Translations under genes and position numbers: made by a program
Part shown: positions 1 to 64,000 of the stretch, piece by piece
Numbering within the stretch: position 1 is the stretch's first letter
How the letters are laid out: the number at the start of each line of letters is the position of its first letter
The notes under the pieces: generated by a model
Told to the model about the DNA's origin: nothing
Database searches by the model: none
What the model saw: the letters and a program-made list of their open reading frames with translations, nothing else
Source of the DNA: Brachybacterium muris
GTDB lineage: Bacteria; Actinomycetota; Actinomycetes; Actinomycetales; Dermabacteraceae
NCBI RefSeq assembly: GCF_016907455.1
Contig: NZ_JAFBCB010000001.1
Location: 2,790,001-2,854,000, forward strand
Direction of reading: 5' to 3'
Length of the DNA stretch: 64,000 nucleotides

Positions 1-77
1 CTCCAGCGGGCTGCACCGCCGGAACCGTCGGCGGGATCGAGGCGCAGCGACGTTGGTCGCCGTGGTGCGCAGCGCAG

Positions 78-111
78 CCTTCGACCATCGATGCGGGCCC
101 AGCGTCGAAGG
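78..111. promoter_or_regulatory. inverted repeat upstream of the histidine kinase gene
   Basis: CCTTCGAC (78-85) and GTCGAAGG (104-111) are perfect 8-bp inverted arms around an 18-base spacer, ending 19 bases before the chosen kinase start. It could be an operator for the two-component operon, possibly autoregulatory. That role is inferred from position only. I recognise no promoter elements in bases 1-130. Confidence 0.35.
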
Positions 112-130
112 TCGACCCTGGGGAGGGCTC

Positions 131-1282
131 ATGCGGGGCTACAGTGACGGCGTGGATGACCTGGGACAGCCGGTGCGGCGCAGATGGCAGGAAGCTCTGA
201 TCCTCCTGGCCGTCGCCGCCGATTCCGCCTTCCTGGGGCTCATCGCAGACGGGGACCCCTGGGTGATCGCCCAGACGGTGGCCACAGCGCTGCTGGGTGC
301 CGCTCTGCTGGCGCGGCACCGGCACTGGCGGTGGCTGCTGCCGCTGCTGCTCGTGCTCGGAGCGCTGACCGGCTCGATCGTGGTCCCGATCGTCTCCCTG
401 TATTGCTTCGCCACCCGCAGCACCCACCGTCTCGTCACCGTCCTGGTGGGCCTGCTGGGGGTGGTGGCGCTCGCCCTGCCGTCGCTGGACAGCCTGCTGC
501 CGGAGCGGATCACGCAGGCGATCCTGCTGATCTTCTTCGTGGTGGCGGCCACGGTGGCCGTGGGCATGTACACCCAGGCGCGCCGTCAGCTGCTGGCACA
601 GTTCCAGCGCCGAGCCATGGACGCCGAGCAGGGGCAGACCGAGGCCGAGGACCGTGCCCGTCGGGCAGAGCGCACGCGCATCGCCCGCGAGATGCACGAC
701 ATCGTGGCCCACAAGATCTCCCTGGTGGCCCTGCAGGCGGGCGCGCTGGAGGTGAACCCGAACCTGGACCGGGCGCAGGTGGTGGAGTCGGTGGGGCTGA
801 TCAGACAGACGGCCACCACCGCCCTGTCGGAACTGCGGGAGGTGCTCGGCGTGCTGCGCAGCGAGGACGAGGGCGCACCGCTGGCCCCCCAGCCCACCTG
901 GGGGGACGTGCGCGACCTGGTGATCACGTCCCAGTCGGCGGGGATCGCGGTGGAACTGTTCGACTTCATCGACGACCCCGTGCCGGACACGATGGCGCGC
1001 ACTGCCTACCGGGTGGTGCAGGAGGGCCTGACCAACATCCACAAGCACGCCCGGCACACCAAGGCCCGGGTGGCGCTGATCGGCGAGCCGGGGACCGACC
1101 TGGTGATCGAGGTCAGTAATGTTCTTCCCGTGGGGTTCACCACGGATCTCCCGGGGGCGAGGATGGGACTGTCGGGAATCGAGACCCGCGTCCTGCACGC
1201 CGGGGGGTCGATCACGTCGGGCCCCACCGACGACGGACGTTTCGAAGTGAAAGCGGTGATCCCATGGCCGACGACGGCGTGA
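131..1282 (+). CDS. two-component sensor histidine kinase, NarL/DesK-type (HisKA_3)
   Basis: Membrane sensor kinase that autophosphorylates on histidine and passes the phosphate to the response regulator encoded next. About five hydrophobic segments fill the N-terminal 150 residues with no large extracellular domain, so the signal is probably sensed in or near the membrane. A HisKA_3 dimerisation box follows (REMHDIVAHK, phospho-acceptor His about 189), then the HATPase N-box QEGLTNIHKHA (about 297-307) and the G-box GARMGLSG (about 342). I chose ATG 131 because GGGGAGGG precedes it; an in-frame GTG at 53 would add 26 residues that do not look like protein. It overlaps the regulator gene by 19 bases, implying translational coupling. 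The signal is unknown. Confidence 0.9.
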   Translation: MRGYSDGVDDLGQPVRRRWQEALILLAVAADSAFLGLIADGDPWVIAQTVATALLGAALLARHRHWRWLLPLLLVLGALTGSIVVPIVSLYCFATRSTHRLVTVLVGLLGVVALALPSLDSLLPERITQAILLIFFVVAATVAVGMYTQARRQLLAQFQRRAMDAEQGQTEAEDRARRAERTRIAREMHDIVAHKISLVALQAGALEVNPNLDRAQVVESVGLIRQTATTALSELREVLGVLRSEDEGAPLAPQPTWGDVRDLVITSQSAGIAVELFDFIDDPVPDTMARTAYRVVQEGLTNIHKHARHTKARVALIGEPGTDLVIEVSNVLPVGFTTDLPGARMGLSGIETRVLHAGGSITSGPTDDGRFEVKAVIPWPTTA

Positions 1283-1947
1283 CTCGCGTAGCGCTGGTGG
1301 ACGACGACTCCCTGGTGCGGGCAGGCCTGGCGATGATCCTGGGGGCCGACCCGGGCATCGAGGTGGTGTGCCAGGGCGGGGACGGTTCCGAGGCCGTGCC
1401 GCTGGTGCAGAAGCACCGCCCCGACGTGCTGCTGATGGACGTGCGCATGCCCGGCCTGGACGGCATCGCCGCGACCAAGGCCGTCACTTCCCAGCCGAAC
1501 CCCCCGCGGATCATCATGCTCACCACGTTCGACATGGACGAGTACGTGTTCCGGGCGCTCGAGGCCGGGGCCAGCGGGTTCCTGCTGAAGGACACCCCGC
1601 CGCAGGACCTGATCCGGGCGGTGCACGTGGTGGCCGGCGGCGATGCGATGCTCTCCCCCACCATCACCCGGCGGATGCTCTCGCACTTCTCCGATGCGAA
1701 CCCCGGCACCCGCCAGGACAAACACCCTGGACTGGACCAGCTCACCGAGCGGGAGACGGAGGTCCTCGGCGCCGTGGGTGCGGGACTGTCCAACACCCAG
1801 ATCGGGATGCGGCTGTTCATGAGCGAAGCCACCGTGAAGGCCCATGTCTCGAAGATCTTCGCCAAGCTGGACTGCACCAACAGGGTGCAGATCGCGATCA
1901 TCGCCCATGAGGCGGGCCTGACGGACATCGACCATGCGCCTGCCTGA
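1264..1947 (+). CDS. response regulator, NarL/LuxR family
   Basis: DNA-binding partner of the preceding kinase. The receiver domain (about 8-125) has the acidic pocket VDDD near residue 13, the phospho-acceptor Asp about 59 in LLMDVRMPG, the conserved Thr in MLTT and Lys about 109 in LLKDT. A GerE/LuxR helix-turn-helix follows (about 160-222: LTERETEVL, SNTQIGMRL, TVKAHVSKI). The length of 227 residues is normal for the family. The gene starts inside the kinase coding end, so both are probably on one mRNA that stops at the hairpin 1986-2020. Targets are not evident locally. Confidence 0.93.
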   Translation: MADDGVTRVALVDDDSLVRAGLAMILGADPGIEVVCQGGDGSEAVPLVQKHRPDVLLMDVRMPGLDGIAATKAVTSQPNPPRIIMLTTFDMDEYVFRALEAGASGFLLKDTPPQDLIRAVHVVAGGDAMLSPTITRRMLSHFSDANPGTRQDKHPGLDQLTERETEVLGAVGAGLSNTQIGMRLFMSEATVKAHVSKIFAKLDCTNRVQIAIIAHEAGLTDIDHAPA

Positions 1948-1985
1948 GCCGGTCTGAGCGGTCCGCCCTACACAGCGCTGCAACA

Positions 1986-2020
1986 GCAATGCCCCCGACG
2001 GGACCCGTCGGGGGCATTGC
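1986..2020. terminator. strong bidirectional hairpin between the two-component operon and tRNA-Glu
   Basis: Perfect 17-bp inverted repeat: the left arm 1986-2002 begins GCAATGCCCCCGAC, the right arm 2004-2020 mirrors it, and there is a single central A. No T-run follows on either strand. It can end transcription of the two-component operon and, from the other side, of tRNA-Glu. Confidence 0.75.
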
Positions 2021-2025
2021 ACAAC

Positions 2026-2101
<76 letters not shown>

Positions 2102-2274
2102 CCTGGGCACAGAATGCACGTCCGGAAGCATACCCGCCCTGGATCAGCCCGCGCGAACGCAGCGATGAGGGTGCGGCGCATCCGACATCGACCATCGACG
2201 CGAGCCCGCACTCCCGCAGCTCCCTCGCGCCACCTGTACCCCGCACCAGCCCCCGCCGTGGTTCGATGGGGCGC

Positions 2275-2637
2275 ATGGTCCACATCAGTCGCGCCGAGTT
2301 CGAGGAAGCGGTGGACGACGCCCTGGACTCCCTCCCCGATGAGATCGCCGAGGCGATCGCCCGCTCCAACGTGGCAATCCTGGTGGAGGAGGAACCGGAT
2401 CCTCAACCGGACGGCACCGAGCTGCTGGGCCTGTACGAGGGCATCCCCCTGGATCACCGCAGCGTGTTCGACGGCTACGCGCAGCCGGATCGCATCTTCG
2501 TGTATCGAGGCCCGCTGCAGCGTGTGAGCGGAACTCGCGAGGAACTGGTGGAGCAGATCGCGGTGACCGTGCTGCATGAGCTGGGGCACCTTTTCGGCAT
2601 CAGCGACGCGCGGCTCCACGAGCTCGGCTGGGCCTGA
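2275..2637 (+). CDS. metallopeptidase family protein (zincin-like)
   Basis: Small 120-residue cytoplasmic protein of the minimal zincin family found in actinobacteria (as in Pfam Zincin_1). The signature is HELGHLFGISDARLHELGW near the C-terminus: HELGH at about 101-105 gives the two Zn-binding His and catalytic Glu, and the downstream D/H supply a third ligand. The N-terminus is acidic and helical. An ATG at 2266 in the same frame is an alternative start; neither has a convincing ribosome site. It stands alone between tRNA genes. The substrate is unknown, and proteolytic activity is inferred from the motif only. Confidence 0.85.
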   Translation: MVHISRAEFEEAVDDALDSLPDEIAEAIARSNVAILVEEEPDPQPDGTELLGLYEGIPLDHRSVFDGYAQPDRIFVYRGPLQRVSGTREELVEQIAVTVLHELGHLFGISDARLHELGWA

Positions 2638-2679
2638 GACCGCCACCCGTCAGGTGCGAGCGGGCTCACAGCCGCAACG

Positions 2680-2709
2680 TTCGCGAGGACCGAAAACCTC
2701 CGGTAGAGT
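2680..2709 (+). promoter_or_regulatory. probable promoter of tRNA-Asp
   Basis: The -10-like TAGAGT (2704-2709) lies 54 bases before the tRNA. The only -35 candidate is TTCGCG (2680-2685), 18 bases upstream, which is a poor match. Assignment rests mainly on the -10 and the position. Confidence 0.4.
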
Positions 2710-2762
2710 TGTCCAGGTCGATCAGGGAGAACCACTGAAGTGGGGTTCGAGATCGGCGGTCA

Positions 2763-2836
2763 GGCCCTGTAGCTCAGTTGGTTAGAGTGCCGCCCTGTCA
2801 CGGCGGAGGTCGCCGGTTCAAGCCCGGTCAGGGTCG
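2763..2836 (+). tRNA. tRNA-Asp (anticodon GUC)
   Basis: Cloverleaf of 74 bases. The acceptor GGCCCTG pairs with CAGGGTC, the anticodon stem CCGCC/GGCGG holds loop CTGTCAC (anticodon GTC), and the T-loop is TTCAAGC. CCA is not encoded. A 15-bp hairpin terminator follows eight bases later. Confidence 0.97.
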
Positions 2837-2843
2837 CCCCCTC

Positions 2844-2878
2844 GCGAAGGCCCCGGAGTTCAGCTCCGGGGCCTTCGC
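2844..2878 (+). terminator. hairpin terminator after tRNA-Asp
   Basis: Perfect 15-bp inverted repeat, GCGAAGGCCCCGGAG (2844-2858) and its complement (2864-2878), around loop TTCAG. There is no long T-run, as is common for GC-rich actinobacterial terminators. Confidence 0.8.
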
Positions 2879-2937
2879 CGTTCCCACGTCATGCACGCCC
2901 CGGGCCTCGTGGTGTGCCTCTCACCGCCGCGTACGGG

Positions 2938-2967
2938 TTGGGAGCAGTGCCTGCGCACTGCTACCCT
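2938..2967 (+). promoter_or_regulatory. promoter of tRNA-Phe with a palindromic spacer
   Basis: The -35-like TTGGGA (2938-2943) and -10-like TACCCT (2962-2967) are 18 bases apart, and the tRNA begins 27 bases later. The whole spacer is a perfect inverted repeat, GCAGTGC-CTGC-GCACTGC (2944-2961). Promoter assignment is by spacing and position. Confidence 0.5.
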
Positions 2968-2994
2968 GGTCCTCGGCCGCTTCACGGCGGTCAC

Positions 2995-3070
2995 GGCTCT
3001 GTAGCTCAGTTGGTAGAGCGTTCGACTGAAAATCGAAAGGTCACCGGATCGACGCCGGTCGGAGCCACCA
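2995..3070 (+). tRNA. tRNA-Phe (anticodon GAA)
   Basis: The acceptor GGCTCTG pairs with CGGAGCC (one G-U), the anticodon stem TTCGA/TCGAA carries loop CTGAAAA, and the encoded CCA ends at 3070. The T-loop reads ATCGACG, so the usual T at position 54 is A; otherwise it is standard. A 12-bp hairpin follows directly. Confidence 0.95.
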
Positions 3071-3072
3071 CC

Positions 3073-3100
3073 GAAGCCCCCGCCCCACGGCGGGGGCTTC
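3073..3100 (+). terminator. hairpin terminator after tRNA-Phe
   Basis: GAAGCCCCCGCC (3073-3084) and GGCGGGGGCTTC (3089-3100) form a perfect 12-bp stem with loop CCAC, three bases after the tRNA. Confidence 0.8.
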
Positions 3101-3143
3101 TCGCATCCTGGCCCAGCGGCCCCGGCACCGCCGCCCCCAGCAC

Positions 3144-3209
3144 GTCCCGATCTTCCGGCCCGTCGCCATCCCCCGGCCCGTCGCGATCTCCCGGCCCGTC
3201 GCGACCTCC
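3144..3209. repeat. 18-bp tandem repeat, about 3.7 copies
   Basis: Units at 3144-3161, 3162-3179, 3180-3197 and a partial at 3198-3209 follow the pattern GTCGCGATCTCCCGGCCC with a few substitutions. It lies in the 232-base gap between tRNA-Phe and fhs. I see nothing else there apart from the fhs ribosome site GGAGG near 3320. Confidence 0.7.
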
Positions 3210-3332
3210 ACGCACCTCGCCCCGCGAGTTCCCGCGTACGCCAGTCAACGCACGGATCCCCGCCGTACAGTGTGACCTGCGCCCCGGACACCCACCGGGC
3301 GCCCATCGACACCCTTCTGGAGGACGACACCG

Positions 3333-4462
3333 ATGTCTGCCGAGAACCCGGACCTTGCCATCGCCCAGGCCGCGACCCTGGAGCCGATCCAGGACATCGC
3401 CGATCGCGCGGGCATCCCCGCCGAGGCGCTGATCCCCTACGGCTCCTACAAGGCGAAGGTCGACATCCGGAAGGTCCCCCAGGGCCAGGGCAGCTCGAAG
3501 CTGGTGCTGGTCTCGGCCATGTCCCCCACGCCCGCAGGTGAGGGGAAATCGACCACCACCGTGGGGCTCGCCGATGCCTTCACGCAGAAGGGCAAGCGCA
3601 CCATGGTGGCGCTGCGCGAACCGGCCCTGGGCCCGATCATGGGCATCAAGGGCGGCGCCACTGGCGGCGGCTACGCCCAGGTGGTGCCGATGGAGGACAT
3701 CAACCTCCACTTCACCGGTGACTTCCACGCCATCCAGATCGCCAACAACACCCTCGCCGCACTGGTGGACAACCACATCCATCAGGGCAACCAGCTGAAC
3801 ATCGATCCGCGCCGCATCCAGTGGAAGCGCGTGGTGGACGTCAACGACCGCGCCCTGCGGCAGACGGTCATCGGCCTGGGCGGTCCCGCCCAGGGCGTGC
3901 CGCGCGAGGACGGCTTCGACATCGTGGTGGCCTCCGAGATCATGGCCATCCTGTGTCTTGCCACCGACCTGGCGGACCTCTCCCGCCGCATCGGCGACAT
4001 CGTGGTGGGCTTCACCTACGGCCGCGAGCCGGTCACTGTGCGCGACCTCAAGGTGGAGGGTGCGATCACGATGCTGCTCAAGGACGCACTGATGCCGAAC
4101 CTGGTGCAGACCCTGGGCGGCACCCCTGCCCTGGTGCACGGCGGCCCCTTCGCCAACATCGCCCACGGCTGCAACTCGCTGACCGCCACGCGCCTGGCGC
4201 TGTCCCTGGCCGACATCACCGTCACCGAGGCCGGCTTCGGCTCCGACCTGGGCGCCGAGAAGTTCCTGGACATCAAGGCCCGCTTCGGCGACCTGCGGCC
4301 CGACGCGGCTGTGGTGGTGGCCACCGTACGCGCGCTGAAGATGCACGGCGGTGTGGCCAAGGACGACCTGTCCAACGAGGACATCGACGCGGCTCTGAAG
4401 GGCACCGAGAACCTGGCCCGCCACGTCCAGAACCTGCGCAAGTTCGGCATCGAGCCGGTGAT
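3333..4462 (+). pseudogene. fhs: formate-tetrahydrofolate ligase, N-terminal part, interrupted by an IS21-family element
   Basis: Encodes the first 376 residues of Fhs, which makes 10-formyl-THF from formate, THF and ATP. It has the P-loop [11 protein letters not shown] (about 67-77), [22 protein letters not shown] and the [16 protein letters not shown] segment, all typical. The start ATG has a GGAGG site. After GIEPV the IS begins, and translation would run about 20 foreign residues to a stop at 4521-4523. Joined to the remainder at 7044-7590 the protein would be about 556 residues, the normal family length, with no other lesion seen. As it stands the enzyme is split and presumably inactive; 10-formyl-THF must then come from FolD or another fhs copy, if either is present outside this window. 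Confidence 0.93.
4457..4462. repeat. IS target-site duplication, left copy
   Basis: GGTGAT directly before the IS left end TGAATATTCG, repeated at 7044-7049. Removing one copy with the IS restores the reading frame EPVIALNRF of fhs. Confidence 0.9.
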
Positions 4463-4624
4463 TGAATATTCGCCTCGCTGGGGTCCGCTGATCGAGGGTT
4501 CGGGTGCCACGTCGCTGCCGTAGCGGTGGCGTCGTTCGGGACCACCAGTGGTGTCGTTGGGGCCGCTCTGTCTACGCTCCTTCCGCCGTGTGTATAGGGC
4601 ACGCGGCGGAAGGAGCAATCTGGA

Positions 4625-6187
4625 ATGGTACGGAAGATCAGGGCGAAGCTGGTGCTCCAGCTGCGCGCAGAAGGTCTGTCGGGGCGAGCGATTTCGTCCT
4701 CGCAGGGCATGTCCCGCAAGTCCGTGAGGGCGGTGTTCGAGGCCGCTGACGCTGCAGGGATCGGGTGGGGCGATATCGCGGACGTCGCCGATGAGCAGGT
4801 GTATGCCCGGTTGTTCCCGGGCCGGGGCGAGCACGAGAGCGTGTTCGCACAGCCGGACTGGGAACAGGTCCATCGAGAGATGGCCAGGGTCGGCGTGACG
4901 CTGAAGCTGTTGCACGGCGAGTACTTCGACGCGACCACGGCGGCTGGGGATCCGGCGATGGGGTATGACCGGTTTTGCCGCACCTACCAGCACCACGTCA
5001 TGGTCACCGGTGCCGCTTCGAGAGTCGGTCACAAGGCCGGCCAGAGCGTGGAGGTCGACTGGTCCGGCCCCACGATGGAGCTGGCCGATCCGGTCACCGG
5101 CGAGGTCTCGAAGGTGTTCTTGTTCGTTGCCTGCCTGCCTTTTTCTCGTTACGCGTTCTGCTTCCCGGCGCTGGATATGCGCCAGGAGTCCTGGCTGCGA
5201 GCGCACGTAGCGATGTTCGAGGCGCTGGGCGGGACGGTCCCGAGGATCGTTCCGGACAACCTCAAGACCGGTGTGGTGAAGCACCCCCGCGAGGGCGAGA
5301 TCGTCCTGAACGATGCGTATCGCGAGATGGCAGCGCATTACTCGGCGGCGGTGCTCCCGGGGAGGGTGCGGAAACCGAAAGACAAGGCGAGCGTGGAGAA
5401 CACCGTCGCGCACGTCGCGACCTGGGTCATCGCCGGGCTGCGGGATCAGCGATTCACGTCCCTGCCCGAACTTGCAGCCGCCATCGGGCAGCGGATGGAG
5501 GCCTATAACGCGGAGCCGTTCCAGAAGCGGCCCGGATCCCGCGCCAGCGTGTTCGACGCGGAGGAGCGGCCGCTGCTGACGCCGCTGCCGGCGGTGCCCT
5601 ACGAGATCTCGACATGGCACTACGGACGACGAGTGGGCAGGAACGGGCACGTCACGTTCGCGCGGAACTTCTACTCCGCGCCGTTCGCGCACATCGGCGC
5701 GAAGGTCGATCTGCGCATCACGGCCCGGACGCTGGAGATCTATCAGGGCAGCCAGCGACTGACCAGTCACCTGCTGCTCCCGGAGACCGCGAGCAATGAG
5801 TACCGCACCAACGACGCGGACCTACCTGCGGGCGAGCGTTTCCAGGCCTGGGACGCGCAGAGGGTGCGGGCGTGGGCAGATCGGGTCGGGCCGGCCACGG
5901 TGATCGTGATCCAGCGGATCTTCGAGTCCGTGCCGATCGTGGAACAGGGCCTGGATCCCGCGTTGGCGGTGCTACGGCTCTCTCGCCGCTTCTCCGTAGA
6001 TCGGGTCGAGGCGGCCTGCGCACTCGCGCTGACGGGACGGGTCCGTTCACCGCGCTATGCGCATCTGCACCCGATCTTGGCCACCGGGCAGGACAAGGTC
6101 GCCGCCCTGCGTCCACCCCGCGAGGAACCCGCGGAAGACGGCGGATACGTCCGTGGCGCCGACTACTACGCCGGAGGTGTCCGGTGA
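4625..6187 (+). CDS. istA: IS21 family transposase IstA
   Basis: DDE transposase of 520 residues that cuts and joins the IS ends. The N-terminal helix-turn-helix is about residues 1-45 (LRAEGLSGRAISSSQGMSRKSV). The rve-type catalytic core has Asp145 (VEVDWSG), Asp211 (PDNLKT) and Glu258 (KASVENTV). The C-terminal region (about 320-400) is the usual Mu-type beta-rich domain. The ATG start is 162 bases inside the IS left end. It ends in TGA overlapping the istB GTG, so IstB is translationally coupled. No frameshift or missing catalytic residue is seen. Confidence 0.95.
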   Translation: MVRKIRAKLVLQLRAEGLSGRAISSSQGMSRKSVRAVFEAADAAGIGWGDIADVADEQVYARLFPGRGEHESVFAQPDWEQVHREMARVGVTLKLLHGEYFDATTAAGDPAMGYDRFCRTYQHHVMVTGAASRVGHKAGQSVEVDWSGPTMELADPVTGEVSKVFLFVACLPFSRYAFCFPALDMRQESWLRAHVAMFEALGGTVPRIVPDNLKTGVVKHPREGEIVLNDAYREMAAHYSAAVLPGRVRKPKDKASVENTVAHVATWVIAGLRDQRFTSLPELAAAIGQRMEAYNAEPFQKRPGSRASVFDAEERPLLTPLPAVPYEISTWHYGRRVGRNGHVTFARNFYSAPFAHIGAKVDLRITARTLEIYQGSQRLTSHLLLPETASNEYRTNDADLPAGERFQAWDAQRVRAWADRVGPATVIVIQRIFESVPIVEQGLDPALAVLRLSRRFSVDRVEAACALALTGRVRSPRYAHLHPILATGQDKVAALRPPREEPAEDGGYVRGADYYAGGVR

Positions 6188-6930
6188 GCGTGATCGATAA
6201 CGACACGAAGCGGAAGCTGCGCGAGATGGGCGCGACCGCGCTGCTGGACGCGATCGATGCCCAGGATGAGGCTCACGTGCTGGGGATGTCGTTCCAGGAA
6301 CGGCTCCAGCTGATCGTGGACGAGGCGCATTCCATCTTCAATCATGGAAAGGTCGAGGGTCTGATCCGCCGGGCGGGGCTGCGTTATCCCGGAGCGGACC
6401 TGCGGCGGCTGGATCTGGTCGAGGAACGGGGACTGAACCGGAACGTGATCGCGCAACTGGCAACCTGCTCCTTCATCCAGCGGCAACAGAACGTGGTCTT
6501 CCAGGGCTTCACCGGCTCAGGGAAGTCCTACCTCGGCTGCGCGCTGGCGAAGCAGGCCTGCCAGCACCGGCTCCGAGCCCACTACATCCGAATGCCCGAC
6601 CTCGAAGAGGCCTGGGCCCTGGCAAAGGACAAGCCGCAGGGCCAGACGAAGTTCCTGCGGAAGTACTCCACGTTCTCGCTGCTGGTGATCGACGAGTGGC
6701 TGCTGGACCATCCTGACGAGGGAATGCGTTCGATGCTGCTGGAACTGCTCGAGCGCCGCTATGACACCGGCTCGACCGTGTTCTGCACCCAGTACCCGAA
6801 GAAGGACTGGCACGCCCGGCTCGGTGGAGCAGTCCACGCCGATGCGATCATGGACCGCATCGTGCACAACACAATCTGGATCGACACCGGCGACAGGAAC
6901 ATGCGAGAACACACCGCACTGCCCCAGTGA
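6184..6930 (+). CDS. istB: IS21-like transposition helper ATPase IstB
   Basis: AAA+ DnaC-like ATPase of 248 residues that selects target DNA and stimulates IstA. The Walker A motif is GFTGSGKS (about 108-115) and Walker B is LLVIDEW with Asp170/Glu171. I chose GTG 6184, which overlaps the istA stop as GTGA; the frame is open far upstream (to 5872), but that region is istA in another frame. The length matches the family. The remaining 113 bases of the IS after the stop are non-coding right end. Confidence 0.94.
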   Translation: MSVIDNDTKRKLREMGATALLDAIDAQDEAHVLGMSFQERLQLIVDEAHSIFNHGKVEGLIRRAGLRYPGADLRRLDLVEERGLNRNVIAQLATCSFIQRQQNVVFQGFTGSGKSYLGCALAKQACQHRLRAHYIRMPDLEEAWALAKDKPQGQTKFLRKYSTFSLLVIDEWLLDHPDEGMRSMLLELLERRYDTGSTVFCTQYPKKDWHARLGGAVHADAIMDRIVHNTIWIDTGDRNMREHTALPQ

Positions 6931-7043
6931 CCCGATGCCGGCGGGAGCCAGTGGTCCCCACCGCGGCGGCTACTGGCCCCCGTCGGCACGATCGGCGGTC
7001 CCCAAGAGCAAGATTCGGTGGCTCCCACGACTACGAATACTCA

Positions 7044-7049
7044 GGTGAT
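7044..7049. repeat. IS target-site duplication, right copy
   Basis: GGTGAT directly after the IS right terminus CGAATACTCA, matching 4457-4462. Confidence 0.9.
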
Positions 7050-7590
7050 CGCCCTGAACCGCTTCCCCACCGACACCGAGGCCGAGCTGGATGCCGTGCT
7101 GGAATGGGCGAAGGAGCAGGGCTTCCGGGCGGCACTGTCCGAGGTGTGGGCCAAGGGCGGCGAGGGCGGTCTCGCTGTGGCCGACGAAGTGCTGGCCGCC
7201 TTCGAGGACGGCTCCGAGTTCCACCACCTCTACGACCCGGAGGCCGGGGTCGAGGAGTCCCTGCGCACCCTGGCCCGTGAGATCTACGGGGCCGACGACG
7301 TGGTCTTCTCCGACAAGGCCCCTGCCGCGCTGCGCACCCTGAAGAAGAACCGCTGGGACAAGCTCCCAGTGTGTGTCGCGAAGACCCAGTACTCCTTCTC
7401 CGATGATCCCAAGGCGCTCGGGGCACCCACCGGGCACGTGCTGCACGTGCGCGACCTGGTGCCGCGCATCGGCGCCGGCTTCGTGGTGGCCCTGACCGGG
7501 TCGATCATGACGATGCCGGGCCTGCCCAAGGAGCCCGCCGCACTGCGCATGGGCGTGAACGAGGACGGGGAGGCCTTCGGCCTGTTCTGA
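7044..7590 (+). pseudogene. fhs: formate-tetrahydrofolate ligase, C-terminal part
   Basis: The remaining 180 residues of Fhs, beginning VIALNRFPTDTEAELDAV and ending in the usual MPGLPKEPAALRM segment and a stop at 7588-7590. It is in the frame that would continue from the N-terminal part once the IS and one GGTGAT are removed. A GTG at 7018 inside the IS end could restart translation and add nine foreign residues, but without the P-loop half no ligase activity is expected. No decay is visible, suggesting a recent insertion. Confidence 0.93.
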
Positions 7591-7631
7591 TCCTGTAGCG
7601 CTCGTACTGGTCGCGTTCCAGTCGCCACCGC

Positions 7632-7693
7632 CACCGAGCCGTGGTTCTTGGGACTTATCCCGCCGGATACCCCCCAAGAACCACGGCTCGGTG
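7632..7693. repeat. 21-bp perfect inverted repeat with a nested small palindrome
   Basis: The left arm 7632-7652 (CACCGAGCCGTGGTTCTTGG plus G) and the right arm 7673-7693 pair perfectly. The 20-base loop contains its own arms TATCC/GGATA. It lies between the converging ends of fhs and the Mrp operon. It may be a two-sided terminator, but the long AT-containing arms and structured loop also suit a REP or miniature transposable element. Confidence 0.8.
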
Positions 7694-7731
7694 CATGAGC
7701 GGGGCGTGGGGGGGGACGTGACTGGCGCGGG

Positions 7732-7867
7732 ATGAACGGGGCTGAGGGACGGCCGGTGCGCGGGCGCGGGATGAACGGGGGTGAGGGACGGCAGGTGCGC
7801 GGGCGCAGGATGAACGGGTGAGGGACGGCAGGTGCGCGGGCGCAGGATGAACGGGTGAGGGCTGGGG
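7732..7867. repeat. tandem repeat, 39/39/37-bp units
   Basis: Units begin with ATGAACGGG at 7732, 7771, 7810 and 7847 (the last partial) and continue GTGAGGGACGGCAGGTGCGC-like. Copies differ by a few substitutions and one 2-base deletion. It fills most of the gap between the palindrome at 7693 and the end of mnhG. No conserved open frame runs through it. Confidence 0.8.
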
Positions 7868-7883
7868 CCGGGCAGGCTGCCGG

Positions 7884-8471
7884 TCAGCGACGGTCGCGCT
7901 CGGCGACCTCCTCGGCCTCCCGCTCGGTCTCGTCGGCGAGGTCCACGTCCAGGCTGTCGTCGTCGGACTCGGCGGTACCGGCCTCCGGCTCCCCCCAGTT
8001 CGGCAGGGTGAGGTCGGAGCCCTCCGAGGAGGTCTCCACGACGTTCTCGGGAAAGCGGTCCTCCTCGCCGGAGAGGCCCTGATGGTCGTCGTCCCCCTCG
8101 TCGATGAAGCCGTCCTCGTCGTCGTCCTCATCGTCCTCCGCCGCCAGGCGCGGGGTGAGGTCGTCCACGGCGTACTGGCCTCCGCGCACGAAGCCGCGAC
8201 GGAACGCGGCACGGCCCACCATCGCGCTGGCGACCGGCACGGTCGTCATCTGAGCCAGCATCACCACCAGCATCATCGCGGCCAGCGCCCAGGAGCCCGC
8301 GGCGATGGCGGCACCGGCCAGCACCAGCATCAGGCCGAGGGTCTGCGGCTTGGAAGCGGCGTGGATACGGGTGAGCACGTCGTTGAACCTGTTCAGGCCG
8401 ACGGCGGCGACCACGGCGAGCACGGTCCCGGCGATGATCAGCACGCTGGCGAGGATCTCGGCGATGGTCAT
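7884..8471 (-). CDS. mnhG: Na+/H+ antiporter subunit G (MnhG/MrpG) with acidic tail
   Basis: Last subunit of the Mrp antiporter, which exports Na+ in exchange for H+ at the cytoplasmic membrane. Residues 1-110 are the MnhG domain with three membrane segments and the family motif GLNRFNDVLTRIHAASKPQTLG. A very acidic, presumably disordered tail of about 85 residues follows (DDEDEDD runs), so the 195 residues exceed the usual 110-130. Start ATG 8471 overlaps the mnhF stop by four bases. It is the 3' end of the operon. Confidence 0.92.
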   Translation of the reverse strand: MTIAEILASVLIIAGTVLAVVAAVGLNRFNDVLTRIHAASKPQTLGLMLVLAGAAIAAGSWALAAMMLVVMLAQMTTVPVASAMVGRAAFRRGFVRGGQYAVDDLTPRLAAEDDEDDDEDGFIDEGDDDHQGLSGEEDRFPENVVETSSEGSDLTLPNWGEPEAGTAESDDDSLDVDLADETEREAEEVAERDRR

Positions 8472-9037
8472 CGCTGCCCCTCCTCACGGTCTGCGGGGAA
8501 ATCCTCGGTTCCGGCATCCCCAGCTGCGGCATCCGAAGCGGAGGGCTCGCCGGTGCCCGATTCCTCGATGTCCAGATCTTCCCCTGCGCGGTCACCCGAG
8601 CCGGCAGCGGTCGCGTCGTCCACACCGAAGGTCCCCCGCTCGGGATGCTCCGCCGTCGCCATCATGTGGTTCTCGGGGCCGCCGTCGCCGCGGTGCAGGT
8701 GCACTGCTTCCAGAGGGCCGCTGGTGGTGTCGGGCTCCTCGCTGTGCCGCCGCATCTCCCGCTGACCGGCCGCGACCTCACGGGCCACGAAGCGGGCGAA
8801 GGTGACGGTGCTGATGAACGCGAGCCCCGTCATGGCCAGCATCGCGGGGCCGGCCCACCCGGCGCCGGTGTGCGCGGTGTACAGGGCCATCGCCATCACC
8901 ACCAGCACCACCAGCACGTCGTTGGAGACGGCGCGGTCCAGGATGGTGGGGCCCACGATCATCCGGTACACCACCGACACGCTGGTCACGGCCAGCACGG
9001 CGCCGCACACCAGCAGCACGATCTCGAACGGCGTCAT
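8468..9037 (-). CDS. mnhF: Na+/H+ antiporter subunit F (MnhF/MrpF) with acidic tail
   Basis: Begins MTPFEIVLLVCG, with three membrane helices in the first 90 residues and the motif RMIVGPTILDRAVSNDVLVV that marks MrpF. About 95 extra residues follow, rich in Asp, Glu, Ser and Gly; the family is usually 85-100 residues in all. ATG 9037 overlaps the mnhE stop (ATGA). The open frame extends far upstream, but that part is antisense to mnhE. The tail is likely cytoplasmic and its role is unknown. Confidence 0.9.
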   Translation of the reverse strand: MTPFEIVLLVCGAVLAVTSVSVVYRMIVGPTILDRAVSNDVLVVLVVMAMALYTAHTGAGWAGPAMLAMTGLAFISTVTFARFVAREVAAGQREMRRHSEEPDTTSGPLEAVHLHRGDGGPENHMMATAEHPERGTFGVDDATAAGSGDRAGEDLDIEESGTGEPSASDAAAGDAGTEDFPADREEGQR

Positions 9038-9570
9038 CGCAGCCCCGCCTCCTCGAGGATCTCGCGGCGGGCCATGGCCCACAGCAGGCGCTCCTCCTGC
9101 TCGAGCACCCGCTGGCGGGCCTGCTCGGCCTGCTCCTCGTCCTCCGCGCCGATCACGTGCAGGAACAGGGTGCCGGTGGCGCGCTGCGCCTCCACGACCA
9201 CCGAACCGGGGATCAGGGTGGACAGCATGCCGGTGCCCGTGAGGAACAGGTCGGAGCGGGAACGCAGCTTCACCGCGATCACGGAGTTCAGCGGCTGCGG
9301 GGCGGGCCGGATCGAGTACCAAGCCACCTCGATCGCGGACTTCACCATGTCGAACAGGAACACGCCCACGAAGTACACGAAGCGCAGGGGGCGAATGGTG
9401 ATCTCGTGCCCGGTGGGCGGCATCGGGAACAGCACGAAAACGATGGTGGCCGCGAGGATGCCACCCAGCACGTTCTTGGCGTCGACCCCACCCCAGAGCA
9501 TGCACCAGAAGATCACCGAGACCAGCAGGCCCACCCAGTTTTTGGGCAGGTCCAGGAAGCGGCGCTTCAT
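9034..9570 (-). CDS. mnhE: Na+/H+ antiporter subunit E (MnhE/MrpE)
   Basis: 178-residue membrane subunit of the Mrp complex. An N-terminal helix pair (LLVSVIFWCMLWGG, GGILAATIVFVLF) precedes the typical MrpE core with RPAPQPLNSVIAVKLRSRSD and TLIPGSVVVE. The C-terminal 35 residues are a charged helix (EDEEQAEQARQRVLEQEER) that could form a coiled coil. ATG 9570 overlaps the mnhD stop as TGATG; a GTG one codon upstream is an alternative. Confidence 0.92.
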   Translation of the reverse strand: MKRRFLDLPKNWVGLLVSVIFWCMLWGGVDAKNVLGGILAATIVFVLFPMPPTGHEITIRPLRFVYFVGVFLFDMVKSAIEVAWYSIRPAPQPLNSVIAVKLRSRSDLFLTGTGMLSTLIPGSVVVEAQRATGTLFLHVIGAEDEEQAEQARQRVLEQEERLLWAMARREILEEAGLR

Positions 9571-11129
9571 CACTCCACCACCTTCTGGCCCTCGGAGCCG
9601 ATGTGGTAGACGAGCTGGTCGGCCGCTTCGTCACCGAGCACGGCGCTGACGTAGGGCTTGCGCTCCAGCACGGCCTCGGCGGCCTCGTCGGCGTAGCGCA
9701 TGATGGGGCCGGCGAAGACGGTCAGGGCGATCGAGAAGGCCACCATGGCGCTGGTGGCGCCGATCATCACCTTCGGCATCGGCTTGTCGTTCTCCAGGAC
9801 GTCCTGATCGGGCTCCTGCCAGAACGCACGGTTCCAGATCTTGGCGATCGCGTACAGGGTGAGCAGGCTGGTGAGCACGCTGACCACGATCAGGATCCAC
9901 GCGGCGGTGCTGTCGTACTCGATGCCGGCCTGGATCAGGCCCACCTTGCCGATGAAGCCGGAGAACGGCGGGATGCCGGCCAGGTTCATCGCGGGGATGA
10001 AGAACAGGATCGCGATCACGGGGGCGAGCTTCGCCAGCCCGCCCAGGCGGATCAGGTTGGTGGTGCCGCCCCGGTGCTCGATCAGCCCGGCTGCCAGGAA
10101 CATCGTGGACTGCACGGTGATGTGGTGGGCCACGTAGTAGATGGTGGCGGCCATGCCCAGCTTGGTGGTCAGGCCGATGCCGAACAGCATGTAGCCCATG
10201 TGGGAGACCAGGGTGAAGGACAGCACTCGCTTGAGGTCCGTCTGCGCAACCGCACCGAAGATGCCGATCATCAGGCTCAGCCCGGCGGCGGCCAGCAGCA
10301 GGTTGGAGATCTGCGAGGCGGGGAACAGCAGAGTCTCCAGGCGCAGGATCGCGTAGATGCCCACCTTGGTCAGCAGGCCCGCGAACACGGCGGTCACCGG
10401 CGCGGGAGCGGTGGGGTACGAGTCCGGCAGCCAGGCGCTCAGCGGGAATATTGCGGCCTTGATCGCGAACGCCACCAGCAGCACCAGCTCCAGGGCCATC
10501 CGGGTGCCCGGCTCCAGCATGTCCAGCCGCACCGCCAGCTCGGCCATGTTCACGGTGCCCACCGCGGCGTAGATGAACGCGATGCCGGACAGGAAGATCA
10601 CCGAGCTGAGCAGCGAGACGATCACGTACGTCGTGGCGGCTCTGATCCGGGACGCGGAACCGCCCAAGGTCAGCAGCACATAGCTGGCCGAGAGCAGCAC
10701 CTCGAAGCCCACGTACAGGTTGAACAGGTCGCCGGCGAGGAACGCCATGGACACGCCCGCCACCAGCGCCAGGTAGGTGGGGTGGTAGATCGCCACCGGT
10801 GTGCGGGCGGTGTTCTCACTGACCGACTGGGCGCTTGAGTAGATCAGCACCGCGAAGGTGACGAAGGTGGAGACCACCAGCATCAGCGCCGTGAGCCTGT
10901 CTGCCACCAGCACGATCCCCAGCTGCGGGGTCCAGTTGCCGATCTGGAGCACCAGCACGCTCTCGGCGTTGACGTAGTAGGCCAGCACCAGGGCCACGGT
11001 GAAGTTCACCAGCAGCGTCAGGATGGTCACCCCCAGCTGGATCCGCAGGTGGTGGCGCAGCAGCAGGGTGACCGCGGCGCCGCCCAGGGGCAGCAGCACG
11101 GGAAGGGCCAGCAGCAGTTCCATGCTCAT
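9570..11129 (-). CDS. mnhD: Na+/H+ antiporter subunit D (MnhD/MrpD)
   Basis: 519 residues, homologous to proton-pumping subunits of complex I (NuoM/N type). About 14 membrane helices are visible. The family core includes VGFEVLLSASYVLLTLG, the conserved Lys-containing helices (AFAIKAAIFPLSAWLPDSYP) and DLKRVLSFTLVSHMGYM. It forms the ion path together with subunit A. The start ATG 11129 is preceded by GGAG and overlaps the mnhC stop (ATGA). Confidence 0.94.
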   Translation of the reverse strand: MSMELLLALPVLLPLGGAAVTLLLRHHLRIQLGVTILTLLVNFTVALVLAYYVNAESVLVLQIGNWTPQLGIVLVADRLTALMLVVSTFVTFAVLIYSSAQSVSENTARTPVAIYHPTYLALVAGVSMAFLAGDLFNLYVGFEVLLSASYVLLTLGGSASRIRAATTYVIVSLLSSVIFLSGIAFIYAAVGTVNMAELAVRLDMLEPGTRMALELVLLVAFAIKAAIFPLSAWLPDSYPTAPAPVTAVFAGLLTKVGIYAILRLETLLFPASQISNLLLAAAGLSLMIGIFGAVAQTDLKRVLSFTLVSHMGYMLFGIGLTTKLGMAATIYYVAHHITVQSTMFLAAGLIEHRGGTTNLIRLGGLAKLAPVIAILFFIPAMNLAGIPPFSGFIGKVGLIQAGIEYDSTAAWILIVVSVLTSLLTLYAIAKIWNRAFWQEPDQDVLENDKPMPKVMIGATSAMVAFSIALTVFAGPIMRYADEAAEAVLERKPYVSAVLGDEAADQLVYHIGSEGQKVVE

Positions 11130-12013
11130 GGCTTCTCCTTCCCGTCGTCGCGTCCGTCATGGTGCCCGGCGTCGTACTGGTCGTGGCCGCCGCCGGGGCT
11201 GGCGTCGGCATCGGTGACCGGTCCGGTGCCCGGGATGGTGGTCACGCCTCCGGAGGCAGGGGGCAGGTGGTCGTCGTCGGCCGGATGATCGCGGGGCGTC
11301 TCCAGGCCGGCGTGCGCATACGGCGCTTCATCGGCATCCGTGACGGCCGAGGACTGGTGCGAGGCCGCTCGGCTCTCCGGGGGCCGCTCGGCCCCCGGTC
11401 CCGGTTCGGATCCCGGGGCCCGTCCGGTCCGCTTGCCGGCGTCGGCGCGGGCGGCGCGCTCGGGCCGGGCTGGGCGGGCTTCGCCCTCGTCGGCCTCGGT
11501 GTGGTCCTGGGGGACGTCCTCGGCGCTGGTGAGGTCCGAGCCCAGCGAGTCGTCCTCCTCGGCGGGCGCGAAGCCCTGGGAATGCATGAGGGCGCCGCGG
11601 CGCGACTCCTCGGTGAGGGCCTGCGCCCAGGGCAGCTTCTCCTCCCCGGCGCGACGCCGGCTGCGGCGCAGCACGCGGCGGTCCTCCACGTCATCGGGGA
11701 CCTCGTCGTGGCCGAACAGCTGCCAGGCGCGGTAGGCCAGGGCCATGCCGAAGGCCGTCACGCCCATGGAGATCACGATGGCGGTGAGCACCATCGCGAA
11801 CGGCAACGGGTCGCTCATCTCGGACGGGTCGGCGGTGCCCTCGAACGGGGGCTTGCCGGGCGGGCCGGCGGCCACCACGAACAGCAGGTTCACGCCGTTG
11901 GAGAGCAGCAGGAAGCCGAGGATGATGCGAGTCAGGGTGCGCTCGAGCACCAGGTACACGCCGCAGGCGATCAGCACCCCGGCGGTGAGCAGCAGCGCGA
12001 GACTAACGGACAT
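11126..12013 (-). CDS. mnhC: Na+/H+ antiporter subunit C (MnhC/MrpC) with a long disordered extension
   Basis: Residues 1-115 are a NuoK-like subunit with three helices (LLLTAGVLIACGVYLV, LTRIILGFLLLSNGVNLL, ALVLTAIVISMGVTAFGMAL-like). About 175 further residues are charged, Pro/Ser/Glu/Asp-rich and without hydrophobic segments, which the family lacks (usual length 110-180). The extension may be a cytoplasmic tether or regulator; the function is unknown. ATG 12013 overlaps the end of mnhA by 11 bases. Confidence 0.9.
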   Translation of the reverse strand: MSVSLALLLTAGVLIACGVYLVLERTLTRIILGFLLLSNGVNLLFVVAAGPPGKPPFEGTADPSEMSDPLPFAMVLTAIVISMGVTAFGMALAYRAWQLFGHDEVPDDVEDRRVLRRSRRRAGEEKLPWAQALTEESRRGALMHSQGFAPAEEDDSLGSDLTSAEDVPQDHTEADEGEARPARPERAARADAGKRTGRAPGSEPGPGAERPPESRAASHQSSAVTDADEAPYAHAGLETPRDHPADDDHLPPASGGVTTIPGTGPVTDADASPGGGHDQYDAGHHDGRDDGKEKP

Positions 12014-14927
12014 CGTTCTCCACCTCCTGCTGCTGGTCGATCTGGGCGCCCAGGGAGCGCAGGAAGTCCAGCAGCACGCCCACCACCACGAGGTACACGC
12101 CGATGTCGAAGATCAGGGCGCTGGGGAACTCCAGCTCGCCGAGCACCGGCACATGGACCACGGGGGTGGCGGTGGCGAAGATCGTGCCGCCGAACAGCAG
12201 GGGCAGCACGGAGGCGGACACGGCGATGGCCATGCCCAGGCCCAGCACGAAGCCAGCCTGGACGGGGGCGGCCTCGGCCAGCTCGTAGCGGCCACCGGCG
12301 AGGTACCGCAGGGCCAGGCCCAGGCCTGCCACGAGACCGCCGGCGAATCCGCCGCCGGGGTGGTTGTGCCCGGCCATCAGCAGGTACACGGAGAACAGCA
12401 TGATCAGCGGGAACGCGACGCGGGTGACGACCTCGAGGATCACCATGCGGCGCTCCGGGGCCAGGGTCAGCCCGGCCGAGAGCCAGGTGCGCCAGCGGTT
12501 CGAGCCGGTGACCTCGTCGGGGCGGGCATCGAAGTTCAGGGCGTTCTGCGGCAGCGGGGCATCGGCCCGGCGGCGCCAGATGGAGGTGCCGCCGTCGAGG
12601 TCGCGCACCCGGGAGATGCCCTGCTCGCGGCGGGTCACGAAGATCAGGGAGGCGACGCCGGTGGCCACCACCAGCAGCACGCCGATCTCGCCCATGGTGT
12701 CCCACACGCGGGCGTCCACCAGGGCCACGTTGACCACGTTGTGGCCGCCGCCGATCTCGTAGGCGGGTTCGATCAGCTCGGGGCCCAGCGGGGCGGTGTA
12801 GCGGGCGTCGGCGGCGTAGAGCGCGCCGCCGCACAGCACCACCGCGGTGGAGATGGCGATCGCCCAGCGGCCCACGGCACCGATCCGCAGGGGGCGGCGG
12901 GAGAAGTGAATGGGCAGGCGTCGCAGCACCAGCACCAGCACCACGGTCAGGGCGGTCTCCACCAGCACCTGCGTGGTGGCCACGTCCACCGCGCCCGCGG
13001 CGAGGAACAGGAGGGCCACGGCGAAGCCGGTCACGGAGATCAAGAACACGGCCCGCAGGCGGCGGCGGGAGCGGGCGGCACCGATCGCGGCGGCCACGGC
13101 CGCCGGCAGCACCAGCACCTCGACGGGGTGGTGGAACAGCACCAGGTTGTCCGGCAGCGGCGAGGTGGCCACGGTGACCGGGGAGGCCAGCAGGATCAGC
13201 ACCAGCAGCATCGTGCCCAGGGTGTAGGGCAGCGAACCGCGCTGGAACAGGGGCGTGACGACCACGGCGAGCTTATCGATCCAGCGCATGAGCCGGCGGA
13301 ACCCGCGCTCGGCGTCCACCCAGTCCTCGATGCCGTCGCGCCCCCAGGTCGTCGGGGACACGATCTCCTGGAAGCGCTCCAGGGGGCGGGCCAGCACGCA
13401 CAGCAGCGCGCCCAGTCCCAGGGTGAGGGCGGACAGAAGCAGCGGGACGCCCAGGTGCGGGATGACCACCAGGTGGATGCCCTTGCCCTCGGCGGGCAGG
13501 CCCGCGCTGAAGCTGCCGGCCACCTTCTCGATCCCGGTGGCGGCGAAGGACAGGGCCACGCTGCCCACGGCGATCACTGCGGGCGGCAGCCAGTACAGGG
13601 GCGAGATCTCGGGGGTGGCAACACGGGGTGCGCCGGGGGCGCGACCGAAGGCGCCGCGCACGAAGCGCCAGGAGTAGGCGACGGTGAGGATCGAGCCGGC
13701 CACCAGGGAGATCAACAGGGCGCGCTGCCAGGAGCCGCCCTCCCACAGTGCCGCGTAGATGCCCTCCTTGGCGACGAACCCGAACAGCGGCGGGACCGCG
13801 GCCATGGAGGCGGCTGAGACGGTGCCGATGATCGCCACCACGGGGGCGGCGCGGCCCACGCCGGAGAGCATCCGCAGGTCACGGGTGCCGAACTTCTTGT
13901 CGATGATTCCGACCACCATGAACAGGGGCGCCTTGAACACGGAGTGGGCGATCAGCATGGCGATGCCGGCCAGCACGGCGTCGTCGGTGGCCAGGCCCGA
14001 GACGGCCGCCAGGAAGCCGAGCTGGGAGACGGTGCCGTAGGCCAGCAGCAGTTTGATGTCGGTCTGCCGCAGGGCCCGCCAGCCGCCCAGCAGCATCGTG
14101 GCCGCACCGAACACGGCGATGATGATGCTGATGGACTCGTTGGGCGCGATCGCCGGGGACAGGCGCAGGATCAGGTAGATGCCGGCCTTCACCATCGCCG
14201 CGGCGTGCAGGTAGGCCGAGACGGGGGTGGGGGCGGCCATCGCCCCGGGCAGCCAGAAGTGGGTGGGCACCAGGGCTGACTTCGACAGCGCCCCGGCCAG
14301 CACCAGCAGCATCGCCACGATCAGGAAGGGGCCGGCGTCGGCCCAGATGTCCGAGGCCATGATCCCGGAGAGGCGCAAGGTGCCGGCAGCGCGGGCGAAC
14401 ATCAGCAGCCCCACCAGCATCGCCAGTCCCCCGGCGGTGGTTGAGATCAGGGCGTTCATCGCCGCACGGCGCGAGGACTGCTTGTCCTGGTAGTGACCGA
14501 TCAGCAGGTAGGAGAAGACGGTGGTGAGCTCCCAGAAGGTGTAGAGCACCATCACGTCGTCGGCCAGGACCAGGCCCACCATCGCACCCGCGAAGGCGGT
14601 GAGGACCCCGGCGAAGCGCCCCAGGCCCGGCTCGGTGTCCTTGAAGTAGCGGGCGCAGTACAGCAGCACCAGCGCGCCGATGGCGGTGGCGATCATCGCC
14701 ATCACCCAGCTCAGCGGGTCCAGGCGGAACGCCAGGTCGATCCCGAAGGCCGGGATCCACGGCACGCTCACCTCACGGGGAGCGTCGGCCAGGGTGAGGG
14801 GGTCGATGGTGGCCAGCCACACCGCGGAACCGGCCGGCACCAGTGCCAGCAGGTAGAAGGCGTTGCGCCCCAACGCACGCACCAGGAGCGGTCCCACGAG
14901 CGCCGCCGCCAGATGGGCGAGGAGCAT
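12003..14927 (-). CDS. mnhA: Na+/H+ antiporter subunit A/B fusion (MnhAB/MrpAB)
   Basis: 974-residue membrane protein. The N-terminal two thirds are a NuoL-like antiporter module (WELTTVFSYLLIGHY, KSALVPTHFWLPGAMAAPTPVSAYLHAAAMVKAGIY region, TDIKLLLAYGTVSQLG). A DUF4040-type MbhD/E part follows. From about residue 835 comes the whole MrpB domain (VTRVAFPLIMLFSVYLLMAGHNHPGGGFAGG). A fused A-B subunit is common in this operon type. I chose ATG 14927 (MLLAHLAAALVG); a TTG 15 codons upstream is possible but not membrane-like. It is first in the seven-subunit operon, transcribed away from the MFS gene at 15115. Confidence 0.94.
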   Translation of the reverse strand: MLLAHLAAALVGPLLVRALGRNAFYLLALVPAGSAVWLATIDPLTLADAPREVSVPWIPAFGIDLAFRLDPLSWVMAMIATAIGALVLLYCARYFKDTEPGLGRFAGVLTAFAGAMVGLVLADDVMVLYTFWELTTVFSYLLIGHYQDKQSSRRAAMNALISTTAGGLAMLVGLLMFARAAGTLRLSGIMASDIWADAGPFLIVAMLLVLAGALSKSALVPTHFWLPGAMAAPTPVSAYLHAAAMVKAGIYLILRLSPAIAPNESISIIIAVFGAATMLLGGWRALRQTDIKLLLAYGTVSQLGFLAAVSGLATDDAVLAGIAMLIAHSVFKAPLFMVVGIIDKKFGTRDLRMLSGVGRAAPVVAIIGTVSAASMAAVPPLFGFVAKEGIYAALWEGGSWQRALLISLVAGSILTVAYSWRFVRGAFGRAPGAPRVATPEISPLYWLPPAVIAVGSVALSFAATGIEKVAGSFSAGLPAEGKGIHLVVIPHLGVPLLLSALTLGLGALLCVLARPLERFQEIVSPTTWGRDGIEDWVDAERGFRRLMRWIDKLAVVVTPLFQRGSLPYTLGTMLLVLILLASPVTVATSPLPDNLVLFHHPVEVLVLPAAVAAAIGAARSRRRLRAVFLISVTGFAVALLFLAAGAVDVATTQVLVETALTVVLVLVLRRLPIHFSRRPLRIGAVGRWAIAISTAVVLCGGALYAADARYTAPLGPELIEPAYEIGGGHNVVNVALVDARVWDTMGEIGVLLVVATGVASLIFVTRREQGISRVRDLDGGTSIWRRRADAPLPQNALNFDARPDEVTGSNRWRTWLSAGLTLAPERRMVILEVVTRVAFPLIMLFSVYLLMAGHNHPGGGFAGGLVAGLGLALRYLAGGRYELAEAAPVQAGFVLGLGMAIAVSASVLPLLFGGTIFATATPVVHVPVLGELEFPSALIFDIGVYLVVVGVLLDFLRSLGAQIDQQQEVENDVR

Positions 14928-14999
14928 CGTGTACACGCGGTCTCCGTCCGGGGTGTTGGGGAAGGGGTGCAAGGAAGGGGAGGGCAGTCGGCCGTGAAC

Positions 15000-15021
15000 A
15001 TTCTACGGGACGACCTGTCAA
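15000..15021 (-). promoter_or_regulatory. possible promoter elements of the Mrp operon
   Basis: On the minus strand a TTGACA-like hexamer (15016-15021) and TAGAAT (15000-15005) lie 73 bases before mnhA. Their 10-base spacing is too short for one sigma-70 promoter, so TAGAAT may pair with a weaker -35 or belong to another sigma factor. The 187-base gap to the divergent MFS gene holds no other clear signal. Confidence 0.3.
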
Positions 15022-15114
15022 AATCCTGAGGCGTACGGTTTTCATCACATCCGGCTTCGGACAGGGCGTGAGCCGTTCCACGCCCGTGGCCCCGCTCCTT
15101 CGTAGAGTGGCCCC

Positions 15115-16623
15115 ATGGCGACCTCTCCGGACCGGGCCGACGACGGCTCGTCCCCCTCCTTCTCCTCCTCCGGTGGCCCCGCTGCCGAATCGGGTTCATC
15201 TCGCCCCGACGACACCTTCGCGCCGGCGGGATTCACCGCAGCCGGGCATGCCACCGGCGACAGCGGTGCCGGCCCGCGCACCACCGACCGGCGCACGCTA
15301 CGCAAGCAGGTCGCGTCGTTCGCCCTGTGGGACGGCGGGATGAGCGCGTTCAGCTCGGTGATCCTCACCTTCGTGTTCGCCACCTACGTGGCCAGTGCCG
15401 TGGCTGCCGAGGGTGCTGTCGGCGACGGGGCGATCAAGGCGGCGCAGGACCACGGCTCCCAGGTGCTCACCACCTGGCAGGCCGTCGGCGCCGTGGCCGT
15501 GGCACTGCTGGCACCGCTGCTGGGGAACCTCGCCGACTCCGGGGGTGGGCGCAACGCCCTGCTGCGCATCACCACCCTCGGGACCGTCGCCGTGATCGCC
15601 CTGATGCCGCTGGTGGCTCTGGACTCCGACTTCCTGACGCTGGGCGCGATCCTGATCGCCCTCGCGGTGGTGTTCAGCGAACTTGCCGGGGTGTTCGTGA
15701 ACTCGGTGCTGCCGGAGATCTCCACCCCCGCCAACCGCGGCCGGGTCTCCGGCACCGCCTGGGCAGTGGGCTACTGGGGCTCCATCGTGTGCCTGGCCCT
15801 GGTGCTGGTGCTGTTCGTGATGCCGGGCACCGGGCTGCTGGGCATCACCGGGGACGACGGCTGGAACCTGCGGGCCATCCCGATCTTCGTGGCGATCTGG
15901 ATCCTGGTGGGCACCCTGCCGCTGATGATCTGGGCGCCCCGCCACCGGGCCCGCACCCCGGGTGCGGGCTGGAACCCCGTGCAGGGGTACGTGAGCATCG
16001 TGAAGCACGTGCGCCGGGCCCTCCGCGAGGAGCCGGTGATGCTGATGTACCTGGTGGCCTCCGCCGTCTACCGCGACGGTCTGGGGGCGGTGTTCTCCAT
16101 CGCCGGTGTGCTCGCCGCGAACGCCTACGGCTTCAGCACCGTCGAGGTGATCATCTTCGGCATCGCCGCGAACCTGGTGGCCGGCTTCGGGGTGTTCATC
16201 GGCGGCTGGATCGACGACAGGGTGGGCCCGCGCCCGGTGATCATCGGCGGCTGCGTGGGGATCATCGTGCTGGGCCTGGTGGTGCTGGTGTTCGGCTCCG
16301 CCGCGGTGTTCTGGGTGGCGGGCCTGGCGATCTGCCTGTTCGTGGGACCGGTGCAGTCCGCCTCGCGGAACCTGCTGACCCGCCTGTCACGCCCGGGCCG
16401 GGAGACGGAGAACTTCGGCCTGTACGCCACCACCGGGCGCGCCCTGGGCTTCCTGGGAACCGCGGCCTTCGCCCTGACCGTGTGGATCTCCGGCGACACC
16501 CGCACCGGGATCCTGGGGATCGTGCTGGTGATGGCGCTGGGCCTGGCGGCGTTCTTCCCGATCCCGCTGGGTGCGGCGGGCCGGGCCGTGAAGGCCGACG
16601 GGGCCCCGGCCAGCACAGGCTGA
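15115..16623 (+). CDS. MFS transporter, UMF1 / Atg22-like family
   Basis: 502-residue integral membrane transporter. Residues 1-60 are a Ser/Pro/Asp-rich soluble leader. The core then begins QVASFALWDGGMSAFSSVILTFVFATYV, as in UMF1 (vacuolar effluxer Atg22-like) proteins, with about 12 helices, the loop LGNLADSGGGRN, and WIDDRVGPRPVI in the second half. The substrate is unknown; Atg22 homologues export amino acids in yeast, but bacterial members are little studied. It stands alone, divergent from the Mrp operon. The start lacks a strong ribosome site (GAGTGG at -11). Confidence 0.85.
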   Translation: MATSPDRADDGSSPSFSSSGGPAAESGSSRPDDTFAPAGFTAAGHATGDSGAGPRTTDRRTLRKQVASFALWDGGMSAFSSVILTFVFATYVASAVAAEGAVGDGAIKAAQDHGSQVLTTWQAVGAVAVALLAPLLGNLADSGGGRNALLRITTLGTVAVIALMPLVALDSDFLTLGAILIALAVVFSELAGVFVNSVLPEISTPANRGRVSGTAWAVGYWGSIVCLALVLVLFVMPGTGLLGITGDDGWNLRAIPIFVAIWILVGTLPLMIWAPRHRARTPGAGWNPVQGYVSIVKHVRRALREEPVMLMYLVASAVYRDGLGAVFSIAGVLAANAYGFSTVEVIIFGIAANLVAGFGVFIGGWIDDRVGPRPVIIGGCVGIIVLGLVVLVFGSAAVFWVAGLAICLFVGPVQSASRNLLTRLSRPGRETENFGLYATTGRALGFLGTAAFALTVWISGDTRTGILGIVLVMALGLAAFFPIPLGAAGRAVKADGAPASTG

Positions 16624-16672
16624 CCCGGCGGCGCCAGTCCGTCGATCCGGCGCGCAGGGTGCCGGTCCGGCC

Positions 16673-17476
16673 TCAGGCGAGGTCGGCGGGATCGACCAGG
16701 AACCCTTCGAGGTCCACCACGTACCCGCCGACGGTCTCCACCAGCAGCCCGGCGATCAGGCCGATGCGCCGGTAGACGCCGGTCCAGCGCTCGGTGACCT
16801 CGGCGTCCGGTGACTCCAGGGCGTCCTCCGTCTCGTCTGCCGCGATGTGCACCAGTTCGTAGTCCACCGCGTCCTCCAGCCAGGCCAGCTGCTGCAGGGC
16901 CACGGGGCGAGCACTGCGACCCACCCGCAGGCTGATCTCGTCCCCGCCGTCGACGGGGATGGTGATGCTGTACCCGGTGGCGTCGGCCTCCTCGGGCACC
17001 TCGTCCAGCTCGGCCTCCGGCTCCAGCGGGGCCAGCAGCTGGGCGAGGGACTCGGGGGCCAGGGCGTGGGGGCTCACCACTGTCAGGTCCCGCACGTGGT
17101 ACGGATGCGGCTCCAGGCGAACACCCGAGTCGGTGACCACAGCACCGTACAGCCGCCTACCCAGGGACCAGGTCAGGTCCAGGGCGGAGCGCTCGGTGCC
17201 GAAGGGCAGCCCCTCGGGGAACGCGCGGGCGTAGCCGTGGGAGTCACGAAGGCCCTCGGGCGCAGGGTCCTCCCGCACCCGTGCCACCTCCAGGTCCCAA
17301 CGGCCGGCGCCGCGGGGACCGCGGTCGGGCACCAGGCGGGCATCCTGCCCCAGGTCGATGGTGCCGTCGTCATCGCGGACCGCCTGCGGGCGCACGTTGC
17401 GCACCATGGCGAACACGTCGGCGGGGTCGGTGTCCCGGGGCAGCTGGAGGCGGTGGGAGGTGGTCTCAGTGCTCAT
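16673..17476 (-). CDS. conserved hypothetical protein, translationally coupled to dcd
   Basis: 267-residue soluble protein with no membrane segment or signal peptide, not assigned to a family. It has clusters of acidic residues ([31 protein letters not shown]) and a hydrophobic C-terminus ([27 protein letters not shown]). ATG 17476 overlaps the dcd stop by four bases, so it is made with dCTP deaminase. The frame is open upstream to 17650, but that is antisense to dcd. A link to nucleotide metabolism is only suggested by the coupling. Confidence 0.7.
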
Positions 17477-18069
17477 GCCTGCTCTGCCTCCACGGGGATC
17501 CGGGTGCGGTGGAAGTTCTGGGCCGATCGTGACGGGGTGGGGCCGCGCTGGCCCAGGTAGCGGTTGAGGTTGCCCTCGCTGCCGTAGGGACTCTGCGCCG
17601 CACTGGACAACTGGAAGAAGCACAGTTGGCCGATCTTCATCCCCGGCCACAGGGCCACCGGCAGGGTCGCCATGTTGGACAGCTCCAGGGTGATGTGCCC
17701 CTGGAAGCCCGGGTCGATGAACCCCGCGGTGGAGTGAGTGAGCAGGCCCAGCCTGCCTAGCGAGCTCTTGCCCTCGAGGCGGGCCGCCACGTCATCGGGA
17801 AGGGTGATCTGCTCGTAGGTGGAGGCCAGCACGAACTCGCCGGGGTGCAGCATGTACGCCTCGTCGGGATCCACGGCGATCTCTCGGGTGAGGTCGGCCT
17901 GCTCGGTCGCAGGGTCGATCATCGCGTACTTGTGGTTGTCGAACACCCGGAAGAAGCGGTCGATGCGCACGTCCACGGAGGCGGGCTGGACCATGGAGTC
18001 GTCGAATGGCTCGAGGCGAACACGATCGGCCTCGATCTGGGCCCGGATGTCACGATCACTCAGCAGCAC
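17473..18069 (-). CDS. dcd: dCTP deaminase, probably bifunctional (dCTP deaminase/dUTPase)
   Basis: 198 residues. Converts dCTP to dUTP, and in actinobacterial DCD:DUT enzymes on to dUMP, the precursor of dTMP. Visible motifs are EGKSSLGR (99-106, phosphate binding), [11 protein letters not shown] (112-122) and catalytic Glu129 in ITLELSN; the C-terminal [12 protein letters not shown] closes over the site. Length and sequence fit the family. ATG 18069 is followed downstream by an overlapping unknown gene. Whether it also hydrolyses dUTP is inferred from actinobacterial relatives. Confidence 0.95.
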
Positions 18070-18198
18070 GAGCCCAGCCTAGCGGCGGAAACCCGGGACG
18101 TCAGCGCGGCGTCCACACCGGGTACTCCCCCGCCCCTCCCACGTCGCCCACCAGGTGCGCTCCGAGGCATGGCGTCCCCGGGACCTCGGCTTTGGGGT

Positions 18199-18204
18199 TA
18201 TGAT
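18199..18204 (+). promoter_or_regulatory. -10 element of the tRNA-Gly promoter
   Basis: TATGAT lies 11 bases before the mature tRNA, so the transcript would start about 5 bases upstream of it. No good -35 is visible. Confidence 0.45.
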
Positions 18205-18215
18205 GGACGGCGTTC

Positions 18216-18286
18216 GCGGGTGTAGTTCAATGGTAGAACTTCAGCTTCCCAAGCTGATAGCGCGGGTTCGATTCCCGTCACCCGCT
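18216..18286 (+). tRNA. tRNA-Gly (anticodon CCC)
   Basis: The acceptor GCGGGTG pairs with CACCCGC, the anticodon stem TCAGC/GCTGA holds loop TTCCCAA (anticodon CCC), and the T-loop is TTCGATT. The 3' CCA is not encoded. A strong terminator with a T-run follows. Confidence 0.97.
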
Positions 18287-18295
18287 CCCGGTCCC

Positions 18296-18336
18296 GAGCC
18301 GCGGCGTCGCCTGGTGGACGCCGCGGCTCCGGCTTT
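18296..18336 (+). terminator. rho-independent terminator after tRNA-Gly
   Basis: GAGCCGCGGCGTC (18296-18308) and GACGCCGCGGCTC (18317-18329) form a perfect 13-bp stem with an 8-base loop, then CGGCTTTT. It is the only terminator in the window with an obvious T-run. Confidence 0.88.
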
Positions 18337-18389
18337 TCGCGGTGGATGTGAAGCGATTCCACTCATGTGCCACCGGGACCTTCGGGGTT

Positions 18390-18418
18390 CCGACACCGAT
18401 ATGTCACGGTGTAATAAT
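18390..18418 (+). promoter_or_regulatory. promoter and probable operator of the TetR gene
   Basis: ACACCG-N8-CGGTGT (18393-18412) is an inverted repeat placed between a weak -35 (CCGACA, 18390-18395) and the -10 AATAAT (18413-18418). The -10 lies six bases before the ATG, so the mRNA is probably leaderless. A repressor bound here would block its own promoter, as is common for TetR proteins. Confidence 0.55.
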
Positions 18419-18423
18419 GTGCC

Positions 18424-18996
18424 ATGCCCAAGATCATCGGCGGTTCGCTCGAGGAGCACCGCGAACGCACGCGGGAGAAGATCTTCCAGGCGCTGGACGA
18501 GCTGCTGAAGGAGCAGACGTTCGAGCAGATCACCTTCTCCTCGATCGCCGGCGCGGCCGGGGTGGGCCGCACCGCGATGTACAACCACTTCCCCGACAAG
18601 GACACGCTCCTGGTCGAGTACGCGCTGCACGAGACCTCCGGGTACATCGCGCAGCTGCAGGCAGGCAGTCAGGCCGCCACTCCCCGCGAAGCGGCGCTGC
18701 AGTACGTGCGCACCCAGTTGGAGCTGACGGTCTCCTTCCACATGCCCCATTCGGTCAGCCGCAACCGGCTCACCGCGGAGACCGCCGCGCGGATGCGCGA
18801 GCACGTGGTGCTGATCGAGGACGTGCTGCGGCGCATCGTGCGCGCGGGGATCGACAGCGGGGACTTCGCCGCTGATCTGGACCTCGATGCGACGGTGCGC
18901 ATCATCAACGGGCTGCTGATCGGCACCGCCCCGGGCCGCTTCGACCAGCAGGCCCTGGAGGCGTTCGTCCTGAGGGGGCTGGGCGCCGAGGTCTGA
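18424..18996 (+). CDS. TetR family transcriptional regulator
   Basis: 190 residues. The N-terminal TetR helix-turn-helix is at about 14-60 (ITFSSIAGAAGVGRTAMYNHFPDKDTLL). The rest is a helical ligand-binding and dimer domain that I cannot assign to a subfamily. The start is fixed by the -10 box six bases upstream (leaderless). The neighbour downstream is convergent, so the gene is monocistronic; the inverted repeat in its promoter suggests autoregulation. The ligand and other targets are unknown. Confidence 0.9.
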   Translation: MPKIIGGSLEEHRERTREKIFQALDELLKEQTFEQITFSSIAGAAGVGRTAMYNHFPDKDTLLVEYALHETSGYIAQLQAGSQAATPREAALQYVRTQLELTVSFHMPHSVSRNRLTAETAARMREHVVLIEDVLRRIVRAGIDSGDFAADLDLDATVRIINGLLIGTAPGRFDQQALEAFVLRGLGAEV

Positions 18997-19019
18997 GCCT
19001 CAGCGCTCCTCAGTGCTCT

Positions 19020-21590
19020 TCAACGCTTGTCGGTGCTGTCGTCGTCCCAGTCCATCGCATCGAGGGTGTCCTCGCGCTGATCCTCCTCGCCGCGACGGGC
19101 GAACAGCGGGCGGGAGCTCTCCTCCAGCTCGTCCTCGAGGTCCACCTCGGGGGCGGTGGCCGAGGCGACCCAGCAGGTCCCGGCGATCACCAGTGCCACC
19201 ACGGCCACGCCCCAGCGCAGGAACGGGCCGGAGCCGTCGATGACGATCCCCACCATGGACGACACCGCGACGGCGGAGACCAGGGTGCCGGTCAGCAGCA
19301 GCGCCGGGGCCACCGAGCCGATGCTGGAGCGCAGCACACCGGTGAGAACCGCACCGCCCAAGGCGCCGGAGTGTCCCCAGGAGCCCGGGCCTCCGTAGCG
19401 CCCGGCGGCGATCAGGTCAGCAGCGCCGTTCATCGCGGCCGCGGATCCGTGGGCCCACAGGCCCAGGCCCGCCGCGGCGAGCACCAGCCCGGCCACGAAG
19501 CCGGGCAGCGCGGAGACGCCGAACCCGAAACCGGCCACCACCGGAGCCAGGACGGCCAGCGCCAGCGGGGTGATGGCGGCGCGACGCAGACCGTAGGTGA
19601 GGTCGTCCAGCATCACACGGTCCCGGGAGGCGAGCATGCTGGCGCGGGTCTCCACCACAGCGGCGGCGCCGGCACGGCGCGAGGCATCCAGCAGGGACGC
19701 GGTGACCAGCAGCACCGTCACCACGCCCAGGCCGATGCCGGCCAGCAGCGGGAGCGCCTGCGGGGTGAGGGCGTGCAGGGCACGGTCCTCCCACACGGTG
19801 GCCGCGCGGGGTGCGGCCTGCACAGCGGCCACGATCGGGCCCAGCAGCGGCAGTGCCGCGAGGGCGGCCACCAGCAGCAGTGCCGTGCGGGGACCGGTGC
19901 CGGCGGAGGTCGCGGCCTCGCGCACGGCGGTCGAGGTGCCGCGGCGGTCCAGCAGGGCCGGGGCGGCGAGGGAGCCCGCGAATCCCAGGGTCACCACCAG
20001 GGCGCCGAGTCCGGCGTAGGCGACCAGCGCGAGGGCCAGGCCGGGGACGCCGGCACTGAGGACGCTGAGGGCGACCAGCACCAGCAGCACCAGGCCGAGG
20101 GCGAGGGCGGCGGTGAGGGCGGTGGAGCCCAGGGCCGCGGCGGTGCCGAGGGCTCCGCCGGTGCGGCTGGTGCGGGCCGCGCGCAGCACTGTGCCACTGC
20201 GGCGCTCCCCCGTGGTGTCCATCAGCAGCAGCGCAGCCAGTGCAGCAACGGCTCCCAGGGCGATCGCCCCGGCCACCACGGCGCTGGGCGAGACGGTGTG
20301 CAGGGTCAGCACGTCCAGGAAGGCCCCCGCGTCGCGGGAGTCGTCGGTGACCGAGACCCACTGGCCCATGTCGGTGACGGCCTGCTCGATCTGCGGCACC
20401 ATCTGCTCGCGCGGCAGCGGCTCCGGGCCGGCGACGGCCGGGTCGGTGAAGCTGCCCATGCCCACGTGGCCGAAGCGCAGCGACTTGTACTGGGTGGGAA
20501 GCCACAGGGCTGCGGCGGCCACGGTGAGTGAGCCGCCCAGCACGGCGGGCATCAGGCCGTTCATGCGCAGGGAGCTGCGTTCGCGACCATCGGGCATGCG
20601 GTGCGGGATCACGGCGGCGGCCGCGGCGGTGAGCATCGCGGCCCCCAGGCCCAGCAGCACCACCAGGATGCCCTCGGCGGCGATCACCGGCACACCCAGG
20701 ATCATCCCGGAGGCGGCCAGTGCCACGGTGAGGAGCACCAGGTCGGCCGCGCGGCCCCCACCGTGGCGCACGATGCGGGCGGTGAGCTGGTGCTCGGCGC
20801 CGAGGTTGTCCTCGGCGTCGGCCTCCAGGTCGTTCTCGTCGGTGCCCACCAGCACGGCCGAGGCCGCACCGGCGGTCTCCAGCGGTGCCGAGCACACGCG
20901 AACGGCCAGGGCGGAGATCGCCACACCCGCGGCAAGGGCGATCAGTGCGGTGCTCGCCTGCTCGCGCAGGAACCACACGGCGATGACCACCGGCAGCACA
21001 CCGAGGGCGAGCGCCCCGGTGATGCTCAGAGCACCCAGGCGACCCACGAGGGCCTCACGTCGGCGGGGGCCGACCGACAGCGCGGCGACCTGCAGGGCCA
21101 CCCCGCGCCAAGCGGCCAGCGGCCCCAGCAGCAGGCCGGCCAGCAGCAGGGCTGCGCGCAGGATGCGCTGGTCGGTGCTGCCGGGCACCAGGTACGCCAG
21201 TACCGCTACCGGGATCCCCACCCCGGCGGTGACCACACCGATGGTGGACAGCTGCGCGCCCAGGCGGCGGGCCAGGCCCGGGTCGGCGACCAGATCGGTC
21301 ACCTCGTCACTGTCCTCGGACTCGGCTGGGACGACGCGTGAGGCGGATCGTGAGGAGCGCTTGCGGGGGGCGACGGCACGCTTGCCCTTCGGCTCGTCCT
21401 CGTCGAGATCGATGTCGAGGTCGTCGTCGAGATCGCCCTCCGTGGAGGCGGCTGTCGCGGGACGGTCGTCGCGGCGCAGGCGGCCGGGGACCACGGCCCC
21501 GGCGATCAGGGCGAGGATGGACAGCAACGCCAGGACCAGCAGGGTCACGGCGATGTCGTCCCCGAGGGGGTACTGGGTGATGAGGTCCAC
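19020..21590 (-). CDS. degenerate membrane pyrophosphatase (HppA-like) lacking catalytic residues
   Basis: 856-residue membrane protein with about 16 hydrophobic segments and acidic tails (about 50-70 and 815-856). Several blocks line up with H+-translocating pyrophosphatases recalled from memory. Residues 258-299 match the DDPRN...DNVGDNVGD...AADLF...MILG block without gaps, keeping N262, AADL and MILG. Residues 638-649 resemble the GAVVEEVR segment, 680-684 are LAPVV, and 719-760 follow AWDNAKK...GGKGS..H...GDTVGDP. Nearly all Asp, Lys and Glu residues that bind Mg-PPi are replaced: TARIVRH for VGDNVGD, GGPGS for GGKGS, GAVLTGV for GDTVGDP, LRSSIGS for FKDTAGP. Hydrolysis is therefore not expected. 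GTG start 21590. A hairpin separates it from the upstream gene. Role unknown. Confidence 0.72.
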   Translation of the reverse strand: MDLITQYPLGDDIAVTLLVLALLSILALIAGAVVPGRLRRDDRPATAASTEGDLDDDLDIDLDEDEPKGKRAVAPRKRSSRSASRVVPAESEDSDEVTDLVADPGLARRLGAQLSTIGVVTAGVGIPVAVLAYLVPGSTDQRILRAALLLAGLLLGPLAAWRGVALQVAALSVGPRRREALVGRLGALSITGALALGVLPVVIAVWFLREQASTALIALAAGVAISALAVRVCSAPLETAGAASAVLVGTDENDLEADAEDNLGAEHQLTARIVRHGGGRAADLVLLTVALAASGMILGVPVIAAEGILVVLLGLGAAMLTAAAAAVIPHRMPDGRERSSLRMNGLMPAVLGGSLTVAAAALWLPTQYKSLRFGHVGMGSFTDPAVAGPEPLPREQMVPQIEQAVTDMGQWVSVTDDSRDAGAFLDVLTLHTVSPSAVVAGAIALGAVAALAALLLMDTTGERRSGTVLRAARTSRTGGALGTAAALGSTALTAALALGLVLLVLVALSVLSAGVPGLALALVAYAGLGALVVTLGFAGSLAAPALLDRRGTSTAVREAATSAGTGPRTALLLVAALAALPLLGPIVAAVQAAPRAATVWEDRALHALTPQALPLLAGIGLGVVTVLLVTASLLDASRRAGAAAVVETRASMLASRDRVMLDDLTYGLRRAAITPLALAVLAPVVAGFGFGVSALPGFVAGLVLAAAGLGLWAHGSAAAMNGAADLIAAGRYGGPGSWGHSGALGGAVLTGVLRSSIGSVAPALLLTGTLVSAVAVSSMVGIVIDGSGPFLRWGVAVVALVIAGTCWVASATAPEVDLEDELEESSRPLFARRGEEDQREDTLDAMDWDDDSTDKR

Positions 21591-21622
21591 GTAGGCGCTT
21601 CCGTCCGGGGGTGGGGAGAGCG

Positions 21623-21648
21623 GCGCCGACCCCGCGCGGGGTCGGCGC
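21623..21648. terminator. GC-rich hairpin between the thioredoxin/NHL gene and the pyrophosphatase-like gene
   Basis: GCGCCGACCCCG (21623-21634) and CGGGGTCGGCGC (21637-21648) form a perfect 12-bp stem around CG, seven bases after the NHL gene stop (minus strand). There is no T-run. It probably reduces read-through into the next gene. Confidence 0.6.
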
Positions 21649-21654
21649 AGCGGG

Positions 21655-23574
21655 TCAGGCGAGCAGGGAGAGGTCCAGGTGGTCAGGGCCGCCCTCGACC
21701 ACGCGGATCGGGACCCCCCAGTCCTGCTGGTGCATGTGACAGGCGGGGAACTCGACGGTGGGGTCCGCGTCGCAGGAGGCGGCGCGGGCGTTGACGTGCA
21801 GCACTCCCTCGGTCATGGCGGGGTCCAGCTCGAGCACGCGCTCCAGCTCGGTGCCGGTACCGGCACCGTCGCGGATCATGCTCGCCGGGGAGGTGGTGAT
21901 CGACACCTGCGTGGAGGGGCCCAGGGAGTCGTCGAGCTTGTGGCCCTCGGGCGGGGTGAACAGCACCCGCACCGTGAGCGGGCCGGGGCCCACCTCGGTG
22001 ACGGGCCGTTCGGAGCGCTGGGCGCCCTCGTCGATCACGCGCTCGGCAGCCTTGGCCACCGGCACCCACGTGAGGCGGTGCGCGCCGGACTCCACGACGA
22101 TCAGCTGGCCGATGCCGTCCACGGGCGGGCCGACGCGGGCGTCGGAGGGCTCGCGCAGGTCGGTGGCGACGGTGACGACGGTGGCGCTGTCGTCCTCGGC
22201 GCCGTGCTCGTCGATCAGGCGGATCGCTCCGTTGTAGGTGTCGGCCACGGCGATGCGGCCGTCGGGAAGGGCGGTCACGCCCAGTGGATGCTGCAGGCGG
22301 GCGGTGGCGGCTGCGCCGTCCACGTGGCCGTAGTCGAACAGCCCCTCACCCACCAGCGTGCTCACCCGCATCACACGCGGGTCCAGGATCCGCACGGCGG
22401 AGGTCTCCGAGTCGGCGATCACCAGGCGGCCATCGGGCAGTTCGTCGACACCGGAGGGCTGGGCCCACCAGGAGCCGACGACGGGACCGTCCACCAGACC
22501 CTCCTGGGTGGTGCCCGCGAGGACCGCGAGGCCCTGGACCACGGGGTCGAACATCCACATCTGATGGATGCCGGCCATGGTGATCACGGAGCGGTTCAGC
22601 ACGGTGGACCAGGCCAGGTCCCAGGGGGTGGACAGGTCGAAGCTGCGGGGGTCGTCCTCGCCGCGGGGCAGGGGCCGGCCCTGCATCCACTGCTGGCCGG
22701 TGCCGGCCACGGTCATCACCTCAGTGGCGGTGCGGGCCCGCAGCAGGCGGTCCTGCCCCAGCTTCACGCCGCGCAGCAGGTGGTTAGCGGTATCGGCCAC
22801 CAGCAGGTCGTAGCCGACCTCCTCAGCCACCTCCTCCGGCAGCTCCAGGACACCGTTGGGCTCCGCGAAGCGGGCCTGCTCGGCGTCACCGTCGACGTGC
22901 CCCCGGATGCCCTCACCGATCACCTCGTCCACGGTGACGCCGTCGGGGCGGAACACCACGATGCGGTGCTGGCCGGCGTCGGAGACCACCACGCGGCCAT
23001 CGCGCAGGGAGGTCACCTTGGAGGGGTAGCGCAGGGTCTGCGGGGTGCGCTCGGTGAGCACGGTGGGGGCGGGGCCGCGACGCAGGGACCCGTCGGCCTC
23101 CCCCTCGGCGACGAGCCGCTCGATCAGCGCATCGAGGTTCGCGGCATGGCCCTCACCGGAGAGGTTCCCGGCGATGCGGCCATGGGTGTCCAGCACCATC
23201 AGGGTGGGCCAGGCGCGGGCGCCGTACTCGCTCCAGGTGCGCAGCTCGGGGTCGTCCAGCACGGGGTGGGACACCTCGTAGCGCTCGATGTTGTCGGCCA
23301 GCGCTTCCGGGTCCTTCTCGAACTCGAACTTCGGGGAGTGCACGCCGATGACCACCAGCTCCTGGGACCACTTCTCCTCCAGGGGCCGCAGCTCGTCCAG
23401 CACGTGCAGGCAGTTCACGCAGCAGAAGGTCCAGAAGTCCAGCAGCACGATCTTGCCGCGCAGGTCCTCCAGGTCCAGCTCGACGCCGCCGGTGTTGAGC
23501 CAGGCCCGTCCGCGCAGGGGCGAGCCGTGCGCGCGTGCGGACAGGGGCTGCGAAGGATCGGCCGGAGTGCTCAT
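21655..23574 (-). CDS. thioredoxin-like domain plus NHL-repeat beta-propeller protein
   Basis: 639 residues, no signal peptide, so probably cytoplasmic. Residues 20-160 are a TlpA/redoxin fold with the active-site pair Cys52-Cys55 (FCCVNC) and a cis-Pro region (RAWPTLMVLD). From about 185 to 500, NHL-type repeats recur (GRVVVSDAGQHRIVVF, YDLLVADTANHLLRG, GRIAVADTYNGAIRL), forming a propeller. The C-terminal beta-rich part (about 530-639) resembles a thiol-disulfide domain appendix. The architecture is that of NHLRC2-like proteins. I chose ATG 23574; a GTG five codons earlier is possible. Thiol-disulfide exchange is inferred; no partner is known. Confidence 0.88.
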   Translation of the reverse strand: MSTPADPSQPLSARAHGSPLRGRAWLNTGGVELDLEDLRGKIVLLDFWTFCCVNCLHVLDELRPLEEKWSQELVVIGVHSPKFEFEKDPEALADNIERYEVSHPVLDDPELRTWSEYGARAWPTLMVLDTHGRIAGNLSGEGHAANLDALIERLVAEGEADGSLRRGPAPTVLTERTPQTLRYPSKVTSLRDGRVVVSDAGQHRIVVFRPDGVTVDEVIGEGIRGHVDGDAEQARFAEPNGVLELPEEVAEEVGYDLLVADTANHLLRGVKLGQDRLLRARTATEVMTVAGTGQQWMQGRPLPRGEDDPRSFDLSTPWDLAWSTVLNRSVITMAGIHQMWMFDPVVQGLAVLAGTTQEGLVDGPVVGSWWAQPSGVDELPDGRLVIADSETSAVRILDPRVMRVSTLVGEGLFDYGHVDGAAATARLQHPLGVTALPDGRIAVADTYNGAIRLIDEHGAEDDSATVVTVATDLREPSDARVGPPVDGIGQLIVVESGAHRLTWVPVAKAAERVIDEGAQRSERPVTEVGPGPLTVRVLFTPPEGHKLDDSLGPSTQVSITTSPASMIRDGAGTGTELERVLELDPAMTEGVLHVNARAASCDADPTVEFPACHMHQQDWGVPIRVVEGGPDHLDLSLLA

Positions 23575-23653
23575 GGTGCCAGTGAACACCGCCGCGGCGC
23601 ACAGATGCCAGTCAGCGTGATATCTGCCGGTCGGTACGCCACGTGCAGGGGGC

Positions 23654-24358
23654 TCACCAGGTGGCGATCCATTCCAGCAGGGCAGGGTCCTCCAGGGAGG
23701 TCAGGGCGAGGTCCGCCGGCGGTGCCGCCATGCCCGGGGCGGGGACAGCGATCAGCCGCAGCCCGGCATCGCGGGCGGCCCGCGCACCGGTGCCCGAGTC
23801 CTCGAAGGCCAGGGTGTGCTGCGGCGCCGCACCGAGGGCCTTCGCGGCCGCGGCATACATGTCGGGGGCGGGCTTGGGGTTCTCGACCGTGTCCGAGGCC
23901 TCCAGCACAGTGAAGTGCTCCCGCAGGCCACCGGTGGTGAGCTTGCCCTCCAGTGCTTCGAGCCAGGAGTTGGAGGCGCACCCCACCGGCACCTTCGCGG
24001 CCACGGCCCTCACCAGTGCCGCGGCACCGGGCATCGTCTCGATCCCAGCGGACAGCTCCTTGTCGAAGGCCTCGTGCAGGCGGGCCAGCACCTGGGGCTC
24101 GGCGGTGCCGGAGCGCTCGGCGATGATCCGGGCGGCGGTCTCGATGGTGGAGCCGTGGAGGTGCTCGTCGTCCTCGGCGGTGAGCTGGGCGTCCAGTTCC
24201 TCGACCACCACGTCCTGGGCGCGGTACCAGGAGGACTCGGTGTCCAGCAGCAGGCCGTCGCAGTCGAACACCACGGCCTGCGGGGTCCAGGTGCCGAACG
24301 CGGAGGTGAAGTCCTGCAGGGTGCGGGTCCCGGGGCTGCTGTCGTGCGGGGCGCTCAT
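23654..24358 (-). CDS. HAD-superfamily hydrolase, beta-phosphoglucomutase-like (copy 2)
   Basis: 234 residues. Motif I is VVFDCDGLLLDTE (nucleophile and acid/base Asp), motif II is the Ser in GCASNS, and motifs III/IV are KPAPDMY and LAFEDSGTGARAA. It is a subclass I HAD with a helical cap, most like sugar-phosphate phosphatases or beta-PGM. ATG 24358 overlaps the stop of the upstream paralogue by four bases; the two proteins share the same motifs and the C-terminal LEDP.L.EWIA pattern, so they arose by tandem duplication. The substrate is unknown. Confidence 0.88.
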   Translation of the reverse strand: MSAPHDSSPGTRTLQDFTSAFGTWTPQAVVFDCDGLLLDTESSWYRAQDVVVEELDAQLTAEDDEHLHGSTIETAARIIAERSGTAEPQVLARLHEAFDKELSAGIETMPGAAALVRAVAAKVPVGCASNSWLEALEGKLTTGGLREHFTVLEASDTVENPKPAPDMYAAAAKALGAAPQHTLAFEDSGTGARAARDAGLRLIAVPAPGMAAPPADLALTSLEDPALLEWIATW

Positions 24359-25074
24359 GCGGTGGGCTCCCATCGGGCAATCCATTCCTGGAGCACCGGG
24401 TCCTCCAGGGAGGCGATCCGGCGCGGGGCTCGGGGGTCCTGACCGGGCAGGGACGGCACCGCGATCAGCTGCAGCCCGGCGCCCAGGGCGGAGGCGGCAC
24501 CGGTCTCGGAGTCCTCGAAGGCGAGGCAGTCGGCAGGGTCGGCCCCCAGCATCCGCGCTGCCTGCGCGTACATGTCCGGGGCGGGCTTGGGGTTCTCGAC
24601 GTCCTCCACCGCCACCTGGGCGGTAACGAACTCCGCCAGGCCCAGGGCGTCGATCTTGAAGGCGAGCTCCTCGCGCGGGGAGTTGGAGGCGACTGCGACG
24701 GGCCGCACCGAGGCGATGGCCCTGACGGTCTCGTACGCGCCGGGCATGGGCACCATCTCCGTCTCCCGGCGGGATTCGCGGTGGGCGTGGAGCAGCTCGT
24801 CGGCGACGGCGTAGGGGTCCTTGCCGATCAGCTCGGCGATCGCCACGATCACCACGTCCGCAGCGCGCCCGGTGAGGGAGCGGCGGGTGACGGGGTCGAA
24901 GGCGGCGTCGTGCCGGGCCAGGTACTCGTCCTGCAGCGCCACCCAGGCGGCCTCGGTGTTCACCAGCAGCCCGTCGCAGTCGAACACCACGGCCGCGGGC
25001 GTCCAGGCGGGGGGCCAGGTGTCCAGCGGGGACGGGGCGAGGGCAGGCGGAGGGGAAGCGGGGTCGTTGCTCAT
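24355..25074 (-). CDS. HAD-superfamily hydrolase, beta-phosphoglucomutase-like (copy 1)
   Basis: 239 residues with a Pro-rich N-terminus (about 25 residues), then VVFDCDGLLVNTE, VASNSPREE, KPAPDMYAQAA and LAFEDSETGAASA, the HAD motifs I-IV. The Asp-X-Asp pair is intact. It is the upstream member of a tandem pair with the gene at 23654 and is coupled to it by ATGA. I chose the start at MSNDPAS; a further upstream start is not supported by a ribosome site. Substrate unknown. Confidence 0.87.
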   Translation of the reverse strand: MSNDPASPPPALAPSPLDTWPPAWTPAAVVFDCDGLLVNTEAAWVALQDEYLARHDAAFDPVTRRSLTGRAADVVIVAIAELIGKDPYAVADELLHAHRESRRETEMVPMPGAYETVRAIASVRPVAVASNSPREELAFKIDALGLAEFVTAQVAVEDVENPKPAPDMYAQAARMLGADPADCLAFEDSETGAASALGAGLQLIAVPSLPGQDPRAPRRIASLEDPVLQEWIARWEPTA

Positions 25075-25159
25075 GATGGGGCCAGCGTATCCAGGCACCC
25101 TGGACGACGTGAGGGACACCTCTCCCCTCCCTTGCCTCTCGTTCCTGCCCGACCTTCGC

Positions 25160-26446
25160 TCAGCTCGCGGCGGCCAGGCCCCGCTCCAGGTCCGCCAGGA
25201 TGTCGTCGATGTGCTCGATGCCCACGCTGAGCCGCACGAAACCGGGCTCGATGCCGGCCGCGCGGTGCTCGGCCTCGCTGAGCTGGGAATGGGTGGTGGA
25301 GGCGGGGTGGATCACCAGGGAGCGCACGTCACCGATGTTGGCAACGTGGGAGTGCAGGGTCAGTGCATCCACGAAGCGCCTGCCGGCATCGATCCCGCCC
25401 GGGAGCACGAACCCCAGCACACTGCCGGCGCCGCGCGGCAGATACCTGTCGGCCAGCTCCTTGTAGGGGGAGGAATCCAGGGAGGCCCAGGTGACGGACT
25501 GGACGCGGTCGTCGGCCTCGAGGAACTCGGCGACCTTCCGGGCGTTCTCCAGGTGGCGGTCCATGCGCAGCGGCAGCGTCTCCAGGCCCTGGCCGATCAG
25601 GAAGGCGTTGAACGGGGAGATCGCCGGGCCGATGTCGCGCAGCAGATTGGTGCGGGCGCGGGTGGCGAACGGGGCGGGGACCTGGGCGAACACCAGGCCG
25701 TTGTAGGACTCGTCGGGCTCGGTGAACTGCGGGTACTTCTCCGCATGGGCGGTGAAGTCGAAGCTGCCGCCGTCCACGATCGCCCCGGCGATGGAGGTGC
25801 CGTGGCCGCCCAGGAACTTCGTGGCGGAGTGGACCACCACATCGGCACCGTGCTCGAGCGGCCGCAGCAGGTACGGGGTGGCGACGGTGTTGTCCACCAC
25901 CAGCGGCACCCCCACCTCGTGGGCGACGGCGGCGACGGCCTCGATGTCGAGGATGTCGTGCTTGGGGTTGGGGATGGTCTCGGCGAAGAAGGCCCGGGTG
26001 GTCTCATCCGAGGCGGCCCGCCAGGACTCCGGGTCCGAGGGATCCTCCACCCACTGCGGGGTGATGCCCAGGCGCGACAGGGTGTGCTTGAACAGGTTGA
26101 AGCTTCCGCCGTAGAGGCTGGGCGAGAGCGCCACCGAGTCCCCCGCACCGGCCAGGTTCAGGATCGCGAGGGTGATCGCGCTCTGCCCGGAGGCCAGCAG
26201 CAGCCCGGCGGCGCCGCCCTCCAGTGCCGCGATGCGATCCTCGACAGCGCCCTGGGTGGGGTTGGTGATGCGGGTGTAGATGGGGCCGGCCTCGGCGAGC
26301 GCGAAGCGGTCCGCGGCGGACTCGGCGCTGGGGAACACGAAGCTGGTGGTCTGGTGGATCGGCAGGGCGCGCGAGCCGGCTGCGGCGTCGGGCTCCTGCC
26401 CGGCGTGGATGGCCAGGGTCTCGAACTTCAGGGCCTGCTCGGCCAT
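25160..26446 (-). CDS. metY: O-acetylhomoserine sulfhydrylase (homocysteine synthase)
   Basis: 428-residue PLP enzyme of the Cys/Met metabolism family. Makes homocysteine from O-acetylhomoserine and sulfide in methionine synthesis. The PLP lysine is Lys210 in SATKFLGGHG; LEGGAAGLLLASGQSA and NPTQGAVEDRIAALE are conserved, and the length is that of the long OAH-sulfhydrylase type rather than MetB. The start is fixed by AGGAGG eight bases upstream. The protein begins MAEQALKFETLAIHAGQEPD, as in its family. It stands alone with a 339-base upstream gap. Confidence 0.93.
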   Translation of the reverse strand: MAEQALKFETLAIHAGQEPDAAAGSRALPIHQTTSFVFPSAESAADRFALAEAGPIYTRITNPTQGAVEDRIAALEGGAAGLLLASGQSAITLAILNLAGAGDSVALSPSLYGGSFNLFKHTLSRLGITPQWVEDPSDPESWRAASDETTRAFFAETIPNPKHDILDIEAVAAVAHEVGVPLVVDNTVATPYLLRPLEHGADVVVHSATKFLGGHGTSIAGAIVDGGSFDFTAHAEKYPQFTEPDESYNGLVFAQVPAPFATRARTNLLRDIGPAISPFNAFLIGQGLETLPLRMDRHLENARKVAEFLEADDRVQSVTWASLDSSPYKELADRYLPRGAGSVLGFVLPGGIDAGRRFVDALTLHSHVANIGDVRSLVIHPASTTHSQLSEAEHRAAGIEPGFVRLSVGIEHIDDILADLERGLAAAS

Positions 26447-26558
26447 GGGGATCCTCCTGGGGTGGGTGCGGTGCGCGACGGACCCAGGGCTCGACGGGTG
26501 GCGCTCCCGGATGGTCCGTGACGTCAGCGTGCCCCAGGCTGGCCCCGGGGCGGCAGGA

Positions 26559-26570
26559 ACATGAACATGT
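26559..26570. promoter_or_regulatory. small palindrome upstream of metY
   Basis: ACATG-AA-CATGT, 113 bases before the metY start. It is a possible regulator site for the sulfur gene; only the symmetry and location support this. Confidence 0.3.
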
Positions 26571-26651
26571 GTGACGGCACCGGTCCCGGGTGTCACCGGG
26601 GGGCAGGCAGGGCTGCAGGGCTGGTTCACCACCCAGTTCCGTGCGGCCAGC

Positions 26652-26666
26652 TTCCACAATCTGGAA
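26652..26666. promoter_or_regulatory. inverted repeat TTCCA-N5-TGGAA
   Basis: TTCCACAATCTGGAA, an island of lower GC in the gap between the MurR gene and metY. ACGT motifs at 26667-26680 adjoin it. It could be an operator for metY. Function unproven. Confidence 0.3.
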
Positions 26667-26717
26667 CGTACTCGCACGTAACCGTCCCGCTCCCGGCGGC
26701 AGTGGCGGCAACGAGCC

Positions 26718-26755
26718 CAGTTGGCGGTGCTGGTCGCAAGCGCAGTTGGCGGTGC
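26718..26755. repeat. 13-bp direct repeat
   Basis: CAGTTGGCGGTGC occurs at 26718-26730 and again at 26743-26755, 30 bases beyond the end of the MurR gene. Confidence 0.6.
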
Positions 26756-26785
26756 CTGCGGCGGCGCTCCTGATGCGGGGCCGGA

Positions 26786-27655
26786 TCAGGGCAGGCGGCG
26801 GGACTCGATCGCGGAGCGGGTGCGCTCCAGGGCCGGTCGGCCCAGGTCCGGCAGGCGCTGCGCCACCGCCACCAGGATGCAGTCGATGACGGTGAGCTGG
26901 GCGATGCGCGAAGCGGTGGCGCCGGAGCGGAATGCGGACTCGGTGGCCGCGGTGACCAGCACGTGGTCGGCCCCGCGGGCAAGCGCCGATCCGGAGGCGT
27001 TGGTGAGGGCCACGGTGGTAGCCCCGGCCGCTGCCGCCACCTGCAGGGCATCGAGCACATCGGTGGTCTGGCCGGTGTGGGACAGGCCCACGGCCACGTC
27101 GCCCTCCCCCAGCAGTGCCGCAGCGGGAAGTCCCTCGTGCACGTCGCGGTACACCGCGCAGGACAGGCCGATGCGGGTGAGCTTCTGGGTCAGGTCCATC
27201 GCTGCCAGGCCGGAGGCGCCGGCGCCGAAGGCCGCGATGCGGCGGGCACCGGCGATCTGCTGGGCTACCTCTCCCAGCACTGCGATGTCCAGGGCACCGG
27301 CGGTGTCGCGCACTGCGCGGGCGTCGGCGAAGGCGATCTTGCCGACCACGGTCTCCAGGTCGTCGCCGGGGTCGATGTCGCTGTCGTAGGCGGTGTCGGA
27401 GGTGCGTTCGCGGTGGATCGCGGTCTCCTCCAGCAGGCTGAAGCGGAACTCCCGGTACCCGCTGTACCCGAGTTCGTTGGCCAGGCGCACCACGGTGGCC
27501 TCGGAGCAGCCGGCGGCCTTGGCGAGAGCCCCGATGGTCATGCCACCGGCGGCCTGCGGGTCCTTCAGGACGATCTCGGCGATCTGCCTCAGCTTGGGCT
27601 GCAGGTCGCCGAGCCGTCCGCGCAGGCGCACCGTGACCGGGCCGACGCCGTTCAC
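26786..27655 (-). CDS. murR: MurR/RpiR family transcriptional regulator
   Basis: 289 residues. The N-terminal RpiR helix-turn-helix is at about 15-75 (MTIGALAKAAGCSEATVVRLANELGYSGYREFRF). The SIS sugar-phosphate binding domain is about 125-260 (GARRIAAFGAGASGLAA, GLSHTGQTTDVLDAL). In E. coli, MurR represses murQP and responds to MurNAc-6-P. As the last gene behind murQ here, it probably senses the same phosphosugar. GTG 27655 overlaps the murQ stop. The name is inferred from the operon. Confidence 0.9.
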   Translation of the reverse strand: MNGVGPVTVRLRGRLGDLQPKLRQIAEIVLKDPQAAGGMTIGALAKAAGCSEATVVRLANELGYSGYREFRFSLLEETAIHRERTSDTAYDSDIDPGDDLETVVGKIAFADARAVRDTAGALDIAVLGEVAQQIAGARRIAAFGAGASGLAAMDLTQKLTRIGLSCAVYRDVHEGLPAAALLGEGDVAVGLSHTGQTTDVLDALQVAAAAGATTVALTNASGSALARGADHVLVTAATESAFRSGATASRIAQLTVIDCILVAVAQRLPDLGRPALERTRSAIESRRLP

Positions 27656-28671
27656 CGGGCCTCGCCTTCCTGGAGGGCGGCGACGGCGGAGCGAATCCCG
27701 GCGGGGTCGCCGTGACGCGAGGGATCGGCGGGGAAACGGCCGACGGCCTCGCGGGCGGCGGCGACGTCGACCGGCCCATGGGCACTGCCGGTGCCCACCG
27801 CACCGGCTCCGGCCAGCAGCGCCACCAGGGCCACCCGCAGCTCACCGCCGGCTTCCTCCAGCACGTCGGCGGCGTGGTCGGCGTCGGCCCCGGTGGCCTG
27901 CACCAGCATCCGCACCGTGCGTGCCACCAGCTTGGCGTTGGTGGGGCGCACGTTGATCATCAGATTGGAGTAGGTGGTGCCCAGGCGCACCATGGTGGCG
28001 GTGGACAGCGCGTTCAGCGTGAGCTTCTGCGCGGTGGCGGCCTTCATGCGGGTGGAACCGGTGACCACCTCGGGGCCCACGTCCAGCAGGATCGCGAGCT
28101 CGGCGTCGGCCGCGAGCGGGGCGGCGGGGTTCGCGGCGATCAGGGCGGTGGGCAGGCTCCGGTCGCGGGCGGCCCGCAGGGCTCCTCCGACGAAGGGGGT
28201 GCGTCCGCTGGCGGCCAGTCCGATCACCACGTCGTGGTCCCCGCAGTGTTCGGCAACCAGGGCAGCGCCTGCCTCGGGATCGTCCTCGGCACCTTCGACG
28301 GCCTTCATCATGGCGCCGTCGCCACCGGCGAGGTGAGCGGTCACCATCTGAGGGGTGGCGTTGTAGGTGGGGACCAGCTCCACCGCGTCCAGCACCCCGA
28401 GCCGGCCGGAGGTGCCCGCGCCCACGTAGTGCACGGTGCCGCCGGCGTCGATCGCGCTCACGCACACCTCCACCAGACGGGCGATGTCGGCGCTGACGGC
28501 CTGCACGGCGGCGGCGACGGTGGCGTCCTCCGCGAGGATCACATCCACCAGTTCCGTGGCCGGGAGGGTGTCCAGGCCTTCGCTGCGGGGGTTGCGCTCC
28601 TCGGTCGGGGAGGCGAGGGAGACCAGGGACCGCCACTCAGAGCGGTCGGATGAGGTGGGGTGCTGGGTCAT
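27652..28671 (-). CDS. murQ: N-acetylmuramic acid 6-phosphate etherase
   Basis: 339-residue SIS-domain enzyme that cleaves the lactyl ether of MurNAc-6-P to GlcNAc-6-P and D-lactate in the cytoplasm. Family signatures are TEERNPRS near the N-terminus, VGAGTSGRLGVLDAVE (about 83-98, with a conserved Glu), GLAASGRTPFV and the hallmark TGSTRMKAATAQKLTLNALST (about 205-225). ATG 28671 overlaps the anmK stop, and its own stop overlaps the regulator start. Full length. Confidence 0.96.
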   Translation of the reverse strand: MTQHPTSSDRSEWRSLVSLASPTEERNPRSEGLDTLPATELVDVILAEDATVAAAVQAVSADIARLVEVCVSAIDAGGTVHYVGAGTSGRLGVLDAVELVPTYNATPQMVTAHLAGGDGAMMKAVEGAEDDPEAGAALVAEHCGDHDVVIGLAASGRTPFVGGALRAARDRSLPTALIAANPAAPLAADAELAILLDVGPEVVTGSTRMKAATAQKLTLNALSTATMVRLGTTYSNLMINVRPTNAKLVARTVRMLVQATGADADHAADVLEEAGGELRVALVALLAGAGAVGTGSAHGPVDVAAAREAVGRFPADPSRHGDPAGIRSAVAALQEGEAR

Positions 28672-29960
28672 GGGGTCTCCTGCGTCATCGAGGGGAGAGG
28701 GGTGTGGGTCGGGGTGAACCGGAGGCGGTGCACGGGGCGGCCGGGGTGCTGCGCCGGCGGGAGTGCTCCGGCAGGGGTGAGGGAGCCGAGCACGGTGGGG
28801 GCGGTGGCACCGGTGACGGCGGTGCCGTCGGCCCGGGCCGACACGGCGGGGACCTGCTCGGCGCTGAGCCAGCCGATCAGTGCCATCAGTACCGCCTCCT
28901 TGGCGTCGGCGGGGATGCCGGCGCTCTCGGGGTCCAGTATTTCGGAGCCCTGGAGCAGAGTGTCGAGGCGCTGGCGCAGGACAGGGTTGTGGATGCCTCC
29001 GCCGGAGAGCACCACGCGCTGGGCACCGAGGTCCTGCACGGCGCGGGCGATGGTGAGGGCGGTCAGCTCGGTGAGTGTGGCGACAAGATCAGAGAGGTCG
29101 GGGAGGTCGGGTAAGCGGCGCCCCGTGGCCGGTGCGGGACCGTGCTGGGCGACGAGGCGGTCCACATAGGCGGCGTCGAAGTGCTCGCGGCCGGTGGAGC
29201 GCGGCATGGGGGCGGCGTAGAAGGGCTCGGCCAGCAGCAGGTCCAGCAGTTCCTGGTCCACGCGGCCGGCACGCGCCAGGTGCCCGTCGAGGTCGCAGGT
29301 CTGCTCGCCGTCGGTGCCACGCAGCACGGCGGCGTCGATCAGGGCATTGCCTGGGCCGATGTCCCCCGCGATCACGTCGCCCGCACCCACGCAGGACACG
29401 TTGGCGATGCCGCCGATGTTGATCACCGCGGTGGGCAGCTCCCCGAACACCAGCTGGTCCAGGACCGGCACCAGCGGGGCGCCATGGCCGCCGCGGGCCA
29501 CGTCGGCCGAGCGCACGTCGAACAGCACCGGCAGCCCGGTGGCGGCGGCGATGCGGGAGGCGTCCCCGATCTGCAGGGTGCCGTGGGCGCGGCCGTCCTG
29601 CACCCAGTGGTAGAGGGTCTGTCCGTGGGTGCAGATCAGATCGGCGGGGCCTCCCACGGCGGGGCCCTCCACGCCGGTGGTGCCTGTGGGGCCTGCTGCG
29701 TCGCTCAGGGCGGCGCGGGCGGCATTGGCGAAGGCGTCGCCCACCTGCGCGTGCAGGCGGCACCAGGTGCCCACATCGCTCGTGGCCGGGGGCAGCACCG
29801 CCAGCAGGTCCCTGCGCAGCTGTGCAGGCCAGGGATGCTCGCCGTGGTGGAGGATCCGCCCCTGCACGGTGGCGGGGTCGTCCTGGTCGCGTGAGAGCTC
29901 GATCAGTGCCACGTCGATCGCGTCCAGGCTGGTGCCGGACATCATCCCCAGGACCCTCAC
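28668..29960 (-). CDS. anmK: anhydro-N-acetylmuramic acid kinase
   Basis: 430-residue kinase of the ASKHA fold. It hydrates and phosphorylates 1,6-anhydro-MurNAc to MurNAc-6-P, the MurQ substrate. It starts VLGMMSGTSLDAIDVALI (ATP-phosphate loop) and has ICTHGQTLYHW, GDIGPGNALIDA and VLSGGGIHNPVL, all typical. An Ala/Gly insertion around residues 95-110 is slightly longer than usual. The GTG start overlaps the nagZ stop. Its presence implies that this organism meets anhydro-muropeptides, from its own wall or from prey/neighbour walls. Confidence 0.95.
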   Translation of the reverse strand: MRVLGMMSGTSLDAIDVALIELSRDQDDPATVQGRILHHGEHPWPAQLRRDLLAVLPPATSDVGTWCRLHAQVGDAFANAARAALSDAAGPTGTTGVEGPAVGGPADLICTHGQTLYHWVQDGRAHGTLQIGDASRIAAATGLPVLFDVRSADVARGGHGAPLVPVLDQLVFGELPTAVINIGGIANVSCVGAGDVIAGDIGPGNALIDAAVLRGTDGEQTCDLDGHLARAGRVDQELLDLLLAEPFYAAPMPRSTGREHFDAAYVDRLVAQHGPAPATGRRLPDLPDLSDLVATLTELTALTIARAVQDLGAQRVVLSGGGIHNPVLRQRLDTLLQGSEILDPESAGIPADAKEAVLMALIGWLSAEQVPAVSARADGTAVTGATAPTVLGSLTPAGALPPAQHPGRPVHRLRFTPTHTPLPSMTQETP

Positions 29961-31504
29961 CGCGACGGCCTCCCCTGGTAGTGACCGTTCGACGAGGTGC
30001 GGCCCAGCAGCAGTGCGGCGGCCGCCGCCATGGAGGCGCGGCCCGCGCCGTGGGCCAGTACGTACCGCGAGTGCGGGGTCGCGGCGTCGGGCACGCCGGT
30101 GTGGACCACGATCGCGTCGGGCCTCAGTCGCAGCAGCTCGACCAGCTGCTGCTGCTCCTCAGGATCGGCACGCGGCAGGCGGGTGAGGATCAGGGCGGAG
30201 GCGTCAGGGCGGGTGATGTCGGCCGGGTAGTGGATCTCCTGAGCGTCGATGCCCTGCTCGGCGAGCACCCCTGCCAGCAGGCTCCGACGGGTGCCGGAGG
30301 CATGGTCGCGGCGCCGACGGGCATCGGCGATCATCACGGGGCCGCCGGTGAGGACGCCCTCGGCGTTCCGTCCCCGCACGGCGCGGGTGGCGGCCTCGGC
30401 CCCCACCCGGCCCAGGGCCTCCATCGACTCGGGCAGCTGCGGGACGGGCAGGCCCCGCCGGCGGTCGCGAAGCCAGCCGCGGCGCTGCCGCACCTCGGCG
30501 GCTCGCTGGGCCAGCACCTGGCGCGGGAGGCGCCCGGAGTCCACGGCGGCGAGCAGGGCGTCGTGGGCCTCGCGCAGCATCTCGGCGTCGTCACGGCGAA
30601 TCGAGGTGCCCAGGCACAGCAGGTGGGCACCGGCCTCGACGGCCCGCACCGCTGCCTCGCCGTACCCGTAGGTGTCGGCCACGGCGGCCATGTCCAGGGC
30701 GTCGGTGATCAGCAGGCCGTGGAAGCCTCCCTCACCGCACAGCTCGTCCAGCACCTCGCGGGCCCAGGAGGCGATGCTGGCCGGCCCCTCCCCCAGGGCG
30801 GGGACCAGCAGGTGGGCGGTCATCACCGCGTCCATCCAGGGGGCCAGGTGCCAGGGCTCGAGGTGCTCGCGCTCGAACTGCTCCCGCCCGAGGGTGATGG
30901 TGGGCAGCGCCGTGTGGGAGTCCACGTGGGTGGCGCCGTGGCCGGGGAAGTGCTTGCCGCACACGCCCACCCCCGCGTCACGGATCCCGCCGGCCATGGC
31001 GCGGGCATGGCGGGTCACCAGGCCCGGCTCGTCCCCGTAGGCGCGGGTGCCGATCACGGGGTTGGCGGGGTCGGTGGACACGTCCAGCACCGGGGCCAGG
31101 TCCAGGTCCACGTCACAGGCGGCCAGCACGTCGCCGAGCGCCCGGCCCACGCGGCGGGTCAGGCCCACGTCGTCGATCTCGCCGAGGGCCCAGGCGGTGG
31201 GCAGGGAGGAACCCGTGGAGTCCTGCAGGCGGGTCACGTCCCCGCCCTCCTCGTCCACCGCCACCAGCACATCGGGCTCGATGGCGTGCAGGTCACGGGA
31301 CAGGCGCGCGCAGGTGGCGGCGTCCGGGGTGTTGTGGCCGAACAGGATCACACCGCCCAGGCCCGCCCGCAGAGGCCCCTCGAGGAACGTGGGGACCTCG
31401 GTTCCGGTGAAAGGGGCCAGCAGCACGCCGAGGGCGTCAGGATCCCAGCCGGCGTCGTCCATGCCGGACCCGTCGCCGTTCTCGCCGTCGGCCCCCGTGC
31501 TCAT
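29957..31504 (-). CDS. nagZ: beta-N-acetylglucosaminidase NagZ-like (glycoside hydrolase family 3)
   Basis: 515 residues, no signal peptide, so cytoplasmic. Cleaves terminal GlcNAc from GlcNAc-(anhydro)MurNAc. The GH3 TIM barrel shows VDEEGGDVTRLQ, NPVIGTRAYG, and the NagZ catalytic His loop KHFPGHGATHVDSH (184-197); the nucleophile Asp lies in LLITDALDM (about residue 263). About 150 C-terminal residues form a second domain (ALILTRLP, DAIVVHTGVPDA) seen in Gram-positive NagZ proteins. ATG 31504 overlaps the permease stop (ATGA). The operon position says that the imported sugar is a disaccharide or muropeptide. Confidence 0.94.
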   Translation of the reverse strand: MSTGADGENGDGSGMDDAGWDPDALGVLLAPFTGTEVPTFLEGPLRAGLGGVILFGHNTPDAATCARLSRDLHAIEPDVLVAVDEEGGDVTRLQDSTGSSLPTAWALGEIDDVGLTRRVGRALGDVLAACDVDLDLAPVLDVSTDPANPVIGTRAYGDEPGLVTRHARAMAGGIRDAGVGVCGKHFPGHGATHVDSHTALPTITLGREQFEREHLEPWHLAPWMDAVMTAHLLVPALGEGPASIASWAREVLDELCGEGGFHGLLITDALDMAAVADTYGYGEAAVRAVEAGAHLLCLGTSIRRDDAEMLREAHDALLAAVDSGRLPRQVLAQRAAEVRQRRGWLRDRRRGLPVPQLPESMEALGRVGAEAATRAVRGRNAEGVLTGGPVMIADARRRRDHASGTRRSLLAGVLAEQGIDAQEIHYPADITRPDASALILTRLPRADPEEQQQLVELLRLRPDAIVVHTGVPDAATPHSRYVLAHGAGRASMAAAAALLLGRTSSNGHYQGRPSR

Positions 31505-32445
31505 CCCTTCACCGCTCCCGAGGTGAGGCCGGAGGCGAGGTTGCGCTGCACCAGCACGAAGAAGATCACCACGGGCATCGCGATGATGGTCGAGGCGGCC
31601 ATGATCGATCCCCAGTCGGCGGTGTTCTGGGTGAAGAAGGCGCGCAGCCCCACGCCCACGGTGTACTTCGAGGAGTCCTGCATGAAGGTGAGGGCGAAGA
31701 TGAACTCGTTCCACGCGGCGATGAAGGAGAACACCGAGGTGGCCACCAGTCCCGGCGCCACCAGGGGCAGCAGCACGGACCAGAGCATGCGGAACCAGTT
31801 CGCGCCGTCGATGTAGGCGGCCTCCTCCAGTTCCTTGGGCACGGCCGCGACGAAGCCGCGCAGGTTCCAGATCGCGAACGGCAGCGAGAACGCCAGGTAC
31901 ACGATCACCAGGCCCAGCAGGGAGTTCAGCATCTGCAGGTTGCGGGCCTGGAGGAACAGCGGGATCACCAGTGCCTCCAGCGGCACCATCTGCACCATCA
32001 GCACCATCACCAGCACCACGGTGCGCAGCCGGAAGCGGAACCGGGCCACGGCCACGGCGGCCAGCAGCGCCAGGATGCCGCTGGCCAGCACGGTGCCCAG
32101 TGCCACGATCAGGGATATCCGCACATAGCGCAGGAAGTTGGCGTCCACCAGCACGTAGCGGAAGTGCTCGAGGGTGAACCCACCCGGCAGCAGGGAGGCG
32201 CCGCGGGACATGGGGTTGGGGTCCACCGCGGTGGAGAGCATCCAGTAGAAGGGGAACAGGGAGCCGAACAGCACCAGGGCGATGCCGAGGGCCTGCAGCA
32301 CGCCGATGCGGTTGCGGCGGGCGCTGCGGGGCCGACGGGACCGGCCGCGCCGTCCCGAGGAGGCCGGCCGGGTATCGGCATCGGCCCCGGGCACGTCGAC
32401 GGCCATCGGGGCGGATGCGGCGGCGGGGGACGCTGGGGTGCTCAC
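31501..32445 (-). CDS. carbohydrate ABC transporter permease (MalG type)
   Basis: 314 residues. The first 50 are soluble and Arg/Pro-rich; six membrane helices follow, with the cytoplasmic EAA loop KELEEAAYIDGANWFRMLWSVLLPL that docks the ATPase. It pairs with the upstream MalF-type permease. GTG 32445 overlaps that gene's stop; an open frame further upstream is antisense shadow. No ATPase gene is nearby, so a shared MsiK-like ATPase is likely. Confidence 0.92.
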   Translation of the reverse strand: MSTPASPAAASAPMAVDVPGADADTRPASSGRRGRSRRPRSARRNRIGVLQALGIALVLFGSLFPFYWMLSTAVDPNPMSRGASLLPGGFTLEHFRYVLVDANFLRYVRISLIVALGTVLASGILALLAAVAVARFRFRLRTVVLVMVLMVQMVPLEALVIPLFLQARNLQMLNSLLGLVIVYLAFSLPFAIWNLRGFVAAVPKELEEAAYIDGANWFRMLWSVLLPLVAPGLVATSVFSFIAAWNEFIFALTFMQDSSKYTVGVGLRAFFTQNTADWGSIMAASTIIAMPVVIFFVLVQRNLASGLTSGAVKG

Positions 32446-33404
32446 AGTTCGTCCTCCTTCATCAGGAAGCGCAGGTACACCACGGTGATCGCCAGCAGCA
32501 GCAGGGTCAGCAGCACCGCGATGGTCGAGCCCATGCCGTACTCGCCCTGGGAGAAGGACTCGGTGTAGGACCACACGCCCAGGTTCATCACGTCGCGGTT
32601 GGTGCCGTCACCACCGGGCATCAGGTAGATCTGCGTGAACACCTTGAAGTCCCAGATCGTCGACAGGATGATGCACACCGCGAAGATGGGTCGCAGGGCC
32701 GGCACGGTGATGCTGGTGAAGCGGCGCACGGCACCGGCGCCGTCCATCTCGGCCGCCTCGTACAGCTCCTTGGGCACGGTCATCAGGCCCGCCAGCACGG
32801 TCACCGCGATGAACGGGAAGCCGTGGTAGACCACGTTGATGGTGGCGATCGCGTAGAAGGAGAGCCGGTCGGCGAACCAGTTGACCGAACCGGGCTCGAA
32901 CAGCCCCAGCTCCCCCAGCAGGTTCGCCACCAGTCCCGCACGCGGGTCGAACAGCCACACGAACACGTACGTGTTGGTCAGCGCCGGCACCGCCCACGCC
33001 ACCATGATCGCGGTGGTGCACAGGCTGCGCCACACCGGGGTGAGGGTGTTCAGGAACAGGGCCACCGCCGTCCCCACGACCATCGTGAGCACCACGCACA
33101 CCACCGCGAAGCCGACGGTGTTGGGCAGCACGGTGCCCCACAGGAACGGATCGGTGAGCACCTGGACGTAGTTGTCGAACCCGATGTAGTTCGACTCGCC
33201 ACGGATCAGGTTGCGCAGCTCGAAGTCCTGCAGCGACAGGTTCAGCACCCGGGCCAGGGGCCACAGCAGCAGCACCGCGAGCACCACCAGCGCGGGGGCC
33301 AGCAGCAGCCACGGTGCACCTGCGCGTCGGATCCGACGGCCGCGGGGGATGGTCCGGGAGGGCCCCGTCACCGGGGCCCGTCCCGTGGTGGCGGTGGAGG
33401 TCAT
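32442..33404 (-). CDS. carbohydrate ABC transporter permease (MalF type)
   Basis: 320-residue membrane protein with six helices and the EAA loop KELYEAAEMDGAGAVRRFTSITVPALRP. The N-terminus has Arg-rich cytoplasmic residues before the first helix. ATG 33404 overlaps the stop of the binding-protein gene by four bases. It forms the channel with the next permease for import of the operon's amino sugar. Confidence 0.93.
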   Translation of the reverse strand: MTSTATTGRAPVTGPSRTIPRGRRIRRAGAPWLLLAPALVVLAVLLLWPLARVLNLSLQDFELRNLIRGESNYIGFDNYVQVLTDPFLWGTVLPNTVGFAVVCVVLTMVVGTAVALFLNTLTPVWRSLCTTAIMVAWAVPALTNTYVFVWLFDPRAGLVANLLGELGLFEPGSVNWFADRLSFYAIATINVVYHGFPFIAVTVLAGLMTVPKELYEAAEMDGAGAVRRFTSITVPALRPIFAVCIILSTIWDFKVFTQIYLMPGGDGTNRDVMNLGVWSYTESFSQGEYGMGSTIAVLLTLLLLAITVVYLRFLMKEDEL

Positions 33405-34717
33405 GACTGGAAGATCTGGTCCATCTCCTCGGCGGCGGTGTCGGCCGCCTGCTGCGCGTCGGTGCCGCCGAGCACATTGGTGAGCAGGGTGGGCAGGGTC
33501 TTCTTGCCCTCGATCTTGCCCCAGGCGGGGGTGACCGGCACCGAGGTGCCGCCCTCGCTCATCTGCTGGGCGAACACCTGGGTGAGCTCGTTGCCGGAGG
33601 CCACGACCTCGTCCAGTGCCGCCTGCTCACCGGGGAAGAAGTTGGTCTCGGTGGCCCAGCGGGTGGCGAACTCGCCGGTGGCCATCAGCTTGATCAGCTC
33701 GAAGGCCAGCTCGGGCTCCTCGGAGTCCTCGAAGCGGCACAGGTGGGAGCCGCCCAGGAAGGACTTCGCCACGGCGCCGTCCTTGGCGGGGATGGTGTAG
33801 GCCACCAGCTTCTCGAACATCTCCGGGGAGTCCTGCTCGATGGTGGCGGGCACCCAGGAGCCGGTGATGAACATGGCCACGTCACCCTGCAGGAAGGCGG
33901 CCAGGGAGTCGGTCTCCTTCCAGGTGGAGGCGGCGGCGGTGGAGGCGTCGTGCTTCAGGGCCAGGTCGGTGTACCAGGTCAGGCCCTCCACGGACTCGGG
34001 GGAGTTGATGGTGGCCTTCCACTGCTCGCCCTCCTGGGTGGCGATGTCGCCGCCGGCGCCCCAGACGAAGGGGAGCATGGAGAACAGGCTGGCACCGGCC
34101 ACCGGGAAGGGGATGGTGTCGGGGTTCTGCTCCTTGATCGTGGTGATCATGGTGAGCAGGTCCTCCCAGGACTGGGGCTGCGCGGCCACGCCCGCGGCCT
34201 CGAGCATCTCCTTGTTGGCGAGGATGGAGCGCACTCCGGCGTACCAGGGCATGCCGTAGGTCATGCCGTCCAGGGAGCCGGACTCCACCAGGCCCTGCAC
34301 CAGGCCGTCACCGAGGCCTGCTTCCTCGATCTCGGCGGTGAGGTCCGAGAGGCCGCCGGCGTCGGCGAACTCGGGGGTCCAGGTGGTGCCCACCTCGGCC
34401 ACGTCCGGGCCGGTGCCGCCGCTCATGGCGGTCACGAACTTGTCGTGGGCGCCGTCCCAGGGCTGGACCTGCACGTCGAGGGTGGCGCCGGTCTTCTCGG
34501 TGAAGGCGGTCTTCAGCGCCTCGACGTACTCGTCGGTCTTGGCGTTGGTGCCCTGCATGATCCACAGGGTGACGGTCTTGTCGGCGTTGGCCTCGGTGTC
34601 GGTCGGGTCGGTGTCACCACCGCCGGAACCACCGGATCCACCGGAGCCGCAGGCGGCCAGGGTGAGGGCGGCGCTGCCGGCGGCACCGGCTGCGAGTACA
34701 CGTCGTCGTGCGATCAT
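33401..34717 (-). CDS. ABC transporter sugar-binding lipoprotein
   Basis: 438 residues, family 1 extracellular solute-binding protein anchored to the outer face of the membrane. The signal peptide has RRR followed by a hydrophobic stretch and lipobox LAAC (Cys about 23), then a Gly/Ser/Asp linker. The mature part shows GTGPDVAEVGTTWTPEFADAGGL and FLQGDVAMFITGSW, typical of CUT1 sugar binders. The start is fixed by AAAGGAG seven bases upstream. It is the first gene of the seven-gene amino-sugar operon, so the ligand is inferred to be a GlcNAc-MurNAc type sugar. Confidence 0.93.
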   Translation of the reverse strand: MIARRRVLAAGAAGSAALTLAACGSGGSGGSGGGDTDPTDTEANADKTVTLWIMQGTNAKTDEYVEALKTAFTEKTGATLDVQVQPWDGAHDKFVTAMSGGTGPDVAEVGTTWTPEFADAGGLSDLTAEIEEAGLGDGLVQGLVESGSLDGMTYGMPWYAGVRSILANKEMLEAAGVAAQPQSWEDLLTMITTIKEQNPDTIPFPVAGASLFSMLPFVWGAGGDIATQEGEQWKATINSPESVEGLTWYTDLALKHDASTAAASTWKETDSLAAFLQGDVAMFITGSWVPATIEQDSPEMFEKLVAYTIPAKDGAVAKSFLGGSHLCRFEDSEEPELAFELIKLMATGEFATRWATETNFFPGEQAALDEVVASGNELTQVFAQQMSEGGTSVPVTPAWGKIEGKKTLPTLLTNVLGGTDAQQAADTAAEEMDQIFQS

Positions 34718-34775
34718 GAGAACTCCTTTGAGGCCCGCGGGTTCCCGCGGGGATCCTGGGGGGATCGAAGAAACT

Positions 34776-34798
34776 TTGACACCCTATGGTGTGACACC
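34776..34798. promoter_or_regulatory. divergent promoter region with operator-like repeats (candidate MurR site)
   Basis: In the 105-base gap between the binding-protein gene (minus) and the kinase gene (plus) lies ACACC-CTAT-GGTGT (34779-34792), and TGACACC occurs as a direct repeat at 34777-34783 and 34792-34798. A TTGACA (34776-34781) overlaps the left half and could be the -35 of the kinase gene, though no clear -10 follows. Binding here could control both directions. Confidence 0.5.
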
Positions 34799-34822
34799 GA
34801 AGTTAACACGATCGGAGCCGGC

Positions 34823-35866
34823 ATGGGACGCCCTGAGGAACGCCCACTCGATACGACTCGCGCCCTGCTGGCGGCCGACATCGGCGGCACCAGCAGCCGC
34901 ATCGAGGTGCGCACGCCCAAGGGGCAGTTGCTCGGTGCCGCCACCGGCCCCGGCTGCAACCTGCGCTCCAGCGGCCCGGACGCCTTCACCTCCCTGGCCG
35001 CGACCATGCGCGAGGCGCTCGGGGCCGTCCCGGGCAAGGACGTGGCCCATGCGGTGCTGGCCTTCTCCGGCGCGGGCCCGGCCCAGCACCAGCAGGTCCA
35101 GCGCGCCACCCACGAGGCCGCCGCACCCCTGGGGATCGACGGCTCCCGCATCACCGTGACCGACGACCACCTGGTGGCGTTCCTGGCAGGCGGCGTGGGG
35201 GATGACGGGATCCTGCTGCTGGCCGGCACCGGCGCGGTGACCGTCTCCTACCGGGACCGCCGGCCGATCCAGCGGCGCGACGGGATGGGCTGGCTGCTGG
35301 GCGACGTCGGCTCGGCGGTATGGCTGGGCCGGCGCACCGTGCAGGCGGTCGCGGCCGACCTCGACCACCGCGGCCCCCGCACCCGCCTCACCGAGCTGGT
35401 GGGCGACATGCTGGACCTGGACCTGCGCGACGGGCTGCTGCCCCCCTCCCCCACCGGTGACACCCGGCAGGACCTGATCCGTGCCCTGGACTCCCTGGTC
35501 CCGGCGGGCTCCCCCGCGGGGCTGGGCCGCTTCGCGCCACTGCCCGGCACCGTGCTGGAGGACCCGGTAGCCCGCGACATCCTGGACACCGCCATCCGCC
35601 ACTTCTGCGCCACCGTGCGAGAGCTGGACCCCTCCCTGGAGCTGCCGGTGGTGCTGGCAGGGTCGGTGCTGGCCACCCCCGGCCCGATCCGGGAGGAGGT
35701 GACGTGCGGCTTCGAGGCAGAGGGGCGCGAGCACCGCACGGTGGCCTCGGGGCTGCCCGGGGCGATAATCCTGGCCCGCGAGATGGCCGAGGACGACACG
35801 GCCCTCGGCGACATGGCCGGGGACGACATAGCAGAGGGCGGTACAGCCACGGGAGTCGGGGCATGA
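34823..35866 (+). CDS. BadF/BadG/BcrA-type N-acetylhexosamine kinase
   Basis: 347 residues, ASKHA fold. The phosphate-1 loop is AADIGGTSSRIEV, the phosphate-2 loop is LLLAGTGAV, and VLAGSVL is the adenosine motif. The family includes GlcNAc kinase and the MurK kinase that phosphorylates both GlcNAc and MurNAc. Next to nagZ and murQ it would phosphorylate the GlcNAc (or MurNAc) released by NagZ. ATG 34823 has GGAG five bases upstream. The last 25 residues repeat acidic DD-A/G units. It is divergent from the operon and coupled to the next gene by ATGA. Confidence 0.88.
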   Translation: MGRPEERPLDTTRALLAADIGGTSSRIEVRTPKGQLLGAATGPGCNLRSSGPDAFTSLAATMREALGAVPGKDVAHAVLAFSGAGPAQHQQVQRATHEAAAPLGIDGSRITVTDDHLVAFLAGGVGDDGILLLAGTGAVTVSYRDRRPIQRRDGMGWLLGDVGSAVWLGRRTVQAVAADLDHRGPRTRLTELVGDMLDLDLRDGLLPPSPTGDTRQDLIRALDSLVPAGSPAGLGRFAPLPGTVLEDPVARDILDTAIRHFCATVRELDPSLELPVVLAGSVLATPGPIREEVTCGFEAEGREHRTVASGLPGAIILAREMAEDDTALGDMAGDDIAEGGTATGVGA

Positions 35867-36678
35867 GCAGCGCGGCGCCTCCACCCCCGTCGTCCCGCCG
35901 CCAAGCGATCCAGGGCGGGAGGGCGCGGCCCACTCGTCCCGCCCGCAGCAGGCGCCGGAATCGCACCTGGCGCGAGCACCTGCAGAGCGAGAACCTCCGC
36001 ATGCTGCTGTCACTGCCCATGGGCGTGGTCACCGGTACTGCGCTGATCCTGCTGTTTCCGCAGACGAACTACCTGCTCCGCGAGCAGCAGGACGATCAGC
36101 TCTTCTCACTGCTGCTGCTGGTGATCGTGTTCCTCATCTCCTACAGCGCCGCGTTCACCGTGCTCACCTTCCTGGCGCTGCATGACCAGCCGCGCGCGCG
36201 GCTGATCGCCCTGGCCCGACTGGGGCACGTGCGCCGCCACGTAGCGGTGTACAGGTACCTCATCGGCCGCTCCGGGCCGATCGGCGAGGTCATCCAGCTC
36301 ATGGGCACCGCGGTGGTGGCTATCGTGCTACTGGCCCTGCGGCCACCCGAGTTCGCCGTCGCCCTGCTGCTGGCCATCACGGCCGCGGCCCTGGTGTGCG
36401 CCTGGGCGAGCACGGTGATGACCTTCGCGCTGGAGTACGCGGCGCAGGATGCCCGCGGCGACGCCTTCTCCTTCCCGGCCACGCCCCCGTCGGAGCGCCT
36501 GCTGGAGGAGTACCTGTACGCGGCGGTGGTGATCCAGGCGGCGCCGGGGCCGTCCGGCGTGGAGCCGATCTCCCGGGGTGCGCGGCGCCTGGTGCGCAAC
36601 CACGTGATCATCGCCCACACCACCAGCACCATCATCATCACCCTCGCGGTGTCGGTGGTGATCACGGCGCTCACCTAG
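35863..36678 (+). CDS. DUF1345-like membrane protein
   Basis: 271 residues. A basic, Pro/Arg-rich N-terminus of about 45 residues precedes four to five membrane helices. Helix 2 holds FLISYSAAFTVLTFLALHD and the segment MTFALEYAAQDARGD resembles the conserved Tyr-Ala motif of DUF1345; the end (RGARRLVRNHVIIAHTTSTIIITLAVSVV) fits too. Function is unknown. ATG 35863 overlaps the kinase stop, but no metabolic link to amino-sugar use is evident. Confidence 0.75.
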   Translation: MSSAAPPPPSSRRQAIQGGRARPTRPARSRRRNRTWREHLQSENLRMLLSLPMGVVTGTALILLFPQTNYLLREQQDDQLFSLLLLVIVFLISYSAAFTVLTFLALHDQPRARLIALARLGHVRRHVAVYRYLIGRSGPIGEVIQLMGTAVVAIVLLALRPPEFAVALLLAITAAALVCAWASTVMTFALEYAAQDARGDAFSFPATPPSERLLEEYLYAAVVIQAAPGPSGVEPISRGARRLVRNHVIIAHTTSTIIITLAVSVVITALT

Positions 36679-36762
36679 GATGATCGTGTCCGCCCGCCGC
36701 TGGGCGAGGCGCCGGAGCCCGCTCCGCGCGCCCGCCTGATGCCCGATCCGGAAGGCCCCTCG

Positions 36763-38187
36763 ATGTCCGAGCTCCACGACCAGGTCCCCACCCGCGAGAA
36801 GGTGCTGGTGATCGGCGCCGGTCCTGCCGGCCTCGCCGCCGCCGCCGCCCTGAAGGCACTGCAGGTGCCGTTCGACCTGGTGGACCGCTCCGCCCACGTG
36901 GGCGGCATCTGGGACGAGGACCGCGAGGACTCCCCCACCTGGCGCTCGATGGACATGGTCTCCTCGCGGCGCTTCACGCAGTACGAGGACATGATCCAGC
37001 CGGTGTCCTTCCCCGACTACCTGCGCCCTGAGCAGATGGGCAAGTACCTGCGCGCCTACGCCGCGCGCTACGACCTCACCGAGCACTTCCGCCCCGGCGT
37101 GGAGGTGCGCTCGGCCCGCCCCTTCTCCGAGGGCGTGTGGCAGGTGGAGTTCTCCACCGGCGAGATCCAGGTCTACGCCGCGGTGATCTCCGCCCACGGC
37201 ATCTCCGAGCGTCCCCACTGCCCCGCCTGGGCGGCAGACGTGGACCCGGCGATCCGCGTGATCCACTCCAAGGAATGGACCGGGGCCGACGGCCTCGAGG
37301 GCAAGCGTGTGCTGGTGGTGGGGTCCGGGCAGTCCGCCGCCGACATCGCCGTGGACGCGGCCCGCCGCGCCCTGGAGGTGCGCTGGTCGGTGCGCACCGG
37401 ACACTGGATCGTCCCGCGTCGCATCGGCGGGATGCCCGGGGACGTGGCCGCCTCCCGAGAGCCCGCCGTGCTCGGCAAGCTGAACGACAGGATCGCGGAG
37501 ACCGTGCTCGGTCGCGTGGCCGGGGACCCCTCCTCGGTGGGGCTGCCGAAGCCCGCCGTGAGCCCGCTCGATGACGCGGTGATCATCTCGGACGAGGTGC
37601 TGGACCGGATCCGCGAGGGCCGCATCACCCCGATCGCCCCGGTGACCGGGGTGCGGGCCGACGGCACCGTGGTGTACGCGGACGAGTCCGACTACCGCCC
37701 CGACCTGATCGTGCTGGCCACCGGTTACGAGACCGGCGCGAACCATCTGCCGGAGGACGTGGTCCCCCGCACCGCCCACGGTGAGCTGGACCTGTTCCTG
37801 GGCGCGTTCCCGCGGGGCCGCGACGACCTGGTGGTGCTGGGGCAGAACCGGGTCTCCGGCGGTGTGCTGCCGATCCTGGTGGAGCAGGCCGACATCGCCG
37901 CGTACCTGATGAAGGCCGTGCGCGACAGCTCCCCCGCCCTCACCCAGTTCCACCGTGCCCGCGCCGGGTCGGATTCCGCGGTGCCGGTGACCACGCGCGA
38001 GCAGGGCGGTCTGCTGGGTCGGATCGGCGAGAAGCTGGGCACAGCCCCGCTGAACCGTCGTGCCGCCGAGTCCGCACCGCCCGCCACCCGCAACCCGGCC
38101 GACTCCGCCGAGGGCCGCCTGGTGCCGTTCGTGGACCGCGACCGTCTGCTGGGGCGCCTGCGCACGGTGCGCTCACTGTTCGACTGA
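36763..38187 (+). CDS. flavin-containing monooxygenase (FMO / Baeyer-Villiger-like)
   Basis: 474-residue FAD- and NADPH-dependent oxygenase. The FAD Rossmann motif GAGPAGLAAAAAL starts near residue 18, and the NADPH motif VGSGQSAADIA near 187. Between them, RVIHSKEWTG occupies the place of the FMO/BVMO fingerprint, and LIVLATGYE is the family's C-terminal ATG motif. About 85 residues after that domain are charged and less conserved. I chose ATG 36763, with GGAAGG seven bases upstream; ATG 36739 is an alternative. The substrate is unknown. It stands alone. Confidence 0.88.
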   Translation: MSELHDQVPTREKVLVIGAGPAGLAAAAALKALQVPFDLVDRSAHVGGIWDEDREDSPTWRSMDMVSSRRFTQYEDMIQPVSFPDYLRPEQMGKYLRAYAARYDLTEHFRPGVEVRSARPFSEGVWQVEFSTGEIQVYAAVISAHGISERPHCPAWAADVDPAIRVIHSKEWTGADGLEGKRVLVVGSGQSAADIAVDAARRALEVRWSVRTGHWIVPRRIGGMPGDVAASREPAVLGKLNDRIAETVLGRVAGDPSSVGLPKPAVSPLDDAVIISDEVLDRIREGRITPIAPVTGVRADGTVVYADESDYRPDLIVLATGYETGANHLPEDVVPRTAHGELDLFLGAFPRGRDDLVVLGQNRVSGGVLPILVEQADIAAYLMKAVRDSSPALTQFHRARAGSDSAVPVTTREQGGLLGRIGEKLGTAPLNRRAAESAPPATRNPADSAEGRLVPFVDRDRLLGRLRTVRSLFD

Positions 38188-38305
38188 GCGCGACCCCGGG
38201 TACTCCGGCCGTAGTCTCGTCACTCACGAACGGTGGCTCGAGACCCTGACGCAGCCGGTCCTGCGTCTGGGCAGTGCCCGTTCCCCGCAGGTTCTCTTGG
38301 ACACC

Positions 38306-38366
38306 ATCTTGCGGTGGGAGCGGGGAACGTTCCCGCGGGAACGTCATCCTGAGCGATTCCGTCAGC
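38306..38366. repeat. direct repeat with palindromic core, copy 1
   Basis: About 61 bases nearly identical to 39112-39173: both share GGTGGGAGC, the palindrome ACGTTCCCGCGGGAACGT and then CATCCTGAGCGA-TCCGTCAGC with one substitution. This copy lies 42 bases beyond the vapC stop. The remaining bases between the monooxygenase and this repeat (38188-38305) show nothing recognisable. Confidence 0.88.
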
Positions 38367-38408
38367 TCCCCACGTCGTCGGTGACGGCGGTCCAGCCCGG
38401 GCCGGAGG

Positions 38409-38837
38409 TCACCTCGTGCAGGGATTCAGCCAGGTCACCTCTGAGAAGCGCGCGAAGTCGGAGTCAGCACTGACGACGGGCACGCCGTACTGGACCGCGA
38501 GGGCAGCGAGTTGGGCATCCGGAACCAGGTTGCCGGTCACGCCGTGCTTCTCGATCAGCCCGCGCAGGATCGACCAGCTCGCGGGGGTGACGTCTGGCAT
38601 CCATGCCGCCGGTGCCGACAACCAACCATCCACGAATCCGGCGGCCTCGCTGCCCGACAGCGGCGCCGCCATGATGCGGGGGTGGGTCGCGATGCGCAGG
38701 AACGACGCCACACTCTGCCAGGGGAGCCCTATTCTCACGTCACCGTTGAGGTGCTCCTCGAGGAACGACCGGGCGGCGGGATGATCTGCTGCCGATTCAT
38801 CCACGGCGTACAGCAGGATGTTGGCGTCGATGATCAT
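38409..38837 (-). CDS. vapC: type II toxin, VapC family PIN-domain RNase
   Basis: 142 residues. PIN domain with acidic residues Asp4 (MIIDANILLYAVD), Asp107 (LVPDAQLAALA) and Asp125/Asp127 (VVSADSDF) that bind Mg and cut RNA, typically tRNA or rRNA sites. LPWQSVASFLRIATHP is a common VapC stretch. ATG 38837 overlaps the antitoxin stop (ATGA), the standard order. The pair is bracketed by direct repeats, suggesting it is a mobile or exchangeable module. Confidence 0.9.
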   Translation of the reverse strand: MIIDANILLYAVDESAADHPAARSFLEEHLNGDVRIGLPWQSVASFLRIATHPRIMAAPLSGSEAAGFVDGWLSAPAAWMPDVTPASWSILRGLIEKHGVTGNLVPDAQLAALAVQYGVPVVSADSDFARFSEVTWLNPCTR

Positions 38838-39055
38838 TCGTGGTCCAGGAGGTCGAGCACCGCACCGATGTCGGTGACGTCGATCCGTGCTCCGAGGGGT
38901 GCTGTGCGCTGGACGAACCGCTGCGACGTGGATCCCCGGTCCATCCCTCGCCGGGCCAAGGCCACCACGGCTTCGCTCGTGCCCAGACCCTGCTCGCGCC
39001 GCAGCCGGGCGACCTCGGCCTCGACATCGGGAGTGAGATTGACGGTGGTCCTCAT
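38834..39055 (-). CDS. vapB: type II antitoxin, VapB-like ribbon-helix-helix protein
   Basis: 73 residues. The N-terminus MRTTVNLTPDVEAEVARLRREQGLGTSEAVVALARRG is a ribbon-helix-helix DNA-binding fold; the C-terminal part (APLGARIDVTDIGAVLDLLD) would wrap the VapC active site. It represses its own promoter with the toxin; two 13-bp palindromes lie just upstream (39068-39080 and 39090-39102). The stop overlaps the vapC start. Confidence 0.9.
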   Translation of the reverse strand: MRTTVNLTPDVEAEVARLRREQGLGTSEAVVALARRGMDRGSTSQRFVQRTAPLGARIDVTDIGAVLDLLDHE

Positions 39056-39067
39056 GACGTCACTCTA

Positions 39068-39102
39068 GCATCAGTGATGCGGCAGATCTGCATCACTGAT
39101 GC
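39068..39102 (-). promoter_or_regulatory. twin palindromic operators of vapBC
   Basis: GCATCAGTGATGC (39068-39080) and GCATCACTGATGC (39090-39102) are each palindromes around one base and are exact reverse complements of each other, 22 bases centre to centre. The first ends 12 bases before vapB. This suits two RHH dimers on one DNA face. Confidence 0.75.
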
Positions 39103-39111
39103 GGCTCCGCG

Positions 39112-39173
39112 ATCCTGAGGTGGGAGCCCGAGAACGTTCCCGCGGGAACGTCATCCTGAGCGACTCCGTCAGC
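39112..39173. repeat. direct repeat with palindromic core, copy 2
   Basis: Matches 38306-38366. It starts nine bases beyond the vapB operators and ends in the stop codon region of the copper/oxidase gene (stop 39169-39171). The core ACGTTCCCGCGGGAACGT is a perfect 18-bp palindrome. Confidence 0.88.
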
Positions 39174-41010
39174 CCCGGGTCTTCTCCGGTGTCCTGCTCC
39201 GCACCGGTTCCGTACCGCGCAGGAGCGTCGCTGCAGCGAGCAGCAGCCCGACCACACTGAGGACGATGACTGCTGCCCCGCCGCGGTGCTGATCGGCCAG
39301 GGCATCCATGCGCCAGTCCCGCCCGGTGGCGCCGAACCAGCTGGCCGCCAGCAGGGTGTCCGTGGTGGACAGGACGATGCCCGCGACCAGCAGCAGGAGC
39401 ACAGGCGCGCCCGCCACCGCGACGGCCCGGATCGCCCGGGAGTCACGGCGCCCGCGCTGAGCGTTCGGGTCGGGGGCGTCGCCGAGCACGGCGCGCACCA
39501 GCAGCACCGCGAGCACTCCCCCGCCGAGGGCCAGCATCTGCAGCCCCAGGTGGGCGACGTGGCTGTCCAGGGCCAGGCGCAGCAGCGGGCCGGCGTACGC
39601 CCCGGCCAGCAGGGCCACCGGGGCAGCCGCCAGCAGGGCAGCGAGCCAGGTGCGCCGGCGCACCAGCACCCTCAGGGCAGCGAGCACGGTGACGGCACTG
39701 CCGATCAGCGTGCCGGCCAGCGCCAGCAGCAGCACGTGCTGCAGCACATGGGCGGAGATCAGCACCTTGCTGTACACGTTCAACGGGCCGGAGGTGAGCA
39801 GCACCAGCACCGAGGCTCCCGCCACCAGGCGGATACTCGCCGCTCGTTCGCGTGCCGGTGCGGTGGGGCGCCACCAGGCCAGCAGCAGCACGCAGGCCAG
39901 GGCCATGCCGAAGGGGTCCGGGCGCCACTGCGTGAGCACCGCGGCGAGGTCCGGGGCCGGGGGCAGGGCGTAGCCGGAGAGCACTGCCGCGGGGCCCGGC
40001 GGGGGCGCAGCAGCCTCGGCGGGCGGTGGGGAGGAGCTCATCGCGGCGGCGAGCGACACCGCCAGTCCCAGCAGGGCCAGTTCCATCAGCGCGAGCCGGC
40101 GGTACACCGCCACCGGGGGCAGGCCCTCACCGGGGGCGGTGCGGGCAAGGCCCGTGGCGATCTGGCGGCGCTGCAGCACACCCATCGCTCCGAGGGCCAG
40201 CAGCAGCGCGGCCTTGGCGGCGGCGATCTGCACATACGCGGAGGTCACCAGGTCGCCGAGGCCGTTCATCCGCACCCCGAGGGCCCACACGCCGCTGAGG
40301 CCCAGGGCGATCCAGGCGATCAGGGCCAGGTGAGAGTAGCCGCGCACCACGGCGGCGTCGTCCCGGGAGGTGGCCGGCAGCAGCTGCAGCACGGCGAGGC
40401 CGCCCAGCCAGATGCCCACGGCCAGCAGGTGCACCATCATCGTGGAGGTGGCCACCTCGTGGTTGCTGTCGCCGGAGGCGTGCCCGGTCATCGCGGCGCA
40501 GAACATCACCGCGACCATCATCACCGTGACCACCCGCGCGAGGCCCCGGGAGGTACCGGTGACGGCCACGGCGGTGGCGGCGGCGCTGACCAGCAGCGCG
40601 GTCAGCAGCCACACCCCGAGGTCGGTGGCGAGGTACACGGCGAGGTCGGAGCCGAAGCGTTCGGAGCCGACGGGCTGGCCGGTGGCGATCGCGTAGGAGA
40701 ACAGCAGGGCCAGCCCCCGGGCCACGGTGGTCACGCCCACGGCGACCGCCACCACCAGCATGGCGCGGGAGCGGTCGGCGGGTACGCGCAGCAGCCAGCC
40801 GGCCAGCAGGGCGCCGCCCAGGGCGATGGCCCCGGCGAGGTCGGCGACCAGGGCCGCGATGGGCGCACCGGCGCCGGCGATCGCCCCTGCATTGCGCAGC
40901 ACCACGTTCCCGGCTCCGGCGGCGTCGGCCGCGAGCACGGCGATCACAGCGAGGATCAGCAGGACCGCACCGGTGACCACGGCCGGGACGATCGGGGGCC
41001 TGGTGCTCAC
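39169..41010 (-). CDS. bifunctional CopD copper-resistance / CtaG cytochrome c oxidase assembly protein
   Basis: 613-residue membrane protein with about 15 helices. The first half is CopD-like (MTGHASGDSNHEVATSTMMVHLLAVGIWLGGLAVL, with His residues placed for copper). The second half is a Caa3_CtaG domain (VLTQWRPDPFGMALACVLLLAWWR, LISAHVLQHVLLLALAG with paired His). This fusion is common in actinobacteria and is thought to deliver copper to the cytochrome oxidase. GTG 41010 overlaps the upstream crcB stop. The stop falls within direct repeat copy 2, so the tail RSRTPEKTRG may have been set by that repeat. Confidence 0.9.
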   Translation of the reverse strand: MSTRPPIVPAVVTGAVLLILAVIAVLAADAAGAGNVVLRNAGAIAGAGAPIAALVADLAGAIALGGALLAGWLLRVPADRSRAMLVVAVAVGVTTVARGLALLFSYAIATGQPVGSERFGSDLAVYLATDLGVWLLTALLVSAAATAVAVTGTSRGLARVVTVMMVAVMFCAAMTGHASGDSNHEVATSTMMVHLLAVGIWLGGLAVLQLLPATSRDDAAVVRGYSHLALIAWIALGLSGVWALGVRMNGLGDLVTSAYVQIAAAKAALLLALGAMGVLQRRQIATGLARTAPGEGLPPVAVYRRLALMELALLGLAVSLAAAMSSSPPPAEAAAPPPGPAAVLSGYALPPAPDLAAVLTQWRPDPFGMALACVLLLAWWRPTAPARERAASIRLVAGASVLVLLTSGPLNVYSKVLISAHVLQHVLLLALAGTLIGSAVTVLAALRVLVRRRTWLAALLAAAPVALLAGAYAGPLLRLALDSHVAHLGLQMLALGGGVLAVLLVRAVLGDAPDPNAQRGRRDSRAIRAVAVAGAPVLLLLVAGIVLSTTDTLLAASWFGATGRDWRMDALADQHRGGAAVIVLSVVGLLLAAATLLRGTEPVRSRTPEKTRG

Positions 41011-41426
41011 GAACCGATCACCAGTCCCAGCCACAGCGCGGCCATGCCGGTGCCCACGGTCAGCAGCACGTAGGCGAAGCCGAGCACGGTGGCCCCGCGG
41101 CGCACCAGGTTCACCACGTCCAGGGCGGCGGTGGAGACGGTGGACAGTGCACCGCAGAAACCCACCCCCAGCAGCATGAATGCGAGCTCCGCCGAGCCTC
41201 CCACCGCGCCCAGGCGCATCACCAGGATGCCCAGCAGCAGGCAGGCCAGGATGTTCGCGATGAAGGTGGGCCAGGGCACCAGCTCCAGTCCGGTGGCAGG
41301 CGCGGCACGACCCGCTTGCTGGCGGGCAGCGGAGCGTCGGGTCATGAACTCGGCGATGCCCCAGCGGGCAGTGGCACCGAGGGCCCCGCCGATCACGACG
41401 GCCAGGGCGCTGAGCAGGAGGGTCAT
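41007..41426 (-). CDS. crcB: fluoride efflux channel CrcB/FluC, second subunit
   Basis: 139 residues with four membrane helices. CrcB marks are GGALGATARWGIAEF at the start, Asn in FIANILACLLLG and GFCGALSTVSTA. Fluc channels are antiparallel dimers; Gram-positives often encode two different subunits side by side, as here. ATG 41426 overlaps the stop of the first crcB (ATGA). Confidence 0.93.
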   Translation of the reverse strand: MTLLLSALAVVIGGALGATARWGIAEFMTRRSAARQQAGRAAPATGLELVPWPTFIANILACLLLGILVMRLGAVGGSAELAFMLLGVGFCGALSTVSTAALDVVNLVRRGATVLGFAYVLLTVGTGMAALWLGLVIGS

Positions 41427-41971
41427 GCGCGCTCCTCCTGGTCGGGGCGGGCGAGGCGACGGGCGAGCAGCAGGCCCGCCACCAGCGCCCCGATGCTGAG
41501 CAGGAGGGAGAGGGAGGCATAGACGATCGCGAGGATCGCGAAGTCGGCCCCCATCATGGCGGCGCCGTCCAGCACCGCGGCGGACATGGTGGTGAAGCCG
41601 CCGCACAGCCCGGTGCCCAGCAGGGGCTGCATCCAGGGGCGGCCGGGGCGCACCTCGAGCACCCCGGCCAGGGCGCCGAGCCCCAGGCAGCCCAGGGTGT
41701 TGGCCAGCAGCGTGGCCTCGGGCAGCTCCACCAGGGTGGGGGTCGCCAGGGACGGCATCGCCACGCCCAGCAGGTATCGCAGCAGGGCACCGAGGGCGCC
41801 GCCGGCGGCGACCAGCAGCGCCACCTTCAGCGTGGGAAGGGGTGCGTGGGTGGGGCCGGAGGTGAGGGTGTCGGCCTCCGTGTCGTCGTCCATCCGCAGC
41901 GCAGCCATCTCGACGGTGCGCATGCGGGGGTCGTCGCCGCGGGCCGGCGGGCGCTCGGAGGGGGAGGTCAC
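41423..41971 (-). CDS. crcB: fluoride efflux channel CrcB/FluC, first subunit
   Basis: 182 residues. About 45 soluble, acidic residues precede a CrcB core with GGALGALLRYLLG, LLANTLGCLGLGALAG and GTGLCGGFTTMSA. Exports fluoride as a heterodimer with the next gene. The start is uncertain: GTG 41971, ATG 41923 or ATG 41893 are all in frame and none has a good ribosome site; the core only needs the last. I see no fluoride riboswitch upstream. Confidence 0.88.
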   Translation of the reverse strand: MTSPSERPPARGDDPRMRTVEMAALRMDDDTEADTLTSGPTHAPLPTLKVALLVAAGGALGALLRYLLGVAMPSLATPTLVELPEATLLANTLGCLGLGALAGVLEVRPGRPWMQPLLGTGLCGGFTTMSAAVLDGAAMMGADFAILAIVYASLSLLLSIGALVAGLLLARRLARPDQEERA

Positions 41972-42038
41972 CGGCCCAGGGTACCGAGGTCGGCGCGCTG
42001 GAGCCGGTCAGGCTGCCGCCTGCGCACAGCGGGCGGGG

Positions 42039-43475
42039 TCAACCCCACACGAGACCCAGCGACGGGTCCTCCAGCACGGCGGAGATGTCGCGCAGAAGTT
42101 CCGCCCCCAGTGCCCCGTCGATCAGGCGGTGGTCGAAGCTCAGTGCCAGCTGGGCGACCTGGCGGGGAACCACCTGTCCGTCCACCACCCAGGGCTTCTC
42201 CTTGATCGCGCCGACGCCCAGGATCACGGACTCCCCGGGGTTCAGGATCGGGGTGCCCGAGTCGATGTTGAACACGCCGAAGTTGGTGATGGTGATGGTG
42301 CCCTCACGGGTCGCGGAGAGCGGCGTGCGGCCGGCCCTGGCCGTCTTGGCGAGCTCGTCGATCTGCTCGGCCAGCTCCCGCAGGGTCATCAGGTGGGCGT
42401 CCTTGATATTGGGCACGATCAGGCCGCGCGGGGTGGCCGCGGCGATGCCGAGGTTCACGAAGTGCTTGTAGACGATCTCGCCGGCGTCCTCGTCCCAGGA
42501 GGCGTTGACCTCGGGGTTGCGGCGGATCGCGGTCAGCAGCGCCTTGGCCACGACCACCAGGGGGCTCACCTTCACGCCCTGCCATTCGCGGGAGGCGCGC
42601 AGCTGCTGCACGATCCGCATGGCCTCGGTCATGTCGATCTCGTTGAACACCGTCACGTGCGGGGCGGTGAAGGCGGAGGCCACCATCGCCTCCGCGGTGC
42701 GCTTGCGCACCGAGCGGATCGGCACCCGGGTGGTGCGCTCGTCGCTGGTGACGCCCGCGAAGGGCTGGTGGAGGCTGGACTTCATCGCCGCGTCCAGGCC
42801 GGCGGGGGCCTGCGGGGACTCCTCGGGGAAGTACTGGCCGTCGTGCACGGTGACGGTGTCGCCGCTCATGGCGCGCTGCTGGGCGGCCAGCACGTCCTCA
42901 CGGGTGACCGTGCCATCGGGCCCGGTGGCCAGCACGTCGGCGAGCGCGATGCCGAGGTCGCGGGCGAGCTTGCGCACGGGGGGCTTGGCGAGGATCCGGT
43001 CGATGGGGACCTGGGTGTCCTCCTCCTGGGTGGTGCGGCGACGGCGGCGGCGCTGCGGGGCCGACGGGGCGCCGTAGCCGACGAGGTTCTTGGGCTGGTC
43101 CTCGTCCTTCGGCTCATCGTCCTCGGAGGCGGCCTGGGCGGTCTCCTGCGGGGTGGACTCCACGGCCTCGCCCGCGGCGGGGCTCTGCTGCGGGGCGGGG
43201 CCGCCGCTGGTGTCGACCTCGAACAGGGGGGCGCCGACGGGCACCTCCTGGCCCACGGACACCAGCACCTTGGTGACGGTGCCGGCGACGTGGCTGGGCA
43301 GTTCGACGGCGCTCTTGGCGGTCTCCACCTCGATCACCGCGTCGTTGATGGCGACGGTGTCGCCGACGGCCACCTTGATGTCGACGATCTCGGCCTCGGT
43401 GAGGCCCTCACCGGGGTCGGTGAGGTTGATCCGCACGATGCTACCGGTGGCCTGGGGGTCGGTGGGCTCAGCCAT
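42039..43475 (-). CDS. bkdC: 2-oxoacid dehydrogenase E2 (dihydrolipoamide acyltransferase)
   Basis: 478 residues. The lipoyl domain is 12-88 with Lys54 in VETAKSAVEL; an acidic/Pro linker carries RRRRR; the E3-binding domain is about 165-200 (KPPVRKLARDLGIALADVLATGPDGTVTREDVL). The catalytic core ends with SFDHRLIDGALGAELLRDI (His and Asp of the active site). Transfers an acyl group from the lipoyl arm to CoA. It has its own AAGGA ribosome site 30 bases after E1 beta. Gene context suits the branched-chain 2-oxoacid complex, but a pyruvate complex cannot be excluded. Confidence 0.92.
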   Translation of the reverse strand: MAEPTDPQATGSIVRINLTDPGEGLTEAEIVDIKVAVGDTVAINDAVIEVETAKSAVELPSHVAGTVTKVLVSVGQEVPVGAPLFEVDTSGGPAPQQSPAAGEAVESTPQETAQAASEDDEPKDEDQPKNLVGYGAPSAPQRRRRRRTTQEEDTQVPIDRILAKPPVRKLARDLGIALADVLATGPDGTVTREDVLAAQQRAMSGDTVTVHDGQYFPEESPQAPAGLDAAMKSSLHQPFAGVTSDERTTRVPIRSVRKRTAEAMVASAFTAPHVTVFNEIDMTEAMRIVQQLRASREWQGVKVSPLVVVAKALLTAIRRNPEVNASWDEDAGEIVYKHFVNLGIAAATPRGLIVPNIKDAHLMTLRELAEQIDELAKTARAGRTPLSATREGTITITNFGVFNIDSGTPILNPGESVILGVGAIKEKPWVVDGQVVPRQVAQLALSFDHRLIDGALGAELLRDISAVLEDPSLGLVWG

Positions 43476-43505
43476 GGGGTGATCCTTCCACAGGGGTGGG
43501 TGCGC

Positions 43506-44495
43506 TCAGTGTGCGAGGACGCGGTCCACCGCGTCCAGCACCCGGTCGAGGTCGGGCAGGTAGGCGTGCTCCATGCGGGCCGGTGGGTAGGGGGTGTGGT
43601 AGCCGCCAACCCGCAGCACGGGGGCTTCGAGGTGGTAGAAGCACTCCTCGGCCACGCGCGCGGCAATCTCCCCGCCGAGACCACCGACGACGGGCGCCTC
43701 GTGCACGATGACGAGGCGGCCGGTGCGCTTCACGGACTCGTAGATCGTGGGCAGGTCCAGGGGTGCCAGGGAGCGGGCGTCGATCACCTCGAGGTCCACG
43801 CCGTCGGCCGCGGCGGCCTCGGCGCTCTCCAGGGCCAGGGGCACGCTGGGGCCCCAGGCGAGCAGCGTGGCGTCGGTGCCGGGGCGGGCCACGGCTGCCT
43901 GCCACGGGGGCAGCTCGGGGCGGTGGTCGGGGTCCACGTCGCCCTTGACCCAGTAGCGGCGCTTGGGCTCCAGCATGATCACCGGGTCGTCGCTCTCGAT
44001 GGCCTGGCGGGTCATCCAGTAGGCGTCCTGGCTGGTGGCGGGGGCCAGGATGCGCAGCCCGGCGGTGTGGGCGAACAGCGCCTCGGGGCTCTCGGAATGG
44101 TGCTCCACCGCGCCGATGCCGCCGCCGTGGGGGATGCGGATCACGATCGGCATGCTCACGGCGCCCTGGGTGCGGTAGTGCATCTTGGCGACCTGGGTGG
44201 TGATCTGGTTGAAGGCGGGGAACACGAAGCCGTCGAACTGGATCTCCACCACGGGCCGGTAGCCGCGGTAGGCCAGGCCCACGGCGGTGCCGACGATGCC
44301 GGCCTCGGCCAGGGGGGTGTCCACCACGCGCTGGGAGCCGAACTCGGCGTGCAGGCCGTCGGTGACGCGGAAGACGCCGCCCAGCACGCCCACGTCCTCC
44401 CCCATGATCAGCACGCGGTCGTCGGCGTGCATGGCGTCGCGCAGGCCGGCGGTGATGGCCTTGGCGATCGGCAGGGTGCTGGAGGTGGTGCTCAT
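43506..44495 (-). CDS. bkdB: 2-oxoacid dehydrogenase E1 beta subunit
   Basis: 329 residues. Transketolase-like pyrimidine domain with MGEDVGVLGGVFRVTDGL, VDTPLAEAGIVGTAVGLAYRG and HSESPEALFAHTAGL; the C-terminal transketolase domain has VIDARSLAPLD. With E1 alpha it decarboxylates the 2-oxoacid using thiamine diphosphate. ATG 44495 overlaps the E1 alpha stop by four bases; a long upstream open frame is a shadow. Confidence 0.94.
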   Translation of the reverse strand: MSTTSSTLPIAKAITAGLRDAMHADDRVLIMGEDVGVLGGVFRVTDGLHAEFGSQRVVDTPLAEAGIVGTAVGLAYRGYRPVVEIQFDGFVFPAFNQITTQVAKMHYRTQGAVSMPIVIRIPHGGGIGAVEHHSESPEALFAHTAGLRILAPATSQDAYWMTRQAIESDDPVIMLEPKRRYWVKGDVDPDHRPELPPWQAAVARPGTDATLLAWGPSVPLALESAEAAAADGVDLEVIDARSLAPLDLPTIYESVKRTGRLVIVHEAPVVGGLGGEIAARVAEECFYHLEAPVLRVGGYHTPYPPARMEHAYLPDLDRVLDAVDRVLAH

Positions 44496-45676
44496 CGGCC
44501 GGTCCCCTCGTCGGTCTCGAACTGGGCGGCGTACCGCAGGTACTGCTCCCGTTCGCGCTCCACCACCGGGTGGGGCTCTGTGTACACGTGGTCGAACATG
44601 GCGATCGGGTCCGGGTCGGGCATGTCGTGGATGAAGTGGTGCAGGCGCATGGCGAGGTCGTGGGCCTCCTCGTCGCAGGCCTTCACGAAGTCCTCGTCGA
44701 TCTGGTCCAGCTGCTCGAGGTGGAGGCGCAGGCGCAGGATCGGGTCCTTCTCGCCCCACTCCTGCTCCTCCTGGCTGCTGCGGTAGCGGGAGGCGTCGTC
44801 GCTGGTGGTGTGGGCGGCCATGCGGTAGGTCATGGCCTCGATGAAGCGGGGGCCCTGGCCAGCGCGGGCGGAGTCCATCGCCGAGCGCACGGCAGCCAGC
44901 ACGGCCAGCACGTCGTTGCCGTCCACGCGGATCGAGGGGATACCCCAACCGCGGGAGCGCTGGGCCAGCGGCACGCGGGTCTGCACGGATGTGGGCACGG
45001 AGATCGCCCACTGGTTGTTCTGGGTGTAGAACACCACCGGCGCCTGGAAGGAGGCGGCGAAGGTGAAGGACTCGGAGACCTCGCCCTCGCTGGAGGCGCC
45101 GTCGCCGAACAGGGCCAGCACCGCGGTGTCGGTCTCGAGGTCGCCGGTACCGACAACGCCGTCGCGCTGCAGGCCCATCGCGTAGCCCACGGAGTGGGGC
45201 GCCTGGGAGCCCAGCACGATCATGTACGGGTGGGTGCGCAGCTCGTAGGGGTCCCAGCCGCAGTGGGAGATCCCCCGGTACATCTCCAGCAGTCGCATCG
45301 GCTCGATGCCGCGCGCCCAGGCCACGCCGTGCTCGCGGTAGGTGGGCACCAGGTAGTCCTGGGTCCTGGCCGCGTGGCCGGCGCCGATCTGGGCGGCCTC
45401 CTGGCCGAGCGCACTGGCCCACAGGCCCAGCTGGCCCTGGCGCTGCAGGGAGGTGGCCTCGAGATCCGCCGCGCGGATCATCACCATGTCGCGGTAGTAG
45501 CCGCGCAGGCGCTCCGGGGAGGCGAGATCCGCACCGGCACCGTTCACGGCGGCGCCGTCACCTGCCAGGACGGCATCGAACTCCTCGTGCGGGGTGCGGG
45601 TGCCGTCGGGCCCCAGGAGCTGGATCATCGGCTCCTGGTCGGCGACGGAGGGGATGGTCGTCGAGAACGCGCTCAC
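44492..45676 (-). CDS. bkdA: 2-oxoacid dehydrogenase E1 alpha subunit
   Basis: 394 residues. The thiamine diphosphate motif is GDGASSEGEVSES...NNQWAIS; YRMAAHTTSDDASRYR is the phosphorylation-loop region of BCKDH/PDH E1 alpha, and YREHGVAWARGIEP is conserved. GTG 45676 lies six bases after a -10 TACGAT (minus strand), so the mRNA is probably leaderless. First gene of the E1a-E1b-E2 operon; no E3 gene is nearby, so it must use a shared lipoamide dehydrogenase. Confidence 0.93.
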   Translation of the reverse strand: MSAFSTTIPSVADQEPMIQLLGPDGTRTPHEEFDAVLAGDGAAVNGAGADLASPERLRGYYRDMVMIRAADLEATSLQRQGQLGLWASALGQEAAQIGAGHAARTQDYLVPTYREHGVAWARGIEPMRLLEMYRGISHCGWDPYELRTHPYMIVLGSQAPHSVGYAMGLQRDGVVGTGDLETDTAVLALFGDGASSEGEVSESFTFAASFQAPVVFYTQNNQWAISVPTSVQTRVPLAQRSRGWGIPSIRVDGNDVLAVLAAVRSAMDSARAGQGPRFIEAMTYRMAAHTTSDDASRYRSSQEEQEWGEKDPILRLRLHLEQLDQIDEDFVKACDEEAHDLAMRLHHFIHDMPDPDPIAMFDHVYTEPHPVVEREREQYLRYAAQFETDEGTGR

Positions 45677-45682
45677 GACGGA

Positions 45683-45706
45683 ATCGTAACCTACGGTTCC
45701 GTAGGT
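45683..45706 (-). promoter_or_regulatory. promoter and perfect palindromic operator of the bkd operon
   Basis: ACCTACGGTTCCGTAGGT (45689-45706) has two perfect 8-bp arms around TT, the size and style of a TetR-family operator. On the minus strand it is followed by TTACGAT (-10 TACGAT, 45683-45688) six bases before the GTG. A protein bound here would cover the -35 region. No TetR gene is adjacent. Confidence 0.7.
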
Positions 45707-45722
45707 ATGAAGGCGGTGTGCC

Positions 45723-47012
45723 TCACTCGGCGACGGTTCCCTTCCTCGCCTCCTGCTCGGCGAACAGAGCGTCGAGGTCCAGGGGCTCCTGATCAGCGTC
45801 CAGGTCCTGCACCGGCAGCGGGCAGTCGCCCAGGTCGTTGATCGGCAGGCGCTCGCCGCCGCGGTTCATCGACTGGTGGGCGATCACCCCGGGCAGGGTG
45901 TAACGGGCGGCCTGCCAGGCGTTGACCATCGGCTGCATGCCGTCGACCACGGCGCGGGCGAAGTCGTCCACCAGGAAGTGGTGGGCACCCTCGTGGCCGT
46001 TGGGCTTGCCCTGGAACTCCTTGGGCAGGCGGGCCTGGTTGTGGGCTGAGGCGGCGCCGGCCACGAAGGCGTCGCGCAGCGCCGGGGACACATCGGCCAG
46101 GCGCGGATCGTCCAGGCTCATGGTGGCATCGGTGCTGATCAGGTCGGTCACCTCCAGCACGCGCTCCTTGTCGTGCCAGTAGGTCACCTCGATGGTCTCC
46201 TCGAAGGAGGAGTCCTCACCGAAGAAGCGGAAGCGGGACTCGCGCTTGTGGGAGGGGTAGCCCACGCGGCGCAGCTCGTTGGTGCGGAAGGCGCCGCCGT
46301 TGTCCATCTCGAACAGGGCGAAGGCATTGGAGACGTCGTTGCCGAACATCGAGACGTCCTTGTCGAACACGCCATCACCGCGGGTGTCGGGCCGGCCGAT
46401 CGCCGAGACGGACACGGCGTGGTTGGGTATCACGCCCAGGATGCCGCCGATGGAGTGGGTGGGGTACAGCAGGGGCGGGTAGGAGGCGGTGGACTTCCAC
46501 TGCTCGCCGCCGGAGTACTTATAGGCGTCGTAGAACCCCAGGTCCATGTCGTGCACGTAGTCGCCCTCGGCGTAGAACACCTCGCCGAACACGCCCTGCC
46601 GGTACAGGCGGCGGGCCAGCACCACGGCGGCGTTGTACTGGCTGGTCTCGCCCATCATGTACACCAGCCCGGTGCGCTCCACCTCCTCGGTGATCTGCCG
46701 GATCTCCTCCTCCTCGATGGCCATGGGCACCGCGGAGTACACGTGCTTGCCGGCTCGCAGGGCCATCAGGGCGTGCTCGCCGTGGGTCCAGCGCTGGGTG
46801 AAGATCGCCACCGCGTCCACGTCCGAGGCCAGCAGGTCCTCGATGGTGTCGAAGCGCCCGGCGAACGGCACACCGCGTGCTTCGACGGCGTCGATCCGCT
46901 CGGGGATGGAGTCCACCGCGTACAGGGCGTCGATCTCGGGGTGAGCGGCGAACAGCTCCGCGAAGTGCGAGCCGAACTGGCCGATGCCGACGATGCCGAG
47001 GGTGAACGTCAT
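45723..47012 (-). CDS. Gfo/Idh/MocA family oxidoreductase
   Basis: 429 residues. The N-terminal NAD(P) Rossmann fold has GIVGIGQFGSHFAELF and AVDSIPERIDAV, then the family Lys region GKHVYSAVPMAIEEEE (usual EKP replaced by VPM). A long C-terminal domain contains GHEGAHHFLVDDFARAVVDG and TLPGVIAHQSMNRGG. The start is fixed by AGGAG seven bases upstream. It is the most downstream gene of the minus-strand catabolic series; probably oxidises a sugar or sugar acid. The lack of the usual catalytic Lys-Pro is notable. Confidence 0.85.
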   Translation of the reverse strand: MTFTLGIVGIGQFGSHFAELFAAHPEIDALYAVDSIPERIDAVEARGVPFAGRFDTIEDLLASDVDAVAIFTQRWTHGEHALMALRAGKHVYSAVPMAIEEEEIRQITEEVERTGLVYMMGETSQYNAAVVLARRLYRQGVFGEVFYAEGDYVHDMDLGFYDAYKYSGGEQWKSTASYPPLLYPTHSIGGILGVIPNHAVSVSAIGRPDTRGDGVFDKDVSMFGNDVSNAFALFEMDNGGAFRTNELRRVGYPSHKRESRFRFFGEDSSFEETIEVTYWHDKERVLEVTDLISTDATMSLDDPRLADVSPALRDAFVAGAASAHNQARLPKEFQGKPNGHEGAHHFLVDDFARAVVDGMQPMVNAWQAARYTLPGVIAHQSMNRGGERLPINDLGDCPLPVQDLDADQEPLDLDALFAEQEARKGTVAE

Positions 47013-47176
47013 GGAAGGCTCCTGAGCTGGAAGAACGACGAAGTGGGGGCGGGGCTGCGGGGCTTGGGCACGGCCACGCGGCACCGGGCGGGTGGTTGCG
47101 GACCAGCCTAGTGATCGTCCCGGGCCGACACGCCACGAGCGTCCCCCGGGATGGCCGGCGGCATCCGGTCCGGGGG

Positions 47177-48499
47177 TCAGATCCTCCGCCAGCGGCCGTT
47201 GCGGAGCACCTCGCGCCACGGCGGGACCACCTGCCCGCGGGCAGCCATGCGGCGGCGCAGGTTGCGGCGGCACACCAGCATCCCGGTGATCCCGGCGAGG
47301 ATCAGCGGGATCTGCACCGCGAAGGCGATGCGGAAGGCCTCCAGGTCGTAGGCACCGTCGGGACGCAGGGCGTCCAGCACCAGGCCGATCACCAGGATCG
47401 CCACCAGGCCGCCGACGAAACCGCCCATGATCACCACACCGGTCGCGGTGCCCAGGCGGTGCCGGGCCAGGTCCGTGCGCGGGAAGTCGAAGCCCACGTT
47501 GGAACCGGGACCGCCGATCGCCAGGCCTGCCACCAGCACGATCAGCAGCCACATAGGGGCGGGTCCCGGCCAGAGCACCAGGGCGATCAGCGGAACCAGG
47601 ATGGTGGCGATGATCAGCAGCACCAGGGTGGAGCGGCGCAGCGGGTGGCGCTGGGTGAGCGCGCCGATCACGGGCCCGGAGACGATGCCTGCGAGCACCA
47701 GGACCGTCATCACCCCGGATGCCACCGGCAGCGGCAGCCGCTCCCCCGCCGTGAGGTACGGGAACCCCCACATCATGGAGAACGCGATCCCGGGGAACCC
47801 GGAGGTGAGATGGGTGAAGAATCCGAGCTGGGTGGCGGGGTGGCGGAGGATGCGTCCCAGCACCAGGGGGATGCGCCGAAGGTCCTGCTTCACGGTGGGG
47901 CGGCGCGTCCCAGGTGGGGTGGCTCGAACCAGGAGAAGTGCCAGCAGCGCTCCGCAGGCCGCCACCCCGGCAGAGGCGGTGAAGGCCGGGGCCCACCCGT
48001 GCAGGGACAGGATCATCACGAAAGGCACGGCGGAGGCGATCTGCCCCACCTGGCCCAGGATCCCGGTGAGCTGGGTGAGGATCGGGACCCGGGCGGCGGG
48101 GAACCAGGCCGGCACCAGGCGGATGGCACTGGAGAACGTGAGGGCGTCCCCCGCGCCCACCACCACTCGCGCCAGGATCGCCACGGTGACGGTGTCGGCG
48201 TGGGCCAGCAGCAGCTGACCGGCGGCCATCAGCACTGCGCCGGCGGTGAGCGTGACCCGGGAGCCGTACCGGTCCAGCAGCAGGCCGGCCGGGACCTGCG
48301 CCAGCGCATACACCAGCAGCTGCACCACCACGAAGGTGGAGACGATGGTGGCGGAGGCGCCGAAGCGCTCGGTGGCGTCAAGTCCGGCCACGCCCATGGT
48401 GGTGCGCTGGAGCACTGCCGAGGCGTAGGCGAGCACCGCCGCGATCCACACCGCGTAGGCCCGCGAGCCTCCCAGACGTGGCGCGTTGACGCTGCTCAT
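47177..48499 (-). CDS. MFS transporter
   Basis: 440 residues, 12 membrane helices. The MFS loop motif LLLDRYGSR follows helix 2; VVGAGDALTFSSAIRLVPAWFP and a second-half repeat are visible. The start is fixed by AAGGAGGAG nine bases upstream of ATG 48499. The 164 bases downstream, to the Gfo/Idh start, show no gene or clear promoter. The substrate is unknown; the cluster suggests an intermediate or product of the local pathway. Confidence 0.85.
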   Translation of the reverse strand: MSSVNAPRLGGSRAYAVWIAAVLAYASAVLQRTTMGVAGLDATERFGASATIVSTFVVVQLLVYALAQVPAGLLLDRYGSRVTLTAGAVLMAAGQLLLAHADTVTVAILARVVVGAGDALTFSSAIRLVPAWFPAARVPILTQLTGILGQVGQIASAVPFVMILSLHGWAPAFTASAGVAACGALLALLLVRATPPGTRRPTVKQDLRRIPLVLGRILRHPATQLGFFTHLTSGFPGIAFSMMWGFPYLTAGERLPLPVASGVMTVLVLAGIVSGPVIGALTQRHPLRRSTLVLLIIATILVPLIALVLWPGPAPMWLLIVLVAGLAIGGPGSNVGFDFPRTDLARHRLGTATGVVIMGGFVGGLVAILVIGLVLDALRPDGAYDLEAFRIAFAVQIPLILAGITGMLVCRRNLRRRMAARGQVVPPWREVLRNGRWRRI

Positions 48500-48617
48500 C
48501 CGCTCTGCTCCTCCTTCGATCCGGCTCGGTCCTGCTGGCCCGCCGCCAGGAGGGTACGCCCAAGGGCCGCTCGGGGCGTACCGGCCCCAGTGGGTTGCCG
48601 TGGGCCGTCGGCGCCTC

Positions 48618-49763
48618 TCAGGCCTGCGCGTCGCGCTCACGCCACTGGCCGCAGATGTCGATCAGCAGGTCGTTGGCCTCCTGCTCGGCGATGGTGGCAC
48701 GCACACCGTCCACCCCATAGGCCCGCAGCACCAAGCCGCGCTGCTCGGCGAAGGCGGCGAACTCGCCGCTGCGCTCGGCCATCGGGAAGTACAGGAAGTT
48801 GCCCTGCGAGCGCGGCAGGTCCCACCCGTCGGCGGCCAGGGCGCCCTGCACGCGATCGCGTTCGGCGCGCAGAGCATCGGCCCGTCGGTCGAGCTCCTCG
48901 AGCACCTCTGGCCGCAAGCAGGCCAGGGCGGCGGCCTGCGCAGGAGCGCTGGTGCCGAAGGGGATGGTGACGGCGGTGAGGGCTCGGGCCAGGCGCGGGT
49001 GAGCGATCGCGTAGCCGATCCGCAGGCCGGCCAGGCCCTGCAGCTTCGAGAAGGTGCGCAGCAGCACCACGTTGGCGTGCTCGCGAAACAGCGCGGTGGT
49101 GTCGGCGACGGTGGCGGGCTCGTGGAACTCGCGGTACGCCTCGTCGATGGCGACCACGACGTCCTCGGGCACCCGGCGTAGGAAGTCGGCGAGCGCCTCG
49201 TGGCTCAGAGCCGTCCCGGTGGGGTTGTTCGGGGTGCACAGCAGCACAAGCCGGGTCCGGTGAGTGATCGCCGCAGCCATCGCCGGCAGGTCGTGCTCGT
49301 GGCTCGCGGTCAGCGGCACGCGGACGCTGTTGCCGCCCTGGGCGCCGACGATGATCGGGTACGCCTCGAAGGACCGCCACGGGTAGACCACCTCGTCGCC
49401 CGGGTCGACGACGGCCCGCACCAGGTCGGCGATGACGGCGGTGGAGCCGGTGGAGACGCAGATCTGCTGCGGGTCGACGTCGTGCCGGGCGGCGAGCGCC
49501 TCGCGCAGGGCGAGCACGCCCATGTCCGGGTAACGGTTGCTGGTCGCCAGCGCCTCAGTCGCCGCCTCGACGACCGCGGGGATCGGGGCATAGGGCGACT
49601 CGTTGGAGGAGACCTTGAAGCGGCGTCGGCCGTCGTCCACGGACGGCTTCCCGGCGATGTAGGCGGGCAGCGCCTCGAGGCAGGCGCGGGTGCGGATCCG
49701 CTCTACGGGGGCCAGCGGGTCGGCGGCGGGCTGGTACTGGTCGGGGGCGCTGGTCTCGTTCAT
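48618..49763 (-). CDS. aromatic aminotransferase / histidinol-phosphate aminotransferase-like (Pat/HisC2)
   Basis: 381-residue fold-type I PLP enzyme. The PLP lysine is Lys240 (RTFSKLQGLAGLRIGYA); other marks are SSNESPYAPIPAV, NRYPDMG, VYPWRSFEAYP, CTPNNPTGTAL and DEAYREF. The closest pattern I know is the actinobacterial Pat (phenylalanine-type) aminotransferase. Its place between catabolic genes suggests it may act on a pathway amino compound instead of in His or Phe synthesis. ATG 49763, gap of 68 bases to the dehydrogenase gene. Confidence 0.87.
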   Translation of the reverse strand: MNETSAPDQYQPAADPLAPVERIRTRACLEALPAYIAGKPSVDDGRRRFKVSSNESPYAPIPAVVEAATEALATSNRYPDMGVLALREALAARHDVDPQQICVSTGSTAVIADLVRAVVDPGDEVVYPWRSFEAYPIIVGAQGGNSVRVPLTASHEHDLPAMAAAITHRTRLVLLCTPNNPTGTALSHEALADFLRRVPEDVVVAIDEAYREFHEPATVADTTALFREHANVVLLRTFSKLQGLAGLRIGYAIAHPRLARALTAVTIPFGTSAPAQAAALACLRPEVLEELDRRADALRAERDRVQGALAADGWDLPRSQGNFLYFPMAERSGEFAAFAEQRGLVLRAYGVDGVRATIAEQEANDLLIDICGQWRERDAQA

Positions 49764-49831
49764 GCCGACAGGGTAGGGCGCGGCCGGCCGACGGGACCGG
49801 GCCGTCCGCCGTGCACCGACGTGCGCGCGGG

Positions 49832-50818
49832 TCAGCTCAGCTGCTCGACCGTGGCGGGATCCACGCGATGGCTCACGTCTCTACCGTGCAGGAAGCGCTC
49901 CGTCTCGTCGACGGCGGTGTCGCCCATCTCCCAGCGAGCTTCTCGCGTCGCCCCGGCCACATGGGGGGCGAGCAGCACGTTCGGGAGTCCGTACAGGGGC
50001 GAGTCGGCGGGCAGCGGCTCCTGGTCGAACACGTCGAGGCCGGCGCGCAGGCGGCCGGCGACGAGCTCGGCCTCGAGCGCCGCGGCGTCGACGATCGCGG
50101 CCCGGGCCGTGTTGAGCACGATGCCGCCGTCCGGGACGAGGGCGAGCTCCCGGGCTCCGATCATGCCGCGGGTCTCCGGGGTGACCGGCGCGTGGAGCGC
50201 GACGACCGGGTGGGCCATCGCCTCCTCGAGCCCGACCATGCGCACGCCGAGCTGCTCAGCGCGCTCGGCGGAGATGTAGGGGTCGTAGGCAACGATGTCG
50301 GTGCATCCCAGGCCCTGCAGCATGCGCAGATGCCACAGGCCCACGCGGCTCAGGCCGATGAGGCCGTGGCCCACGGCGTGGATCGCCGTCCCGTACTCGG
50401 GCTGCCGGCTCGCGGTGTAGTCGCGGGTGGTCTGCATGCCGCGGTCGTAGGTGTGGGCCTCGCGCAGCAGCATGAGCTCCATCGTGAGGGCGAACTCGGC
50501 GACAGCACGGGCCATCGGATCGCTGCCGGCCTGGGTCACGGTCACTTCGGAGGCGAAGACCTCCGGCCCAAGGGCGTCCCGCCAGGTGCCAGAGGTGTGC
50601 ACGATCAGCCGCAGGCGGTCCCCGTTGACGCGGGCCAGATGCGGGGTGTCCCAGCCTGTCAGCAGCACATCGGTGGTCGAGAACAGATCCTCCGGGAGCG
50701 CGGTGGCGTCCTCCGGGAGCACGGTGACCTCACCGAGCGCGCACAGTCGCGCCCAGGCACTGTCGGTGAACAGCACGCGTCGGTGCCGGGCGGGGATGGC
50801 GACATGGATGGCGGTCAT
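49832..50818 (-). CDS. D-isomer specific 2-hydroxyacid dehydrogenase
   Basis: 328 residues. The nucleotide fold GHGLIGLSRVG has Ser where most members have the second Gly of GxGxxG. The catalytic triad is visible as Arg in LNTARAAIVD, Glu in DVFDQEPLP and His in APHVAGAT. Reduces a 2-oxoacid or oxidises a D-2-hydroxyacid with NAD(P). ATG 50818 follows the upstream Gfo/Idh stop after one base, so it is in the same operon. Substrate unknown. Confidence 0.88.
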   Translation of the reverse strand: MTAIHVAIPARHRRVLFTDSAWARLCALGEVTVLPEDATALPEDLFSTTDVLLTGWDTPHLARVNGDRLRLIVHTSGTWRDALGPEVFASEVTVTQAGSDPMARAVAEFALTMELMLLREAHTYDRGMQTTRDYTASRQPEYGTAIHAVGHGLIGLSRVGLWHLRMLQGLGCTDIVAYDPYISAERAEQLGVRMVGLEEAMAHPVVALHAPVTPETRGMIGARELALVPDGGIVLNTARAAIVDAAALEAELVAGRLRAGLDVFDQEPLPADSPLYGLPNVLLAPHVAGATREARWEMGDTAVDETERFLHGRDVSHRVDPATVEQLS

Positions 50819-50819
50819 C

Positions 50820-51746
50820 TCAGGGGGTCTCCTGGTCTCGGGCCTCACTGCGGCGGGAGAGGCGGGTGGCGTCGGCGACGGCCTGCAGGACGGCACGGCT
50901 GCGGGGCCAGGGCAGCGGGGAAGGCGCGCCGCCGGCCATCGCGAGCAAGTGGCCGGCGAGGGTGCGGAAGCCGAAGGGGTCCTCCTGTCCGTCCTCGCCC
51001 AGGGCGATGGTCCGGGTGCCGTCGGCGGTGTCGATCTCGAGCGTGTAGTGCTGGCCGCCGACGGCGCCGTCCAGGGTGAAGACGGCCTGGCGCCCGTCGG
51101 CCTTCGCGCGACCCTCGGCGTGCCACGGCGAGGTGAGCACGCCGTCCCTCGGCGGGCCCGTCGTGCAGGCGGTAACGCGCAGGGAGGGGCCGAGGGCCAG
51201 TTCGAGCAGGTCGAGGGCGTGCACGCCCATCATGGGCACGAGCCCGCCGGCCTCGTCCTGCCAGTGGTTCTCGGGCCTCGTCCAGTAGCCGATGTCGTGG
51301 GCAGCGTGGGCGCGGGCGGCGACCGTCGCGTCACCGAGGGCGCGCAGCTGCGCGGCGACGGCCGGCGCCATACGCAGCGGTGAGCAGGTGAGGACCCTGT
51401 CCTCGTGGCCGCGGACGGCGGCGTCCAGCGCCTCCAGCTCCTGCGTCGTGGTGGCTGCCGGCTTCGTGATGAGCACGGCGGTGCTGGCCTCGAGCAGCGG
51501 GCCGACGAGCGAGGCGACCTGCGCCGGGGGCACGGTCACCAGGGCCGCCGCGCAGCCGGCGTCCACGACGTCGGCGACGGTCGCGGCCTGCTCGGCTCGC
51601 TCGGGGTGCTCGGCGAGGAAATCCTGGACCCGCGCCGGATCCTCGTCCTGCACCAGGAAGCGCACGCCGGGACGCAGGGACGCCAGGTTGCGGGCGTCGA
51701 TGCGCGGGTGGCTGTTGGCGAGGCCGATGATCGCGATGCGGGTCAT
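50820..51746 (-). CDS. Gfo/Idh/MocA-like oxidoreductase (second copy)
   Basis: 308 residues. The N-terminus IAIIGLANSHPRIDARNL is a Rossmann start with GLANSH in place of GxGxxG; VLITKPAATTTQE holds the family Lys-Pro. GGGLVPMMGVHALDLLELALG-like residues (EAGGLVPMMGVHALD) supply the catalytic His. Shorter than the gene at 45723 and not closely similar. ATG 51746 overlaps the amidohydrolase stop (ATGA). The altered glycine motif makes cofactor binding uncertain. Confidence 0.82.
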   Translation of the reverse strand: MTRIAIIGLANSHPRIDARNLASLRPGVRFLVQDEDPARVQDFLAEHPERAEQAATVADVVDAGCAAALVTVPPAQVASLVGPLLEASTAVLITKPAATTTQELEALDAAVRGHEDRVLTCSPLRMAPAVAAQLRALGDATVAARAHAAHDIGYWTRPENHWQDEAGGLVPMMGVHALDLLELALGPSLRVTACTTGPPRDGVLTSPWHAEGRAKADGRQAVFTLDGAVGGQHYTLEIDTADGTRTIALGEDGQEDPFGFRTLAGHLLAMAGGAPSPLPWPRSRAVLQAVADATRLSRRSEARDQETP

Positions 51747-52534
51747 GCGGCGGCGTCCTCCGGGAGCCCGAGGGCTTCGGTGCCGAACAGTCGCACGGCG
51801 TTGCGCCACAGGACGTCCTCGAGCTGGTCCTGCGGGAGGTCCGCGGCGGCGATCTGTCCGAAGGCGACCGCAGGGTCCAGGAGGGTCGAGTCGGTGCCCA
51901 GCAGCACGCGGTCCGTCGGTCCGTGCGTCATGACGTGGCGCATCTGGCCGGCGAGCGCGACGGAGCAGGACGGCTCGATCCACAGGTTCGGGGTGTCGTT
52001 CGCGACCTCGGCGGCGAGGTCCCAGCGGTCCGCGCCCATGTGCCCGGCGATCACCTGGAGGCCGTCCAGGTCCTTGACGGCGCGGGCGAGGTCGACGACG
52101 TCGGTGCCCCAGGTGTGGATCAGCATGACGGTGCGCCGTTGGGCGAACAGGGCGAAGGCGTCGCGCAGCTGGGGGGAGCTCATGGTGGTGTGCGGGTAGT
52201 GGGTGTGCACCTTGACGCCGACGAAGGGGCTGCCGGGCTGCAGCCATCGGTCCATCTCCTTCTCGGCCATGTCGAGGTTGCGCTGGTTGATGACGGCGTA
52301 GCCGCGCAGGTTCTCGTTGCCCTCGAGGTCTCGGGCCATCTGCTCGTTGCCGGCGACGGCGTCGTGGAAGACGCCGCGGGAGGCGGAGACGATCTGGCGG
52401 GTGATCCCCCAGTGCTCGCACATTCGCAGGTTCTCGCGCACGTCGTCGGAGCCCATGTGGAAGAAGTAGGGCCCGGTGTGGGAGTGGGTGTCGATGATGT
52501 AGCGGGTTCGGGCGATCGGATGGAGGTCAGGCAT
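51743..52534 (-). CDS. amidohydrolase family protein (metal-dependent)
   Basis: 263-residue TIM-barrel of the Amidohydro_2 type. Metal ligands are intact: IIDTHSH (Asp15, His17, His19), VHTHYPH, the His in VMLIHTWG, IAGHMGADRWD and the C-terminal LLGTDSTLLDP Asp. Members hydrolyse or decarboxylate carboxylates, lactones and amides. ATG 52534 overlaps the DegT gene end by eight bases. It may ring-open a lactone or deacylate an intermediate; the substrate is unknown. Confidence 0.87.
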   Translation of the reverse strand: MPDLHPIARTRYIIDTHSHTGPYFFHMGSDDVRENLRMCEHWGITRQIVSASRGVFHDAVAGNEQMARDLEGNENLRGYAVINQRNLDMAEKEMDRWLQPGSPFVGVKVHTHYPHTTMSSPQLRDAFALFAQRRTVMLIHTWGTDVVDLARAVKDLDGLQVIAGHMGADRWDLAAEVANDTPNLWIEPSCSVALAGQMRHVMTHGPTDRVLLGTDSTLLDPAVAFGQIAAADLPQDQLEDVLWRNAVRLFGTEALGLPEDAAA

Positions 52535-53717
52535 CGGTGCTCCCGAGGTCGGCGGCGATCTGGGCGAGGTCGCGGGCGGAGGTCTCGATCTGCGCCGGGG
52601 TGAGGTTCTCGTTCACCGCGATGGTGACGAGGGTGGAGCCGACGAGGATCTCGGCCTGCGGGCAGTGCGGGCTCCCGCGCTCGCTGAGCGTGAACGGCCA
52701 CCCGGAGGTGCCGAAGGTGCGGCGCTGGGTGAAGACCGGGTTGGCGTACAGGACGCGCTCGAGATAGCCGGCAGAGGCGGGGAGTCCGACGGCGCGGATC
52801 CGCGCGACGAGCTGGTCGCGGTCGATCACGGCCGGGTCGATGACGACGGGGTACAGCCAGTAGCTGTGGTCCTCGGGCCGTGGAGCGAGGGTGAGGCCGG
52901 GCCTCTCCAGCGCCTGGTCCCAGGCCTGTGCGACGCGTCGCCGGTCGGCGACGACGCCCACGGCGCGGGTGATCTGGACGCGGGCGACGGCGGCGATGAG
53001 CTCGGACATCCGGTAGTTCAGTCCGTGCTCGAGGTGCGTTCGGGTGCCCTCCTCGCGAGGCCACCCTTTGTCGGCGAAGAGCCGCGCCCGACGGGCCAGA
53101 GCGGGGTCGTCGGTGATCAGCAGGCCGCCGTCGCCGGTGGTGACGTGCTTGGACTGCTGCAGGGAGAAGCAGCCGATGTCGCCGACGGTGCCCGCGACGG
53201 CGCCCGACGGGGTCCGGGTCCAGTACGCCTGGGCGCAGTCCTCGATGATGCGGACGCCGCGGGGGCGGCACACTTCGGCGATGCCCTCCACGTCGGCGCC
53301 GCCGCCGAAGAGGTGGACGACCATCACGGCGCGGGTGCGCGGGCCGATCGCGGCGGCGACGGTCTGCGCGGTGAGGCAGCCGGTGACGGGGTCCAGGTCG
53401 GCGAAAACGGGGACAAGCCCCTCGGCGATGACGCCGATGGTGGTGCCGGCGTCGGTGATCGGCGGGACGATGACCTCGTCCCCGGGCTCGAGGTCCAGGG
53501 CTGCGACAGCGGCGTGCAGGGACGCGGTGCCGGTCGCGAAGGCCGCCGCGTGCCGGGCGCCCATCAGCTCGGCGAACTCGTGTTCGAGGGCGGGCGTATC
53601 GGTGCCGTCGACTCGCCACAGGTGGCCGCTGCGCAGCACGCGCAGAACTGCTTCCTCCTCCTCGACGCCGATCCGTCGGCCTGGGGCGCTGAAGACGTCG
53701 GGGTATCCGCTGCTCAT
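52527..53717 (-). CDS. DegT/DnrJ/EryC1/StrS family aminotransferase
   Basis: 396-residue PLP enzyme. The PLP lysine is Lys190 (SLQQSKHVTTGDGG); VIVPPITDAGTTIGVIAEG, FADLDP and RIIEDCAQAY (Asp160 contacts the ring) are family marks. Usually aminates keto-sugars or, in catabolism, removes the amino group. Together with the aldolase, SDR and importer it suggests an amino sugar or aminocyclitol substrate. ATG 53717 overlaps the upstream stop (ATGA). Confidence 0.9.
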   Translation of the reverse strand: MSSGYPDVFSAPGRRIGVEEEEAVLRVLRSGHLWRVDGTDTPALEHEFAELMGARHAAAFATGTASLHAAVAALDLEPGDEVIVPPITDAGTTIGVIAEGLVPVFADLDPVTGCLTAQTVAAAIGPRTRAVMVVHLFGGGADVEGIAEVCRPRGVRIIEDCAQAYWTRTPSGAVAGTVGDIGCFSLQQSKHVTTGDGGLLITDDPALARRARLFADKGWPREEGTRTHLEHGLNYRMSELIAAVARVQITRAVGVVADRRRVAQAWDQALERPGLTLAPRPEDHSYWLYPVVIDPAVIDRDQLVARIRAVGLPASAGYLERVLYANPVFTQRRTFGTSGWPFTLSERGSPHCPQAEILVGSTLVTIAVNENLTPAQIETSARDLAQIAADLGSTDA

Positions 53718-54466
53718 GAGCCCGGCTCGAGCAGAGATCGGAGGGTGCCTCCGGCGACAGCCTCGAAGTCCGCGGGGCTCAGGCGTGCGTCGCGCAGGCG
53801 CCACACGGTCGGCTCGAGGTCCTGCAGCGGGCTACCGGAGCCGAAGGCGAGGTGGGAGGCGCCGACCTCGCCACACACGGTCTCGAAGGCGTCCGGGCCG
53901 AGCATCTTGCGGGTGGAGGTGACGAAGCCCGGCTCCTCCTGGGCGACCAGGAGGAAGTCCGCCATCTCGTAGTAGGTGGCGTCCAGGAAGACCACCTTGG
54001 CCCCCTTGCCGCGGAAGAAGCTGTGGACCTGTGAGAACAGCCCTTCGACGAGCATGACCATGCCGCGGGAGGCGGCCTCGTCGACGATCCGCTGGTAGCC
54101 GGGCCGTCCGGGGGCGACGTTCTGGGTGGTGGATCCGATGCGGATCGCGCGCACGCCGTCTTCGAGCCAGGCGTCCAGGCGGTCGTCGATGCCGATCGCG
54201 TCGTGGAGGTTGACGGCGTTGCAGCGGAGCCAGCCGTGGACCTGCGACCACGCCTGGAGCTCCTCGGCGCCGCCGGCCTCGTCGTACCAGCAGGCCTGGG
54301 CGGAAGCGACGAGCGCATTGGCGATGCCGCCGCGACGCAGGATCGCGTCGATCGCCTCGGGCGAGCCGTCGACGTCGGCACGGGAGGGCCACAGGCCAGC
54401 GGCCACGTCGCAGTCCAGCGCGATGGGCCGCTCGTCGGCGGCCAGCCGCTCGAAGAACCCTGGCAT
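53714..54466 (-). CDS. amidohydrolase-like protein lacking metal ligands
   Basis: 250 residues, related in layout to Amidohydro_2 proteins and to the intact enzyme at 51743. The first metal motif that should read DxHxH is ALDCDVAAGL here, and the final Asp region reads LAFGSGSPLQDLEP with Gly for Asp. So metal binding and hydrolysis are doubtful; it may be a partner subunit or a non-catalytic ligand binder. The start MPGFFERLAADERP has AAAGGG six bases upstream. It overlaps the DegT gene by four bases. Confidence 0.75.
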   Translation of the reverse strand: MPGFFERLAADERPIALDCDVAAGLWPSRADVDGSPEAIDAILRRGGIANALVASAQACWYDEAGGAEELQAWSQVHGWLRCNAVNLHDAIGIDDRLDAWLEDGVRAIRIGSTTQNVAPGRPGYQRIVDEAASRGMVMLVEGLFSQVHSFFRGKGAKVVFLDATYYEMADFLLVAQEEPGFVTSTRKMLGPDAFETVCGEVGASHLAFGSGSPLQDLEPTVWRLRDARLSPADFEAVAGGTLRSLLEPGS

Positions 54467-54513
54467 CGGATGCCCTTTCGGTGGTCGGTGGTCCCTGGAT
54501 ATCACGCAGTCGC

Positions 54514-54547
54514 GGGGCGCGGGCCGGATCGGTGCGGCCCGCGCTCC
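54514..54547 (-). terminator. hairpin after the beta-propeller gene
   Basis: GCGCGGGCCG (54517-54526) and CGGCCCGCGC (54535-54544) pair perfectly, extended to 13 bp by the flanks 54514-54516 and 54545-54547 with one G-T. It lies 22 bases past the propeller gene stop and 47 before the next gene, so it may cut expression between them. Confidence 0.65.
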
Positions 54548-54569
54548 CGTGCTCGGACGGCCTGCCCGG

Positions 54570-56948
54570 TCAGCCGCGGCAGTCGGGGGCCGACTGGTCG
54601 GGGCAGCCCGGCCGCAGGTCGGAACGCGCCGTGTCCACGAGCATGGTGCGGATGCCCTCGCGGTGCATCGCGGCATCGACGGACCGGTATTCGAGCCGAT
54701 ACGGGCTCGACGACGGCCTGAAGGCGATCGGCCCGTCATAGACCGTCCAGGCGCCGCCATCGATCCGGTACTCGGTGCCGGTGACGGTGCCCGCGTCCTC
54801 GGCGCTGAGGGTGACGGCGAGGCGTCGCGGCCCCTTGCCGCTGGTGAAGCCCCGGGTCGCCGTGGTGACGGGTGCGGCGAGGTCGCCGCCGGCGCTCTCG
54901 GCCGCGAAGTCCCATCGATACAGGCGCGATCCACGGGCGAAGTACAGGTCGCCGCTGGCGTCCTGCGCCAGGTAGGCGACGCGGGTGTGCGCCATGCGGA
55001 TGGTCTCCAGGCTGACGGGGTCCACGCGCCACAGGGCGCCGCCGGAGGTGGCGTACAGGTAGCCGTCCTCGCGGAATTCGATGTGCCGGTCGGTGCCGTA
55101 CATGGAGCGGGAGACCGGGAAGATCTGCTCGGCGAGCTCCACCTCGCGGGTCTCCGGGTCGAAGCGGACGAGCGCACCGTCTGCGTTGGCCCACAGCTTG
55201 CCGGCCTCGTCGAAGCTCAGGGCCGAGACGGTCTGCGCGCCGGGCACCGGGACGACGTCATGGACCACCTCACCGGTGTCTGGGTCGATGACGATCAGGT
55301 GCGCCTCGGTGGCGACGGGATCGATGCCGTAGCCGCCGTTGATGGTGGTGCCGGCGTACAGCAGGCCGTCACGCTCGGCGAGGGAGACAGGGGCCTGGTC
55401 CTTCACGTGACCGGTGTGCACCTCCATCTCGCCACTGATCGGATCCCAGAAGGTGATGGCGCCGCCGAGGCGCCCCGACTTCGGCACCGAGGAGACGGCG
55501 ACGCGGTCACCGACGCGGACGATCGACTGGGGGCGGTCCTGCTCGGAGCCGAGCTGTCGGGGCTCGGCCGGGTTGGTCCCACTGTCCCAGGGCTGAGTGG
55601 TGTCGTAAGAGGTCAGAAGGCCGTTCGGATACCGGCCCATGAGAAGCAGGTCGTCGTAGACGCCGAGGCCCTCGACCTGGCCGGCGCCGGCGAGCTGGGT
55701 GAAGGTGTCGTCGGCCGGATCGAACTGCGCCATGCTCGGCGGCGACAGGAAGCCGGGGACGTAGATCTTCCCGTCGGGCCCCGCTGCGACCTCCTGGATA
55801 GGGTTGGGGGTCTTCTCGAGGATCGACTCTCCGATGTAGAGGCCCTTGCTGCTCTCGAAGTTCCGCGCGTAGGTGCGGCCGCGGTTGTAGGTGAGGACGA
55901 GGCTGTGACCGGGGAAGGTCTCCTGGTCCTCGAACTCGTGCCAGATGTATGCGCCGGGGAACGCGTTGGGGTTGAAGCCGGTGTGCTCCAGGCGGTGGTC
56001 CTCGACGTAGTAGCGGTAGATACCGACGGGGTCGACGCCGTTGTTCAGGCGCAGCATGACGAAGCGGCCCGTCGGGTCGAGGTCGGAGATGACGCGGCCG
56101 GTGATCTTCTCGACCGTGTTCACGATCTCGAGGGTCTCGAGGTCGTAGACGACGAGGGCGTTGATCGGCTCGTAGCGCACGAACAGCAGCCCGGCGGCGA
56201 TGGTGATGTCATAGGCGGTGTTCTGGACGCCGAGCGGGGACTCGACGGCGCGGACCTCGCCGGTGTCCCGGTCGATGCGGGCGAGCTCGGCGTTCGGCTG
56301 GCTTCCGGCGACGACGTAGTCCTCGTTCGCGTCGAGGCCGCGCAGGTAGGTCTCGCCGGGCAGCGGGGAGCCGAGGTCCTCGAACTCGCCGCTAGCGGGG
56401 TCGTAGGAGAACAGCAGGGCGCCCGGGTAGGTGCCGCCGTAGATCAGGCCGTCGGGGGCCGCGGTCAGGCGCCACACGCCCTCGCCCTCGAACGGGGTGC
56501 CGAGGTCGGTGATCTCGGTGTCGCCCGCGCCCCAGGAGTACATGTCGCCGTCGGTAGAGCCGAAGTAGACCCGCTGATCGTGCGGGGAGTACGCGGTTGC
56601 CCAGGAGTTCTTGCCGCGCGGGGCGCGCTGGAAGAAGGCGAGCTCCTGCTTCTCGACGTCGACGACCTGGAGCATGATCGGCACTTCGTCGTTGCCGTTG
56701 CTCACGTAGAAGGCGTAGAGGCGCCCGTCGGATCCGACGCCGAGCGAGGAGTCGGGCGAGAGCACGGAACCTGGGATCGCGTAGCCGAGGTCCTGCTCGG
56801 CACCGGGCACAGGTGTCGCCGCCTGGTCATCGGCGACGGCCGGAGCGCCGGGCGCGCCGAGGGTGACACCCAGCGCGAGGGCCAGTACCAGGACGAGCAG
56901 TCTCAGGGCCCCGGGGCGGGCCGCGGTGACGGTCGTGGGAGTGCGCAT
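54570..56948 (-). CDS. secreted beta-propeller protein of unknown function
   Basis: 792 residues. Signal peptide of about 40 residues (RPGALRLLVLVLALALGVTLGAPGAPAVA, cleavage near AVADD). The mature part is a string of propeller blades with recurring YDP.SGE/WDPISGE/IDPDTGEV and GLIYGGTYPG, GKLWANADGAL, GYLYATSGGALWRVDP patterns, probably two propellers. The last 100 residues look like an Ig/fibronectin-type domain (VTLSAEDAGTVTGTEYRIDGG). I chose ATG 56948 behind GGAGG. It faces a LacI-type operator. No catalytic motif is recognised; an extracellular lyase or binding protein for the locus substrate is plausible. Confidence 0.8.
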   Translation of the reverse strand: MRTPTTVTAARPGALRLLVLVLALALGVTLGAPGAPAVADDQAATPVPGAEQDLGYAIPGSVLSPDSSLGVGSDGRLYAFYVSNGNDEVPIMLQVVDVEKQELAFFQRAPRGKNSWATAYSPHDQRVYFGSTDGDMYSWGAGDTEITDLGTPFEGEGVWRLTAAPDGLIYGGTYPGALLFSYDPASGEFEDLGSPLPGETYLRGLDANEDYVVAGSQPNAELARIDRDTGEVRAVESPLGVQNTAYDITIAAGLLFVRYEPINALVVYDLETLEIVNTVEKITGRVISDLDPTGRFVMLRLNNGVDPVGIYRYYVEDHRLEHTGFNPNAFPGAYIWHEFEDQETFPGHSLVLTYNRGRTYARNFESSKGLYIGESILEKTPNPIQEVAAGPDGKIYVPGFLSPPSMAQFDPADDTFTQLAGAGQVEGLGVYDDLLLMGRYPNGLLTSYDTTQPWDSGTNPAEPRQLGSEQDRPQSIVRVGDRVAVSSVPKSGRLGGAITFWDPISGEMEVHTGHVKDQAPVSLAERDGLLYAGTTINGGYGIDPVATEAHLIVIDPDTGEVVHDVVPVPGAQTVSALSFDEAGKLWANADGALVRFDPETREVELAEQIFPVSRSMYGTDRHIEFREDGYLYATSGGALWRVDPVSLETIRMAHTRVAYLAQDASGDLYFARGSRLYRWDFAAESAGGDLAAPVTTATRGFTSGKGPRRLAVTLSAEDAGTVTGTEYRIDGGAWTVYDGPIAFRPSSSPYRLEYRSVDAAMHREGIRTMLVDTARSDLRPGCPDQSAPDCRG

Positions 56949-56962
56949 CCATCCTCCTCGAT

Positions 56963-56976
56963 AGAAAAGCGTTTCT
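56963..56976. promoter_or_regulatory. LacI-type operator at the beta-propeller promoter
   Basis: AGAAAAGCGTTTCT: arms AGAAA/TTTCT around AGCG, the classic LacI-family layout. It lies 15 bases before the propeller start and overlaps the likely promoter. It resembles the sites at 57081 and 59256. Confidence 0.72.
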
Positions 56977-57067
56977 GTACCGTACCCTAGCAGCCCTAGC
57001 CACACCACCCTTCTCGGACAGCGAATCCGCTCGACAGCGTCTCGAGCGACCACATCGTCGGTCTCCA

Positions 57068-57096
57068 TTGCGAGCCGGACAGTAAGGCTTTACTAT
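57068..57096 (+). promoter_or_regulatory. promoter with LacI-type operator before the SDR gene
   Basis: The -35 TTGCGA (57068-57073) and -10 TACTAT (57091-57096) are 17 bases apart. The operator AGTAAGGCTTTACT (57081-57094, 12 of 14 bases symmetric) overlaps the -10. Its centre is 118 bases from the operator at 56963, so one tetrameric repressor could loop between them. Confidence 0.72.
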
Positions 57097-57122
57097 CGGA
57101 CCACATCGTCAAGGAGGATCCG

Positions 57123-58154
57123 ATGACACTGCACCGCCCTGAGGACGAGACGGCGCTCGACGAGCTACTGTCCGCGCCGACCCCCGGCGTCACCGAGGCC
57201 CTGTCCGCGATCGACGGGGACATCGTCCTGCTGGGCGGCGGTGGCAAGGTCGGCCCCACCCTTGCACGCATGGCGCGCCGCGCGCTCGACGAGGCCGGTT
57301 CCGACTCCCGCGTGATCTCCGTGTCCCGCTGGTCCGACGAGACGGCCGCCGCCTCCTTGCGCGAGCACGGCATCGAGATCGTCTCGGCCGACCTCTCCGA
57401 CCCCGACTCCTGGGCGGGCCTGCCTGACGCCGGCGCGGTCATGTATCTACTCGGCCACAAGTTCGGTGCCACGGGGAATCCGGCGAAGACCTGGTGGCTC
57501 AACGCCGTCGTCCCCGGCTTCTGCGCCTCCCGCTACCGCGGGGTCCCCTCCGTCGCCTACTCGACCGGCAACGTCTACCCGCTGCGCCCGGTCTCCAGGG
57601 GTGGCGCCACCGAGCAGGATCCGATCGGCCCCGTCGGCATGTACGCGCAGTCCTGCGCGGCGCGCGAGCAAGCCTTCGCCGAGGCCGCCGACCGCTGGGG
57701 CACCCCCACTGCGATCTACCGGCTGAACTACGCCTGCGAGCTGCGCTACGGCGTCATCGCGGACATCGCCCGCACCATCGCCGAGGGCGCCCCCGTCGAC
57801 GTCACCATGCCGGCCGTCAACGTCGTGTGGCAGCGCGACTCGAACGCCTGGAGCTTGCAGACCCTGGCGCACGCCTCGAACCCGGCCTTCGTCCTCAACG
57901 GCACCGGCCCGGAGACCCTCTCCACCCGGTACATCGCCGAGGTCCTCGCCGAGCACGCCGGCTGGGACCTGGAGATCACAGGCGAGGAGGCGAACACCGC
58001 TCTGCTGAACAACGCCGCCCGCGCCCACGAGATGTTCGGCTACCCGAGCATCCCGCCGGCCACGATCATCCGCTGGGTCGCCGAGTGGGTCAGCAGCGGC
58101 GCCCGAACGCTGGGCAAGCCCACCAAGTTCCAGCAGCGGGACGGTGGCTTCTGA
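57123..58154 (+). CDS. NAD-dependent epimerase/dehydratase (extended SDR)
   Basis: 343 residues. The Rossmann motif is IVLLGGGGKVGPTLARMARR; VSADLSDPDSW follows, YLLGHKFGATGNPAKTWWLN corresponds to the NAG region, and STGNVYPL and the catalytic Tyr in GPVGMYAQSCAAREQ (YxxxC instead of YxxxK) come later. The missing Lys is unusual for an active SDR. Strong ribosome site AAGGAGG before ATG 57123. First gene of the plus-strand arm, coupled to the aldolase gene by TGATG. Confidence 0.85.
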   Translation: MTLHRPEDETALDELLSAPTPGVTEALSAIDGDIVLLGGGGKVGPTLARMARRALDEAGSDSRVISVSRWSDETAAASLREHGIEIVSADLSDPDSWAGLPDAGAVMYLLGHKFGATGNPAKTWWLNAVVPGFCASRYRGVPSVAYSTGNVYPLRPVSRGGATEQDPIGPVGMYAQSCAAREQAFAEAADRWGTPTAIYRLNYACELRYGVIADIARTIAEGAPVDVTMPAVNVVWQRDSNAWSLQTLAHASNPAFVLNGTGPETLSTRYIAEVLAEHAGWDLEITGEEANTALLNNAARAHEMFGYPSIPPATIIRWVAEWVSSGARTLGKPTKFQQRDGGF

Positions 58155-59173
58155 TGCATTTGTTCGGCACCCCGCCCCACGTCATCCCCGCCCATCCGCT
58201 GGCCGTCGACGAGGACGGCCACCCCGACTGGGCCGCGCAGCGCCTGCTGACCCGCTACTACCTGGCGGCCGGCGCCACCGGCCTCGGCGTCGCCGTCCAC
58301 ACCACCCAGTTCGAGGTCCACGACGATCGCGGTCTGCTGCGCCGCGTCTACACCGAGGCCGCCGAGGTCGCCGAGAGCTTCGGCCCGGAGGCGACGCTGG
58401 TGGCCGGCATAGTCGGCGATGCGCGCACCGCCGCCGAGGAGGCCGCCCTGGCGGCGGACCTCGGCTACGAGGCGGCGCTGCTCTCCCCGCACGGGCTCAC
58501 CGACCGCACTGAGCGCGGCATCCTGGACCGCGCCCGCGCCGTCGCCGCGGAGCTACCGATCGTCGGCTTCTACATGCAGGAGTCCGTTGGCGGTATGTAT
58601 CTCTCCCCCGCCTTCTGGGAGGAGCTGCTCACCATCGAGCGGCTGGTCGGCATCAAGGTCGCACCCTTCGACCGCTACCGGACGAAGGACATCATGGAGC
58701 AGCTCGCCCTCAGCGGCCGCGAGGACGTCGCACTGCTGACCGGCAACGACGACGCGATCGTCCCGGACCTCATGACCCCCTTCACCGTGGACGGCCGCGA
58801 GATACGCTTCCGGGGCGGTCTGCTGGGCCAGTGGGCGGTGGGCACCCGCGCCGCCGTCGAGCTGACCGGCCGCCTCTGGAAGGGCCATGACGGTCCTGTC
58901 CCGCAGGAGCTGCTCGATACCGGCATGGCCATGGTCGACGTGAACCAAGCCGTCTTCGATCCGCAGAACCGCTTCGCTGGCTCCATCGCCGGCGTCAACG
59001 AGATGCTGCGCCAGCAGGGCCTGCTGCCCAGCTCCCGCTGCCTGTCCGACACCGAGATCCTCTCTCCCGGCCAGGCCGACCGCATCCGTCTCGTCCGCGA
59101 GCGTCACCCCGAGCTCCTGGACGAGGACTTCATCGCCGAGAACATCGACTCCTGGCGCGAGGACATCGCCTGA
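58154..59173 (+). CDS. dihydrodipicolinate synthase-family aldolase
   Basis: 339-residue TIM barrel of the DapA/NanA/KDG aldolase family. The Schiff-base lysine is Lys168 (LVGIKVAPFDRYRT), with Tyr140 in VGFYMQESVGG. The N-terminus begins with a long PPHVIPAHPLAVDEDG segment in place of the usual short start. Likely cleaves a 2-keto-3-deoxy acid made by the other enzymes. ATG 58154 shares one base with the preceding stop. Substrate unknown. Confidence 0.88.
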   Translation: MHLFGTPPHVIPAHPLAVDEDGHPDWAAQRLLTRYYLAAGATGLGVAVHTTQFEVHDDRGLLRRVYTEAAEVAESFGPEATLVAGIVGDARTAAEEAALAADLGYEAALLSPHGLTDRTERGILDRARAVAAELPIVGFYMQESVGGMYLSPAFWEELLTIERLVGIKVAPFDRYRTKDIMEQLALSGREDVALLTGNDDAIVPDLMTPFTVDGREIRFRGGLLGQWAVGTRAAVELTGRLWKGHDGPVPQELLDTGMAMVDVNQAVFDPQNRFAGSIAGVNEMLRQQGLLPSSRCLSDTEILSPGQADRIRLVRERHPELLDEDFIAENIDSWREDIA

Positions 59174-59182
59174 GGAGCACCG

Positions 59183-59212
59183 CCCGTGGCCGGCGTCGCC
59201 GTCGGTCACGGG
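59183..59212 (+). terminator. hairpin after the aldolase gene
   Basis: CCCGTGGCCG (59183-59192) pairs with CGGTCACGGG (59203-59212) with one G-T, ten bases past the stop. It separates the aldolase transcript from the binding-protein gene, which has its own promoter. Confidence 0.55.
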
Positions 59213-59235
59213 AGCACAACGATCAGCCCACCGCA

Positions 59236-59269
59236 TCGACCCCGAAACGCCTGATAGATAACCTTTTCT
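59236..59269 (+). promoter_or_regulatory. promoter with LacI-type operator before the binding-protein gene
   Basis: The -35-like TCGACC (59236-59241) and -10-like TAACCT (59259-59264) are 17 bases apart. The operator AGATAACCTTTTCT (59256-59269, 10 of 14 symmetric) overlaps the -10, as at 57081. Confidence 0.62.
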
Positions 59270-59302
59270 CACAGCAGTTGCCAACCCCTAAGGAGAGACG
59301 CC

Positions 59303-60595
59303 ATGACACCGAAGTCATCGCACCGCGCCCCCATCTCGACGACCTCCCGCCGCATGTTCCTGGGCTCCGCCGCCGCCGTCACCGCGGCGGCCAGTCTCGC
59401 CGCCTGCGGCGGCGGCGGCGACTCGGGCAGCGTCTCCGGCAGCTCCGAGATCGTCCTGTGGATGTACCCGGTCGTCCCGGACGAGAACAAGAGCCAGGAG
59501 TTCTGGAACAAAGTCAAGGACGACTTCAACAGCAAGAACGAGGATGTCCAGCTCGCCATCGAGCTGCTGCCCTGGGACGGCCGCGACGAGAAGATCGCCA
59601 CCGCGATCGCCGGCAAGGAGGGCCCGGACATCGTCCTGCTCACCCCGGACCTCACCCTGAACTACTTCACCACCGGCGGCCTCAAGCCGGTGGACAAGGC
59701 GATCGAGTCCATCAAGGACGACTTCCTGCCCAGCTCCCTGGAGGCGGTCACCTTCGAGGGCGGCCTGTACGGCGTCCCGATCTACAACACCTCCACCACC
59801 ACCGCCTACAACAAGAAGCTCTTCGAGGAGGCCGGCATCGACGCCCTCCCGGAGACCTGGGACGAGGTCAAGGCCGCCGCTCCCGCCCTCGCCGAGAAGG
59901 GCGTCGTGGCGATGGACTACGTCGGCTCCCCGAACATGACCCTGAACCTCAGCTTCTACCCGCTGCTGTGGCAGGCCGGTGGCACCGTCTTCACCGAGGA
60001 CGGCTCCGACATCGCCTTCGACGGCCCCGAGGGCGTCGAGGTCCTGCAGTTCCTCGTCGATCTCAAGGGCATGGGCGGCATCCCGGAGGACGCCGCCACC
60101 AAGGACAACGACGTCGAGGGCGGCGGCCTGGGCAACGGCAAGACCGCGATGGGCTACGCCCTGTCCATGTCCGAGGTCGAGCTCATGAAGGCCGGCGTCG
60201 GCGAGGAGAACGTCGTGGTCGGCCAGCCGCTGAAGAACAAGGAGCAGGCGAGCTTCGGCATGCCGGGCGTCCTGGCGCTCACCGCGATCAACGAGAACGA
60301 GGACGCGGCCGCCAAGGTGCTGCAGTACCTCGCCTCGCCCGAGGTGACCGACGAGCTCATCAAGATCGCCAGCCAGTTCTCCTCGCTCAAGGACGCCGCC
60401 CCGCCGGCGGACGACGAGGCCACCAAGGCGTTCACCGAGGCGCTCGAGTACGCGCGCCCCGGCGAGATCTACCCCAAGTCGCGTCAGGTGATGGAGGTCC
60501 TCAAGCCCCACATCCAGTCCGCGCTGCAGGGTGACAAGACCCCCGAGGAGGCCATCAAGGCGGCCGCCGAGGAGGCGCGCGGGGTCCTCGGCTGA
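59303..60595 (+). CDS. ABC transporter substrate-binding lipoprotein
   Basis: 430 residues, family 1 sugar-binding protein. The leader has a twin-arginine-like start (TSRRMFLGSAAA) and lipobox LAAC (Cys about 36), followed by a Gly/Ser linker. The mature part has GKEGPDIVLLTPDLTLNYFTTGGLKPVD and YNTSTTTAYNKKLFEEAGI. Ribosome site AAGGAGAG upstream of ATG 59303. Only weakly like the other binding protein in this window (33401). Transports the substrate of this LacI-controlled locus. Confidence 0.92.
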   Translation: MTPKSSHRAPISTTSRRMFLGSAAAVTAAASLAACGGGGDSGSVSGSSEIVLWMYPVVPDENKSQEFWNKVKDDFNSKNEDVQLAIELLPWDGRDEKIATAIAGKEGPDIVLLTPDLTLNYFTTGGLKPVDKAIESIKDDFLPSSLEAVTFEGGLYGVPIYNTSTTTAYNKKLFEEAGIDALPETWDEVKAAAPALAEKGVVAMDYVGSPNMTLNLSFYPLLWQAGGTVFTEDGSDIAFDGPEGVEVLQFLVDLKGMGGIPEDAATKDNDVEGGGLGNGKTAMGYALSMSEVELMKAGVGEENVVVGQPLKNKEQASFGMPGVLALTAINENEDAAAKVLQYLASPEVTDELIKIASQFSSLKDAAPPADDEATKAFTEALEYARPGEIYPKSRQVMEVLKPHIQSALQGDKTPEEAIKAAAEEARGVLG

Positions 60596-60617
60596 TCCCG
60601 TCCGCCATCGCTTGACA

Positions 60618-60653
60618 CGGGGAGCGGTCGCGGCTGTGCCCGACCGCTCCCCG
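60618..60653 (+). terminator. intra-operon hairpin after the binding-protein gene
   Basis: CGGGGAGCGGTCG (60618-60630) and CGACCGCTCCCCG (60641-60653) form a perfect 13-bp stem. In such operons a hairpin here typically protects or partly terminates the binding-protein mRNA, so that it exceeds the permeases. Confidence 0.65.
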
Positions 60654-60672
60654 CTTCCCTGAGGAGACCCCC

Positions 60673-61620
60673 ATGTCCGCACCCCCCGCCCCCGGCGCCG
60701 CGCCGACGACCCCGTCGGAGGCGCAGCGCGCCCCGCTGCGCCAACGCTCCTGGAAGAGCCGGATGCGCGAGCCGCTCACCGGCCTGATCTTCATCCTGCC
60801 GATGCTCGTGCTGTTCGTGATCTTCCGGTACGTGCCCACGCTGGGCGCCGGATTCATGAGCTTCACCGACTACAAGCTGTACGGCGGGTTCGAGTTCGTG
60901 GGACTCGACAACTACACCGATCTGATCGGCGACACCCTCTTCCTCAACAGCGTGAAGATCACCCTGCTGTACGCGGTAATCTACGTGCCGCTGATCTTCA
61001 TCGTCGCCATGGGCACCGCCCTGCTGCTGAACACCGTGGTGTGGGGGCAGGGCTTCTTCCGCGGCGCGATCTTCCTGCCCTATGTCACGTCCTTCGTGCT
61101 GGCCGGCATCATCTGGCTGTGGGTCTACCAGGGCGACGGCCTCATCAATGGCATCATCACGCAGCTGGGTGGTGATCGGATCGCCTTCGTCACCGGCGGC
61201 CAGATGGAGGTCCTCAGCTCCCTGGCCGTGGTCTCGGTGTGGAAGGGCTTCGGCTATTCGATGCTGATCCTCATGGCGGGCCTGAAGTCAGTACCCGAGG
61301 AGTATCACGAGGCCGCGAAGATTGACGGGGCCGGTGCGGTGCGCCGCTTCTTCTCGATCACGCTGCCGCTTCTGAAGCCGGTCATCTTCTTCGTCATGGT
61401 GATCGAGACGATCGCCGCCTTCCAGGTCTTCGACACGGTCTACGTGATGACCGGCGGCGGCCCGGCCCGCGCCTCGAACGTGCTGGTCTACATGCTGTAC
61501 CAGCAGGGCTTCCAGTTCTTCAACTTCGGCTACGCCGCCGCGATCGGCGTCGCGCTGTTCGTGATCGTCTTCCTCATCTCGATCGTCCAACGTTTCTTCC
61601 TCGACAGGGAGGTCTCATGA
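60673..61620 (+). CDS. carbohydrate ABC transporter permease (MalF type)
   Basis: 315 residues with six helices; the EAA loop is EEYHEAAKIDGAGAVRRFFSITLPLLKP. The N-terminal 30 residues are Pro/Arg-rich and cytoplasmic. Ribosome site GAGGAG upstream of ATG 60673. The stop overlaps the next permease start by four bases. Confidence 0.93.
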   Translation: MSAPPAPGAAPTTPSEAQRAPLRQRSWKSRMREPLTGLIFILPMLVLFVIFRYVPTLGAGFMSFTDYKLYGGFEFVGLDNYTDLIGDTLFLNSVKITLLYAVIYVPLIFIVAMGTALLLNTVVWGQGFFRGAIFLPYVTSFVLAGIIWLWVYQGDGLINGIITQLGGDRIAFVTGGQMEVLSSLAVVSVWKGFGYSMLILMAGLKSVPEEYHEAAKIDGAGAVRRFFSITLPLLKPVIFFVMVIETIAAFQVFDTVYVMTGGGPARASNVLVYMLYQQGFQFFNFGYAAAIGVALFVIVFLISIVQRFFLDREVS

Positions 61621-62510
61621 GCACCGCGACCACCACGTCGGCCTCGTCGGCCGCGACGAGCGCGCCCCAGCGCCGGACCCGCCTGTCCCGCCCGAAGTCC
61701 CATCTGACGCGCGGCCAGCTGCCGGCGATCCTCCTGCTGCTGGCGCTGTGCGTCTTCACCGTCGGGCCGTTCATCGTCATGCTGATCCTGGCGCTGACCC
61801 CGGTGGGCGCCCAGACCATCCCGTTCCGCTGGCCGGACACGCTCACGCTGGAGAACATCACTCGCGTGCTGCAGCAGCAGAGCCTGAAGCGCTGGGTGTG
61901 GAACTCCTTCGTCTACTCCGTCGTCTCCGTGGTGATCATCCTGTTCACGGCGGCGATGGCCGGCTACGCCTTCGCGAAGAAGCGCTTCCCGGGCCGCGAC
62001 GTCATCATGTGGTCGTTCCTGGCGACCCTGATGGTCCCCACCCAGGCGACGCTCATCCCGATGTTCGTGCTGATCTCGAACCTGGACGGCATCAACACCT
62101 ACTGGGGTCTGATCGTGCCGACCCTGGCGAACTCGCAGGCCGTCTTCCTCATGCGCCAGTTCATCCGCGATCTGCCCGATGAGCTGTTCGAGGCGGCCCG
62201 CGTGGACGGCGCTGGCGAGTGGACGGTGTTCCTGCGGATCGTGCTGCCCTCGACGAAGCCGATCCTCGCGACCCTCGGCATCTTCGTGTTCCTGTGGCAC
62301 TGGAACGACTTCCTGTGGCCGCTGGTCATCGCGCAGAGCGACCGGATGAAGACTCTGACCGTAGGCCTGGCGGGACTGAACTCCGAGAGTGTCTCGACCT
62401 CGAACCTGATGGCGGCCTCCGCCGTCAGCGTGGTCCCCTGCCTCGTGATCTTCTTCCTGCTCCAGCGCTACCTGGTCAACAGCATCACCATGAGCGGCAT
62501 CAAGGGCTGA
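61617..62510 (+). CDS. carbohydrate ABC transporter permease (MalG type)
   Basis: 297 residues with six helices and the EAA loop DELFEAARVDGAGEWTVFLRIVLPSTKP. ATG 61617 overlaps the MalF-type stop (ATGA). No ATPase gene follows, so, as for the amino-sugar importer, a shared MsiK-like ATPase elsewhere is expected. Confidence 0.93.
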   Translation: MSTATTTSASSAATSAPQRRTRLSRPKSHLTRGQLPAILLLLALCVFTVGPFIVMLILALTPVGAQTIPFRWPDTLTLENITRVLQQQSLKRWVWNSFVYSVVSVVIILFTAAMAGYAFAKKRFPGRDVIMWSFLATLMVPTQATLIPMFVLISNLDGINTYWGLIVPTLANSQAVFLMRQFIRDLPDELFEAARVDGAGEWTVFLRIVLPSTKPILATLGIFVFLWHWNDFLWPLVIAQSDRMKTLTVGLAGLNSESVSTSNLMAASAVSVVPCLVIFFLLQRYLVNSITMSGIKG

Positions 62511-62527
62511 TCGTTCCTGGTGCGGCC

Positions 62528-62564
62528 GCGCCCCGTCTCTCCGCTGCTGCGGGAGGCGGGGCGC
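62528..62564 (+). terminator. terminator hairpin of the importer operon
   Basis: GCGCCCCG (62528-62535) pairs with CGGGGCGC (62557-62564), extended by TCTC/GAGG with one T-G. It begins 18 bases after the permease stop. The following 98 bases to the LacI gene end show nothing else. Confidence 0.65.
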
Positions 62565-62662
62565 TGTCGGTCTGCGGGCGCCGGTGCGAGCTCGGGTGCG
62601 AGGGGAACGGCCGACGGGTGGGTCAGAACCGCCGACGGGCCGGGCGGGCGCGAGCCCCCGTC

Positions 62663-63679
62663 TCAGGAGCGGGCGGGCCCGGTGGAACTGCGCACGACGA
62701 GCCGAGGGTAGGTCTCTCGCACGCTGAGATCGCCATCGAGGCCCCGCAGCCCCAGCTGCATGGCGAGCCGCCCCATCTCCTCCAGGGGGAGGTGCATCGT
62801 GGTCAGCGACGGCACCATGTCCGCGGCCGGACTGATGTCGTTAAAGCCGGTGACGGAGATCTGCCCGGGCACGTCCACCCCGGACTCCCGCAGGCGCGTG
62901 AGCGCGCCGAAGGCCAGCTGATCGGCGCCGCAGGCGATCGCGGTGACCTCGGGATGCTGGGCCAGGACGCGGCCGGTCGCCTCGTAGCCACCGTCGCGGT
63001 TCGGCTCGGCGCCGCATTCGACGAGGCCGCCCCCGAAGACGTCGCGGAACCCCTCGACGCGGTCCGTGATCGTCAGCAGCCGCTCGGTGCCGGCGAGCAT
63101 CGCGACCCGGCGGTGGCCGAGATCGTGCAGGTGCTGCGCGAGCTGGCGGGCAGATTCGCGGTGGTCCATGAGTACCCGGGAGACGCCGAGCCTCTCGGAG
63201 ACGCGGTGGTGGCCGATGAGGACGCCGGAGTTGCCGCTGTCGACGAAGCCGCGCAGCTGCCTCTCGATGCCCTGGGTGTGCTGCTCGTCGGTGAGGCCGG
63301 AGGCCGCAACGATCATGATGTCAACGCGCTGGGCGCGGAAGCGGACGACGGTGTCCAGCTCCTTGCCGGGCTCACGGTACGTGTTCACCACGGCGACCAT
63401 GTAGCCGGCGCGATCGGCGACCTCATGGATGCCCCCCACCATCTGCGCGAAGAAGGAGTCGGAGACGTCTCCGACGATGACGCCGACGGTGCGGCTGCGT
63501 CCGGACAACAGGCCGCGGGCGTTGGCGTTAGGCACGTAGTCGAGCTCCTCGGCGGCGCGCAGCACGCGCTGACGCGTCTCCTCGGTCACGGGGTAGCGGC
63601 TGCCGGACAGGACGCGCGACGCCGTGGCCAGGGACACATTCGCCCGTTCGGCGATCTGCTTGAGGTTCACGGCGACCAT
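62663..63679 (-). CDS. LacI family transcriptional regulator
   Basis: 338 residues. The helix-turn-helix is at about 5-25 (LKQIAERANVSLATASRVLSG) with a hinge helix NANARGLLSGRS, then a periplasmic-binding-protein-like ligand domain (VGVIVGDVSDSFFAQMVGGI, AIACGADQLAFGALTRLRESG, VTGFNDISPAADMVPSLTT). The C-terminus lacks an obvious tetramer helix. It is convergent with the importer and by location is the repressor for the three 14-bp operators at 56963, 57081 and 59256. The inducer is unknown. I see no copy of the operator before its own start. Confidence 0.93.
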   Translation of the reverse strand: MVAVNLKQIAERANVSLATASRVLSGSRYPVTEETRQRVLRAAEELDYVPNANARGLLSGRSRTVGVIVGDVSDSFFAQMVGGIHEVADRAGYMVAVVNTYREPGKELDTVVRFRAQRVDIMIVAASGLTDEQHTQGIERQLRGFVDSGNSGVLIGHHRVSERLGVSRVLMDHRESARQLAQHLHDLGHRRVAMLAGTERLLTITDRVEGFRDVFGGGLVECGAEPNRDGGYEATGRVLAQHPEVTAIACGADQLAFGALTRLRESGVDVPGQISVTGFNDISPAADMVPSLTTMHLPLEEMGRLAMQLGLRGLDGDLSVRETYPRLVVRSSTGPARS

Positions 63680-63768
63680 GACGGAAGCCTACCGAGGCCT
63701 GCTTCGATGTTCCGGGCCTTCACGAGGTTGTGGACCACAGTCGGGCGCGCACCTGATGGAATGGTCCC

Positions 63769-64000
63769 ATGCGCTTCCTAGGACAACTCATCGTCACAGC
63801 CCTCGCCCTGTGGGTGACCGCGCTGATCCTGCCGGGCATGCACCTGGGCGACGACAGCGCCCCGCTGCTCACCCAGGTGCTCACCATCGGCGCGATCGCC
63901 CTGATCCTCGCCCTGGTGACCACGATCGTGCGGCCCATCCTCTCGCTTCTGGCCCTGCCGATCACCTGCCTCACCCTGGGCCTGTTCCAGCTCGTCATCA
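63769..64000 (+). CDS. small membrane protein, phage holin family 4 / YvlD-like (partial)
   Basis: The first 77 residues are in the window; the gene runs off the right edge. It begins MRFLGQLIVTALALWVTALILPGMHLGDD, with further helices (ILALVTTIVRPILSLLALPITCLTLGLF) matching the YvlD/DUF360-type proteins often labelled phage holin family 4. Despite that label there is no phage context. Function unknown. Confidence 0.75.
   Translation, partial: MRFLGQLIVTALALWVTALILPGMHLGDDSAPLLTQVLTIGAIALILALVTTIVRPILSLLALPITCLTLGLFQLVI

Follow-up and report, generated by a model that had tools for sequence, protein, structure and literature searches.

Our target gene in Brachybacterium muris encodes a protein with the fold of the membrane-bound pyrophosphatases (mPPases) and without their catalytic residues, and we are highly confident that it is a pseudoenzyme kept by selection. 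The gene lies in the window, i.e. the whole stretch of 64,000 nucleotides that was analyzed, which corresponds to positions 2790001-2854000 of a single 3.65-Mb contig from a member of the family Dermabacteraceae. Computation here established its homology to these enzymes and predicted its fold; it also showed that the catalytic and most gate residues are lost, that close species have diverged under purifying selection, that the gene has a fixed position behind an NHLRC2/SOQ1-like one, and that constraint has shifted from the core to the extracytoplasmic loops and to a few basic and acidic cytoplasmic positions. Hydrolysis of pyrophosphate (PPi) and ion pumping by the mPPase mechanism would have been abandoned in this protein, the pseudo-mPPase, which selection would retain for another role. 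Our best explanation as a whole, that the maintained pseudoenzyme is a scaffold or receptor docking the NHLRC2/SOQ1-like protein, has in our judgment an even chance of being right. Features of the locus are collected in Table 1.

Table 1. Features of the pseudo-mPPase locus (positions in the window)
Feature	Position	Strand	Remarks
TetR-family regulator gene	18424..18996	+	Convergent with the pseudo-mPPase gene
Pseudo-mPPase gene	19020..21590	-	856 aa; GTG start; 17 transmembrane helices counted by us on the structure model
C-terminal acidic tail (residues 812-856)	19023..19157	-	DLED and PLF; low model confidence from residue 821
Place of catalytic Asp 16.39 (VrPPase D731)	19326..19328	-	Ser755; numbering table of PMC6882861
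Extracytoplasmic loop 12-13 (residues 593-612)	19755..19814	-	Conserved W600-x-D602-R603-x-L605
Extracytoplasmic loop 8-9 (residues 364-434)	20289..20501	-	Larger than in active mPPases
Place of catalytic Asp 6.43 (VrPPase D287)	20763..20765	-	His276; numbering table of PMC6882861
Loop after helix 1 (residues 43-103)	21282..21464	-	Acid-rich, poorly ordered; short in most relatives
Perfect 11-bp inverted repeat	21623..21648	-	Within the 64-nt spacer that separates the NHLRC2-like gene from the pseudo-mPPase gene; not followed by a T run
NHLRC2/SOQ1-like gene	21655..23589	-	Directly upstream of the pseudo-mPPase gene; CCVNC motif in a thioredoxin-like domain, followed up by matches to Thioredoxin_8 and NHL (NHL repeats)
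HAD-family phosphatase-like gene	23654..24385	-	Part of the conserved gene order
Second HAD-like gene	24355..25119	-	Called by similarity to the first HAD-like gene; 31-nt overlap with it

The initial annotation had read an mPPase layout in this protein, and a comparison of profiles, of the kind that it proposed, bears this out. An alignment of 30 pseudo-mPPase proteins (A2) was matched by hhalign to one of 15 active mPPases from the same bacterial family (A1) with a probability of 99.8 and an E-value of 1.9e-30 over 659 columns (residues 103-826), i.e. with significant homology over the full length. Single models see less of it: the Pfam model H_PPase (PF03030) matches the window protein at E 1.5e-5 and 24.3 bits, under a gathering cut-off of 29.7 bits that some of its relatives exceed, and the NCBIfam model for sodium-translocating pyrophosphatase gives E 1.3e-13 and 49.9 bits, missing its cut-off of 912 bits by far. 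The active-protein model assigned 42.9 bits to the window protein, while all 401 shuffled or reversed copies went unreported, so that the homology does not come from hydrophobic composition; 9 of the 38 pseudo rows stood above E 1e-3 in this test. Structure prediction, also proposed at the outset, returned the mPPase fold, in which we count all 16 mPPase helices and a 17th. Helix order, fold and full-length homology are those of the H+/Na+-PPases of PF03030 (VrPPase of Vigna radiata, 4a01/6afx; TmPPase of Thermotoga maritima, 5lzq; PaPPase of Pyrobaculum, 8b37), with which the pseudo-mPPase also shares LVGxxE, which closes helix 5, SRTG ahead of helix 10 in the case of Brachybacterium and, mostly, R5.50 and D6.50. 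Unlike them, it is without the catalytic Asp/Lys/Asn set, K16.50 and the semi-conserved Glu, and it has an enlarged loop 8-9, a constraint that lies off the core and, as had been noticed at first sight, an acidic C-terminal tail, whose DLxD after the last helix is invariant in 38/38 rows. We assigned the membrane sides of the loops from the helices of the model and from the mPPase topology.

We use VrPPase residue numbers as site labels. The residue numbering table is from PMC6882861; according to PMC10897367, D16.39 and D6.43 are the aspartates holding the attacking water in mPPases, and E6.53/57, D6.50, S6.54 and D/N16.46 make up the gate. In the joint alignment of pseudo and active proteins, no pseudo row has Asp at either catalytic place (0/30 each); the D6.43 place holds Arg in 27 rows and His in 2, and the D16.39 place Ser, Ala, Asn or Gly in all 30. 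All 30 rows have also lost K12.50, replaced K16.38 by Arg, put Leu, Val or Ile at the K16.50 place and exchanged the semi-conserved gate Glu (6.53/57) for Ala, Leu or Met, which leaves the Glu and Lys of the ion gate at 0/30 each. Where a residue never varies in the active set, more than half of the pseudo rows keep it in 0 of 9 Lys, 0 of 5 Glu, 4 of 16 Asp and 1 of 8 Asn columns; the set of Asp, Asn and Lys that binds Mg and PPi is absent, and the claim that nearly all such residues are gone was correct. A few positions near the old substrate loops are kept, for example Asp at the VrPPase D507 place (28/30 rows). The central pair of the gate is mostly retained: R5.50 in 25/30 rows, the others having His (31/38 Arg once distant genera are added), and D6.50 in 24/30 (30/38 Asp with distant genera). 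The active set was picked as 16 proteins from 19 family genomes with active hppA (L052, L053 and L059 were not picked) and fell to 15 rows when L056 was dropped by the DTVGDP filter; because this filter required DTVGDP, the invariance of that motif is partly the product of selection. The pseudo set of 30 omits contig-cut and frame-broken copies and some later-fetched genomes, and its row L034 had 53 wrong-frame residues at the start in the alignments behind the site and entropy counts, outside the sites counted; A2 and the comparison of the glycine loop in the distant genera are free of them.

The arginines at the D6.43 and K16.38 places, together with R476, R638 and R649, which are cytoplasmic by our topology and invariant in 38 rows, could be taken as a rebuilt, metal-free active site hydrolyzing PPi or another phosphate. 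However, no conserved acidic or nucleophilic set is seen there, the glycine loop GRYGGxGSWxH is lost in 3 of the 5 distant-genus members and partly in a fourth, and where 14 active enzymes have an invariant D/E/K/N, the pseudo group varies more than in its average column (1.51 vs 1.14 bits). The window's genome has one soluble pyrophosphatase (Ppa) as well, so the pseudo-mPPase is not needed for PPi removal, and we regard an arginine active site as highly improbable.

Maintenance of the gene, as opposed to decay, had been claimed initially from its conserved scaffold positions and intact frame and is upheld by the open frames of its relatives, by substitution rates and by gene order. A full-length open frame is found in 31 of the 38 Brachybacterium genomes; the remaining seven comprise four copies cut or lost at contig ends (cut in G001, G005 and G006) and three with frame breaks (G022, G023 and G027), which may be either real or assembly errors. 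The six closest of 406 pairs (Nei-Gojobori, dS 0.12-0.32; 29 rows, without L066) have dN/dS values of 0.09-0.22, and the next few reach up to 0.39. The ratio climbs with distance, and its median is 0.55, against 0.20 for active hppA (78 pairs), so that the constraint on the pseudo gene is weaker than that on the enzyme, while the values for distant pairs are in our view hard to interpret owing to strong third-position G+C bias. The dN/dS survey called for in the initial annotation thus gave low ratios between close species and a weaker constraint overall. Evolution is clearly faster in the pseudo gene than in the active enzyme, and identity to the first row is 83-89% in 12 of the 14 other active proteins vs 57-66% for most pseudo rows. 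Such speed and the three frame breaks count against our best explanation and would suit a decaying relic of an mPPase gene, a reading that we consider extremely improbable in view of the 31 full-length frames, the low dN/dS between close species, the motifs invariant over four genera and the fixed gene order; the frame-broken G023 copy, moreover, comes from an assembly of 85% completeness.

Judged from the sequences collected, the pseudo-mPPase is a single clade within the Dermabacteraceae, made up of Brachybacterium and at least three sister genera. The gene is present, whole or in part, in 37 of the 38 Brachybacterium genomes, and its absence from the other (G025) is not established because that assembly ends inside the neighboring gene. 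It is also carried by 4/4 genomes of genus g23, 1/1 of g24 and 1/1 of g25, and was not found in g26 (one genome) or g27 (two genomes) of the same family. One copy (G061) was missed by the profile search even with all candidates scored and was found by gene order; for this reason the gene's absence elsewhere, also from g26 and g27, is supported but not proven. With A2 at E <= 1e-36, only the window's genome was matched among 396 sampled genomes of the phylum. A3 at E <= 1e-40 matched 41 of 386 genomes of the order. Of these, 32 are family genomes that carry the pseudo gene, and one more family member, G066, was matched by its active mPPase. The other 8 lie outside the family and have partial matches, in the second half, at 6e-41 to 6e-43; the three of these that were examined (G206, G042 and G344) are active-type. 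The first pass of both searches scored two candidates per genome. The plasmids searched gave no match.

Active hppA of Brachybacterium belongs to the same superfamily and genus and aligns with the pseudo gene nearly end to end, including the 17th helix, but has all catalytic motifs. A quick tree of 21 rows groups all 9 pseudo rows together with a support of 100; this clade lies outside the active proteins and is not nested within those of Brachybacterium, which led us to reject an origin by recent duplication of a Dermabacteraceae hppA; the donor cannot be named because the branches are long. Regulation of a true HppA had been one of the functions first suggested. The pseudo-mPPase would then be a regulatory subunit in a heterodimer, which is conceivable inasmuch as mPPases are homodimers (PMC6882861) and active hppA is accompanied by the pseudo gene in 17 of the 18 Brachybacterium genomes that have it. 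The co-occurrence holds in this direction and fails in the other: active hppA is patchy in the genus (18/38 genomes, besides the g26 genome), and 20 of the 38 Brachybacterium, the window's genome included, carry the pseudo gene with no active hppA detected, 16 of the 20 genomes without hppA being at least 99% complete. The window's genome gave no second H_PPase match, the six genomes of g23, g24 and g25 have the pseudo gene with no active hppA detected, and the two genes occupy separate loci in the 18 Brachybacterium with both or with hppA alone. As a general role the heterodimer is already contradicted, and we deem it very unlikely.

What selection preserves in the pseudo-mPPase differs from what it preserves in the enzyme. 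Entropy was ranked over 710 columns in 30 pseudo and 14 active rows, the divergent active L065 being left out. The mean rank of the core helices (5, 6, 11, 12, 15 and 16) is 0.36 in the active and 0.54 in the pseudo proteins, and that of the extracytoplasmic loops (only 49 columns) 0.63 and 0.41, respectively; the ranking in one group does not correlate with that in the other (rho 0.04), and the core shift was reached in 0 of 5000 permutations. The six ion-conducting helices are under the strongest constraint in active mPPases and under the weakest in the pseudo family. Over 38 rows including distant genera, strongly shared columns number 22 of 104 in the extracytoplasmic regions, 32 of 261 in the outer helices, 18 of 150 in the cytoplasmic loops and 19 of 191 in the core; the modest significance of extracytoplasmic against core (Fisher p 0.013) and the fact that we set the region limits in the constraint tests from the helices of the model count against our best explanation. 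The shared features of the outer side are W363-x-P-x-x-Y-x-x-L-R, G377, D383, R394, D426 and W600-x-D-R-x-L, and within loop 8-9, behind W363, P365, Y368, R372, G377, D383, R394 and D426 are conserved over four genera. E252, R476, R638, R649 and DLxD are the invariants of the inner side (38 rows; side by our topology).

Since catalysis and most of the gate have been dropped and the conducting core is relaxed, while two outer loops and a few inner basic and acidic positions are kept, we read the protein as a scaffold or receptor rather than a pump. That it is a scaffold or receptor and not a transporter falls a little short of an even call. A passive channel or secondary transporter, in which the mPPase barrel conducts another solute without hydrolysis, is favored by the 16 predicted mPPase helices and the 17th, by the retained R5.50 and D6.50 and by the 51 of 91 placed family-wide conserved positions that lie in helices. 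Against it stands the weak constraint on the six ion-conducting helices; moreover, when conservation in 80% of 30 rows is asked for, helices 9, 10, 11, 12 and 14 lack any charged residue, His, Asn, Gln, Trp or Tyr, and helix 15 offers a single Trp. We find such a channel unlikely, though R5.50 and D6.50 weigh against our best explanation, as residual conduction could also explain them. The scaffold or receptor, by comparison, would display the conserved outer surface and dock or anchor the thioredoxin-NHL protein encoded just upstream.

This neighbor combines, like human NHLRC2 and chloroplast SOQ1 of Arabidopsis, a thioredoxin-like domain with CC(I/V)NC and NHL repeats, which places it in the NHLRC2/SOQ1 family; its best solved relatives are SOQ1 (7djj, E 1e-79) and human NHLRC2 (6gc1, E 8e-57). 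In 21/21 loci, or 23 with G061 and the window, its gene is upstream of the pseudo gene and reads in the same direction, at a distance of 10-150 nt in 18 of the 23. The five loci of g23 and g25 have a stop/start overlap (ATGA or TGATG) in four cases and a 4-nt gap in one. The thioredoxin-NHL protein, with a stop codon that overlaps the pseudo start in some genera, is the obvious candidate for a partner, which we propose tentatively. The two genes are probably co-transcribed: a consensus scan of the 64-nt gap found no terminator, and owing to the 11-bp inverted repeat read-through is likely but not certain. This hairpin might end transcription between the genes in the window's genome, a point against our best explanation; the gaps of other species differ in length and sequence. 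The NHLRC2-like protein has 0 or 1 transmembrane segment, none of them clear by a crude hydropathy count, and we take it to be cytosolic. A redox relay through cysteines between the two proteins was considered and dropped, as no Cys column is common to more than 19 of 38 pseudo rows, which argues against thiol exchange.

The partner gene also leads a life of its own, and this counts against our best explanation. It is widespread in the order, with matches at E <= 1e-20 in 71 of the 99 genomes sampled (some through the thioredoxin part only), so it does not need the pseudo-mPPase, and tblastn found no pseudo-mPPase near it at 10 loci outside the family. The next open reading frames at three of these ten resemble what we take to be heme oxygenase (two) and a HAD hydrolase (one). 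Within the family, g26 and g27 are without a detected pseudo gene, and g27 keeps the order HAD-HAD-NHLRC2-like-TetR intact, which was not seen for its HAD-HAD-NHLRC2-like part in the single g26 genome.

At least one HAD-like gene precedes the NHLRC2-like gene in 21/21 loci; the sequence taken around L109, L110 and L114 does not reach far enough for a second, which a wider stretch shows for L109. The HAD-HAD-NHLRC2/SOQ1-like order (21655-25119 in the window) is kept at the family loci examined, and the same parts are joined in one protein in plant SOQ1, which has a HAD domain as well. To our knowledge, NHLRC2 or SOQ1 has not been reported to work with an mPPase-like protein. According to PMC6107167, plant SOQ1 is a fusion of HAD, Trx-like and NHL parts, the molecular function of the NHLRC2 family in mammals is unknown, and the bacterial homologue has no conserved neighbors in 7 genomes, with a HAD gene in one actinobacterium.

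These results suggest that an old pump has been reused for a new membrane job and kept beside one particular gene. A bolder version, which we offer as speculation more likely wrong than right, would have the mPPase fold serve a bacterial NHLRC2/SOQ1 module as its dedicated receptor in the membrane, with translationally coupled genes, outer loops binding an extracytoplasmic ligand or envelope partner, and the thioredoxin-NHL protein, together with the HAD phosphatases, receiving the signal or position. If so, the mPPase superfamily would have its first pseudoenzyme known from the searches made, and a bacterial NHLRC2 homologue a first membrane partner; the literature searched, mostly outside subscription papers, described no inactive mPPase homologue. 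An mPPase fold kept over several genera without its chemistry would show a use beyond PPi-driven pumping, and the lineage is an experiment of nature that can tell which portions of the protein serve its structure. The fixed link to an NHLRC2/SOQ1-like gene is a concrete bacterial handle on the NHLRC2 family. For annotation, a protein that matches the H_PPase model without the catalytic residues should not be named a pyrophosphatase.

Two active relatives were observed along the way. L065 (G013:C76) is a divergent mPPase with the motifs, 36% identity to the first row among the remaining active proteins of the family and a very long branch (1.96), and is possibly of another mPPase class; L117 (G066:C27) is an active mPPase within an open frame of 1359 aa.
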